In this document: in pieces, positions 1 to 41,183 of the stretch | Numbering within the stretch: position 1 is the first letter of the stretch | Layout of the letters: each line of letters starts with the position of its first letter | Virus record (IMG/VR): IMGVR_UViG_3300030116_006853 | Span: 1-41,183 of that record | Strand: one strand, 5' to 3' | DNA from: a virus | Length of the DNA: 41,183 bases | Notes under the pieces: generated by a model | What the model saw: the letters and a program-made list of their open reading frames with translations, nothing else | Databases searched by the model: none | What the model was told of the DNA's origin: nothing | Program-made: the position numbers and the translations under genes

Positions 1-10
1 TTACTTTCAG

Positions 11-180
11 TATACCACTATATGTAGTAGTTTATGTGTTATACCACCTATATTTAGTAGTTCAGTATTTATACTACTATATCTTGCGTAGTTCAAGAGA
101 TATACTACGGTAGTTCAATATTTAGACTACGGTAGTTCATATTTTATACAACGGTAGTCCGTCAGATATACTAAAACTAT
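11..180. repeat. Phased array of palindromic operator-like repeats
   Basis: Seven degenerate copies of a unit with left arm ATAYNAC and right arm GTAGTTCA begin at about 12, 41, 71, 102, 124, 146 and 168. The central copies contain a perfect dyad, ACTAC-G-GTAGT. The first three copies carry 5 to 10 extra AT-rich bases between the arms. Copy starts are 29, 30, 31, 22, 22 and 22 bp apart, close to three and then two helical turns, which suggests proteins bound on one DNA face. It could be an operator array or replication iterons. No gene lies inside it. Confidence 0.6.
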
Positions 181-226
181 AAGCATTAACTATATCTATT
201 AACAATAAGCATATAACAATAGAGAG

Positions 227-235
227 TGATAGAAT
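227..235 (+). promoter_or_regulatory. Possible extended -10 promoter for the first small gene
   Basis: TGA-TAGAAT lies 7 nt before the ATG at 243, with no Shine-Dalgarno sequence between them. The geometry resembles the leaderless promoters at 3354, 4903 and 14919. There is no convincing -35. Confidence 0.3.
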
Positions 236-242
236 ATAAAAG

Positions 243-341
243 ATGGAAATAACAGAACAGTTTTGTAAAAAGTGTGGTGATTTATTATTACCAAGCGATG
301 TTCTTATCATCTGCGATGCGTGTCTTTATGAAAAAGCGTAA
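243..341 (+). CDS. Zinc-ribbon microprotein, 32 aa
   Basis: A 32-codon frame starting ATG at 243. It encodes two Cys pairs, C8-x2-C11 and C24-x2-C27, the spacing of a minimal zinc ribbon, with a hydrophobic stretch between them. It overlaps the next frame by 14 bp and heads a run of four overlapping tiny genes. No ribosome binding site is visible, so a leaderless start is possible. Function is unknown; a small zinc-stabilised protein that binds nucleic acid or a host protein is only a guess. The two Cys pairs are the main reason to treat it as real. Confidence 0.5.
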   Translation: MEITEQFCKKCGDLLLPSDVLIICDACLYEKA

Positions 342-399
342 AACAGTAGATGACTACTTTGTAGAACAAATAGATTTGTATATGGAAGAAGAGGAATGA
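328..399 (+). CDS. Hypothetical 23-aa acidic peptide
   Basis: A 23-codon frame, ATG at 328, ending in a TGA that overlaps the next ATG (ATGA at 396-399). It has a basic N-terminus followed by an acidic tail ending EEEE. I do not recognise it. Support comes only from its place in a chain of overlapping frames (243, 328, 396, 482) that would be translationally coupled. It could be chance. Confidence 0.3.
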   Translation: MKKRKTVDDYFVEQIDLYMEEEE

Positions 400-482
400 G
401 AGATATATTTAGAATTTACGGTTTGACCGATGAAGATATTTTAGAAGACCTTAACGGGTTTGCTATCCAAGAAGAAGAATAA
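396..482 (+). CDS. Hypothetical 28-aa peptide
   Basis: A 28-codon frame from the ATG at 396, coupled by ATGA to the previous stop and by TAATG (480-484) to the next gene. The sequence is acidic, with a DEDILEDL stretch that could form a short amphipathic helix. The family is unknown. Its end overlap with the longer frame at 482 is the best argument that it is translated. Confidence 0.35.
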   Translation: MRDIFRIYGLTDEDILEDLNGFAIQEEE

Positions 483-667
483 TGTGGAAAAAGTTTCTTG
501 AGATAGAAGATAAAATTTTTTCTGCTCCATACAAGTGGCTAGTAAAAAAAGGCATTGTTGTAATGCTTGAAGTTTCTGAAAGAATCTACATGACTATGGA
601 AGATTTATACGAATCTAGATACGAAGAACCTTATCGTGGTAATCCAAATTTTCCCGGCGATGATTAA
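482..667 (+). CDS. Hypothetical protein, 61 aa
   Basis: Starts at the ATG that overlaps the preceding stop (TAATG). The N-terminal 35 residues are helical with a short hydrophobic run (KKGIVVMLEV), and the C-terminus is acidic and rich in Tyr, Pro and Asn. It has no clear transmembrane segment and no recognisable family. It is the last member of a four-gene coupled chain and ends just before a strong promoter at 671, so it closes the first transcription unit. Probably an early small phage protein; function unknown. Confidence 0.55.
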   Translation: MWKKFLEIEDKIFSAPYKWLVKKGIVVMLEVSERIYMTMEDLYESRYEEPYRGNPNFPGDD

Positions 668-670
668 TAC

Positions 671-699
671 TTGACAGAACAGCTTTGGTGTAATATAAT
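671..699 (+). promoter_or_regulatory. Consensus sigma70 promoter
   Basis: TTGACA (671-676) and TATAAT (694-699) are both perfect and separated by exactly 17 bp. The predicted start is near 706, and AAGGAGAGAGAG precedes the ATG at 732. This is the best promoter in the window and should drive the 732-2140 operon. Confidence 0.85.
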
Positions 700-731
700 C
701 GATTCATCGACAATTTAAGGAGAGAGAGATT

Positions 732-1442
732 ATGGACAATCCATACGATGATTCTAATCTTGTAGCTTTAGGCGATTCACTTAACTCAGTCGATACAAGT
801 AAAGACATTAGCAATGTAACAAAAATCATTGGTGTCGGATTATCTTGGAATGAATGGGTTGAGTGTGTTCAGTGGCTATCAGTTAGATTTACAAAAGGTG
901 ATGACGCACCGAGTGAGTGGCCAGAAACTTACATCAAAGCAATGTTTGCTGATTTACAATATTGGTCATTCGATGACATTCAAAAAGCATTAATTAAGTT
1001 ACACAGTGAGGGAAGGTCTTATGCACCAAACTCATCGCAGATTATTGGAATGTGTAACAAACTAGGATTTACACAAGTAATGAGCAAAGCTCAAGCAGAC
1101 AGAGCTGCTAAAGGTCAATACTCTGAATGTATTTCAGGAGCTAATCATGACTTTGTTGATTGGGGTTGGGAGTATGACGAGGTAGGTAATCCAATTTTTA
1201 CTGAATGGTGTTTAAATACGCCAAATGTAAATGTTCCACCTTGTTATGCAGAAAGAACAAAAGCAGAATCTACTCTTACTCAAACACAAATGAACATGAA
1301 GCCAGAGCCAATGACTAGAGAGAGATTTATCTGGACTATGAACAAGATGAATCTTGATAAAAAACAACAGGATGAACTGTTACAATATAGAAATAAGCTT
1401 CAATCAGAAAAAGACTTACCTAATTACAAGGAAGAAGAATGA
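732..1442 (+). CDS. Hypothetical protein, possibly helicase-loader-like
   Basis: A 236-residue protein behind a consensus promoter and a strong AAGGAG site. Residues 38-115 are helical, with a Trp-rich segment (SWNEWVECVQWLSVRF) followed by motifs of the type WPETYIKAMFADL and DDIQKALIKL. These resemble the N-terminal helical domain of small phage replisome-organiser or helicase-loader proteins (G40P gp39.5/DnaD-like), but the similarity is weak and from memory. The C-terminal third is polar and Met-rich. It overlaps the next gene by 4 bp (ATGA), so the two are probably co-translated. It could also be a terminase small subunit, since none is otherwise visible. I do not claim a firm function. 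Confidence 0.7.
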   Translation: MDNPYDDSNLVALGDSLNSVDTSKDISNVTKIIGVGLSWNEWVECVQWLSVRFTKGDDAPSEWPETYIKAMFADLQYWSFDDIQKALIKLHSEGRSYAPNSSQIIGMCNKLGFTQVMSKAQADRAAKGQYSECISGANHDFVDWGWEYDEVGNPIFTEWCLNTPNVNVPPCYAERTKAESTLTQTQMNMKPEPMTRERFIWTMNKMNLDKKQQDELLQYRNKLQSEKDLPNYKEEE

Positions 1443-2140
1443 GAGATAAATTTATACAAGATATTGCAGGCGATAAAATTGACGTCGTACAAGATGCAAT
1501 GAGTTTTTATATTAGTTTGAAAGCAAAAGATAATTCTGTACTTGTTTTAGATGAATTACAAAAAAATCTCTGGCGACTTCAACAACCTGACAAAATGTTT
1601 TCAGTTGAATTTAAAGATGATGACAATGTTTTTAATACATTAAATTTTGCAGAGTGGTTAGAAGCAAGTATTACAAACTGCATAATGAAAATTGATTCAT
1701 TAGAACTTGAAGACGACATGATTAAGAAAGATAAGTATAACGGTGAAGAGTTTACACAAAGCTTGATTGGTTTATATCAAAGCACAGGTATTAGAAAACT
1801 TACAGACTTTGATAAAAGAACTCACGGTTATTTTGCATTGTGGAATTATGATGATGAAAAAATGACAATGCAATATGCTATCAAAGAGATTATGACTGAG
1901 ATAGTAAGAACTGTAATGAAGTCAAATGACATCTTTGGAAGTGAGGAAGCTGTTCATGTTACAGTTGCAGATGTTTTTTATGTATTAGAAGATATTAGAG
2001 AAAGAATTACAAGTGCCAAACTTCCTCAAAAAAGAGATGAAGACTCAGAGTTAAGTGATGATGCCGCAGATTTGATATCTAAGGCAATGTTTGCTGATAA
2101 AGGTTATGTTTTATCAGTTCTTGACTATTTGATGGAATAA
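1439..2140 (+). CDS. Hypothetical acidic protein, 233 aa
   Basis: Begins in an ATGA overlap with the upstream gene and shares its promoter at 671. The protein is acidic and predicted mostly alpha-helical, with no Cys-rich motif, signal peptide or nucleotide-binding loop that I can see. Being paired with the 732 gene suggests a common process, perhaps replication or early takeover. Its 3' end contains the -35 of a promoter that starts the structured RNA at 2154. I do not recognise the family. Confidence 0.7.
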   Translation: MRDKFIQDIAGDKIDVVQDAMSFYISLKAKDNSVLVLDELQKNLWRLQQPDKMFSVEFKDDDNVFNTLNFAEWLEASITNCIMKIDSLELEDDMIKKDKYNGEEFTQSLIGLYQSTGIRKLTDFDKRTHGYFALWNYDDEKMTMQYAIKEIMTEIVRTVMKSNDIFGSEEAVHVTVADVFYVLEDIRERITSAKLPQKRDEDSELSDDAADLISKAMFADKGYVLSVLDYLME

Positions 2141-2148
2141 GGTATTAT
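2121..2148 (+). promoter_or_regulatory. Promoter directly in front of structured RNA
   Basis: TTGACT (2121-2126) and TATTAT (2143-2148) are separated by 16 bp. The expected transcription start, about 2154-2156, coincides with the first base of the closing stem of the RNA element, so that RNA would begin with its own P1 strand. It overlaps the end of the preceding gene. Confidence 0.55.
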
Positions 2149-2153
2149 ATTAC

Positions 2154-2235
2154 GGTAGTAGGTAATTAGGTATTACTCGGGTTAGTAAACTCAACCCTGT
2201 AAGCAGACTCGATGGGAGCGAAACCCTCTACTACC
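2154..2235 (+). ncRNA. Multi-branched structured RNA leader
   Basis: An 8-bp closing stem pairs 2154-2161 with 2228-2235 (GGTAGTAG/CTACTACC). Inside it are hairpin 2162-2166/2172-2176 (GTAAT/ATTAC), hairpin 2179-2183/2193-2197 (GGGTT/AACCC), and a third near 2214-2226 (GGG...CCC around AGCGAAA) or alternatively CTC/GAG at 2208-2218. It sits between a promoter and the Shine-Dalgarno sequence (AGGAG, 2246-2250) of the 57-aa gene, so it looks like a 5'-leader regulatory RNA. I could not match it to the glutamine, SAM, preQ1, THF or cobalamin riboswitch cores. The class is unknown. Confidence 0.55.
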
Positions 2236-2255
2236 ACAAGACGATAGGAGAATAT

Positions 2256-2429
2256 ATGAAATTACATAAATGGAACATACAGTTCTTAGGTCAAAGACAA
2301 TATCTTGCTCCAGACTTGGATACTGCAAGAAAAATGGCCACTGAAGATATTAAATTTGCACCACCACAAATGGGACTATCTATAAATGGTCATATGGACT
2401 TAGGTCCAGTAGTTGTTGAGGAGGAATAA
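2256..2429 (+). CDS. Hypothetical protein, 57 aa
   Basis: ATG at 2256 with AGGAG five bases upstream; the stop overlaps the next start (TAATG at 2427-2431). The N-terminal sequence (HKWNIQFLGQRQYLAPDLDTARKMA) looks like one small alpha/beta fold: a strand, a turn and a helix. The C-terminus ends in EEE. It has no recognised family. It is the first gene after the structured RNA at 2154-2235, so that RNA probably controls its expression and that of the genes coupled to it down to 3208. Confidence 0.6.
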   Translation: MKLHKWNIQFLGQRQYLAPDLDTARKMATEDIKFAPPQMGLSINGHMDLGPVVVEEE

Positions 2430-2695
2430 TGGTTGATGCAAGAGTAATTAAAGTTACATTTGCTATTACTGGTGAAATAGAGATTCGTGATTTTGGTGAT
2501 GATTATATTACTTTTAGAAACGATGGTGAAATGAAAAGATTTGATGAGAAGCATGCCAAATCTATTATTGAAAGAAATATAAAAGAAAAAGGCCTTGATG
2601 CTTATGAGCATAGAATTCAAACTAAATCTAGATTTATGAGAGAAGATGAGTTTCCTCAACCAGTAGAAAGTGGAGCTGATGAACCGCCATTTTAA
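2429..2695 (+). CDS. Hypothetical protein, 88 aa
   Basis: Starts in a TAATG overlap with the 57-aa gene. The N-terminal 30 residues alternate hydrophobic and polar residues as in beta strands (RVIKVTFAITGEIEIRDFGDDYITF), followed by a charged helix and an acidic tail. I do not recognise a domain. It is the second gene of a compact four-gene unit and overlaps the following frame at its 3' end. Likely an early regulatory or host-interaction protein, by position only. Confidence 0.6.
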   Translation: MVDARVIKVTFAITGEIEIRDFGDDYITFRNDGEMKRFDEKHAKSIIERNIKEKGLDAYEHRIQTKSRFMREDEFPQPVESGADEPPF

Positions 2696-2924
2696 TAAAT
2701 GGACTTTTTTCAAAAAGAAAAAAAGACGTAACAAAGATTTAGAGGAACTTATTGAGCAACTTCAAGAAAAAAAACGAAACATGAGAAGGTTAAAGAAAGC
2801 TTTTGATGAACTCAATGAGATGGACAATAGACTTGTTATGAGCTTGGACTTTAGAGAAGATATAATGAGATTTGACGACAAAGATTTAGATAATCTTATA
2901 GAACAACTATTAGAAGAGGAATAA
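2679..2924 (+). CDS. Hypothetical coiled-coil protein, 81 aa
   Basis: I place the start at the ATG at 2679, overlapping the previous gene by 17 bp; a GTG at 2670 in the same frame is an alternative. A basic N-terminus (KKKKRRNK) is followed by a long charged helix (DLEELIEQLQEKKRNMRRLKKAFDEL) with heptad-like Leu spacing, so a dimeric coiled coil is likely. The tail is acidic. Its stop overlaps the next ATG. The basic patch plus coiled coil would suit a small DNA- or RNA-binding protein, but there is no diagnostic motif. Confidence 0.55.
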   Translation: MNRHFNKWTFFKKKKRRNKDLEELIEQLQEKKRNMRRLKKAFDELNEMDNRLVMSLDFREDIMRFDDKDLDNLIEQLLEEE

Positions 2925-3208
2925 TGGATTTTGAATTTAAAGTTTTAGATGGTTCTTGGAACAAAAGCGACCAGCCAACTAAAGCAGAACTTATTCTTAT
3001 GAAGCTTTATGAATTAGAAAGTTTAATATTTATAAATAAACTAAGTGAGCCATCAAAACTTAAACATCCAAACGAACATGCTCAATGGTTAAACCAACAA
3101 GGTGCACTTGAAGAAACCTACAGAATATTTTTAATCAACTTAGATAATAATGACATTGTACTTGAAGAAATAATTGAAGACATTGTCAGTTTCGATTCAG
3201 ACATTTAA
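2924..3208 (+). CDS. Hypothetical protein, 94 aa
   Basis: ATG at 2924 overlaps the preceding stop. The protein is acidic, with a helical centre (KAELILMKLYELESLIFINKL) and an Asp/Glu-rich C-terminus. I recognise no motif. It is the last coding gene before the second structured RNA (3214-3338), which could be the processed 3' end of this operon transcript. Confidence 0.6.
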   Translation: MDFEFKVLDGSWNKSDQPTKAELILMKLYELESLIFINKLSEPSKLKHPNEHAQWLNQQGALEETYRIFLINLDNNDIVLEEIIEDIVSFDSDI

Positions 3209-3213
3209 AACGT

Positions 3214-3338
3214 AGCTTGGGCAACCAAGTTATAGGGACGATACGAGAGGGTATAATACATAGTATGTCGGTTGTGATTGAGGCAACTCATTCACGCTCA
3301 CCGATACCCTCCCATCGTCGACTCTCTTCGGAGAGTCG
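3214..3338 (+). ncRNA. Structured RNA with two GNRA and one UUCG tetraloop
   Basis: Three modules can be paired by eye. (1) 3214-3220/3225-3231, 7 bp capped by GCAA. (2) A long arm: 3237-3242/3314-3319 (GACGAT/ATCGTC), 3247-3254/3304-3311 (GAGGGTAT/ATACCCTC), then a junction with a small hairpin 3256-3259/3263-3266 and stem 3269-3272/3300-3303 (CGGT/ACCG) that continues into 3274-3282/3287-3295 with one T-T mismatch, capped by GCAA. (3) 3319-3326/3331-3338, 8 bp capped by TTCG. There is no T-run after the last hairpin, so it is not a standard terminator. The class is unknown. Confidence 0.6.
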
Positions 3339-3353
3339 TATCTAAAATCAGTT

Positions 3354-3362
3354 TGGTATAAT
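3354..3362 (+). promoter_or_regulatory. Extended -10 promoter, leaderless start
   Basis: TGG-TATAAT (TATAAT at 3357-3362) ends 6 nt before the ATG at 3369. The transcript would start at or next to the A of the start codon, and no Shine-Dalgarno sequence is present. No -35 is seen, as expected for an extended -10. Confidence 0.65.
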
Positions 3363-3368
3363 TAATTT

Positions 3369-3713
3369 ATGAACTTACAAATAAAATCATCAAGGTCTGT
3401 ATTAGTTACAGATAGTGCAGTAAAAAAACTTTTAGAACTTAAAGAAGTAGAAGGTGAAGAAAGTTTTTTAAGAATGGCAGTAAAGCCGGGTGGCTGTTCT
3501 GGATTATCTTATGAAATGTTTTTTGATACAGATAAGTTTGATAATGACATATTCGAATCTTTTGAAGGTGTGGAGATTGGAATAGATTCTCAAAGTTTGC
3601 CACACATAAAAGGTTCTACACTAGATTACAAAGAAGGCCTTATGGATTCTGGTTTCTCAATCGATAATCCAAACGCAACAAGAACTTGTGGATGTGGAGA
3701 CAGTTTTAGCTAA
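3369..3713 (+). CDS. A-type iron-sulfur carrier (IscA/ErpA/SufA-like)
   Basis: A 114-residue protein with the full A-type carrier signature: Cys43 in KPGGCSGLSY, and Cys107 and Cys109 in the C-terminal TCGCGDSFS. These three Cys bind a [2Fe-2S] or [4Fe-4S] cluster and pass it to apoproteins in the cytoplasm. The length matches cellular ErpA/IscA (about 105-120). It has its own promoter and probably a leaderless start, and stands alone without other Isc/Suf genes, so it must rely on the host scaffold. A possible client encoded in the window is the ferredoxin at 21603. A-type carriers are known auxiliary genes of marine phages; which one it descends from cannot be told here. Confidence 0.9.
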   Translation: MNLQIKSSRSVLVTDSAVKKLLELKEVEGEESFLRMAVKPGGCSGLSYEMFFDTDKFDNDIFESFEGVEIGIDSQSLPHIKGSTLDYKEGLMDSGFSIDNPNATRTCGCGDSFS

Positions 3714-3731
3714 AATTTTTTTATATAAGAT

Positions 3732-3760
3732 TTGACAAATAAATATGTCTGTGATATGGT
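3732..3760 (+). promoter_or_regulatory. Promoter with extended -10
   Basis: TTGACA (3732-3737), a 17-bp spacer ending in TGA, then TATGGT (3755-3760). AAAAAAAGGAATAATA precedes the ATG at 3791. The TTTGACAAATAAA core is repeated at the promoter at 4019. Confidence 0.65.
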
Positions 3761-3790
3761 GATAAAGTACAACCAAAAAAAGGAATAATA

Positions 3791-4006
3791 ATGGAAAATG
3801 AAAATACAATAGAAGAAGTAATAGACCATGGGATTTATCAATTTGAAGATACTGACCCAAAAAGGGCAATGTCTGAGTTATCAGTGGACTTTACTTTTAT
3901 TGCTTCTACTGAATTAGAAGAGGCAGTAAAGATTGTGGAAGATGCACTTAAAGATAGTGGACTTACATACACTATTGATATGTGGACTACTCCACAAGAA
4001 GATTAA
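3791..4006 (+). CDS. Hypothetical protein, 71 aa
   Basis: ATG at 3791 behind AAAGGAATAATA and its own promoter. The protein is acidic. Residues 32-60 read as strand, helix, strand (VDFTFIASTELEEAVKIVEDALKDSGLTYTIDMW), a ferredoxin-like alpha/beta pattern common in small phage proteins. There are no Cys, so the fold name does not imply a cluster. It is monocistronic, with another promoter directly downstream. Function unknown. Confidence 0.6.
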   Translation: MENENTIEEVIDHGIYQFEDTDPKRAMSELSVDFTFIASTELEEAVKIVEDALKDSGLTYTIDMWTTPQED

Positions 4007-4018
4007 GTATAAACTTAT

Positions 4019-4047
4019 TTGACAAATAAAATTAGTTGTGGTATACT
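4019..4047 (+). promoter_or_regulatory. Promoter with extended -10
   Basis: TTGACA (4019-4024), a 17-bp spacer ending in TGG, then TATACT (4042-4047). AAGGAAAAATA precedes the GTG start at 4099, leaving a leader of about 45 nt. Confidence 0.7.
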
Positions 4048-4098
4048 TAATTATAACTATTAAGAAAGTCTTAGTAGTTCTGACCGGAAGGAAAAATA

Positions 4099-4512
4099 GT
4101 GAAAAGAAAACCAAAAATATATAAGAATCAATATCAAGTAAAGATAATTGAACATAAGATTGTGACAGTGGAAGCTGATTCAGAACAAGATGTAATAGAT
4201 TATTTTACACCAAACAATGGTCTTTATCCAAGAATTAGAACTACAGTTCGAAATTCTATGGGAGACATTATTGGTAACAGGCTTGTAAAGAAATCAGCAA
4301 AAGTGATTTCAAAAAAGCTAACTCAAGGTGAAGCTGATAAAAGAGCTAAAGCTAAAGAGACTAGACTTAGAGGTCAAATAGTTTGTCAATCTTGTGAAGA
4401 ACCTAGAACAGCTCATAAATATTATGGAGAGTATTGGAGCCGTCCTTGTCCTGATTGGAAAGGCGAGTATGTAGCAAAGTACACTCTAGACGAGTGGTTA
4501 GCTAAAGCTTAA
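4099..4512 (+). CDS. Hypothetical zinc-binding protein, 137 aa
   Basis: Start is GTG at 4099 with AAGGA nearby. The N-terminal 60 residues look like a small alpha/beta domain (YQVKIIEHKIVTVEADSEQDVIDYF). A basic linker (residues 62-92) leads to a C-terminal knuckle with Cys96-x2-Cys99, His106 and Cys117 in SRPCPDW, a plausible Zn site. The basic linker plus knuckle suggests nucleic acid binding. It has its own promoter, and a hairpin followed by TTTT (4518-4564) ends the transcript. No named family is recognised. Confidence 0.65.
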   Translation: MKRKPKIYKNQYQVKIIEHKIVTVEADSEQDVIDYFTPNNGLYPRIRTTVRNSMGDIIGNRLVKKSAKVISKKLTQGEADKRAKAKETRLRGQIVCQSCEEPRTAHKYYGEYWSRPCPDWKGEYVAKYTLDEWLAKA

Positions 4513-4517
4513 AACAT

Positions 4518-4564
4518 TTAAGACTATCAACAAGGCCCCCTGCTGAGTTGGTAGTCTTAATTTT
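4518..4564 (+). terminator. Long hairpin terminator upstream of the tRNA-like RNA
   Basis: A 14-bp stem (4518-4531 with 4547-4560, one G-T pair), a 15-nt loop containing GGCCCCC, then TTTT. It ends the 4099 gene. The GCCCC in the loop is complementary to the first bases (GGGGC) of the next RNA, so the two could interact. The TGG-TAGTCT at 4549-4557 ends 7 nt before 4565 and might be a weak extended -10 for that RNA. Confidence 0.55.
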
Positions 4565-4643
4565 GGGGCTGAGTGGTTAGACTTTATTTTTATCCGGCGA
4601 TTTAAATAAAGTAACGAGGGTTCGACTCCCTCCAGCTCCACCA
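4565..4643 (+). ncRNA. Anticodon-less tRNA-like RNA with tmRNA-type acceptor domain
   Basis: A 79-nt element. Acceptor stem: 4565-4571 pairs with 4633-4639 over 7 bp, with G-U at the third pair (G4567/T4637), the alanine identity element. Discriminator is A, followed by an encoded CCA. T-arm: 4616-4620/4628-4632 with a perfect TTCGACT loop. There is no D-stem, only GTGGTTAGAC, similar to the tmRNA D-loop (GGATTCGAC). The anticodon arm is replaced by a 9-bp stem 4581-4589/4604-4612, then a short stem 4592-4594/4599-4601 capped by CGGC, with no anticodon. The ends GGGGCTGA...CCAGCTCCACCA match typical tmRNA ends, but there is no mRNA-like tag region. Confidence 0.7.
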
Positions 4644-4680
4644 ATAGTTAGCAAGAGTATAAGCTAACGGAAGGATAGAT

Positions 4681-4824
4681 ATGCGATTTGAATTAATGTC
4701 GGAATATCTTTATCTAATACACAATCATTGGATTGATACAGGAAGTCCAACTGATGATGAAATCGATATTGCTGAAGATTACTATATAATTCTAAAAAAC
4801 TTTATCTTCAGAAATATAGCGTAA
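4681..4824 (+). CDS. Hypothetical protein, 47 aa
   Basis: ATG at 4681 preceded by GGAAGGATAGAT. It lies between the tRNA-like RNA and a strong terminator. It is rich in Tyr, Ile and Asp, probably two helices, with no motif. A hairpin GTTAGC/GCTAAC (4648-4669) lies just upstream and may separate it from the RNA after processing. It is too small for a usual terminase small subunit. Confidence 0.5.
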   Translation: MRFELMSEYLYLIHNHWIDTGSPTDDEIDIAEDYYIILKNFIFRNIA

Positions 4825-4828
4825 TTTT

Positions 4829-4860
4829 AAAACCCTCAGGCCACATCTGAGGGTTTTAAC
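4829..4860. terminator. Bidirectional rho-independent terminator
   Basis: An 11-bp stem, AAAACCCTCAG (4829-4839) with CTGAGGGTTTT (4847-4857), and a 7-nt loop. It is flanked by TTTT on one side and AAAA on the other. It separates the small-gene region from the head genes. Confidence 0.8.
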
Positions 4861-4902
4861 GTATAAAAGAGAGAGAGTCTCTTTATATACTTAATATTTT
4901 AC

Positions 4903-4911
4903 TGCTATTCT
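4903..4911 (+). promoter_or_regulatory. Extended -10 promoter, leaderless terminase start
   Basis: TGC-TATTCT ends 6 nt before the ATG at 4918, the same geometry as at 3354 and 14919. There is no Shine-Dalgarno sequence in front of the ATG. An alternative -10, TATACT, is at 4886-4891. Confidence 0.5.
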
Positions 4912-4917
4912 AATAAT

Positions 4918-6177
4918 ATGCCAAGAGACATTCTTGAAGACATTGCAGAAAAAAAAGAAAAAGTTTTCGTAATCGATTTTCCTGAATTGCATGAAGCTCA
5001 ACAAACAGTAAGAGATAATCCAGCAAGATGGAAAATACTTTGTGCAGGCCGTAGATTTGGTAAATCAAGATTAGGCGTTCAGCTGTGTATTGAACAAGCA
5101 TTAGCTGGTGGAAGAGTTTGGTGGGTTGCACCTACTTTTTCTATTGCAAGAGTTGGTTGGAGGGATGTTGTTGCAGCAGCTTCTGTATTTCCAAAAGAAT
5201 CAGGAGTTGATGTAAAAGTTGGAGATATGACTGTAACATTTCCCGGTGGTGGTTCAATATCAGTTAAATCTGCAGATAATCCACAAAGACTTCGTGGAGA
5301 AGGTTTAAATTTTTTAGTTATGGATGAAGCAGCTTTTGTTAGAGAAGAAACTTGGACAGAAGTTTTAAGGCCTACACTCACAGAGAATAAAGGTTCTGCT
5401 TTATTTATATCAACACCTATTGGAATGGATAACTGGTTTTTTAAGCTTTGGGAAAGAGCTGAACATGGAGAAGATTGGGCAAGATTTCAATATCCAACTG
5501 TAGCAAACCCAATCATAGACCCAAAAGAAGTAGAGTTAGCACGAGAAGAGTTGGGTGAATTAGTTTTTGCACAAGAATATCTTGCTGAATTTATTTCAGA
5601 GGGTGCACAAATTTTTAAAAGCGACTGGTTCAATTATTTTAAGCTTGGACTTGGCACAGTTTCAGTTGGTAAAGATAAATACGACATAAATAAAGATTTA
5701 GTAAGATTTGCAACAGTTGACTTGGCTGCATCAACAAAAGAATCTGCTGACTATACAGTAATATCTGTTTTTGGCCATCACATAGAAAGTGATAGATTAT
5801 TTATGTTAGATATGCAAAGAGAAAGAATTGAAGCTCCTGATATAGTACCAGCAATAAAAAAGATGGTCAGCCTTCATAATCTTGAATGGGTTGGTATAGA
5901 AAGAGCTGGATATCAATTAGCAATTGTTCAATTTGCTAGAAGAGAAGGTTTAAGAATAAAAGAACTAAGAGCTGATAAAGACAAGCGTTCACGGGCACTT
6001 CCTTTGTCTGCTAAGATGGAAAGAGGATTGGTATACTTTCCAAAGGATGAAGAATGGGTTGGAGAAGTAGAAAGAGAATTGTTAACTTTTCCAGTCGGGA
6101 CTCACGACGATATCGTGGATACTTTGGCGTATGCTTGCCTAAATAGTGCAACTAAAAGAAAATGGGAAGCTTACTAA
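4918..6177 (+). CDS. terL: Terminase large subunit
   Basis: A 419-residue packaging motor that translocates DNA into the prohead and cuts it. Walker A is GRRFGKS (44-50), Walker B is FLVMDEAAF (Asp136, Glu137) and the coupling motif is STP at 165-167. The C-terminal RNase H-like nuclease has Asp268 (ATVDLAAS), Glu328 (GIERAGYQ) and the HDDIVD cluster (Asp397, Asp398, Asp401). The length is normal for the family. The start is the ATG at 4918, six bases after a -10 element. The stop abuts the portal start (TAAATG). No typical small subunit is encoded next to it. Confidence 0.95.
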   Translation: MPRDILEDIAEKKEKVFVIDFPELHEAQQTVRDNPARWKILCAGRRFGKSRLGVQLCIEQALAGGRVWWVAPTFSIARVGWRDVVAAASVFPKESGVDVKVGDMTVTFPGGGSISVKSADNPQRLRGEGLNFLVMDEAAFVREETWTEVLRPTLTENKGSALFISTPIGMDNWFFKLWERAEHGEDWARFQYPTVANPIIDPKEVELAREELGELVFAQEYLAEFISEGAQIFKSDWFNYFKLGLGTVSVGKDKYDINKDLVRFATVDLAASTKESADYTVISVFGHHIESDRLFMLDMQRERIEAPDIVPAIKKMVSLHNLEWVGIERAGYQLAIVQFARREGLRIKELRADKDKRSRALPLSAKMERGLVYFPKDEEWVGEVERELLTFPVGTHDDIVDTLAYACLNSATKRKWEAY

Positions 6178-8652
6178 ATGGCTGAAAATAAAAGTTTTTA
6201 TAGAAGAGCTGTAGATTATTTACAGAAACCACCTGAAAGATTAAATTTAAAAAGAGGACCTCTAGATAAATACGAACAAGTTCAAGGTTCTGTATTTGGC
6301 TACAATACAACATCAGGATATTTTCCAGACAAACTCATTGAAGAAATGGGTGATGGTCTTGGTAACTCAGCAGTTGTAGCTTGTATAAATGTTTTAGCAA
6401 CTTCTTTTGCTGAAGCACCACTTAAAATTTATCAAAAGACAGAAAACGGAAGACAAGAAGTAAACAATCATCCTATGGAAATACTTATGTCTAGACCAAA
6501 CGAGTTTATATCAGGTGCCGTGCTATCACACTATTTAGTTACTTCATTATCAGCACATGGTGATGCTTTCTTACTGAAAGTAAAAAATAATCAAGGTCAA
6601 GTAGTACAACTTGTACCTTTAATGCCAAGCTATGTAAAAGTCAGGGGTAATGAAAGAGAACTTATTACTCATTACGAATATTATGCAGTACAAAAGAAAA
6701 ATGCTTTTCAAGATGAATATGTAGAATTACCAAGAGAAAATGTGGTTCATATACGACAAGGAATGGACCCTGACGACCATAGAAGAGGTTTTTCACCATT
6801 ACGTTCTGTTATGAGGGAACTTGCTGGTGATGAAGCAGCGGGACAATTCGCTGTAGCATTGTTGCACAACATGGCTGTACCGGGTGTTATCTTAAGTCCA
6901 AAAGATGACACCATGGGCGGTCCTTCAAGAGAAGAAGCAGAGGCAATAGCACAAGCTTTCAAATCTAAATTTTCTGGAGCTAACAGAGGTGCACCAATGA
7001 TTATGACAGGTGCAATGGATGTAGATGTAGTTTCATTTACACCAGAACAGTTGAATCTTAAAACATTAAGAAGATTACCAGAAGAAAGAGTTTCATCCGT
7101 ACTAGGTGTTCCAGCAATATTAGCTGGACTTGGAGCTGGTCTTGATGCAGCAACTTACAACAATACAAAAGAACTTAGAGAATTTTTCACAGAACAAAAA
7201 ATGATTCCAATGTGGAGTGCAGTTGCAGCTGAACTTACACATCAATTACTTCACACAGATTTTGAAGACAATGACTTTAATTTTGCTGCTGGATATGACC
7301 TAGATATGGTTAGAGCTCTTCAAGGAGATAGAAGTGATTTAGTAAAGACAATGAACTCGGGTGTTCAAGGTGGATTTGTAACAATTGGTGAAGCAAGAAG
7401 AAGTCTAGGACTTGAATCTGACGATTCACATAATGTTTATCTCAGACCTTTGAATATGAATGCTGTTGCTGAAGGTGATACAGGTGTTGTACAAGAAATG
7501 CCGGGTGAAGAGAAAGCTTCATTGAACACCACAAGATTTCAACCTGAAGTTAGAAGAACTAGAAGAGTCATAGGTAAAAGGCCTAAAAAGAAAAAGAAAG
7601 TTATTGTAGATTTAACAATGGAATTCAAAGCAGCTGAGCAGTTAGTAAATTTTGATTATGATGAAAAAGCTCCTATTTCTGCAAAAGTCAAAAAGACTTT
7701 ACAGAAAAAAGTAAGAGACCACAATGCTAAAAATCCTAAATACAGAGCTACATATAGAATGTTGGCTGCAGTATTTAGAAGAGGTGTTGGTGCTTATCGT
7801 GGAAACCCATCTTCAGTCAGAGGTAACGTAACAGGAGCAACCCAGTGGGGAATAGCCCGGGTAAATGCATATTTAAAAGGTTTGAAAGGAAGATTCCCTA
7901 GAAAGCCATTTGATAGAGATTTACTTCCAGCTGGTCATCCATTAAGTTCTAAAAAATCAGCAGATAAGAATACAGAAAAAGCTACTTCAGTGAAAGTTGG
8001 TGATGCAGTATCTTGGTCTATAAATAAAGACCCAGACCCACCATCAGTTGTTCACGGTATAGTTTCATCAGTAAATACAACTAAAAAAGAAGCAACCATG
8101 AGAGTTTGGGCAATCATGCCAAATGGTTCACATCAAAGAACAGATAGAGATGTTACTATGCCTTTTTCAAGATTAAGAAAAATTAAAGATTGGAGAAACT
8201 CAAAAGCTCCAAAAGATATTACTAATTTTCCCGGAAGTGGAGATAATCAAAAAATAACCTTATCAAATTCTAAATTTCCTCAGTTTCCAGATTTTGATTA
8301 TGTAAAAGACTTAAAAGAAAACTACCCAAAGATATGGAGAAGAGCTGGTACAGGCGGTAATCCTCCAACATCTTTTACAGGTAATGACGCTTTTAGGAAC
8401 TGGTCTAAGTATAAATCTGGCGACAGAAGTGGTTCGGTTTTATCTTGGGTCAAACGCCGAGAGAGATTTATGAATCGTCATCAAGGTAACACAAGGTTAA
8501 ATGGAGCTATTGCTGTTATGAAATGGGGCGGTGTCACAAAGTCAGGAGTTTCTGCCATGAAAAAACTTGTCAATGAGCAGAAAAAGAAAGAAGATGCACG
8601 AAATAAAAAGGCTGCAGCTCTTATCAATCCTAAGGACAATTTGACAAGCTAA
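6178..8652 (+). CDS. HK97-type portal protein with long C-terminal extension
   Basis: 824 residues, about twice the usual portal. Residues 1-440 are the portal proper (GNSAVVACINVLATSFAEAPLKIY at 62-85; SSVLGVPAILAGLG at 306-319), forming the dodecameric vertex that binds terminase. A basic linker (456-474) leads to three more parts. The first is a helical domain at 500-592 with RRGVGAYRGNP and GATQWGIARVNAYL. The second is a Tudor-like SH3 barrel at 604-668 (KVGDAVSWSIN...HGIVSSV). The third is a helical end domain at 700-800 (YPKIWRRAG, RRERFMNRH). Similar modules occur as separate or fused proteins in other phages; their role is unknown. I see no frameshift, and the next start is 37 bp away. 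Confidence 0.9.
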   Translation: MAENKSFYRRAVDYLQKPPERLNLKRGPLDKYEQVQGSVFGYNTTSGYFPDKLIEEMGDGLGNSAVVACINVLATSFAEAPLKIYQKTENGRQEVNNHPMEILMSRPNEFISGAVLSHYLVTSLSAHGDAFLLKVKNNQGQVVQLVPLMPSYVKVRGNERELITHYEYYAVQKKNAFQDEYVELPRENVVHIRQGMDPDDHRRGFSPLRSVMRELAGDEAAGQFAVALLHNMAVPGVILSPKDDTMGGPSREEAEAIAQAFKSKFSGANRGAPMIMTGAMDVDVVSFTPEQLNLKTLRRLPEERVSSVLGVPAILAGLGAGLDAATYNNTKELREFFTEQKMIPMWSAVAAELTHQLLHTDFEDNDFNFAAGYDLDMVRALQGDRSDLVKTMNSGVQGGFVTIGEARRSLGLESDDSHNVYLRPLNMNAVAEGDTGVVQEMPGEEKASLNTTRFQPEVRRTRRVIGKRPKKKKKVIVDLTMEFKAAEQLVNFDYDEKAPISAKVKKTLQKKVRDHNAKNPKYRATYRMLAAVFRRGVGAYRGNPSSVRGNVTGATQWGIARVNAYLKGLKGRFPRKPFDRDLLPAGHPLSSKKSADKNTEKATSVKVGDAVSWSINKDPDPPSVVHGIVSSVNTTKKEATMRVWAIMPNGSHQRTDRDVTMPFSRLRKIKDWRNSKAPKDITNFPGSGDNQKITLSNSKFPQFPDFDYVKDLKENYPKIWRRAGTGGNPPTSFTGNDAFRNWSKYKSGDRSGSVLSWVKRRERFMNRHQGNTRLNGAIAVMKWGGVTKSGVSAMKKLVNEQKKKEDARNKKAAALINPKDNLTS

Positions 8653-8670
8653 AATAAGTAATGATATACG
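8641..8670 (+). promoter_or_regulatory. Possible promoter before prohead protease
   Basis: TTGACA (8641-8646) inside the end of the portal gene, an 18-bp spacer ending in TGA, then TATACG (8665-8670). A small hairpin, ATATAC/GTATAT (8664-8681), overlaps it. ATG is at 8690. The -10 is weak. Confidence 0.4.
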
Positions 8671-8689
8671 AAAGGGTATATAGATAGCA

Positions 8690-9952
8690 ATGAGTGAAAA
8701 TAAAAGTAATAAATCTATAGAGTTTAAAACTGTAGATGATGAGAAGGGCTCTGTAGAGGCTGTCTTCTCTGTATATAACACATTAGATACTGATGGTGAC
8801 GTTGTTATACCGGGTGCAATAAAATCAGGTTTCAAGAACAATCAAGTACCGATGGTATTTGCCCACAAGTGGGACCAGCCAATTGGAAAAGGCGTCATAG
8901 ATACTGATGACGATAAAGCAACATTTAGAGGAAGTTTCTTTATGGAAACTGAGGCTGGTAAGGAGGCTTATAACTTAGCCAAAGAAATGGGAGACTTACA
9001 AGAATGGTCATTTGGTTTTAGAATCAATGACTACGAAGTTGCTCCATTTCAAAAAGATGGACAAGATGAAGTTGATGTTAGATACTTGAAAGATTTAGAA
9101 GTCTTTGAAGTTTCACCAGTTTTAGTTGGTGCTAACAGAGAAACTTATACACTAGCAATAAAGTCTGGTGAAGAAGCTGTTTATGAAAGCAATAATCTTG
9201 AAGAAGAAAAAGCTGCGTTAGCTCGAGATATGTTTGATAATCCGGGTGAAGCTATGAACAGGTCTAAAGAATTGTCTTGTGCAGTAGGAGTTCATACAGA
9301 AACAATGGATGGCAAAGAAGTATTTATGCCGTGTAAAACTCATGCTGAATATGAAGAAGCAATTAAAGATGAGAAAAAAGATTTAGATTCTGAAGAAAAT
9401 ACTGATGAAGTATTAGAAGAGAATCAAGAAAAGGTTTCAGAAGAAGAGTCCCTGCCTACAGGGAAGCGTTTTTCTGAGGAGGTCAAAGATGTGCTTGCAG
9501 CGTTGGAGAGCCTCATTGTGAGAGCTAAAGCTATTGAAGTTTTACGCTCTAAAGATGGAAGGACATTGTCGGAAAGAGCTAGTTCTGCTTTAAGAGCAGT
9601 ACAAGAAGACCTTAATGACGCTTGGACTGAGATTGATGACATCTTAGGTGATGTAAATTCAGAAGTAGAAGGAGCAACTGAAGAAACAGTGGAAGATAAC
9701 CCTGTTGAGGAAACTCAAGGTAGTACCGTTACGGAAACTGAAGAAGCAGTTGAGCCTGAAATAGATGAAGATGCAGAAATCGAAGAATCAGAAGTCGAAG
9801 TTGAAGATGTTATTGAAGTTGAAGAAGAAGAAGCTGAGACTGAAGAAGTCGTACTTGAAGAAGTTGATGAAGAGATAGAAGCATTATTTGCAGAATCTCA
9901 AGGTCTAATAGCAGATTCTATTCTTGTGGAACTAGACGACGAAGAAGTATAA
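8690..9952 (+). CDS. Prohead protease with Cys-His module and acidic tail
   Basis: 420 residues. Residues 10-170 form a HK97-family prohead serine protease: His59 in FAHKWDQPIG and Ser107 in EWSFGF are the likely catalytic pair, and DLEVFEVSPVLVGANRET is typical. It trims scaffold and capsid precursors inside the prohead. After it come a small module with Cys and His (ELSCAVGVHTETMDG, MPCKTHAEYEEA), a helical segment (KAIEVLRSKDGRTLSERA) and a strongly acidic tail (about 330-410). No separate scaffold gene is present; the acidic tail or the capsid N-terminus may serve as scaffold. Downstream is the capsid gene, 27 bp away. Confidence 0.9.
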   Translation: MSENKSNKSIEFKTVDDEKGSVEAVFSVYNTLDTDGDVVIPGAIKSGFKNNQVPMVFAHKWDQPIGKGVIDTDDDKATFRGSFFMETEAGKEAYNLAKEMGDLQEWSFGFRINDYEVAPFQKDGQDEVDVRYLKDLEVFEVSPVLVGANRETYTLAIKSGEEAVYESNNLEEEKAALARDMFDNPGEAMNRSKELSCAVGVHTETMDGKEVFMPCKTHAEYEEAIKDEKKDLDSEENTDEVLEENQEKVSEEESLPTGKRFSEEVKDVLAALESLIVRAKAIEVLRSKDGRTLSERASSALRAVQEDLNDAWTEIDDILGDVNSEVEGATEETVEDNPVEETQGSTVTETEEAVEPEIDEDAEIEESEVEVEDVIEVEEEEAETEEVVLEEVDEEIEALFAESQGLIADSILVELDDEEV

Positions 9953-9978
9953 GCAAAATTTATTTTGGAGAAAATATA

Positions 9979-11226
9979 ATGGATAACATTAGTGAAACAC
10001 TTCAAAAGAAAAGGGCTGAGTTAAAAGAAGTCTTTGATAATCCTGCAGAGGAAGGTGGAAAATATTCCGCTGAGCAAAAAAATGCTATCAATGGACTTAA
10101 TACTGAGCTTGCTGAGTTAGTAGACGAAGCTAACACTGCAAAAGCCAAAGCTAAGAACGAAAAAGCTATGGAAATCGCAGAAGAAGCTGCAACCTATGCA
10201 CCAGAGGAAGTAGATAATACACCAAAAACAATTGGTGAATCATTTGTAAACTCTGAAGCTTACAAAGGCTATCAAGAAGCTGGAGTAAAAGGTCTTGACT
10301 CACAAGTTAAGTTCTCACCAATGGGCTATAAAGCAACATTAGGTGCAGGTTTATCTCAGAACTTCCCACCGGAAGTGTTAAGACAACCGGGAATCTTAGA
10401 GTCCGCTCTTAGAGACCCTGATGCAGTGATTGGTCTTTTTGACCAAATCGAAACTGACCAAAATTCCTTTGCATATATGGAAGAAACTACATTCACAAAT
10501 GCTGCTGCTGAGCAAGCAGAAGAGGCAACAACTGCTGAAGCTACATTAGACTTCACAGAAAAAACAGCATCAATTAGAAAAATTGGTGTTTTCTTGCCAG
10601 TGACTGAAGAACTTCTTGCAGATGTCAATGGAATTCAAGGTTATGTGAACTCAAGACTTGGAACAATGATTAAGCTAAGACTTGACGGACAAATTATGGA
10701 TGGTGACGGTAGTGCTCCTAACTTAGACGGACTATTAAATACATCTGGAATTAACTCATTTGCATATGGGTCATATTCAGGTGAATTAGGACGATTAGGA
10801 CAAATTTACCAAGCCATTACAGAAATTAGAAAAGATGCATTTGTAGAACCAGATGCAATCATAATGCACCCATCAGATTGGTACGACATCATAACATCAG
10901 TTACTGATGTAGCTACTACAACATCTGGTGCTGCTGCTAAGAATCCACTATTCGTGGTTGCTGGTGGCTTTGGTGATGGTGTAGCCCCAAGACTTTGGGG
11001 TCTTCCAGTCGTTACAACTTCTGCAGTAAATGCAGGAACACAAATGGTTGGAAAGTTTGGCGGCGGCGAAGCTGCTCATCTTGTAATGCGACAAGGTCTC
11101 GACCTTGCTGTATCTGACTCACATAGTGACTTTTTCTTAAAAGGAAAACTTGCTATTAGAGCAACAATGAGAGTAGGTCTCGTAGTTTATAGACCAACTG
11201 CATTCTGTAAATTAACACAAATGTAA
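9979..11226 (+). CDS. Major capsid protein, HK97 fold
   Basis: 415 residues. Residues 1-85 are a charged coiled coil (SETLQKKRAELKEVF, GLNTELAELVDEANTAKAKAK), like the HK97 delta domain that acts as built-in scaffold and is usually removed by the protease encoded upstream. The rest matches the phage capsid family: a beta region with IRKIGVFLPVTEELLADV and KLRLDGQIMDGDG, then PDAIIMHPSDWYDI and the C-terminal SDFFLKGKLAIRATMRVGLVV. TTTTGGAG precedes the ATG. A 10-bp hairpin follows the gene and may stabilise this abundant mRNA. Confidence 0.93.
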   Translation: MDNISETLQKKRAELKEVFDNPAEEGGKYSAEQKNAINGLNTELAELVDEANTAKAKAKNEKAMEIAEEAATYAPEEVDNTPKTIGESFVNSEAYKGYQEAGVKGLDSQVKFSPMGYKATLGAGLSQNFPPEVLRQPGILESALRDPDAVIGLFDQIETDQNSFAYMEETTFTNAAAEQAEEATTAEATLDFTEKTASIRKIGVFLPVTEELLADVNGIQGYVNSRLGTMIKLRLDGQIMDGDGSAPNLDGLLNTSGINSFAYGSYSGELGRLGQIYQAITEIRKDAFVEPDAIIMHPSDWYDIITSVTDVATTTSGAAAKNPLFVVAGGFGDGVAPRLWGLPVVTTSAVNAGTQMVGKFGGGEAAHLVMRQGLDLAVSDSHSDFFLKGKLAIRATMRVGLVVYRPTAFCKLTQM

Positions 11227-11250
11227 TAACATTTGTTTTGATAACATTTA

Positions 11251-11278
11251 GTAATGGGGGATTAAGTTCCCCCATTAC
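11251..11278 (+). terminator. GC-rich hairpin after the capsid gene
   Basis: GTAATGGGGG (11251-11260) pairs perfectly with CCCCCATTAC (11269-11278) around an 8-nt loop. It is followed by ACAAAAAC rather than a T-run, so it is more likely an mRNA 3'-end stabiliser or partial attenuator than a full terminator. Confidence 0.5.
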
Positions 11279-11303
11279 AAAAACTAAAAAGGATAAATTT
11301 TAA

Positions 11304-11543
11304 ATGAAATATATAAAAGTTGAAAAAGATATCTGGAAGCTAAAAGATGGTTCTTTATGGGAAGGTAATCTAAATGAATGCCCAGAGAGTAACCCAGATA
11401 ATATAGCTCACGCAGGTAAGGAGTATCAAGAAGATTATTTGAAACTTCACGGATGGGGTAAGAAAAAAGCTGCTCCTAAGAAAAAAGCTGCTGCTAAAAA
11501 AGCTCCAGAGACTAAAGCACAAAAACCAGCTGAAGACAAGTAG
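11304..11543 (+). CDS. Small protein with Lys/Ala-rich tail
   Basis: 79 residues, with AAAAAGGATAAATTTTAA before the ATG. The N-terminal 50 residues (YIKVEKDIWKLKDGSLWEG) look folded. The tail from residue 52 is a repeated KKKAA/KKAP sequence, low-complexity and highly basic, like histone H1-type tails. Between capsid and connector genes it may be a minor head protein contacting packaged DNA, but that is inference. Confidence 0.7.
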   Translation: MKYIKVEKDIWKLKDGSLWEGNLNECPESNPDNIAHAGKEYQEDYLKLHGWGKKKAAPKKKAAAKKAPETKAQKPAEDK

Positions 11544-11553
11544 GACTTAGCCA

Positions 11554-12240
11554 ATGGCACTAAGTACCGTTTCAGATGTTAAAAGTGTTATTGGCGTTGA
11601 TATGTCCTCAACCGACGAAACGGCAGTAACAAATATATTTATAAAAGCAGCAGACGCTGCTATCAAAAACTATGTTGGGTATGAATTAAATTATGCAACT
11701 GGCATAGTAGAAACATTTGATGGTAATAATCAAGAAGAAATATACACAAATGTAGCTCCTATTGTTTCTGTGACTTCTGTAGTAGAAGATGCCGTTACTC
11801 TAACAGAAGGAAATCAAGAACATTACGTTGTTTACAAGCAATTAGGAAAAATTAAAAAAACAGGCGATAAACAATTTTCAAGTATCAGACTACAAAATGT
11901 TGTAGTTACTTATGTAGCAGGATATTCAGATAGTGAATCTGCAGCTGAAGATATACCAATGGATATTAAATTAATTAGTGCAAGGGCTGCTGGTAAACTT
12001 TTTGTTGCTGCTGCAGCATTAGGGTCTCAACAAAGCACAGGCCAAGTGGGAACTCATGCAGCAGACACTACAAATGATTCACAATTTCAATTGGTAAAGT
12101 CCGAAAGACTTGGTGATTATTCTGCAACTTATGAATCAGTAACAGAACTTTTAGATAATGAGATTCTTACTGATAAAGATAAAGCAACTCTTTCTAAATA
12201 TAAAAGACAATACTTCACATCAGCTCATATTTTAGACTAG
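11554..12240 (+). CDS. Head-tail connector protein, gp6-like
   Basis: 228 residues. The N-terminal pattern VSDVKSVIGVDMSSTDETAVTNIFIKAADAAIKNYVGYEL is that of phage connector (gp6/gp15) proteins, which form a ring below the portal. The middle is beta-rich (TFDGNNQEEIYTNVAPIVSVTSV). The C-terminal part (KSERLGDYSATYES, LSKYKRQYF) closes with the small helix seen in this family. The position after the capsid gene is the canonical one. It is longer than the minimal 100-110-residue gp6 of HK97. Confidence 0.8.
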   Translation: MALSTVSDVKSVIGVDMSSTDETAVTNIFIKAADAAIKNYVGYELNYATGIVETFDGNNQEEIYTNVAPIVSVTSVVEDAVTLTEGNQEHYVVYKQLGKIKKTGDKQFSSIRLQNVVVTYVAGYSDSESAAEDIPMDIKLISARAAGKLFVAAAALGSQQSTGQVGTHAADTTNDSQFQLVKSERLGDYSATYESVTELLDNEILTDKDKATLSKYKRQYFTSAHILD

Positions 12241-12249
12241 AATATAGAC

Positions 12250-12459
12250 ATGTCAGATAATTTAGAATTCAATAAATCACAGCGTAAAGCTTGGTTATCA
12301 GGATTAGATTTTGAGGTATTTGCTGAAGCTGTCATTGAACAAATGAATAGTCTTAGAATGCAAAAAGTTAATTTAGTTCAAGATATGGACAATATTGTTA
12401 ACGATTACATGCAAGTATGTAAAAAATATCCTATAAAGCAAAAAAAATCTAAAAAATAA
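12250..12459 (+). CDS. Hypothetical protein, 69 aa
   Basis: ATG at 12250, nine bases after the connector gene. Mostly helical, with a very basic tail (KYPIKQKKSKK). One Cys and no motif. It lies between the connector gene and a zinc-ribbon gene in one apparent transcription unit. Function unknown; a minor head or regulatory protein is possible. Confidence 0.6.
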   Translation: MSDNLEFNKSQRKAWLSGLDFEVFAEAVIEQMNSLRMQKVNLVQDMDNIVNDYMQVCKKYPIKQKKSKK

Positions 12460-12461
12460 TA

Positions 12462-12701
12462 GTGGCTAGGTATGATTACAAATGCCAAAGCTGTTTACAT
12501 ATTTTCGAGGTTGTTCATTCGATAAATGAAGACCCTAAGATTAAATGTGAAAAATGTAAGAAACTTTGTAAAAGACAAATACCAAACACTGTTTATCTAT
12601 ATGGAACTGTTGGGGTTGATTGGAATACTGACCCTTCTAAAGTTTCTCAATCGATGAGAGATAAAGCTAATAAAGCTAAGAAGCGGAAACAGGCCTTCTA
12701 A
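12462..12701 (+). CDS. FmdB-type zinc-ribbon protein
   Basis: 79 residues from a GTG at 12462. ARYDYKCQSCLHIFEV followed by IKCEKCKKLCKRQI gives Cys8-x2-Cys11 and Cys29-x2-Cys32, the FmdB putative regulatory zinc ribbon. The C-terminus is a basic Lys-rich helix (RDKANKAKKRKQ). FmdB-like proteins occur in the head regions of several phages, with unknown role. Its last 26 bp overlap the end of the convergent SET gene. Confidence 0.8.
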   Translation: MARYDYKCQSCLHIFEVVHSINEDPKIKCEKCKKLCKRQIPNTVYLYGTVGVDWNTDPSKVSQSMRDKANKAKKRKQAF

Positions 12702-13002
12702 CGTTATACAAAGTATATTTTAAAGTTATCTCTTCATCAGGAAGTAAATCAACAGAAGTTATTAGATAATAATAAGGCCCAATCTTTATTAACTCACAAT
12801 TTGGTGTTTCACTATGATTTATCCAACCACCAAGTGGTGTTCTTATTCTATCGTTAGGAAAATCTGTATTGTACACATGAGTTATTCCTAAATTAGTACC
12901 ACTTTCAATAATTATTGTTGTAAATAACCCTTTACCTTCTATTTCACTATCTCTTAACTCTAGAAAGTCTGGTAAAGGTTTGTATGTTCCGTCGTTTTCC
13001 AT
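12676..13002 (-). CDS. SET-domain protein, putative lysine methyltransferase
   Basis: 108 residues. SET motifs are in order: GKGLF (23-27), LGGWINHSETPNC (57-69, the NHS..PN core that binds S-adenosylmethionine), and PDEEITLKYTLY (88-99), supplying the active-site Tyr. SET enzymes transfer methyl groups to protein lysines; small SET proteins are known in some bacteria and phages, with unknown targets. The start overlaps the stop of the upstream zinc gene (TAATG). It is the last gene of a minus-strand unit and its 3' end overlaps the convergent FmdB gene by 26 bp. Confidence 0.85.
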   Translation of the reverse strand: MENDGTYKPLPDFLELRDSEIEGKGLFTTIIIESGTNLGITHVYNTDFPNDRIRTPLGGWINHSETPNCELIKIGPYYYLITSVDLLPDEEITLKYTLYNVRRPVSAS

Positions 13003-13193
13003 TATCTTATTGCGTGTCCACGATTTCTTGGAATTTTTCTTGGGGCATGGTTAAAACAGAATTCATTGTGATTATATTTACTTAGTACTTGTTTGCAAAA
13101 TGTATCTTTGCAAACCCTACCTTCACCATAAGTTTTACTTTTTCGAGGCTTACCAGTAACTTTTTCGCCACGAACTATTCCACTATTATTCAA
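13002..13193 (-). CDS. Small zinc-finger-like protein
   Basis: 63 residues, starting at a TTG whose bases overlap the upstream stop (TTGA). It carries Cys28-x4-Cys33, LSKYN (37-41) and Cys46-x2-His49. This C..C..LSxYN..C..H pattern is one I associate with small proteins and transcription factors of actinobacteria and their phages, which supports the host inference. It is basic at both ends, so nucleic acid binding is plausible. Between the transglycosylase and SET genes it is surely co-expressed with them. Confidence 0.7.
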   Translation of the reverse strand: MNNSGIVRGEKVTGKPRKSKTYGEGRVCKDTFCKQVLSKYNHNEFCFNHAPRKIPRNRGHAIR

Positions 13194-13735
13194 AATCCTT
13201 CATCTCTCCATCTTTTTTCATAATATTTTGGATTACCCCAACACCATTTACTTGAGTTCCAGTCTCTAAAATCTTTCTTTGTATATATATCTTCAGCTAA
13301 ATGTGAAGACATCTTTATATTATAGTACGGAACAAATTGAGCTTTTTGAAATTTAAAACCTTTTATATCTGGATAAGAATCTACAAGTTCATATGGGACA
13401 TCATAATAAGTTAAAATTTTTTCATCCCACAATGGCATATCAAACTTTTGAGCAACCCAATTCCAAGTTCTAGGTATAAATTGCATGACTCCAGAGTCTG
13501 AATCTTCTTTTCTGTATGCTGACTGTTTACCTCTACTCTCGCACCAACCAATCCTCACTGCTTTGTATAAATTTTTTTCATCGTAAAATTCTACATAGTA
13601 AGGTAGAAACTCAATCATAGTAGAAGGAATCAAAGAGGTACATTCTTTTACACTTAAAATTTCTTCAGAAGTTTCTGTAAACGGCATTTCTGGGGTGCCA
13701 AAAGAAGCCAAAAATATTATACAACTTGTTACCAT
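13190..13735 (-). CDS. Lytic transglycosylase-like endolysin
   Basis: 181 residues. Residues 58-95 have the SLT/lysozyme-like core: Glu66-Ser67 in RIGWCESRGK (Glu66 the likely catalytic acid), then SDSGVMQFIPRTWNWVA (80-95). It would cleave peptidoglycan glycan strands. The first 14 residues (VTSCIIFLASFG) are hydrophobic and may act as a weak signal or signal-anchor sequence. The C-terminal WNSSKWCW recalls other phage lysozyme-like proteins. No holin is recognised nearby. It has its own promoter at 13754-13782. It could instead be a virion-associated enzyme, but its place away from tail-tip genes favours lysis. Confidence 0.8.
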   Translation of the reverse strand: MVTSCIIFLASFGTPEMPFTETSEEILSVKECTSLIPSTMIEFLPYYVEFYDEKNLYKAVRIGWCESRGKQSAYRKEDSDSGVMQFIPRTWNWVAQKFDMPLWDEKILTYYDVPYELVDSYPDIKGFKFQKAQFVPYYNIKMSSHLAEDIYTKKDFRDWNSSKWCWGNPKYYEKRWRDEGF

Positions 13736-13753
13736 AATCTCACCATCTTTATA

Positions 13754-13782
13754 ATCGTATACTTATTTATGGCTATTGTCAA
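13754..13782 (-). promoter_or_regulatory. Minus-strand promoter for the endolysin unit
   Basis: On the minus strand, TTGACA (13782-13777) and TACGAT (13759-13754) are separated by 17 bp, with GATGGTGAG shortly before the ATG at 13735. The -35 is perfect, the -10 weak. Confidence 0.55.
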
Positions 13783-13786
13783 GTAT

Positions 13787-14011
13787 TTAGTTTAGATTAA
13801 TTGCATTTTGTATAGCTTCTTGTTCTGAATTACCAGTGACAGATGTATAGTAATCACTTACAAAACGACCATACTTATCTTGTTTTGTCATAAATATCTC
13901 TACTTCCCAGCAGTTTGTGTATTTATTCCAAGACAAGTGGAGAGTTTTATCGCCAATTTTCATTAGCTTTTGTTGCTCGTCCACAGCAATTATTTCAGGT
14001 TCGGCTACCAA
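13787..14011 (-). CDS. Hypothetical protein, 74 aa, TTG start
   Basis: The frame stays open up to 14086, but the upstream 25 codons cover a promoter and an AGGAGG site. I therefore place the start at the TTG at 14011-14009, with GGAGGAG eight bases before it. The 74-residue protein reads as beta-rich (MKIGDKTLHLSW, NCWEVEIFMTKQ) followed by a C-terminal helix (SEQEAIQNAINL). The longer reading would add a false membrane-like N-terminus. Function unknown. Confidence 0.6.
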   Translation of the reverse strand: MVAEPEIIAVDEQQKLMKIGDKTLHLSWNKYTNCWEVEIFMTKQDKYGRFVSDYYTSVTGNSEQEAIQNAINLN

Positions 14012-14042
14012 TCTAGCGTCTCCTCCTTTGTTACACACTATT

Positions 14043-14051
14043 ATTATAGCA
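14043..14051 (-). promoter_or_regulatory. Minus-strand extended -10 promoter
   Basis: On the minus strand this reads TGC-TATAAT, with a plausible -35 (TTACTA) 17 bp upstream at 14071-14066. Predicted start near 14036, leaving a short leader with AGGAGG before the TTG start. It is divergent from the promoter at 14080 and overlaps its upstream region. Confidence 0.65.
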
Positions 14052-14079
14052 TAATTTACAAAAAATAGTAAAAAATAGG

Positions 14080-14108
14080 TTGACAAACTAATAAATAGCT
14101 GTAATAAT
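14080..14108 (+). promoter_or_regulatory. Promoter for the helix-turn-helix-like gene
   Basis: TTGACA (14080-14085), a 17-bp spacer ending in TGT, then AATAAT (14103-14108). ATGGAGGATAATCA precedes the ATG at 14138. It is divergent from the promoter at 14043, only about 30 bp away, so shared control of both directions is possible. Confidence 0.65.
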
Positions 14109-14137
14109 TTGAAGATAAGATGAATGGAGGATAATCA

Positions 14138-14860
14138 ATGAAACCAACGCTTAATGAAGCTGATGTTTTATTTAGACGTTTTCCCGAAAAAACCCTTAGA
14201 CAATGGGCTGAGGACTGGGAAATGTCTCACGAAAATGTTCGATTAATGAAGATAAAACTGGGTTTACCAACTACTAAAAAGGTAAGTTATAACCCAGAGA
14301 TAGCAAGACAGATAGTTGAGTTTATAAGAGAAGGCAAAGGAACTATCAATACTGCAAGAACATATGAACACTACAATTTTGGTAAAGTAACATTCTTAAA
14401 TTGGATAAAAGAAAATCCATCACTAGCTAACGAAGTAAAGATGGCAGAAGAACAAGCTATGGAAAGAAAGCTTAATCCAACACATAAGAGATGTGCTACT
14501 ACAGGTGAATGGTTACCAGTATCAGAATTCTATAAAGATAAAAATACTTTAGATGGATATTCTGTGCGTAGTAAAAAGGTAGTAAAAGAAATGGCTAGAA
14601 AATATTACTACCAACGAAATGTAACAGTTCCAACTGTATCAGAGAAGATTTGTTCTGGTGTTCCAGAGCTAGGACCTATACCTGCAGAGTATTTTGCAAA
14701 AAATACAAGAAGTGCAACAGGTCTACAAACATACTCTAAAAAGTTTCAAGGTCTTTATCAAAAGTATTTAAGACAAAAAGATACTCAAAGTAACGCATTT
14801 GATATAGCTAAGCAGGAGACTCTTTCTTACTTCCAAGATTTAGGAATTACCCCCAAGTAG
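14138..14860 (+). CDS. Putative DNA-binding protein with degenerate zinc-finger region
   Basis: 240 residues. The N-terminus has two helix-turn-helix-like stretches: 17-42 (EKTLRQWAEDWEMSHENVRLMKIKLG) and about 56-92 (ARQIVEFIREGKGTINTA, TFLNWIKENPSL). Residues 117-160 (KRCATTGEWLPVSEFYKDKN, then DGYSVRSKKV and ARKYYYQRN) resemble a phage zinc module usually read as CxxCGe..lseFyk...DGy..xCkxC. Only one Cys (119) remains, so metal binding is probably lost. It has its own promoter and a strong terminator follows at 14889. A transcriptional regulator divergent from the lysis cassette is plausible. Probably a moron between head and neck genes. Confidence 0.65.
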   Translation: MKPTLNEADVLFRRFPEKTLRQWAEDWEMSHENVRLMKIKLGLPTTKKVSYNPEIARQIVEFIREGKGTINTARTYEHYNFGKVTFLNWIKENPSLANEVKMAEEQAMERKLNPTHKRCATTGEWLPVSEFYKDKNTLDGYSVRSKKVVKEMARKYYYQRNVTVPTVSEKICSGVPELGPIPAEYFAKNTRSATGLQTYSKKFQGLYQKYLRQKDTQSNAFDIAKQETLSYFQDLGITPK

Positions 14861-14888
14861 TACTAAAGTGGAGTAAGGAGTGGCACTA

Positions 14889-14917
14889 AAAGCCCCCTCT
14901 TCGGAGGGGGTTTTTTA
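14889..14917 (+). terminator. Strong rho-independent terminator
   Basis: CCCCCTC-TTCG-GAGGGGG (14893-14910) flanked by AAAAG and TTTTTT. It ends the regulator gene. A promoter follows at once. Confidence 0.9.
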
Positions 14918-14918
14918 T

Positions 14919-14927
14919 TGGTATAAT
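14919..14927 (+). promoter_or_regulatory. Extended -10 promoter, leaderless neck operon
   Basis: TGG-TATAAT ends 6 nt before the ATG at 14934 and lies directly after the terminator T-run, so no room exists for a leader. It likely drives the whole neck and tail operon. Confidence 0.75.
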
Positions 14928-14933
14928 ATCAGT

Positions 14934-15275
14934 ATGCCTAAGGTACCAACATCTTTGTTAAATGAAACTATATCAATACAATCATTATCTGGTTCTGCTG
15001 TTGATGATAGAGGTCTATCTACATCAACTTATGGTTCAGGAACATCAGTAGAAGCAAGAGTAATAGAACTAGGTGGATTTATTGAGACAGAAGATGAAGG
15101 AAGAACAGAAGTAAACGAAGAATTAAAAGTAATTATACCTGCATCTACAAGTGTATCTATGGCAGATAGAGTCGTTTTGAATTCAACTAATTACAATATT
15201 AGAAATATAAAATCTGTAAAAGATAGATTTGGTAATGAGTTCTATAAAGAGTTAAGAATAGACTCAGGTTACTAA
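14934..15275 (+). CDS. Head closure / head-tail adaptor protein
   Basis: The frame stays open from a GTG at 14880, but that stretch contains a terminator and a promoter, so I start at the ATG at 14934 (113 aa). The sequence LNETISIQSLSGSAVDDRGLSTSTYGSGTSVEARV and the beta strands ELKVIIPA, DRVVLNSTNYNIRNIKSV are those of phage head-closure proteins of the SPP1 gp16/HK97 gp7 group, which plug the connector after packaging. It overlaps the next gene by one base. Confidence 0.75.
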   Translation: MPKVPTSLLNETISIQSLSGSAVDDRGLSTSTYGSGTSVEARVIELGGFIETEDEGRTEVNEELKVIIPASTSVSMADRVVLNSTNYNIRNIKSVKDRFGNEFYKELRIDSGY

Positions 15276-16225
15276 TGGCTATCAAAGAAGTTCAAAGGTC
15301 TTTAAGAACAGGACGTAAAGTTGCTAGAGGTTTCGCTGGTGCAAACAAAAGATATGCAACAGAGAGAATAAAAAAAGTACAAGACCTTAGAACATTTTTT
15401 TATGAATATTCTTTATTCGTAGGTGACTTGAGGTCTATTCCCGGAACTCCAAATATTGGCGGTGCAACAAGGAGTGCATTTCTAAAAGCTGGACGTTTAC
15501 TTGGTGATGCAAAAGCTATTTCAAATACACTAGGTGCTTTACAAGATGGATTTGATAGTGGAGACTTTGCAAGTTCTGGTGAAAGATTTTTCAGAAGAGC
15601 AGGTGGTAGATTGACTGGTAAAGCACTAGGAGCTATTCCCGGACAAAATATTTTTGCTCGTGCAGCAAGGTCAGGTGTTGGTGCTAATGCTCAGGCAGAA
15701 TTTGATAAATTTACAAAACAATTATTTAGACCAGCTCCTGCAGGAAGCAAAGCCCTAATAAAAACTTTTGCAGAAGTTAACTTTCAAGGATTATCAAGAG
15801 AAAGAAAACTTCAAAAAATTATTGAAATGGTTACCGAAGATATTGCAAGAAACGCATATAGCTTGACTCCTGTAAAAACAGGACAACTTAGAGGTTCTTT
15901 AAAAACTACTCTCAAAAGAGAAAAAGTTAAAGGTGGTTCAATACCAATAGGTAAAGCAAGCATTGGTGGGCCCGGTATAGATTACGCACAAAAAATTGAA
16001 TATGGAGAAGGGCCGGGATTCAATGTTGGTGCTGCTCATGTTTTGAAATATTTTCCTCAAGCCCCTACTGAAGCAATGCAACTTAGAAGTAGCAAAGTGA
16101 ATAGAAGAGCAGTAAACGCCAAGTCAGGTAAGGGTGCTATGATGAGAAAAGGTGCTGTCATAGCAATCAATAGATTAAAATCTATGGGCTTAGGCTCTGT
16201 AAGAATACCAAAGGTTAGTGAATAA
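15275..16225 (+). CDS. HK97 gp10-like neck/tail completion protein
   Basis: 316 residues. The C-terminal half has the gp10 signature: DIARNAYSLTPVKTGQLRGSLKTTL, then GPGIDYAQKIEYGEGP. These proteins sit at the head-tail interface and complete the tail. The N-terminal 150 residues are an extension of basic, helical and Gly/Arg-rich character (RSLRTGRKVARGFAGANKR) not usual for gp10 (about 110-170 aa). ATG at 15275 overlaps the upstream stop. Confidence 0.75.
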   Translation: MAIKEVQRSLRTGRKVARGFAGANKRYATERIKKVQDLRTFFYEYSLFVGDLRSIPGTPNIGGATRSAFLKAGRLLGDAKAISNTLGALQDGFDSGDFASSGERFFRRAGGRLTGKALGAIPGQNIFARAARSGVGANAQAEFDKFTKQLFRPAPAGSKALIKTFAEVNFQGLSRERKLQKIIEMVTEDIARNAYSLTPVKTGQLRGSLKTTLKREKVKGGSIPIGKASIGGPGIDYAQKIEYGEGPGFNVGAAHVLKYFPQAPTEAMQLRSSKVNRRAVNAKSGKGAMMRKGAVIAINRLKSMGLGSVRIPKVSE

Positions 16226-16680
16226 TGGTACAACAATTACCTGACGCAGAAGTATTATTTCGTACTTGGGCGTTAGCTCAATCAGAAATATCATCTTTAG
16301 TTGGAACAAGAATTGCAACAAGATTACCAAATGGAGGAACTTTACCTTTTTTAGTTGTCGCTCAACTTGGTGGAGCACCAAGTGCAGATGAAGCATTAAT
16401 TTACGAAGCAAATTTATTTATAGATGCCTATGGTGGAAAATATGGAAGCACAGGAACTAAAGGACAACCTGATTATGCATCTGCATATGATTTAGCAGCA
16501 AAAACAATAGCAAACACTTTTGACTTTACAACTCCAAGAAAATATACAAGCTCGGGTGGGGAAGTAGGAACTATACATGGTTTCTTTTCTCAATCAGGCC
16601 CTACAAGGATAGAAGAACCAGAGCTCGGTTTAGCCCGCTATAATATAGAAGTAGTAATGATATATGGAGCAAGTACATGA
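16225..16680 (+). CDS. Tail terminator-like protein
   Basis: 151 residues. The order after gp10 and before the tail tube gene, together with the fold pattern (LPDAEVLFRTWALAQSEISSLVGTRIATRLP, then PFLVVAQLGG and YEANLFIDAYGG), fits a tail terminator, which caps the tube and joins it to the head. Conserved-site evidence is limited, so the call rests on size, order and pattern. It overlaps the next gene by 4 bp (ATGA). Confidence 0.65.
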   Translation: MVQQLPDAEVLFRTWALAQSEISSLVGTRIATRLPNGGTLPFLVVAQLGGAPSADEALIYEANLFIDAYGGKYGSTGTKGQPDYASAYDLAAKTIANTFDFTTPRKYTSSGGEVGTIHGFFSQSGPTRIEEPELGLARYNIEVVMIYGAST

Positions 16681-16955
16681 AAAATGTAAAATTGAATCCT
16701 TTCATAAGACAGTTTGACGCCATTAGGGACGAAAAACTGGATATTATTTTTGACAGTAAAAACTGGATAGAAGTAAAAGAATCTGATTGGAAAAGACTTT
16801 CTGAGTCACAAACCAAGCAGGGTGATGTAATGCTTCCAACATTTATTGTTGAAGGTGAAAGTATGGGAGAAGTTAAAAATGTTTCTTCTCAAAAAGAAGA
16901 GATTGATAGCGATGAGGAATGGTACGGTACCGATACAGTAGAAGAAGAAGAGTGA
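16677..16955 (+). CDS. Hypothetical protein, 92 aa
   Basis: Starts in ATGA overlap with the terminator-like gene. It is charged, with an acidic C-terminus (DSDEEWYGTDTVEEEE) and a central WIEVKESDWKRLSE. No family recognised. In phages a small gene often stands here between tail terminator and tube genes; its role is unknown. Confidence 0.6.
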   Translation: MKNVKLNPFIRQFDAIRDEKLDIIFDSKNWIEVKESDWKRLSESQTKQGDVMLPTFIVEGESMGEVKNVSSQKEEIDSDEEWYGTDTVEEEE

Positions 16956-16988
16956 CAAACTTTTCAAAAGTATAGGTAGGTAAATTAA

Positions 16989-17588
16989 ATGGCTAAAAGT
17001 ATAACAGAAGTTATCTTAGGAACAGGAACATTATTTGTTGCCAGTGAAACGGATATAAATGCAGGAACTGCTACATTTCCGTCAACTCCAGCAGATACTC
17101 CATCAGCTTCCTATTGGGATGACATTGGTTTTTCTGAAGGTGGATTTTCATTAGAGTATGATAAAACTTTCGAAGATGTCATTGTCGCAGAAGAGATTGA
17201 CCCTATTAAGACAATCAAAACTGCCCAAGAAGTAAGAATCACAGGTGAGTTAGCACAAGCATCTTTAAGAAATTTAAAGTTTGCTATGGCTGGTGGTACA
17301 ACCTCAGCAAGCACTCCAAGTTCTGGATTCACAACATTAACTCCTCCATCAACTGACAATTTCGAAGAAAAGTCATTGTTGTTAAGAGTTAATGCTCCGG
17401 GAAATGATGAAGCAGGAACTGCAAAGACAAGAGATGTTCAAGTTCCTCGTGCAGTTAACGTTGGTGCGTTCTCAATGGTTCATGCAAAAGCACCTCAAAA
17501 GGTGACCATAACAGTTGAGTATAAAGTGTTAAAACCTAACACTGGTGCTCCATTTGCACAAATATTTAAAATTATTGACACAGACTAG
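16989..17588 (+). CDS. Major tail tube protein
   Basis: 199 residues, beta-rich and Cys-free, just before the tail chaperone pair: the canonical place of the tube subunit. Features: EVILGTGTLFVASETDINAG, SEGGFSLEYDKTFEDVIVAEEIDPIKTIKTAQEVRITGELAQ (domain-swapped strand style of tube proteins), and the end strand KVTITVEYKVLKPNTG. The length is typical. GGTAGGTAAATTAA precedes the ATG. Confidence 0.8.
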   Translation: MAKSITEVILGTGTLFVASETDINAGTATFPSTPADTPSASYWDDIGFSEGGFSLEYDKTFEDVIVAEEIDPIKTIKTAQEVRITGELAQASLRNLKFAMAGGTTSASTPSSGFTTLTPPSTDNFEEKSLLLRVNAPGNDEAGTAKTRDVQVPRAVNVGAFSMVHAKAPQKVTITVEYKVLKPNTGAPFAQIFKIIDTD

Positions 17589-17618
17589 TCAATAGAAATT
17601 AACGATTAGGAGGTAAGT

Positions 17619-17960
17619 ATGTCAGAATTTAAAGATTTTGACGAGGCGGTGAATGAAGCCGACGACAAAAAGTTATCTTTCAAGGTAGCTGGTAAAGTGT
17701 ACGAAGCACCAAGTCAGCTACCTGCGAAAGTAGTGTTAACCCAATTAAAGTTAACAAATGAAGAAGGTGGCATAGAGCAAAGAGACCTTGGAGATTGGTT
17801 AGAAGCTTTGTTAGGCGAAAAAATCTATAAGGATATGTTGGACAACAATGTAAGTTGGACACAGCTCGAGCAAGTTCTAAATTATTTGTTAGAAGAATAT
17901 GGGGTTATTCCAAAACAGACTGAAGAAGTCGAAGGGGGAGAAGAAGAAGACCCAAAATAA
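17619..17960 (+). CDS. Tail assembly chaperone, short form (G-like)
   Basis: 113 residues, AGGAGG before the ATG. A small acidic protein (DFDEAVNEADDKKLSFKVAGKVYEAP) of the usual size for the G chaperone that coats the tape measure during tail assembly. Its last codons are GAC-CCA-AAA-TAA, and CCCAAAA is a slippery heptamer leading to the longer G-T product. The neighbours, tube gene before and tape measure after, make the role firm. Confidence 0.85.
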   Translation: MSEFKDFDEAVNEADDKKLSFKVAGKVYEAPSQLPAKVVLTQLKLTNEEGGIEQRDLGDWLEALLGEKIYKDMLDNNVSWTQLEQVLNYLLEEYGVIPKQTEEVEGGEEEDPK

Positions 17961-18232
17961 ATATTACTTATGGTGATATTATAAAAAGATGGCCTGCTGT
18001 CGAAGCAGACTTCTTAAGGTTCTACAACATTCAACCCTTAGAAATTTCTTGGAGATTATTTAAAAATCTCATATTTAGTCTTGTATCAGAAGAATCCTCA
18101 TTTTATGCCCCTTACATGAAAGAATTGTATGAGGATATGAAAAAAGAATACTCAGAAAAAGAATTAGAAACTCCCAAAGTTCAAGTATCTCTTGAAGACG
18201 CAATGAAAGATTTAGGTATGTCTAATGGCTGA
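17619..18232 (+). CDS. Tail assembly chaperone, -1 frameshift form (G-T)
   Basis: A -1 slip on CCCAAAA (17951-17957) bypasses the stop at 17958 and opens 91 further codons (17957-18232) with no stop until the TGA that overlaps the tape measure start. Total about 204 residues. The T part (IIKRWPAVEADFLRFYNIQ, ISWRLFKNLIFSLVSEES) has the 'Df.r.Y...WR.l..Li' look of T domains. No start codon with a ribosome site heads this frame, so frameshifting is the natural reading. The 276-bp stretch would otherwise be an empty gap in a compact operon. Confidence 0.85.
17933..17957 (+). promoter_or_regulatory. Programmed -1 frameshift signal, dnaX-like
   Basis: AGGGGGAG (17933-17940) lies 10 nt upstream of the slippery C-CCA-AAA heptamer. 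This matches the internal Shine-Dalgarno spacing that stimulates -1 shifting in dnaX. A small hairpin at 17994-18008 lies 36 nt downstream, too far for the usual stimulator. Confidence 0.75.
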
Positions 18233-21200
18233 CGGTCAGGTAGTAATTGACGTACTTGCGGATTTTAGTAAAGCTACTAGAAATATTGCTGCAGGTACAA
18301 CAAAAATTGCAAAAGATGTAAGTAAAGGAATAGCAGGACCTTTAAACTCTGTTGTAAATGTCGCAGCTGTTGGAATTATTGCTGGTGTTGCAGTTGGTTT
18401 GACTGCAGGTGCAAGAGCAGCAATAGAATTCGAAGATTCATTTGCATTAGTAAAGAAAACTATGGCTGATGTTGAAGACCCAATGGTTTTTAAAGAGATA
18501 GCTAGTGATTTACAAACATTAGCTACACAGATACCAGTTAGGTCTGCTGAGTTAGCACAATTAGCTTCTGTAGCTGGACAATTAGGTGTAAGAGCAGAAG
18601 ATGTTGCACAGTTTGTTGATGTTACAGGTAAATTATCTGTTGCTACTAACTTAACAGGAACACAAGCAGCTACATCTCTTGCAAGATTCTTAAATGTAAC
18701 AAATCAAACTACAGATACTGTTGGAAAATTTGGTTCTGTTTTGGTAGAACTTGGTAACAATGTTGCAGCAAATGAATCAGAAATAATATTATTAGCACAG
18801 AATTTTGGTGCAACGGGTACTATTGCTGGTTTGTCTGCAGAAGATATATTAGCGTTTTCTGCAGCAACCAGAGAAACAGGTGTTCAGGCTGCAGCAGGTT
18901 CGACAGCATTAGGAAAATTCTTTATGAACTTATCAGATGCAGCAAAATTAGGTGGTGATAAATTAGAAACTTTTGCAACAACTGCAGGAATGTCTGTTGC
19001 CGAATTTAGAAAACTAGCCGAAGAAGATGTAGCATCTGCTGCACAAGCTTTCCTTGAAGGACTAAACGGTATTTCAGCAGCAGGGGAATCTGTTACACCA
19101 GTTCTTACTGAATTAGGTCTTAATAATGTCAGAACAGCTCGTTCTCTTTTGTCTTTAGCAAATAACTCTGAAGGTTTAGCTGAGGCATTATCTTTAGCAA
19201 GAAAAGAGGCAGTAGAACAAAATGCTTTGAATAAAGAGGCAGAAACAAGATTCGAGACTGTCGCACAAAAAGTAAATCAAGTTAAATCAACATTTAATGT
19301 TTTCTTACAACAGCTAGGTGAAGGTTTTCTACCATTGATTAGTAAAGTCTTAGATGGTGTAATTAATTTTACAAAAGGCCTTGTTGGTTTAGTCAGAGGT
19401 TTTAAAGAGTTAGGAAATGCAGCAAGAGTATTTTTATCTGCAGGTGCTATAGGAACTGTTGTCAAAGCATTTATGAATTTAGGAAAATTTGCAGCACAAA
19501 ATGCAGAAAGATTTCCTAGATTGACAAAAGTCCTTGCAGGTGCAGGTAATGCTTTTAAAACATTAGGAAGATTCGTAAAAATAGCGGCGGGTCCATTAAT
19601 AGCCATTGCAGCAGCTATAGGTGGAATTATGAAGATAGGAAAACTGCAAGGCAGATTTGATGATTTTAATCAAACAGTAGACCAAACAACAAACTCTATA
19701 AAAGAATTGACATCAGGTGGTGAAGAGTTTGCTGAGGTTTTCAATGAAGAAGTTCTTAAAGGTATAGCAGAAGGGTTGCCTGAATCTATTTCAGAAGGAG
19801 TAATGGAAGGGATACAGTCAGGAAAAATCACAGAAGCAGGTATAGAATCAGCAGTAGAATTTGCAGATGCTTTATCTTCAGAAACAGTTAATGCTTTACG
19901 AAATGCTGTAGATGTTGGAGATTTAGTAAAAGGTACTGATAATCTCAAAGAAATAGAAAAAGTAATTGAAGGTATAAGAGCAGATGGATTAGAGGATGAG
20001 TTTTCAGAGGTTTTATCACTTTCTGAAGAAATTAAAGTTGCTTTAGAAAACGGCAATGATGAACATAGCGAAACAGTAAAATTTCTTAGAAATCAAATAG
20101 CTTTACAACTTTCTTTTATTGAAGGTCAGAGAAATCAAATAGATGCTGCTGTTGAACTAAGAAAAGCTTTGATAGAGGCTTTTGGTATAGAACTTTTTGC
20201 AGAAGGATTTATGAAGGGAGTACTTGATGATTTAGAGTCAATGGAAGAATTTCTTAGTTCAGGAAGAATACCTAAAAATGTACAAGCTGTAATAGATGAA
20301 TTTGGTCTATTTAAAAAAGAGGTAAAAGATATTGTTGACCCAATGGAAAGAATTGTTGAGACTACTAAAAAATTACAAGAACAAGTTGATGCATTATTTA
20401 AGCCAGCAGAATTAGAATTTGCAAAACAATTAGCACAATTTGATTTAACAGAAGCTATTGAAGAACAAAATGAATTAATACAAGAAGAACTTGATTTAAG
20501 AGAGGAAGCTCTTGACCTAACTGAAGAACTTACTGAATTAGAGAGCAAACAAGTAGAAACTGCTGAAGAATTAGCAGAGCAACAAGAATTAGTAAATGAA
20601 GCCCTTGAAATTGAACAAAGATTAAGAGATGGGATGGCTCTTACTGCTAATCAGCAGCTTCAAAGAGAAAAACTTCGTAAAGATAGAAGAAGAGTTGAAT
20701 TAGCAGCTCAGCAAGGTTCACTTGAATTTGCAGACTTAGAACTCCTTGCTCTTGATGAAAAAATTACAGCCATAGAAGATTCAGCTGTTACACAAGCTGA
20801 TGCTGATGAAAAAAGAGCCAAAGCTCTAGCTATTACTGAAAAAGCTCAAGAAAGAAGACAAAAAGATATTGAGAATGTTGAAAAAAGAAGAGTTGAAATA
20901 AATGAAAGACTTGCTGAATTACCAAGAGACCAAGTAGAAGCTTCTAAAGCTGTGCTTGACGCACAAAAAGCTATTGTTGATGCAAACATTGCAGTAGCTG
21001 CTTCTTTTACACAATTATCAAGTGTAACTCAACAAAATATGGTAGCTATGGCAAAATCTTTAGGTATACCAGTAGGTCCTCTTAATAATTTATTTAATGC
21101 TGCAAAATCTTACTTCAATTTTCTTCCATCTCTTGGAGGTATCACTCCACAAGCAATAAGTGCACCATCACTTGCAGAACAGGTAAAAGCATCATTTAAT

Positions 21201-21488
21201 CAAATTACAAAATTTAAACCCGGAGCAAGAGCTATGGGAGGTTCAGTAAAACCAAGTCAAAATTATGTTGTTGGTGAAAGAGGACCTGAAATGCTTAAAA
21301 TGTTCCCGGGTGGTGGTGGATATGTTACACCAATGGGAGAAGGTGCTGGTATGAATCAAACTAATAATTTAAATCTTAATATTACAGGATTGCCTACTGA
21401 CCCTATAGCAGCTAGAAGGATAGCACAAAATATTCAAAGAGAGCTTAACAAATTATCAAAGGATGGAAGAAGTGGTGTTGTTAGATAA
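18225..21488 (+). CDS. Tail tape measure protein
   Basis: 1087 residues. The N-terminal part includes a hydrophobic segment (VVNVAAVGIIAGVAVGLTAG, about 40-62) and a TP901-type core (SFALVKKTMADVEDP, LATQIPVRSAELAQLASVAGQLG, VTGKLSVATNLTG). A second hydrophobic stretch lies near 440-470. Residues about 690-910 are strongly coiled coil (EEQNELIQEELDLREEALDL). The end has QNYVVGERGPEMLKMFPGGG, common in tape measures. At 0.15 nm per residue it predicts a tail of about 160 nm, hence a siphovirus. The start overlaps the stop of the G-T frame. Confidence 0.95.
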   Translation: MADGQVVIDVLADFSKATRNIAAGTTKIAKDVSKGIAGPLNSVVNVAAVGIIAGVAVGLTAGARAAIEFEDSFALVKKTMADVEDPMVFKEIASDLQTLATQIPVRSAELAQLASVAGQLGVRAEDVAQFVDVTGKLSVATNLTGTQAATSLARFLNVTNQTTDTVGKFGSVLVELGNNVAANESEIILLAQNFGATGTIAGLSAEDILAFSAATRETGVQAAAGSTALGKFFMNLSDAAKLGGDKLETFATTAGMSVAEFRKLAEEDVASAAQAFLEGLNGISAAGESVTPVLTELGLNNVRTARSLLSLANNSEGLAEALSLARKEAVEQNALNKEAETRFETVAQKVNQVKSTFNVFLQQLGEGFLPLISKVLDGVINFTKGLVGLVRGFKELGNAARVFLSAGAIGTVVKAFMNLGKFAAQNAERFPRLTKVLAGAGNAFKTLGRFVKIAAGPLIAIAAAIGGIMKIGKLQGRFDDFNQTVDQTTNSIKELTSGGEEFAEVFNEEVLKGIAEGLPESISEGVMEGIQSGKITEAGIESAVEFADALSSETVNALRNAVDVGDLVKGTDNLKEIEKVIEGIRADGLEDEFSEVLSLSEEIKVALENGNDEHSETVKFLRNQIALQLSFIEGQRNQIDAAVELRKALIEAFGIELFAEGFMKGVLDDLESMEEFLSSGRIPKNVQAVIDEFGLFKKEVKDIVDPMERIVETTKKLQEQVDALFKPAELEFAKQLAQFDLTEAIEEQNELIQEELDLREEALDLTEELTELESKQVETAEELAEQQELVNEALEIEQRLRDGMALTANQQLQREKLRKDRRRVELAAQQGSLEFADLELLALDEKITAIEDSAVTQADADEKRAKALAITEKAQERRQKDIENVEKRRVEINERLAELPRDQVEASKAVLDAQKAIVDANIAVAASFTQLSSVTQQNMVAMAKSLGIPVGPLNNLFNAAKSYFNFLPSLGGITPQAISAPSLAEQVKASFNQITKFKPGARAMGGSVKPSQNYVVGERGPEMLKMFPGGGGYVTPMGEGAGMNQTNNLNLNITGLPTDPIAARRIAQNIQRELNKLSKDGRSGVVR

Positions 21489-21504
21489 TAAATCAACAGA
21501 CAAT

Positions 21505-21606
21505 ATGGTAAGGTGCGAAGCTTACAATTGTTCACATTACTTTTATCAAATGCCTGAAAGAAAATACAGGTATTGTCCTGAATGTGTAAAAAAGGATATG
21601 TGTTGA
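21505..21606 (+). CDS. Cys-rich zinc-type microprotein, 33 aa
   Basis: ATG at 21505. Cys4-x4-Cys9 and Cys24-x2-Cys27, with a terminal Cys33 and His11, in 33 residues: a small zinc (or possibly Fe-S) knuckle. The stop TGA overlaps the TTG start of the ferredoxin (TTGA), so the two would be coupled. No Shine-Dalgarno sequence is seen. It sits between tape measure and ferredoxin, exactly where the lambda order has tail tip genes. Role unknown; help in loading or anchoring the ferredoxin is speculation. Confidence 0.5.
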   Translation: MVRCEAYNCSHYFYQMPERKYRYCPECVKKDMC

Positions 21607-21848
21607 AAGTTTGGATAGACCAAGATTTATGTACTGGGGATGGTCTTTGCGAAGAGATAGCACCAGATGTATTTATTGGTTTAGATGATGGTTTGTTTTA
21701 TGTCAAAGAAGGAGAAAAAATTTTTTCAAAAGAACATGGAAATGAGGAAGGAGCAAAAGGTCTTGCTGTAGTTCCCAAAGGACAAGAAGAAGCTGTAATT
21801 GAGTCAGCAGAAGAATGTCCCGGCGAATGCATCATGATTGAACCATAA
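21603..21848 (+). CDS. Ferredoxin, [3Fe-4S]/[4Fe-4S] single cluster
   Basis: I start at the TTG at 21603 (81 aa), six bases after AAAGGA and in TTGA overlap with the upstream stop; GTG at 21600 and ATG at 21582 are in frame but less likely. KVWIDQDLCTGDGLCEEIAPDVF gives Cys10-x2-Asp13-x2-Cys16. ECPGEC gives Cys72-Pro and Cys76. C-x2-D-x2-C...C-P is the ligand set of the Asp-type single-cluster ferredoxins (P. furiosus type, actinobacterial P450 partners). It carries electrons at low potential. It closely resembles actinobacterial ferredoxins from memory. Its location between tape measure and distal tail genes is unusual. Confidence 0.9.
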   Translation: MKVWIDQDLCTGDGLCEEIAPDVFIGLDDGLFYVKEGEKIFSKEHGNEEGAKGLAVVPKGQEEAVIESAEECPGECIMIEP

Positions 21849-21849
21849 A

Positions 21850-23106
21850 ATGTCAAATACAATAACAATAGGAAGAATGACTTTTACATCTCCCGAATCG
21901 ATTGATTTTAGTTCTATCAAAACAGGAAGAAGAAACTCTTTAGATAGAAGTGTATCTTTGTCTGGTAAATTTGTAGCAGATTCAGTATCGGCTGCAAAAG
22001 TTTTAAGGGATGAATTAATATCAATGGCAAACTCTGCTCTAATAGTTCCTTTTACTTATACAGGTGATGATAAATTTGAGGGTTATGCAGAACTTAATAG
22101 TGCAAGCGTTGATTCTGCAAAATTAGCAACAGGACTTTTTGAATATGATATTGATTTAGAAATCAAAGGTAGAGTATCTGAGATGTTATTTGAAAGTAAC
22201 ATGTCTGGTTCTTTATTAACTAATAGTCATTCAGTAACAACAGGAACAACAGTTTATGCACCATGGCATGCAGTTCCTGTAAATGCTTTCAACTATAATC
22301 ATGAAAAAGCACCAACTGACGCAATAAGAGCTTCTTCAGAAGGTAATGTTGCTTTCTTTTATGACCCAGACCTTAGAGATGCAGCAGCTCAATGGACTGT
22401 AAATCCAGCTGATTTTTACAAAGGTGCTTGTAGAGTAATTATAAATAATACAACAAGAACAGGATATTTATCAGAAAATGACCCAACAGGACTAACTTTA
22501 TCGAATGGTATTATTCAATTAACTTCTGGTACTACTGCAGACCAAACAAGATTTACAATAAAATTTTATGACAATGGAAGTTTTGTTAGTGATAGAACTA
22601 TAGCTGTAACATCTGGCTCATCTGGAACAGAATACAAACTATGGCAAACTGCACAAATAATAAGAAATGAACCACACGAAGCTGTTGTTCGTTTCACTAC
22701 CTATTCAGATACTAATGGAGATGGGCGTCTCATAGTTGATGCCACCGTCAAAAGAGGTGCTCATCACATTGGTTTGAATATTAGTCAAGGACCAACTGCA
22801 GATAGAGCAGCAAACTCTAGAGTAAATCTAGATGTTGTATCTGGTGGTGGTACTTTTACTTCTGCTACTGGGTACATAATTGAAAATGCAAATGATAATG
22901 CAGGACAAAGATTTTTAATGGGAAGTCCGCAAGGTTTTACAGCTGATACATCAAATAAATTAATACATCTTACAAATCCACAATTTAAAACTTTTATTGG
23001 ATATGTATACAATGCAAGTAATCCAGCTTCTATAGATACTGGCGATGCTGTAAGAGACCAGTACTTAGAAAGTATGTACGAGAATGTGAGACTTGTGAGA
23101 GCATAA
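21850..23106 (+). CDS. Distal tail protein-like (baseplate hub)
   Basis: 419 residues from the ATG at 21850, directly after the ferredoxin stop; a TTG at 21838 is possible but would overlap. The N-terminal ITIGRMTFTSPESIDFSSIKTGRRNSLDRSVSLSGKFV and a strand-rich first 130 residues fit a Dit-type ring protein joining tube and tip. The rest is a beta-rich galectin/carbohydrate-module style region (DGRLIVDATVKRGAHHIGLNISQG). Family assignment is by order and pattern. It overlaps the hub gene by one base. Confidence 0.65.
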   Translation: MSNTITIGRMTFTSPESIDFSSIKTGRRNSLDRSVSLSGKFVADSVSAAKVLRDELISMANSALIVPFTYTGDDKFEGYAELNSASVDSAKLATGLFEYDIDLEIKGRVSEMLFESNMSGSLLTNSHSVTTGTTVYAPWHAVPVNAFNYNHEKAPTDAIRASSEGNVAFFYDPDLRDAAAQWTVNPADFYKGACRVIINNTTRTGYLSENDPTGLTLSNGIIQLTSGTTADQTRFTIKFYDNGSFVSDRTIAVTSGSSGTEYKLWQTAQIIRNEPHEAVVRFTTYSDTNGDGRLIVDATVKRGAHHIGLNISQGPTADRAANSRVNLDVVSGGGTFTSATGYIIENANDNAGQRFLMGSPQGFTADTSNKLIHLTNPQFKTFIGYVYNASNPASIDTGDAVRDQYLESMYENVRLVRA

Positions 23107-26100
23107 TGGCAGTTACACAAAGGCACATGGGAGCTGGTAACTTTTCTGTAACTTTCAGTCAAGAATTTACACCAACAGAAATAGTCGAAGCTATTAAAGA
23201 ATGGGGACATATTGTTATTACCCCTCAAGAAATAGATACATCAACTCTTACAGATTCAGAAATAAAAGACCTATCTATTTATACAGGTATCGTTCTTAAT
23301 AGAACATTAGAAGAAGGGGTTGTTTCTATAAATGGTCAAGGTCTACAACTGTATATGGGTGATGGTGCAGCAAAAGGAATGGTCATTGCAGAATCAAATA
23401 ATGTAGGAAAAGTAAGAAATTATACAGGAACTACTCTTGCAGAGACATTATTTAATTCAACAGCCCAAACTAATAAACCATTAGGAATAATGAGAGATGA
23501 AGCTGGTAATTTACAAGCAATTACTCAAGGAACTATAACTAACCCTGCTGGAACTTATACAGGTTCACACTTTGTTGAAACATCATTATCAGCACTCAAA
23601 TTTGTATCAGAAGTATTAAATACAGAATATAGAGTAAATATGAATGGTACTCTTGATGCAGGACCAGCAGCAAATTTATTCAAAGGTGTTGGAACAGCTA
23701 CTCCAGAAACAATAGTTGTAAAAACTGCATATGGTCAAGACCCAAATCTAGAAGGTGTTGTACCACAAGGATTAAGAACAGAATTTGATGCAACAGATTT
23801 TGTTACAAGAGTAGATTTTACTGGAGAGGTAGGTTTTTTTGATACAGCTACTGATGTAGCTGGTGAAGCAAATCTATCTTCAATACCTTATAAAGATTTA
23901 CACGGTAATGCTTTGAAAAGAGTTGCACTAGTTCAAGAACCAGATGTACCAGAAGCACTATTGAATAGTCGTGCTCAATCTATTTTGAATGAACTATCAA
24001 GAGTAAAGAAAGTTTTAAATCTTGATTTAGAACAATATGAAGTACAAGGTGATATGAAACCGGGTGATTTTATATTTGCATTTGACCCTGATATTGGTTT
24101 TGTAGATACAGCAACTGAAGCAACTGCAGAATCAAGAAGTCTTTTTGAAGTAGCTTTTAGAGGTCAAACTATAAATCCAGTAAAAGTAAGAGTCAAAGGT
24201 ATTACTTGGCCTATTACAAATGGTATGGGTTGTTATTTTAGAGATAAAGATGGAAACTATACAGATTTAAGTCAATATGTAAATTACGAATCTGGTTCAG
24301 CACAAGTAGAGCTTGGGGATGTTTTAAGAACTATAGGAGATGATTTAAGATTTAGCGAATTCTCATTAAGCAGAGAACAAGCTGGAGTTTTTTCTATTCC
24401 AGATTTGCCAAGCACACCTACATTGCAATCTGGAACTTATCTAGATAGTACAGGTATATCAAAAGGTTTTATAAGAGTTGTAGTTTCTAGACCTACAAAT
24501 ACAGATGGTTCACAGATAACAGATGGCCAAAGTTATAGAGTAAGATATAAAAAAATAGGTGATGCTCAATATTCTTTTCAAAGTTTTCCTTATACAGGTG
24601 TAGCAACCGAAAGTTTATTAATACAAGATTTAACTGTTGGTACAACATATCAAGTAGGTGTTCATGTAGTAGATAAATCCGGATTCAAGAAAATGTCTGC
24701 ATTTGATGGTTCAGGTGAAGATTTATACACTGATTCATCTTCTGTGAATGCAAACTTTGCAACAAATGCAAGAGTTGAAATACAAAAAGATGGTCAAGCT
24801 CCATCAAAACCAAAGCAAGCTACATCTATAGCAACAGGTCCATTAAAAGTTCAGATTACTCATCATTTAGGTAAAGATGGTACAGATGGTAACGGAAATC
24901 CTTTTGGTAACTTTACTTTAGAAGGTGACTTAGATTATTTAGCTGTTCACGCAGTAACTCAATCTGGTAATACGGCAAACTTTACTGTATCTAGTTCAAA
25001 TAAGATTGGTGAGATAAGAGTAACAGCAGGAAACTTATTACAACAAATACCGTTAGTAGGTAGTGCAGATTTAGCAGATTCATCTGGCCATTTTTTTAGA
25101 TTTGTAGCTGTAGATAAATCTGGTAACGCTTCTAATCCATCAGACGGTCAAACAGGAACAGCAAGTCTTATTGAAGAAACTCATATCAAAGATGCAACTA
25201 TAACAGATGTAAAAATAGGAACTGCACAGATTACCGGTGCAAAAATAGCTAATGCAACAATTACAGATGCTAACATTGCTAGTTTGAATGCTGACAAAAT
25301 TACAGCAGGTAGTATCGATGCGTCACAAATAGCAGTTACAAATTTAAGTGCATCAAATATAACTTCTGGAACAATATCAGCAGATAGAATTTCTGGTGGT
25401 TCAATTGATGCAGGGTTGATTACTTCTGGGACTATGTCTGCGGATAGAATATCTGGTGGTTCTATATCTGGAGATGTAATTAGTGGTGGAACTATTGAAG
25501 GTACAACAATTAACGCTGGAAACTTAACTATAAGTGGGCAGTTTGCTTTTGGTGATTTAAATATATCATCTGGAGATATTGTAGGAAGAATAAACTCTAA
25601 TGCTCTTGATGGAGGAAAAATAACTGATGGAACGGTGTCTAATGCAAAAGTAGGAAATTTAAGTGCAGATAAAATTACAACAGGTTCAATGTCTGCAGCT
25701 CGAATTACTTCTGGAACTATGTCTGCAGACAGAATATCTGGTGGTTCAATTGATGCAGGAATTATAACATCTGGAACAATGTCTGCTGACCGTATATCTG
25801 GAGGAACATTGCAAGGTTTGACAATATCTGGTGCAACTATATCAGCTGTATCTGTCTCATCTGTTGGAGGTGTTTCAGCTGGTGGAGCAGTTACTGGCTC
25901 TTCAGCTACTTTTTCTGGAATTACTAAAGGTTCTACATTCCAATCTTCAAATAATAGTTCTAATATAGGTTTTGGAACTACTTCTGTATTTATAAGGGGT
26001 GGCGGCAGTACAAACATAACAGCAGGAAGCACTAATAAATCTCATGGTCATTGGGCTCCTTCAATAAATAATTTATATGATTTAGGTACAACATCTTTGA

Positions 26101-26528
26101 AATGGGATGATGTAAGAGCAACAAACTCAGTCATACAAACTTCTGATATAAATCTTAAAGATAATGTTGTTACTACAGACTTAGGTTTAGATTTTATAAA
26201 TGATTTGACACCAATCGAATACACTTGGAAAGCTTTTGGTGGCGGAGAAGAAGATGATGAAACTATTGACCCTATAGCTGGAACTAGAACACATTTAGGT
26301 TTTTCTGCACAAGATATAAAAGAAAAATTAATTATTCATAAAGGCGATGACCAAAATATTGCTATATATACAGAATCACAATACGCAGATGATTTTGATG
26401 AAGAAAATGATACTAACGAATATGGTTTAAGAACTGGTGAGCTTATACCAGTCTTAACTAAAGCAATACAAGAGCTCTCAGAAAAAGTCGATTCTTTGAC
26501 TGCTAGAATAGAAGTATTGGAAGGATAA
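23106..26528 (+). CDS. Tail tip/hub fibre with FN3, ladder repeats and peptidase S74 domain
   Basis: 1140 residues. The first about 430 residues look like a hub/tail-associated domain (VKVRVKGITWPITNGMGCYF). About 432-538 is a fibronectin type III domain. About 692-908 is a ladder of short repeats (ITSGTMSADRISGGSID and variants), a triple-helix-type stalk. The C-terminus from 1012 is an intramolecular chaperone of peptidase S74 family (TSDINLKDNVV with the Ser-Asp...Lys motif, THLGFSAQDI, GELIPVLTKAIQEL and a coiled end), which trimerises the fibre and cuts itself off. It likely contacts the host surface. Confidence 0.88.
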   Translation: MAVTQRHMGAGNFSVTFSQEFTPTEIVEAIKEWGHIVITPQEIDTSTLTDSEIKDLSIYTGIVLNRTLEEGVVSINGQGLQLYMGDGAAKGMVIAESNNVGKVRNYTGTTLAETLFNSTAQTNKPLGIMRDEAGNLQAITQGTITNPAGTYTGSHFVETSLSALKFVSEVLNTEYRVNMNGTLDAGPAANLFKGVGTATPETIVVKTAYGQDPNLEGVVPQGLRTEFDATDFVTRVDFTGEVGFFDTATDVAGEANLSSIPYKDLHGNALKRVALVQEPDVPEALLNSRAQSILNELSRVKKVLNLDLEQYEVQGDMKPGDFIFAFDPDIGFVDTATEATAESRSLFEVAFRGQTINPVKVRVKGITWPITNGMGCYFRDKDGNYTDLSQYVNYESGSAQVELGDVLRTIGDDLRFSEFSLSREQAGVFSIPDLPSTPTLQSGTYLDSTGISKGFIRVVVSRPTNTDGSQITDGQSYRVRYKKIGDAQYSFQSFPYTGVATESLLIQDLTVGTTYQVGVHVVDKSGFKKMSAFDGSGEDLYTDSSSVNANFATNARVEIQKDGQAPSKPKQATSIATGPLKVQITHHLGKDGTDGNGNPFGNFTLEGDLDYLAVHAVTQSGNTANFTVSSSNKIGEIRVTAGNLLQQIPLVGSADLADSSGHFFRFVAVDKSGNASNPSDGQTGTASLIEETHIKDATITDVKIGTAQITGAKIANATITDANIASLNADKITAGSIDASQIAVTNLSASNITSGTISADRISGGSIDAGLITSGTMSADRISGGSISGDVISGGTIEGTTINAGNLTISGQFAFGDLNISSGDIVGRINSNALDGGKITDGTVSNAKVGNLSADKITTGSMSAARITSGTMSADRISGGSIDAGIITSGTMSADRISGGTLQGLTISGATISAVSVSSVGGVSAGGAVTGSSATFSGITKGSTFQSSNNSSNIGFGTTSVFIRGGGSTNITAGSTNKSHGHWAPSINNLYDLGTTSLKWDDVRATNSVIQTSDINLKDNVVTTDLGLDFINDLTPIEYTWKAFGGGEEDDETIDPIAGTRTHLGFSAQDIKEKLIIHKGDDQNIAIYTESQYADDFDEENDTNEYGLRTGELIPVLTKAIQELSEKVDSLTARIEVLEG

Positions 26529-26529
26529 T

Positions 26530-27771
26530 ATGGTCGATATTATTAATGAGGGTGATTCAAAAATAGAGGTAATAGACTCTGGTGCAGCAGCTGCGGCAGA
26601 GATTACTGCAGTTTTAAACAATGTAGAACGTGCAGATATCACGTCTACCCTTATAAGTTTTTACAATCCATCTGACCAAATAGAAACTGGTAATGCAACA
26701 GATAACAATTCTGGTGCAGCATCCACATTTAATGGTCTACAAGTAAACGACGCCACTATAAGAGTACAATCTGGCGATGGTTCATCTATTCCACAATCAA
26801 ATCTTTATATTGACGGTAAATCAATTATTTCAGATAAAACTCTTGCTATTGGTACAACTGGGCAAAAAGAGTTACATTTAGGTACAAATAGCACTTCAAG
26901 ATTTAAAATCACAGAAAGTGGATATGTTGACTTCACAAAAATGGAAATTAATGGTCAACAAGGTACTGCTGGTCAATATATAAGAAATGCAGGAAATGGA
27001 AATATAGAATGGGCTACGCTTGCAAACAATAATGCTTTTGGAACTGTTAAAGTAGGTGCAACCAATCTAAATGCAGCAAGTGTAGGAGATATATTTACAA
27101 TAGCTGCTGGAAGCAATGTAACTCTTACACCAGATAATTCAAACAATACTTTGACCATAGGTGCTACACAACCAAATGTTTTTCAAAATGTTGCAGTTTC
27201 TGGACAAAGCACTATTGCAGCCGACGCAACGTCAGATACTTTTACAGTTGCAGCAGGTTCTGGTATACAAATAACAACTGACGCTTCAACAGATACCTTA
27301 ACAATTACAAACACTTTATCTGTACCAGCAGCAGCTGATGCAGTATTTAAGACTTTAGCTGTGACAGGACAAGCAAATGTTATTGCTAGTTCAGCTACAG
27401 ATACTTTGAATCTTGCAGCAGGTGATGGTATGGAAATTACTACAAATGATGGTTCTTCTGAAATATCTTTTAGAAATGAAGCATTAGAAAGATTATCTAA
27501 AGAAGGGTTTTTAGTATTTACAAAAGCAGATGGAACAGCAGACAAGATGCCACTTAGAAACTTTTTTATAAACCAAACTACAAGTGAAGCAGTTAATGGT
27601 GGAGGTTCAAATGTAGGTCAGTCCACACGAGCATTGAGGATGCTAAAATCAGATGGTAGCACATTTAAATTTATGATAATGCCAGCTAATTCCAACGGAG
27701 AAAGTTTGGTATTCACCTTTACAAAACAAGATGGTTCTACAGTAACCAAAGATATAACAATGGCGGCATAA
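26530..27771 (+). CDS. Tail fibre protein
   Basis: 413 residues, GGAAGGATA before the ATG. An N-terminal helical part (DSGAAAAAEITAVLNNVERADI) may attach to the hub. Two or three copies of a beta repeat of the form VAVSGQSTIAADATSDTFTVAAGSGIQITTDAS follow; the same repeat recurs in the next gene. The end (FTFTKQDGSTVTKDITMA) is a short beta tip. Gly/Ser/Thr/Ala-rich with no Cys, as for trimeric fibre shafts. Confidence 0.75.
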   Translation: MVDIINEGDSKIEVIDSGAAAAAEITAVLNNVERADITSTLISFYNPSDQIETGNATDNNSGAASTFNGLQVNDATIRVQSGDGSSIPQSNLYIDGKSIISDKTLAIGTTGQKELHLGTNSTSRFKITESGYVDFTKMEINGQQGTAGQYIRNAGNGNIEWATLANNNAFGTVKVGATNLNAASVGDIFTIAAGSNVTLTPDNSNNTLTIGATQPNVFQNVAVSGQSTIAADATSDTFTVAAGSGIQITTDASTDTLTITNTLSVPAAADAVFKTLAVTGQANVIASSATDTLNLAAGDGMEITTNDGSSEISFRNEALERLSKEGFLVFTKADGTADKMPLRNFFINQTTSEAVNGGGSNVGQSTRALRMLKSDGSTFKFMIMPANSNGESLVFTFTKQDGSTVTKDITMAA

Positions 27772-27772
27772 T

Positions 27773-30700
27773 ATGGCAGTAAAAACACCAGTAAGAGGAG
27801 AGTTTAACGGTAGTGGTGACCTGACAGGTTTATCAGAGTTTCAAGCCTCTGATTTTATTGGTATTACTGATGGTGGTACAGGAGCAACTACAGCTTCTGG
27901 TGCAAGGTCAAATCTTGGTCTTGTTATTGGGACAAACATACAAGCTTTTAATGCAAGACTTACTGATGTATCTGGTCTAGCTGTAACTGATGGTGGTTTC
28001 ATTGTTGGTGATGGTTCTAACTTTGTTTTAGAAACTGGTAACACAGCAAGAGCATCATTAGGTTTAGCAACTTCTGATTCTCCTACATTTAATGGCTTAA
28101 CCTTGAATGGTAACTTAATTGTCAATGGTACAACGACAACAATAAACAGTACTACAACAACCCTTGACGACCCAATATTTACATTAGGTGGTGATACAGC
28201 ACCTTCTTCTGATGATAATAAAGACAGAGGTATTGAGTTTAGATATTACAGTGGTGGTTCTGCAAAACTTGGTTTCTTTGGTTTTGATGACAGTACTGGT
28301 AAATTTACTTTTATTCCAGATGCTACAAATACTTCTGAGGTATTTAGTGGTACTGCTGGAACTATAGTTGCAAACCTAGAAGGTAATGTAACAGGAACTG
28401 TTTCAAGTTTATCTGGTCTAGATACAGATAATTTAACTGAGGGTTCATCAAACCTTTATTTTACAAATGAAAGAGTCGACGATAGAGTATCTGCTTTACT
28501 TATTGATTCAGCATCTTCAGGTATTGATATAAATTATGATGATGCGAACAACCAACTAACAATATCAGCTGACTTAAGTGAAATAACAACTGACCTAAAT
28601 GAAAGAGTTGATGATAGAGTAGATTCATTACTTACAGCAGGTTCAAATGTTTCCTTAACTTATGATGATGCTGCTGGAACTCTAACAATAGCTTCTACTG
28701 ACACAAACACCCAACTTACAACTGAAGAAGTTCAAGACATAGTTGGAGGTATGGTTGATGGTGGAACAGAAACAAACGTTGCAGTTACCTACGATGATAC
28801 AGCAGGAAAATTAAACTTTGTAGTATCACAACTTACATCAGAACAAGTTCAAGACATCATTGGACCAATGTTCTCAAGCAATACAGAAACTTTCATAACT
28901 GTTACATATGATGATTCTGATGGAACATTAGACCTTGTAGTTCCAGTATTAGATGAAGATAATATGGCTAGCAATAGTGATACTCACTTAGCTACTCAAC
29001 AGTCAATCAAAGCATATGTAGATTCTCAAGTACAAACTGAAGAAAGTATTGAAGACTTTGTTGGCGGAATGATTACAGGTAACACTGAAACATTAATCAC
29101 TGTTACTTATGATGATTCCGACGGAACAATGGATTTTGTTGTAGATAACGATTTAGCAAACTACGATAATACAAACTCTGGATTTATAACTGCAACTCTC
29201 ACCACTGAAGAAGTACAAGATATTGTAGGTGGAATGGTTGCAGGAAATACTGAAACAAATATTGCTGTAACTTATGATGATACAAATGGAAAATTAGATT
29301 TTGTTTCTACAGATACACAATTAACAACTGAACAAGTTCAAGATATAGTAGGTGCAATGTTCAGTAGCAATACTGAAACAAATATTACAGCTACATACGA
29401 AGACTCTGACGGCACAATAGATTTAGTTGCAGATTTACTTACTGAAGAAGCAGTAGAAGATTTTGTAGCTGGTGCAATCACAGCAGGTACAAATGTATCT
29501 GTAACATATGATGACGCAGCAGGAACAATAACAATTGCGTCTACTGATACAAATACACAATTAACACAAGAACAAGTCGAAGACTTTGTTGGAGGTATGT
29601 TAGATGGTACTGAAACATTTATTACAGTAGATTATGACGATACAAATGGAAACATTGATTTTGTAGTACCAGTTAAAGATGAAGACGATATGGCTTCAGA
29701 CTCTGCAAGCCATTTAGCTACACAACAATCAATAAAAGCTTATGTAGATTCACAAATAACAGCAGAAGATTTAGATTTTCAAGCAGATTCTGGTGGTGCA
29801 TTATCAATAGACTTAGACAGTGAAACCCTTACATTCACAGGTGGCACAGGTATTGACACTTCTGGTTCTGGTAATACAGTAACTTTTGCAATTGATTCAA
29901 CAGTAGTTACTGAAACATCAACTGATACTTTAACAAATAAAACAATAAATTTTGATGACAATACTGGAATAATTGAGTTCCAAGTTACTGTTGCTAATCC
30001 GGGTTCTGGTAATAAATATTATCTTGATGGTGAACTAGCAGCAAATGTTCAACTAATACCGGGCTTCACTTATAGATTTATACAAACAGATAGCTCAAAC
30101 TCCGGACATCCACTTAGATTATCTACAACTAAAAACGGTACTCACGGTGGAGGTTCTGCATATACAACAGGTGTTACAACACCGGGAGCCGCAGGTTCAA
30201 CAGGTTATACACAAATAGTTGTTGATGCAGCCACTGCAGATAAGCTTTACTATTATTGTTCATCACACTCTGGTATGGGTGGAGATTCTGTTATCTCTGT
30301 ACAAGGAAGTAGCTTTGTTGCTGGTACAGGTATATCAATATCTGGTGAAACAATTTCTACTACTATTACTCAATACACAGATAGTGATGCTCAAGCAGTA
30401 TCTATTAATAATGTTGTAGAAGATACTTCACCACAACTTGGTGGTAACTTAGATTTAAATTCAAGCAATATAACAGGCACAGGAAACATTGATACAACTG
30501 GTGATATTACAATTACTTCTACTGATGCTGGTTCATCTGCTGGACCAATATTTAATTTTGTTAGAGATAGTGCTTCACCTGCTGATGCAGATTATTTAGG
30601 TCAAATTAAATTTAAAGGAGATGATGATGGTGGTGCTTCAACAGTTTATGCAAAAATAACTGGTAAGATTGATGACGCTTCTGCTGGTACTGAAGATGGA

Positions 30701-32980
30701 TTACTTGAGTTTGCAAATATTAAAGCAGGTTCACAAACTATAGTTGCAAGACTTAAATCTGATAAATTACAATTATTAAATAGTACTGATTTAGAAGTTG
30801 CTGGAGATGCAACAATAACAGGAAACCTTACAGTAAATGGTACTACTACAACAATTGATACAACTAATACAGTTGTAAGTGATACATTAATTGAACTTGC
30901 TAATGGTACTTCTGGCTCACCAGCTAATGATGCAGGTATTGTAATTGAAAGAGGCTCTTCAGATAATGCATTTATAGGTTTTGACGAAAGTGAAGATAAA
31001 TTTATTGTTGGTACTGGTAGCTTTACTGGTGCATCAACAGGAAACTTAACAATATCAACAGGAACATTAGTAGCCAATTTAGAGGGTAATGTAACTGGTA
31101 ATGTATCTGGAAGCTCTGGTTCTACAACAGGTAATGCAGCGACTGCAACAACTTTAGCTACAGGTAGAACAATTGGAATGACAGGTGATGTTGTTTGGAC
31201 ATCTGCTTCTTTCGACGGGTCTGGGGATGTAACTGGGACAGCAACAATACAAGCAAATGCTGTCGAAACAGGAATGGTCAATGCAAATGTTATATCTGGA
31301 CAATCTGCTTACTCTGGAACTGTAGATACCACAAACGACTTTGTATTAATTTATGACCACTCAACAACTTCATTAAAGAAAATAGCTGTATCAGACCTTA
31401 ACTCTGCTTCTGGTGCAGGTACTATGTCAAACTTTACAATAGCTGCTGATAGTGGTTCTAATCAAGTTGTAGCAGATGCAAATACATTAACATTTACAGG
31501 TGGTTCTGGAATAGATACTTCCGTAGGTGGTACTGACGAAGTAACATTTACTCTTAACACAGAAGCTGTTCAAGACATTGTTGGTGCAATGTTTAGTGGC
31601 AACACAGAAAGTAATATTACAGTTGATTATCAAGATAGTGATGGAACTATTGATTTATCAGTAACTGGTGGTGGCTCTGTATCAGAAGCATTTAAAACAA
31701 TTTCTGTATCTGGTCAATCAGATGTAGTCGCAGATAGTGCAACTGATACCTTAACATTTGTTGCTGGTAGTAATATAACTCTTACAACAGATGCTTCTGG
31801 TGATTCTATTACAATCGCTGCTACAGATACAAACACACAGCTTACACAAGAACAAGTAGAAGACTTTGCAGCTAATGTAATAGTTGCTGGTGCAAACATC
31901 ACAAAGACTTATGATGATGCTGCAGGAACTCTTACTATTGCAGCAACTGGTGGTGCAGCAAATGCTTTCTCAACCTTAGCAGTTTCTGGACAATCAAATG
32001 TTGTAGCTGACTCTACTACTGATACTTTGACTCTTGTAGCTGGTACAGGAATGACACTTACAACAGATGCAAGTGCAGATAGTATTACATTTGCTTCTTC
32101 TGGTGGTGGCGGTGGTACAATGCCATTCACTGCTTTTGATGGAAGTACAGATAATATAGTTTTAAGTTCTGCTTCTACAGCTGGTGCATTACCAGTCACA
32201 TTAGCTGGTGGTACATCAGACCCAATCAATATGACTGGAACTACTCAGACATTAACCTCTTATGCAGATGATGACGGTGACACAAAAGTAGAAGTAGAAA
32301 GAACTTCAGATAACGATACAGTTCATATCAAAGCTGGTGGTACAGATGTTATAACAGCTACAAGCACTGGTGTAACAATAACTAACTTGACTGTCAGTGG
32401 AACTACTACACAAGCAAACGAATTAAAAATTACAGATACTTTATTTGAACTAAATGCAGATGGTGGTTCTTTAACTACAGATGCTGGAATGATTATAGAA
32501 AGAGGTTCTACAGGAGATAATGCAGCATTTATTTGGGATGAATCAACAGATTCTTTCGTTGCAGGTACAACTGCAACTGATGGTTCTGCATCAAGTAATT
32601 TAACTGTTACAGAAGCTACCCTAAAAGCTGCAACTCAATCTCAAAGTGATAACTCTACAAAAGTTGCTACTACCGCATATGTAGATACAGCAGTCGGAAA
32701 CTTAAGTTCAAACTCAATAGCTGACGCAGATAATGACACAAAGATTCAAGTAGAAGAGGGTTCTGATGAAGACATTATTAGAGCAGATACCGGTGGTCAA
32801 GAAAGATTAACAATAGATAACAATGTTTCTATGTCAGCAAGAGGTGGTTTCTTTACACACAATTTAACAATGCATACTTCTGAAACATTTACTATCGCCT
32901 CTACTGAAGGTACAGTTGCAGCTGGACCATTAGATGTTCAAGGTACTGTTGATGTTCAAGGAAGTTTGGTAATATTATGA
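27773..32980 (+). CDS. Giant tail fibre with repeats and cupredoxin-like insert
   Basis: 1735 residues, the largest gene here. At least seven copies of a TEEVQDIVGGMV...TETNVAVTYDD repeat lie at about 312-640, with more near the C-terminus, a repeat known to me from marine phage fibres. Residues about 740-850 form a separate beta domain with His779 (GHPLRL), Cys829-x2-His832-x2-Met835 in YYYCSSHSGMGG, the ligand pattern of a type 1 copper cupredoxin (amicyanin-like spacing). The C-terminal domain (TKIQVEEGSDEDIIRADTGG, SLVIL) is shared with the protein at 35063. A long receptor-binding fibre is the likely role. Confidence 0.85.
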   Translation: MAVKTPVRGEFNGSGDLTGLSEFQASDFIGITDGGTGATTASGARSNLGLVIGTNIQAFNARLTDVSGLAVTDGGFIVGDGSNFVLETGNTARASLGLATSDSPTFNGLTLNGNLIVNGTTTTINSTTTTLDDPIFTLGGDTAPSSDDNKDRGIEFRYYSGGSAKLGFFGFDDSTGKFTFIPDATNTSEVFSGTAGTIVANLEGNVTGTVSSLSGLDTDNLTEGSSNLYFTNERVDDRVSALLIDSASSGIDINYDDANNQLTISADLSEITTDLNERVDDRVDSLLTAGSNVSLTYDDAAGTLTIASTDTNTQLTTEEVQDIVGGMVDGGTETNVAVTYDDTAGKLNFVVSQLTSEQVQDIIGPMFSSNTETFITVTYDDSDGTLDLVVPVLDEDNMASNSDTHLATQQSIKAYVDSQVQTEESIEDFVGGMITGNTETLITVTYDDSDGTMDFVVDNDLANYDNTNSGFITATLTTEEVQDIVGGMVAGNTETNIAVTYDDTNGKLDFVSTDTQLTTEQVQDIVGAMFSSNTETNITATYEDSDGTIDLVADLLTEEAVEDFVAGAITAGTNVSVTYDDAAGTITIASTDTNTQLTQEQVEDFVGGMLDGTETFITVDYDDTNGNIDFVVPVKDEDDMASDSASHLATQQSIKAYVDSQITAEDLDFQADSGGALSIDLDSETLTFTGGTGIDTSGSGNTVTFAIDSTVVTETSTDTLTNKTINFDDNTGIIEFQVTVANPGSGNKYYLDGELAANVQLIPGFTYRFIQTDSSNSGHPLRLSTTKNGTHGGGSAYTTGVTTPGAAGSTGYTQIVVDAATADKLYYYCSSHSGMGGDSVISVQGSSFVAGTGISISGETISTTITQYTDSDAQAVSINNVVEDTSPQLGGNLDLNSSNITGTGNIDTTGDITITSTDAGSSAGPIFNFVRDSASPADADYLGQIKFKGDDDGGASTVYAKITGKIDDASAGTEDGLLEFANIKAGSQTIVARLKSDKLQLLNSTDLEVAGDATITGNLTVNGTTTTIDTTNTVVSDTLIELANGTSGSPANDAGIVIERGSSDNAFIGFDESEDKFIVGTGSFTGASTGNLTISTGTLVANLEGNVTGNVSGSSGSTTGNAATATTLATGRTIGMTGDVVWTSASFDGSGDVTGTATIQANAVETGMVNANVISGQSAYSGTVDTTNDFVLIYDHSTTSLKKIAVSDLNSASGAGTMSNFTIAADSGSNQVVADANTLTFTGGSGIDTSVGGTDEVTFTLNTEAVQDIVGAMFSGNTESNITVDYQDSDGTIDLSVTGGGSVSEAFKTISVSGQSDVVADSATDTLTFVAGSNITLTTDASGDSITIAATDTNTQLTQEQVEDFAANVIVAGANITKTYDDAAGTLTIAATGGAANAFSTLAVSGQSNVVADSTTDTLTLVAGTGMTLTTDASADSITFASSGGGGGTMPFTAFDGSTDNIVLSSASTAGALPVTLAGGTSDPINMTGTTQTLTSYADDDGDTKVEVERTSDNDTVHIKAGGTDVITATSTGVTITNLTVSGTTTQANELKITDTLFELNADGGSLTTDAGMIIERGSTGDNAAFIWDESTDSFVAGTTATDGSASSNLTVTEATLKAATQSQSDNSTKVATTAYVDTAVGNLSSNSIADADNDTKIQVEEGSDEDIIRADTGGQERLTIDNNVSMSARGGFFTHNLTMHTSETFTIASTEGTVAAGPLDVQGTVDVQGSLVIL

Positions 32981-33002
32981 GAAACAAAGTAACGGAGAAG
33001 AT

Positions 33003-33413
33003 ATGAGTGAATTAAAAGTAGATGCCATATCAGAATCCACTGGTAATAATGCTGTTCGTATGGGACACGCTATTGTTGAAAAAGCAAATGCAGTAAGTCA
33101 ATCATCAAATACACTTACAGTAGATGCTTCTGATGGAGGTTTATTTACAACCACTGTCACTGCAAATATATCAACATTTGCAATCAACAATCTTGTTGCA
33201 GGACAAGCAATAACTATCATTTTTACAAATGATGGAACTGGTGGATATACAATAACAACTAGTATCGCTGTAAATGGCGGTTCTGCTGCAGCAATCAAAA
33301 CTGCTGGTGGAGCTGGTTGGACAATGTCAACTGCAGCAAGTGCAATAGATATTGTTACATTTTTGTATGATGGCACAAATTTATACGCTGTACCACAACA
33401 AGCTTGGGCGTAA
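33003..33413 (+). CDS. Fibre-associated structural protein
   Basis: 136 residues. It starts with the SELKVDAISESTGNN module shared (as SxLKvNtIs...GNN) with proteins at 35647, 35838, 36941, 38047 and 40686. It continues as a beta domain (TANISTFAINNLVAGQAITIIFTNDGTGGYTI) that resembles the body of the truncated last gene. The shared N-terminus is probably a common docking piece for assembly on the fibre. CGGAGAAGAT precedes the ATG. Confidence 0.7.
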   Translation: MSELKVDAISESTGNNAVRMGHAIVEKANAVSQSSNTLTVDASDGGLFTTTVTANISTFAINNLVAGQAITIIFTNDGTGGYTITTSIAVNGGSAAAIKTAGGAGWTMSTAASAIDIVTFLYDGTNLYAVPQQAWA

Positions 33414-33416
33414 GAT

Positions 33417-33974
33417 ATGACATTATCTTTAGCAAGACTCGGCTTAATGGGTGGTTCAGTAGATAGTGACTCATTAGAATTTATTTCGGAATTAACTATG
33501 GATGGCTCTACATCATCATATAGTATTACAAGTATTCAAGAATCTGAATATGAAGTTCATTTTGTACAAGCTAACGATGTAAGAACTTCAACTAATGGTG
33601 GCAGAATGCAATTTAGAGTTATTACTTCTGCAGGAACAGTTAGCTCTAATTCATATTCTTATATGTCACAACAAAACTCTCCTGCTGGTGCTAATGAAAC
33701 GGTAAATGCTAGTACTAACAATTTACCTTTTATAAAAAATACAGGTACTGTCGCTCACTCTACATCAAATGGAACTATGTATGTTTATCAAGCAGGAAGC
33801 AGTACTTTAAGATGTTCAAACAATTATATCTCAACTGCTGTTGACCTTAACAGTAAATTGTATTCTTGGTTTGGTGGTGGTGTTTATAATGCAGAATCAG
33901 TAGTTACTGGATTTAACTTTTTTTCAAGTGGAAACCTTTCAGGAAGAGTTAGATTATATGGAGTAAAAAGTTGA
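33417..33974 (+). CDS. Fibre tip-like beta protein, paralog family member 1
   Basis: 185 residues, beta-rich. It ends in the family motif GFNFFSSGNLSGRVRLYGVKS; five other proteins nearby end alike (a Gly/hydrophobic strand, a Gly turn, then a strand with YG[LIV]). It has LTMDGSTSSYSITSIQESEYEVHFVQ in front and a variable polar middle. The pattern suits a jelly-roll-like tip that binds a host glycan. Its stop overlaps the TTG start of the next member (TTGA). Confidence 0.65.
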   Translation: MTLSLARLGLMGGSVDSDSLEFISELTMDGSTSSYSITSIQESEYEVHFVQANDVRTSTNGGRMQFRVITSAGTVSSNSYSYMSQQNSPAGANETVNASTNNLPFIKNTGTVAHSTSNGTMYVYQAGSSTLRCSNNYISTAVDLNSKLYSWFGGGVYNAESVVTGFNFFSSGNLSGRVRLYGVKS

Positions 33975-34519
33975 GTTTAATAAAAATAGATGAAACTGAT
34001 ATAAGTAGCAATGTATCAAGAGTTACAGTTGATAATGTATTTTCATCTACATATGATATTTATAAAATTATTTTTACAGGTATTACAAATGAAACAGCAT
34101 TTGATAACGGAAGTTTTTATTTTAGATTGGTTGATAATTCTGGAACTGTCTTAGGAGATAGTGACGGTACAAGTAATTACGATAGAGCTATTCTTTATGC
34201 TAGAGGTGCAAGTGCAACTTTCTTAGAATTAAGAAATACAGGAAATAGTATTATGGCGGCAATATATAACGATACAGCAGCAAATAAAGCAGCAATAAAT
34301 GGTGTTATTTATGTTTTCCAACCTTATGCTTCCAAATATACTTACATACAAGGGCAAAACTCTGGAAGAGCTAAATACTCTTCACCTATACCTGTAATGC
34401 AAAGACATGTAGGTTCTCACGATAGTGAAGAAGTTATTAGAGGATTTGATATTAAAGGTAGAAGTCAAGTTGGTGATTTTACAGGTGGAAAAATTGTTAC
34501 ATACGGATTGAAGGCTTGA
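33971..34519 (+). CDS. Fibre tip-like beta protein, paralog family member 2
   Basis: 182 residues from a TTG in TTGA overlap. N-terminal IDETDISSNVSRVTVDNVFSSTYDIYKIIFTGI gives the strand-turn-strand start common to the family ('vt.vFs.tYd.Y.i'). The C-terminus (GFDIKGRSQVGDFTGGKIVTYGLKA) carries the family end motif. The middle is divergent from its paralogs, as expected of exposed receptor-binding loops. Function is inferred. Confidence 0.65.
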   Translation: MSLIKIDETDISSNVSRVTVDNVFSSTYDIYKIIFTGITNETAFDNGSFYFRLVDNSGTVLGDSDGTSNYDRAILYARGASATFLELRNTGNSIMAAIYNDTAANKAAINGVIYVFQPYASKYTYIQGQNSGRAKYSSPIPVMQRHVGSHDSEEVIRGFDIKGRSQVGDFTGGKIVTYGLKA

Positions 34520-34520
34520 T

Positions 34521-35030
34521 ATGAGTTTATCTAAAGTTTCAACAACCACAGCCTCAAATGTTGCAACAGTTGATATAACTGGTATTACTACAGATGATAA
34601 TTATATGTTAACGATAACAAATTTAGTGCCTGCAACTGATAATGCACAATTAAGGGGAAGAGTGTTAAAAAGTGGTTCAGCTCAAACTGGTTTGAGTTAT
34701 GATTATGCTTCTGAAGAGATAAAAGCTCATACAGCTTTTGGTGCGACTTCTGGTGAAAATTACTCGTATTTTAGATTTGAAGTAAATGTAGGTTCAGCTA
34801 CAGGAGAAATGGCAAATGGAATACTTTATTTAATGAACTTCAATAGTTCATCAGACTATGACCATATATCAACAGAATGGGCTTTCAAGAATAACGGAAA
34901 CAATTTATACGGTAATACTGGTGGTGGTGTACATACTGTGGTAAGTGCTTCTAATGGTATTCAATTTTATTTCAGCACAGGAAATATTAGTACAGGTACG
35001 TTTACTTTATATAAGATAACAGGAGCTTGA
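34521..35030 (+). CDS. Fibre tip-like beta protein, paralog family member 3
   Basis: 169 residues, starting one base after the upstream stop. ATVDITGITTDDNYMLTITNLVPATDNAQLRGRV and the end GIQFYFSTGNISTGTFTLYKITGA place it in the same family; the final YG is replaced by YK. A short AT-rich gap with AGGGAG follows, before the 35063 gene. Confidence 0.65.
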   Translation: MSLSKVSTTTASNVATVDITGITTDDNYMLTITNLVPATDNAQLRGRVLKSGSAQTGLSYDYASEEIKAHTAFGATSGENYSYFRFEVNVGSATGEMANGILYLMNFNSSSDYDHISTEWAFKNNGNNLYGNTGGGVHTVVSASNGIQFYFSTGNISTGTFTLYKITGA

Positions 35031-35062
35031 TTGATATGATAAAATTAATTAGGGAGATATAA

Positions 35063-35647
35063 ATGGCAACATTTCGATTATTACATGTAACAAGAACAGG
35101 CGGAGATACTGATGGTTTAGCTGAGTTTACTAACTCAGATACAGTCTTAATGCCTGTACATAGTTCTGACCCTACTGGTTCAACAGAGGGTGAACTTATA
35201 TATAACTCTTCAGATGATAAATTAAAAATTTACGATGGTTCTGCTTGGCAAGTAGTAGGTAATACTACAGAACAAATACAAGACATTATTGGAGCTATGG
35301 TGAGTGGTAATACTGAAACAAATGTTACCGTAACTTATCAAGACAGTGATGGAACTTTAGACTTTGTTGTTGCTGGCTCAGATACAGTAAAAGATGCAGA
35401 TAACGATACAAAGATACAAGCTGAAGAATCTTCTGATGAAGATAAATTAAGATACGATATTGCTGGTACAGAAGTCGCAGTACAAGACGGTGGTGGCTTA
35501 GCATTTACTACAAACTCTGGAACTGTTAGACATCACCAAACTCAAGCTGCTACTTATACTATTGCTGCAAATGAAGGACAGATAATGGCAGGACCAGTAA
35601 CTATTACTGGAACTATAACTAATAATGGAACACTGGTGATAATGTAA
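35063..35647 (+). CDS. Short fibre protein sharing modules with the giant fibre
   Basis: 194 residues. The N-terminus has STEGELIYNSSDDKLKIYDGSAWQVVG, also seen in the paralogs at 35647-38047. The centre carries one copy of the QDIIGAMVSGNTETNVTVTYQD repeat. The C-terminal 80 residues (TKIQAEESSDEDKLRYDIAGTE ... GTLVIM) match the end of the 1735-residue fibre. It therefore looks like a deletion derivative or mini-version of that fibre, an example of modular shuffling. TTAGGGAGATATAA precedes the ATG. Confidence 0.75.
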   Translation: MATFRLLHVTRTGGDTDGLAEFTNSDTVLMPVHSSDPTGSTEGELIYNSSDDKLKIYDGSAWQVVGNTTEQIQDIIGAMVSGNTETNVTVTYQDSDGTLDFVVAGSDTVKDADNDTKIQAEESSDEDKLRYDIAGTEVAVQDGGGLAFTTNSGTVRHHQTQAATYTIAANEGQIMAGPVTITGTITNNGTLVIM

Positions 35648-35838
35648 TGGCAACACTAAAAGTAAACACAATATCTAAAAGCTCTGGAAATAATGTTTCT
35701 ATGCAACATAGTTTAAATTTAAAATCTTACACGACTACTCAAAGGGATGCTTTAACAAGTGCTGCTGGAGATATGATATACAATTCTACAACAAGCAAAG
35801 TTCAATTTTATAACGGCTCGAGCTGGAATGATTTATAA
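35647..35838 (+). CDS. Stand-alone N-terminal fibre module, 63 aa
   Basis: 63 residues made only of the shared module: TLKVNTISKSSGNNVSM, LKSYTTTQRDALTSAAGDMIYNSTTSKVQFYNGSSW. In the next three genes the same module is followed by larger domains, so this is either a minimal docking protein or the remnant of a fibre gene that lost its body. It overlaps both neighbours by one base. Confidence 0.65.
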   Translation: MATLKVNTISKSSGNNVSMQHSLNLKSYTTTQRDALTSAAGDMIYNSTTSKVQFYNGSSWNDL

Positions 35839-36944
35839 TGTCTACACTCGAAACCAACTCTATAGGTAAGTACAACGGAAATAATGTTTCTATTGATGAT
35901 GCTTTAAATTTAAAATCTTACACTACAACTCAAAGGGATTCTTTAACTTCTTCTGAAGGTGATTTAATTTACAATTCTACTACAAATAAAGTTCAAGTTT
36001 ACAATGGTTCTGCTTGGGAAGACACAGGACCAGCAGGTTTTGATATTCAATATTTAGTAATAGGTGGTGGTGGTTCTGGTGGACAAGGTCAAGCTGGTGG
36101 TACTTCTGGGGGTGGAGGCGGTGCTGGTGGTTATAGAAACTCTTATGCTAGTGAAACTACAGGTGGTGGTGGCTCAACAGAAACAGTATTTAGAGCTTTG
36201 AAATCTACAAACTATACAATAACAGTTGGTGCTGGTGCAACATCTATGCCAAAACAAGTTGCCTCATATGCTGACCACAGAGATTTATATAAAACTTATT
36301 CAGGAGGCGATAGTGAATTTGATAGAATTGTAGCTTATGGTGGTGGGCAAGGTGGTATCTGGACTAATATTGGTGGTGTAAGAGGTGGTTCAAGCGGTGG
36401 TTCTGGAAAAGTTGGTGCTACTGCTTTACAATCATCAGATGCACCTATGAAACCAACACAAGGTTTTATTGGTGGAAATAGTAATAATAATTATAATGCA
36501 GGTGCTGGAGGTGGCGGTGCTGGAGGTGCTGGTGCAGATATGAGTACAAGTTCTGCTACTGGTGGTAATGGCGGTGCAGGATTATCTTCATCTATAACTG
36601 GAAGTGCTGTTACTAGAGCAAGTGGTGGTGGAGGTGGTGGTAACTCTACAAGAGGTACTGCTTCTGCTGGTGGTGGAGGTAATGGTGGTCAAGGAAACGG
36701 AGCAGGAACTGCAGGAACTGTAAACACAGGTGGTGGTGGAGGTGGTTCTTCTCATGGTTCTAGTCCTAATGATGGAAGAGCTGGTGGAGCAGGTGGAAGT
36801 GGTTTAGTAATTTTAAGATGGGCAACAGCAGATGCAACAATAGGTGCAACAAGAACAGGACTAACTGATGGTGGAGTTCAGACAGATGGTTCTGATTCAT
36901 ATATAGTTTTTACTGCAGGAACAGGTACAGTGAGTTTTTCATGA
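35838..36944 (+). CDS. Polyglycine-rich fibre/adhesin protein 1
   Basis: 368 residues. The shared N-terminal module (1-67) is followed by FDIQYLVIGGGGSGGQGQAGG and a long region with many Gly-rich runs interrupted by beta segments (NYTITVGAGATS), ending in GLVILRWATADATIG and FTAGTGTVSFS. Gly-rich blocks of this type form polyglycine II sandwiches in the adhesin tips of some phages (for example the S16 gp38 adhesin), which suggests a receptor-binding role. It overlaps the next gene by ATGA. Confidence 0.75.
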   Translation: MSTLETNSIGKYNGNNVSIDDALNLKSYTTTQRDSLTSSEGDLIYNSTTNKVQVYNGSAWEDTGPAGFDIQYLVIGGGGSGGQGQAGGTSGGGGGAGGYRNSYASETTGGGGSTETVFRALKSTNYTITVGAGATSMPKQVASYADHRDLYKTYSGGDSEFDRIVAYGGGQGGIWTNIGGVRGGSSGGSGKVGATALQSSDAPMKPTQGFIGGNSNNNYNAGAGGGGAGGAGADMSTSSATGGNGGAGLSSSITGSAVTRASGGGGGGNSTRGTASAGGGGNGGQGNGAGTAGTVNTGGGGGGSSHGSSPNDGRAGGAGGSGLVILRWATADATIGATRTGLTDGGVQTDGSDSYIVFTAGTGTVSFS

Positions 36945-38050
36945 GTAGAGTAAAAGTAAATAAAATAGAAGCTAGAAGTGGTAATAATGTTGCAATGGAA
37001 AATTCTTTACAGATTAAAGGATACACAGCTTCTGAAAGAGATGCTTTATCTAATCCACAAGCTGGCGATGTAATTTATAACGAAGACGATGGAACAATAG
37101 ATTTTTATAATGGTTCTGCTTGGTTTGCTACTTCTGGTTCTACATTTTCATTTACAGTTGATTATTTAGTAGTCGCTGGTGGTGGAGGTGGTGGTACTCC
37201 AGCTAATCCGGGAGGCGATAACTTTGGTGCTGGTGGAGGTGGTGGTGCAGGAGGTTTGAGAAGTTCAGTCACAACATCTGGTGGTGGTAATAGCACAGAG
37301 AGTAGTTTGAGTGCAGTCCCTGATGGAACTACTTATTCTGTGACTGTAGGTGCTGGTGGTTCAGCATCTAGCAATGGTAATAATAGTACTTTTAGCACAG
37401 TAACTTCTATTGCAGGTGGTGGTGGTAGGGGTTCTTATTCTGGAACTGCAAATTCAGGTGGTTCTGGAGGTGGAGGTGCTGGTTCTGTTACTGGTGGTAA
37501 TAATTCTTCAAGTGGTGGTGCAGGAACAGCTAATCAAGGTTTTGCAGGAGGCGATGGTTATGGTGGTAGTGGTAACTATGGTGTTGGTGGAGGTGGAGGT
37601 GGTTCATCTGAAGCTGGTCAAGGTGGTTCAGCAAGCTCAAGTTTAAACGATGGAGGAGATGGTAACGCTATAGCTATATTAAGTGTTGCTAATGCTAGTG
37701 CTGGTTCTATAGGTGATGTAGATGGTTCAGATGTATATTACGCAGGTGGTGGCGGAGGTGCAGCTGGTTTAGGCAGAGGTATTGGTGGCAAAGGTGGTGG
37801 TGGTATTGGTTCTGGTCACGGTGGTAATGCAAACGCTGCTGGTACAGCAAACACTGGTGGCGGTGGAGGTGGTGGTGATAGACGAGGTTCACAGACTGGT
37901 GCAGCTGGTGGCTCTGGAGTGGTTTTAATTAAATACCCAAGCGATAAAACAATTACTGTTGGAGCTGGTCTAACATCATCAACATACACTGAAGGTAGTT
38001 ATAAAATTACTGCTTTTACAGCAGGAACAGGAACAGTGACATTTGCATGA
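36941..38050 (+). CDS. Polyglycine-rich fibre/adhesin protein 2
   Basis: 369 residues, a paralog of the preceding protein. N-terminal module RVKVNKIEARSGNNVAMENSLQIKGY, then VDYLVVAGGGGGGTPANPGG and more Gly-rich blocks, ending SGVVLIKYPSDKTITVG and FTAGTGTVTFA. Start and end are more alike between the two copies than the middle. It starts and ends in ATGA overlaps. The reverse and +1 frames over this region are open only because of the GGT repeats. Confidence 0.75.
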   Translation: MSRVKVNKIEARSGNNVAMENSLQIKGYTASERDALSNPQAGDVIYNEDDGTIDFYNGSAWFATSGSTFSFTVDYLVVAGGGGGGTPANPGGDNFGAGGGGGAGGLRSSVTTSGGGNSTESSLSAVPDGTTYSVTVGAGGSASSNGNNSTFSTVTSIAGGGGRGSYSGTANSGGSGGGGAGSVTGGNNSSSGGAGTANQGFAGGDGYGGSGNYGVGGGGGGSSEAGQGGSASSSLNDGGDGNAIAILSVANASAGSIGDVDGSDVYYAGGGGGAAGLGRGIGGKGGGGIGSGHGGNANAAGTANTGGGGGGGDRRGSQTGAAGGSGVVLIKYPSDKTITVGAGLTSSTYTEGSYKITAFTAGTGTVTFA

Positions 38051-38808
38051 GTGAATTAAAAACAAATAAAATAGCTACTAATGATGGAAACAATGTTGCT
38101 ATTGACAATTCTTTAAAATTAAAATCATATACAACTACACAAAGAGATGCACTTACAAGTGCTGCTGGGGATACAATTTTCAATACAACTACAGCCAAAG
38201 TTGAATATTATAATGGTTCTGAATGGGTAGAAACAGGACCTGCAACTTTAGATGGTGATTTAACTTATCTTGGAACATATGATTACACCTCATCAACAAT
38301 ATCTGGTGGAATAACAATTACAACTACAGATAATGGCGGATATCTTGATGTAGCAAATTACAGTCGCTTTAAGATTTTTATTACTCAAGCAAAAAATAGT
38401 GGTGCTTATGATATGAACTTTGTTTGGGCTGCAAGAAATGCAAACAACTCAGGTAATCTTTCTGGTACGACAAATTATACAGGTACTACATACCAAACTA
38501 GAGGTAACAATACAAATACAATTAATCATAACGACCAAGCACAGCATTATCATGTATTGACTGCTACTGTTATGGATGCAAATAACGATAGTCAAGCAAC
38601 TGTTATGTTAGATGTTTATAATCTTGGTAATAATGGTTTAATGCCATCTGGTATACCAACAAGTAATTACAGAGGAACTAATAATGTAATAGGTTTTGAC
38701 TTTGGTGGAGTATGGTATGAAACACAATATGAAATTGGTGCAGTAAAAATAGTTGGTTACACATCATCAACTTGGAATTTTTATGTAGATATATATGGTA
38801 TAAAATGA
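38047..38808 (+). CDS. Fibre protein: shared module plus tip-like domain
   Basis: 253 residues. Residues 1-65 are the shared module (ELKTNKIATNDGNNVAIDNSLKLKSYTTTQRDALTS). The rest is a beta domain ending VKIVGYTSSTWNFYVDIYGIK, the YG end motif of the tip family. It links the two paralog families in one chain, supporting the idea that tip proteins are carried by the shared docking module. ATGA overlaps on both sides. Confidence 0.7.
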   Translation: MSELKTNKIATNDGNNVAIDNSLKLKSYTTTQRDALTSAAGDTIFNTTTAKVEYYNGSEWVETGPATLDGDLTYLGTYDYTSSTISGGITITTTDNGGYLDVANYSRFKIFITQAKNSGAYDMNFVWAARNANNSGNLSGTTNYTGTTYQTRGNNTNTINHNDQAQHYHVLTATVMDANNDSQATVMLDVYNLGNNGLMPSGIPTSNYRGTNNVIGFDFGGVWYETQYEIGAVKIVGYTSSTWNFYVDIYGIK

Positions 38809-39353
38809 GTAGATTATTAGCACAGACAAATATAGTTTTTTCAACTCACGAACAAGTACTAGTAGATTTCACTGATGTATTTTCTGCTACTTATCCAGCT
38901 TATGAAATACTTTGCGAAAATATCAACGGTACAAATGATAATAGTTATATAAACGCAAATCTTATAAATAGTAGCGGTAGTGTTTTAAGTGATAGTAATT
39001 ATACATGGAAAGAAGCACAGATTAGAGATAGCGGAACTACACAAACTTCTTCTATAGGTCAAGCTGCTGCAATGTGGTCAATAGGTAGACCTAGTGGTGC
39101 ATCAAATGGAAAATATGCAGGAATTATAAAATTGCAATTAATATCACCTTTTGAAAGTAACAGCTTTACACAATTTATATCAAGAACTACACATTGGAGT
39201 GGTACTTCAGGAAGACATGGTATGTGGGCAGGTAATTACAAAAATGCAGTTAGCTGCACAGGTATTAGATTTTCAACACCAGCGAATACAAGCTCTGCTT
39301 GGTATAACTTCAATGGTGGAAGAATTTCAATATATGGGATAGGCGGTTCGTAA
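38805..39353 (+). CDS. Fibre tip-like beta protein, paralog family member 4
   Basis: 182 residues from the ATG at 38805, in ATGA overlap with the upstream gene; an in-frame ATG at 38772 would overlap more and encode an unrelated N-terminus, so I reject it. VDFTDVFSATYPAYEILCENINGT matches member 2 at the N-terminus. The end GIRFSTPANTSSAWYNFNGGRISIYGIGG carries the family motif. Middle divergent. Confidence 0.65.
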   Translation: MSRLLAQTNIVFSTHEQVLVDFTDVFSATYPAYEILCENINGTNDNSYINANLINSSGSVLSDSNYTWKEAQIRDSGTTQTSSIGQAAAMWSIGRPSGASNGKYAGIIKLQLISPFESNSFTQFISRTTHWSGTSGRHGMWAGNYKNAVSCTGIRFSTPANTSSAWYNFNGGRISIYGIGGS

Positions 39354-39898
39354 TGTCAGTAGATAGTGCATATAATTTAGTTGCTTCATCAACAATTACT
39401 AGTGCAAGTGCATATGCAGATTTAGATGGAATGGATAGTACATATAGAATTTATGTAGTATATTGTGCAGATGTTAAACCAAGTGAATCAAGTTATTTGC
39501 AGATAAAACCAAAAGTATCAGGTTCAGTTGTAACCGGTTTTAATAATCAAACGGCAGGTCGAAGAACGCTTATGACTTCAGGTAATCCGGGACTTTATGC
39601 AAGTGGAAGTATCGGAGGAACTAGAGAATATATAGCACAAACTGGATACCATGCTCATTCAAGTACTGGAAGTAATTCATACATGGAAGCTTACATTTTG
39701 AATAGTCAAAGTAGTTCACATCATACTTTTGTAAATTGTCATTGGGTTACAAATCAAGATGCTACAAATTATGGTGCATATGGTGTTCAAGGTTTTGAAT
39801 TTCAAACTGATGATATTTTGACTGGAGTAAGAATTGCAATGTCAGCTGGAACTATCAACAATGGTAAGTTCCTTTTATATGGTTTAGACAAGAGTTAA
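39353..39898 (+). CDS. Fibre tip-like beta protein, paralog family member 5
   Basis: 181 residues. It starts in a TAATG overlap. ITSASAYADLDGMDSTYRIYVVYCADVKPSESSYLQIKP and the end GVRIAMSAGTINNGKFLLYGLDKS place it in the tip family. It is the last member of the tandem array; a strong AAGGAGG follows for the next gene. Confidence 0.65.
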   Translation: MSVDSAYNLVASSTITSASAYADLDGMDSTYRIYVVYCADVKPSESSYLQIKPKVSGSVVTGFNNQTAGRRTLMTSGNPGLYASGSIGGTREYIAQTGYHAHSSTGSNSYMEAYILNSQSSSHHTFVNCHWVTNQDATNYGAYGVQGFEFQTDDILTGVRIAMSAGTINNGKFLLYGLDKS

Positions 39899-39907
39899 GG
39901 AGGTGAA

Positions 39908-40231
39908 ATGGCTACATTAGAAGAATTTGTTACCGAAGTTACAGCAGAAGTTGAGGCACAAAAACCTATGATGATGAATGTAAATGGTAAAGAAGAAGAA
40001 ATGAGTGATGATGATTATGATTGGTATATCAATGTCAACGCACAAGCAAGATTTGACCAACAAGAAAATGGTTATAAATATGCAAGAGAAAATTCTTACT
40101 TACCTTTACAGGAACAATTGGACCAAATATGGCATGCTGTAGATGCAGGATTGTTTGGTGAAGATGCAAAAACTTCAGACTGGTATGAAGATATCCAAAA
40201 GGTTAAAAATGATAATCCAAAACCAGAGTAA
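39908..40231 (+). CDS. XkdW-like small tail protein
   Basis: 107 residues behind AAGGAGGTGAA. RENSYLPLQEQLDQIWHAVDAG and DWYEDIQKVKNDNPKPE match a motif (YPpLxEQLDmlw...I..vK..hPKP) of small phage tail-region proteins of XkdW type, often next to fibre genes and thought to help fibre assembly. The N-terminus is acidic and Met-rich. The role is by analogy. Confidence 0.65.
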   Translation: MATLEEFVTEVTAEVEAQKPMMMNVNGKEEEMSDDDYDWYINVNAQARFDQQENGYKYARENSYLPLQEQLDQIWHAVDAGLFGEDAKTSDWYEDIQKVKNDNPKPE

Positions 40232-40267
40232 CCTTTTCATAATGAAAATAAGTAATAAATTATTTAG

Positions 40268-40273
40268 TATAAT
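40268..40273 (+). promoter_or_regulatory. Possible -10 element
   Basis: A perfect TATAAT, about 20 nt before the ATG at 40294, with ATAGGAG in between. No good -35 is present. An AT-rich palindrome (TTTTCAT-A-ATGAAAA, 40234-40248) lies upstream. Confidence 0.4.
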
Positions 40274-40293
40274 AGAAAAGATAGGAGATTAAG

Positions 40294-40686
40294 ATGGCAC
40301 ATTACGCCTTTCTCAACGACAACAACATAGTTACTGAAGTGATTACTGGTGTCGATGAAGATGCAAAAGAAACCCTTCCAGAAGGCTTTGATAGCTGGGA
40401 AGAATGGTACGCTGACTTTAGAGGTCAGACTTGCAAAAGAACTTCATATAATACATCAGCTAATGAACACTCTGGTGAAGGTACAGCATATAGAGGAAAC
40501 TATGCAGGTATAGGTTATACCTACGATTCCGAAAATGATGTATTCTATGCTCCAAAACCATATTCAAAGTGGGTTCTAAATGAAACTACTTGGACTTGGG
40601 AAGCACCTGAAGATATGCCAGATGATGATAAAAACTACATCTGGAATGATAATAAAGGTGAGTGGGAAGAACTCGTTGAAGAATAA
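40294..40686 (+). CDS. Conserved marine-phage virion protein
   Basis: 130 residues, ATAGGAGATTAAG before the ATG. HYAFLNDNNIVTEVITG, QTCKRTSYNTSANEHSG, RGNYAGIGYTYDSENDVFYAPKPYSKW and a Trp-rich end match a protein family I know from marine cyanophages and pelagiphages ('NYAGIGYTYDE..D.F..PKP'), found in tail/fibre regions, exact role unknown. It overlaps the next gene by one base. Confidence 0.75.
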   Translation: MAHYAFLNDNNIVTEVITGVDEDAKETLPEGFDSWEEWYADFRGQTCKRTSYNTSANEHSGEGTAYRGNYAGIGYTYDSENDVFYAPKPYSKWVLNETTWTWEAPEDMPDDDKNYIWNDNKGEWEELVEE

Positions 40687-41183
40687 TGTCAAGTGAATTA
40701 AAAGTAGATACTATATCAGCAAAAACTGCTAATGGTGCAACATTACTTGAAGTACCAGTAAAAAAATTACAAACATTAACATCTTCAAGTGGCACTATGA
40801 CTGTAAATGCTGGTCTAGGTTCACAAGGTCAAATTACTTTGACTGAAAATATATCAACTATAGCTTTTACAAACATACCAACAAGTGGTGTATTTGAAAT
40901 GGTTATATATATTACACAACACGCATCATCAGCTAAAACAGTTTCATTCGGAGATATTACAGTCAATGGAGGTTCTTCTGTCAAAGGTGAAACTGGTGGT
41001 GGTTCATCACTTAGTATGTCATCGACAGTATCTGCTACTGATAGATATGAGTTCTTTTTTATAAACGCTGGCACTCCTAAAGTAAATCAAACAGCGAATT
41101 ATCAATCTGGTTTTCCTCATACAGATGGAGAAATACTTAGAGTTGATGCTGGAGATAGTGATAGTTATAGTGGTAGTGGTCTT
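40686..41183 (+). CDS. Fibre-associated protein, cut by window end
   Basis: The frame from the ATG at 40686 (TAATG overlap) stays open for 166 codons to the last base, so it is partial at the 3' end. SSELKVDTISAKTANGATLL is the shared module. The body (TENISTIAFTNIPTSGVFEMVIYI, SVKGETGGGSSLSM) resembles the protein at 33003, suggesting a duplication that encloses the tip array. Full length cannot be known. Confidence 0.7.
   Translation, partial: MSSELKVDTISAKTANGATLLEVPVKKLQTLTSSSGTMTVNAGLGSQGQITLTENISTIAFTNIPTSGVFEMVIYITQHASSAKTVSFGDITVNGGSSVKGETGGGSSLSMSSTVSATDRYEFFFINAGTPKVNQTANYQSGFPHTDGEILRVDAGDSDSYSGSGL

Follow-up and report, generated by a model that had tools for sequence, protein, structure and literature searches.

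AlaRS, SmpB and EF-Tu all bind to the tRNA-like domain (TLD) of tmRNA; together with SmpB, this domain mimics a whole tRNA on the stalled ribosome, and by itself it can bind SmpB and EF-Tu there (PMC3968760; PMC3929946). In vitro, SmpB and a TLD fragment have been reported to produce polyalanine without an mRNA (Shimizu and Ueda, 2006, as cited in PMC3929946). Mycobacteriophage DS6A encodes a "TLD only" tmRNA, and RNA of this type was reported to inhibit tmRNA strongly in E. coli, perhaps via titration of SmpB (Mao, 2009, cited in PMC4131195 and PMC11915505). According to Hudson (2014; PMC4131195), inhibition by a TLD-only RNA is independent of its chargeability. A tmRNA database published in 2025 recognizes a class named "Standard, no CDS" with nine unique sequences, and the same source describes a CDS-less tmRNA retained alongside SmpB in jakobid mitochondria as well as a plastid tmRNA of about 65 bp in Mallomonadaceae (PMC11915505). 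Given DS6A and these nine database sequences, the TLD-only form is not new in kind.

Here, an RNA gene of this form is described from a viral contig of 41,183 nucleotides (IMG/VR record IMGVR_UViG_3300030116_006853), the whole of which is referred to as the window. The contig is that of a marine phage, with siphovirus-like genes for terminase, portal, protease, capsid and tape measure. The RNA gene is located 275 nt upstream of terL. A phage IscA-type iron-sulphur assembly protein is also encoded in the window, at positions 3369-3713 (PF01521, E 4e-16).

Structure and descent of the RNA

A first-pass annotation, made from the letters alone, had described a tRNA-like RNA with alanine identity and tmRNA-type ends that lacks both an anticodon and a tag. 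Each part that it listed, namely the acceptor stem with G3-U70, A73, the CCA end, the T-arm, the stemless D-segment and the capped 9-bp helix, was found at 4565-4643(+) (Table 1). The 7-bp acceptor with G3-U70, A73, the T-arm and the stemless D-loop are the features that characterize the tRNA-like domain of tmRNA. All seven acceptor positions are paired, G3-U70 included; this pair directs alanylation. The minimum free energy fold (-28 kcal/mol, z -3.56, with 2 of 200 shuffles equally good) contains the acceptor stem, the T-arm and the 9-bp helix.

Table 1. The RNA gene, its parts and its upstream surroundings in the window
Feature	Positions	Strand	Details
TLD-only tmRNA-like RNA gene	4565..4643	+	79 nt; acceptor stem, D-loop, P2 hairpin, T-arm, A73, CCA
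Acceptor 5' strand GGGGCTG	4565..4571	+	G3 of G3-U70 at 4567
D-segment AGTGGTTAGAC	4572..4582	+	stemless; family consensus GG-TTCGAC (family alignment)
P2-like hairpin	4581..4613	+	9 bp ACTTTATTT/AAATAAAGT; small capped loop replaces anticodon arm/mRNA domain
T-arm	4616..4632	+	5-bp stem GAGGG/CCCTC, loop TTCGACT
Acceptor 3' strand CAGCTCC + A73 + CCA	4633..4643	+	U70 at 4637, A73 at 4640, encoded CCA 4641-4643
Stable hairpin + short U-tract	4519..4564	+	13-bp outer stem, -20.7 kcal/mol; abuts RNA 5' end
Sigma70-like promoter candidate, best upstream	4019..4047	+	TTGACA-17-TATACT, 11/12, extended -10

A search with tmRNA and tRNA covariance models, one of the checks that the first-pass annotation had named, assigned the RNA to tmRNA. 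The Rfam tmRNA model RF00023 scored 48.6 bits at 4565-4643 against a curated cut-off of 47, this was the sole Rfam match above its curated cut-off in the whole 41-kb window, and in the Rfam clan competition at this position tmRNA beat tRNA. Both ends of the model, from position 1 to position 374, were aligned to just 79 nt of the window; thus, the mRNA domain is absent. The element contains no mRNA-like domain with a tag reading frame and stop codon, and no pseudoknots, since no sequence is left between the P2 strands to form any. The 9-bp helix corresponds to the outer part of helix 2 of tmRNA, closed by a cap. These results bear out the claimed lack of anticodon and tag and strongly support a tmRNA of which the tRNA-like domain alone is left. 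The covariance model R1, in which the element is itself included, recovered it with 60.2 bits (E 1.7e-12). ARAGORN called neither a tRNA nor a tmRNA over the element.

Other identities were considered and rejected. A tRNA-Ala was ruled out by the missing D-stem and anticodon arm, the absent ARAGORN call and the outcome of the clan competition. A permuted two-piece tmRNA (RF04321 and others) was ruled out because the window has no match to a library that does detect SM1, PA_L9, Rb1 and BUCT628. The permuted tmRNA genes of Pseudomonas phages SM1 and PA_L9, Xanthomonas phage Rb1, Acinetobacter phage BUCT628 and Alcaligenes phage QDWS595 (L197, L352, L350, L348 and L349; RF04321 103-124 bits) are apparently unannotated. 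Finally, a mini-tag in the loop, which in the window would read GCG AUU UAA, was ruled out, as frames leading from GCN to a stop occur in 19 of 71 inserts against 21.1 expected from shuffled sequences.

Upstream of the RNA, the hairpin at 4519-4564 possibly represents a terminator of the preceding gene or a processing element; it escapes the terminator scanner owing to that program's loop limit, and its stem carries a compensatory change in the closest relative, L002. The overall number of sigma70-like promoter candidates upstream is not above chance. Against cultured phages, megablast of the window region returned no match, and BLAST of the element returned none covering most of it; the best rows comprised the T-arm and acceptor 3' end only and came from tRNA-Ala genes, from tmRNA genes of full-length or permuted form, and from stretches lacking annotation. 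Comparison of terL indicated no clear host.

Conservation in relatives and across phages

Thirty relatives were recognized via the terminase. In L002, with 93% terminase identity, the element is identical to that of the window at 76 of 76 nt beside a preceding gene that is 90% identical at the DNA level (chance about 4e-4). Directly 3' of the RNA the two sequences diverge completely; in L002 the next gene is another one, and CCA is incompletely encoded. Alignment in related phages, another check named by the first-pass annotation, revealed copies in L013, L014, L015 and L017 (about 85% terminase identity) that have diverged strongly and show compensatory changes in the acceptor. For example, the acceptor of L017 reads GGGCGTG/CACGTCC versus GGGGCTG/CAGCTCC in the window. 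The P2 helix of these four copies differs wholly in sequence and retains its pairing, so that both covariation and conservation were found. The relatives' copies score 33-46 bits with RF00023 (cut-off 47). In L017, the copy precedes terL by about 3 kb and follows a different gene than in the window. In the contig sequences of other terminase-defined relatives, several of which are 19-52 kb long, no copy was detected. The element is therefore an accessory gene, conserved by structure.

Pattern scans showed that well over 100 IMG/VR contigs share the same TLD-only RNA, amounting to at least about 167 distinct sequences in at least about 71 clusters below 80% identity. The first pattern, with tmRNA-type ends (acceptor fixed) and a short middle, retrieved 102 stretches, including 98 loci with a complete 7/7 acceptor and 5/5 T-stem. 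In the second, the acceptor stem was left free; among the matches listed, at least 101 of 112 parsed matches have both stems, and at least 81 are unique. Within these 81 unique elements of the listed matches, G3-U70 occurs in 78 and A73 in all 81; the three exceptions to G3-U70 comprise one mis-registered element, one tRNA and one odd element. Pairs 4-69, 5-68 and 6-67 each show four or more pair types among the matches listed, with 4-69 and 5-68 alternating among GC, CG, AU and UA. Since G3-U70 and A73 are nearly invariant while the adjoining pairs vary, alanine charging is under selection. The alanine identity that had been claimed for the window element, which has both determinants, is thereby strongly supported. 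One element, L283, is odd in lacking G3-U70 and overlapping a tRNA call. Chance, tRNA or 3'-end-only matches (L129, L112, L167, L183, L256, L258, L057 and L325) were removed.

P2 pairing played no part in selecting elements by pattern. Even so defined, P2 is paired at 7/7 positions in 67 of 157 elements among the matches listed, versus 1.1% in controls with strands swapped between elements. In an alignment whose rows were pre-selected for pairing, 97% of cells are paired and the covariation score is 0.85, compared with 0.16 +/- 0.015 after shuffling and at most 0.15 when slid. An overlapping alignment with untrimmed D-loop, its rows likewise pre-selected for pairing, gave 0.95 versus 0.20 shuffled, and slid controls gave 0.12-0.20 over both alignments. 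Insert lengths are mostly 30-36 nt: 104 of 116 matches with inserts of 21-47 nt are structural, as opposed to 6 of 89 with inserts of 55-85 nt. This discreteness argues against an origin of TLD-only RNAs through random decay of tmRNA. A decaying tmRNA or tRNA-Ala pseudogene, with which the patchy presence among the window's relatives would agree, is accordingly very improbable; it is contradicted by the complete identity in L002 beside a 90% flank, by P2 pairing and compensatory evolution, by the length class and by the near-invariant identity elements.

Genomic settings and cellular copies

Among the loci listed, ARAGORN makes a call within 150 nt of 36 of 167; most of these calls are tRNA neighbors on the same strand, and a few are false calls over the element; the other family members are themselves usually missed or mis-called by this program. 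In cultured Streptomyces phages, unannotated gaps within tRNA arrays hold the element, as in LuckySocke, Shaeky, BRock, pSt2308, Alone3 and Riptide (L193, L194, L195, L196, L198 and L351; R1 57-74 bits), and phage GiJojo gave the same BLAST match. Because current annotation misses the family, leaving such gaps "empty", a dedicated covariance model would annotate many phage genomes. An 88-nt TLD-like variant with a longer middle was observed in the tRNA cluster of Microbacterium phages Vitas and Franklin22 (L345:541-628 and L346:541-628), with a G3-U70 acceptor in Franklin22.

No universally conserved neighbor gene was found, and the head protease and capsid genes recur. In 33 contigs (for example, L071, L114, L171, L202, L210 and L224), the element precedes the major capsid gene by about 100-300 nt and shares its strand; the capsid proteins concerned are about 29-76% identical to the queries, and the upstream gene, where inside the locus, is the head maturation protease. 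The capsid-gene and tRNA-array settings suggest a plentiful, processed RNA late in infection. A rival reading is a purely cis-acting role, in which the tRNA-like fold would mark a site of RNase P or 3'-end cleavage and give late mRNAs (capsid, terminase) a defined, stabilized 5' end, with no function in trans. The placement between protease and capsid genes and that of the window copy before terL fit such a role, which could apply in at least one lineage. However, many other copies lie in tRNA arrays or elsewhere, the position shifts among the window's own relatives, and RNase P substrates need neither G3-U70 nor the tmRNA-specific GGAC and TTCGAC motifs. As a general explanation, a cis-acting element is consequently quite unlikely.

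The family is also found in cellular genomes. A GTDB scan yielded 23 stretches, and of 13 bacterial genomes carrying the TLD-only element, 10 additionally encode a full-length tmRNA. Ten Candidatus Poribacteria MAGs carry a chromosomal element in conserved synteny (L322:861-943(+), L326:4093-4175(+), L311, L313, L318, L319, L323, L324, L328 and L329), where about 100 nt separate the element from the end of a convergent downstream gene, apparently for a PLP-dependent decarboxylase. These elements are preceded by promoter-like sequence and have compensatory changes in P2. In 7 of the 10 genomes, a full-length tmRNA is encoded elsewhere, and in the four genomes that were read its acceptor stem is the same as that of the TLD-only element. 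Bins of Lentisphaerae, Mycobacterium and Phycisphaerales likewise hold both forms, and there the 3' end of the TLD-only RNA is unlike that of the full tmRNA in its own bin. One Poribacteria MAG contains a second, shorter TLD-like RNA, L344 (G021:C58:4906-4976), enclosed by promoter-like sequence and by inverted flanks forming a terminator (AACCGTCAAACAC...GTGTTTGACGGTTCTTTTTT).

As tmRNA genes are known targets of integration, the element might instead be an attP site or integration scar bearing only the 3' end of a host tmRNA. In two carriers, L158 and L163, a tyrosine integrase is indeed encoded within about 1.3 kb of the element. Yet 41 of 50 carrier records lack a tyrosine integrase, and in most of the other nine it is more than 3 kb away; the 5' half of the RNA is complete and covaries with the 3' half; and in L320, L327 and L331 the TLD 3' end is unlike that of the full tmRNA of the same MAG, which argues against attP copies. 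For the window, which has neither a tyrosine nor a serine recombinase and whose element has a complete, covarying 5' half, this origin was ruled out, and for the family, whose occurrence is independent of integration, it is hardly credible. SmpB is encoded in none of the 50 carrier records; therefore, host SmpB would be the partner.

Proposed action and relation to known systems

In our preferred reading, the locus is a phage gene for a TLD-only tmRNA, which probably works as an alanylated decoy, capturing SmpB, EF-Tu and stalled ribosomes and thereby blocking or diverting trans-translation. Removal of the tag-coding and pseudoknot part of tmRNA and capping of helix 2 would have left the TLD alone. 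After transcription, tRNA-processing enzymes would excise the RNA from the phage transcript, host AlaRS would charge it with alanine through G3-U70 and A73, and SmpB and EF-Tu of the host would bind it. The RNA would then rival host tmRNA for SmpB and stalled ribosomes, so that tagging, proteolysis and orderly rescue may be blocked or diverted during infection. A ribosome accepting it could not switch to a tag, because the RNA lacks a resume codon. For the window element, alanylation and SmpB-dependent ribosome entry are predicted from the identity elements present. The published DS6A work is in line with the proposed role, in which the Ala-charged RNA competes for SmpB, EF-Tu or the ribosome, and the inhibition reported there is why a charged decoy is favored.

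That G3-U70 is nearly invariant suggests a natural role for charging. There is accordingly room for a stronger version of the model, in which the ribosome actually uses the Ala-TLD and, with SmpB, may even add untemplated alanine. In productive, tag-free rescue, the Ala-TLD with SmpB would repeatedly enter stalled ribosomes and add alanine, or pass the ribosome to another rescue factor; ribosomes would be freed and phage proteins spared ssrA-directed proteolysis. The mRNA-free polyalanine synthesis cited above indicates that alanine tailing, and not a blockade, may result, and the CDS-less tmRNA kept beside SmpB in mitochondria (PMC11915505) and the strongly conserved charging identity of the family point the same way. 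However, the DS6A-type RNA is reported as inhibitory (PMC4131195; PMC11915505), and productive rescue appears unlikely, if less so than a cis-acting role.

The presence of this tag-less RNA in more than 100 other phage sequences suggests that many phages may interfere with or redirect host ribosome rescue. Were the decoy mechanism true, many phages would attack trans-translation with an RNA built from the pathway's own tRNA half, ribosome rescue would be a battleground of infection, and the RNAs would supply naturally occurring, genetically encoded inhibitors of a pathway that is pursued as an antibiotic target, as well as natural versions of the TLD constructs of structural work. More broadly, and tentatively, TLD-only tmRNAs may form a large, ancient class of natural ribosome-rescue regulators, carried by many phages and on Poribacteria chromosomes beside full tmRNA, that act by charged-decoy inhibition or untemplated alanine addition; control by a tag-less paralogue would then be common rather than the property of one odd phage.

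With bacterial tmRNA (ssrA, RF00023), the window RNA shares the G3-U70 acceptor stem, A73, the stemless D-loop, the GGAC linker, the T-arm and the start of helix 2, but it lacks the mRNA-like domain, tag, stop codon and pseudoknots, and measures 79 nt as opposed to 230-400 nt. The engineered TLD fragments (PDB 2CZJ and 4ABR, as described in PMC3929946 and PMC3968760) likewise consist of the TLD with helix 2 shortened and capped; however, those are laboratory constructs for crystals and in vitro translation, whereas the present family consists of natural genes under selection. The permuted two-piece phage tmRNA (Melnitz, PMC9004378) is also a phage-borne tmRNA relative, yet it retains the coding piece with its halves in reversed order, and the window has no permuted match. 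The jakobid mitochondrial and Mallomonadaceae plastid tmRNAs similarly have no tag CDS (PMC11915505), but presumably they are the only tmRNA in their organelles, whereas in phages the RNA would occur alongside the tmRNA of the host. The closest counterpart, compared by description only, is the DS6A "TLD only" tmRNA, which is phage-encoded, has little beyond the tRNA-like domain and lacks a tag CDS. DS6A is the sole phage named with this form in the cited papers, in contrast to the roughly 71 sequence clusters, mostly from uncultured phages, found here. As far as the open-access literature shows, the new points are the scale in phages, the selection for alanine identity, the repeated occurrence beside capsid genes and within tRNA arrays, the copies overlooked by annotation in cultured Streptomyces phages, and the paralogue of Poribacteria.
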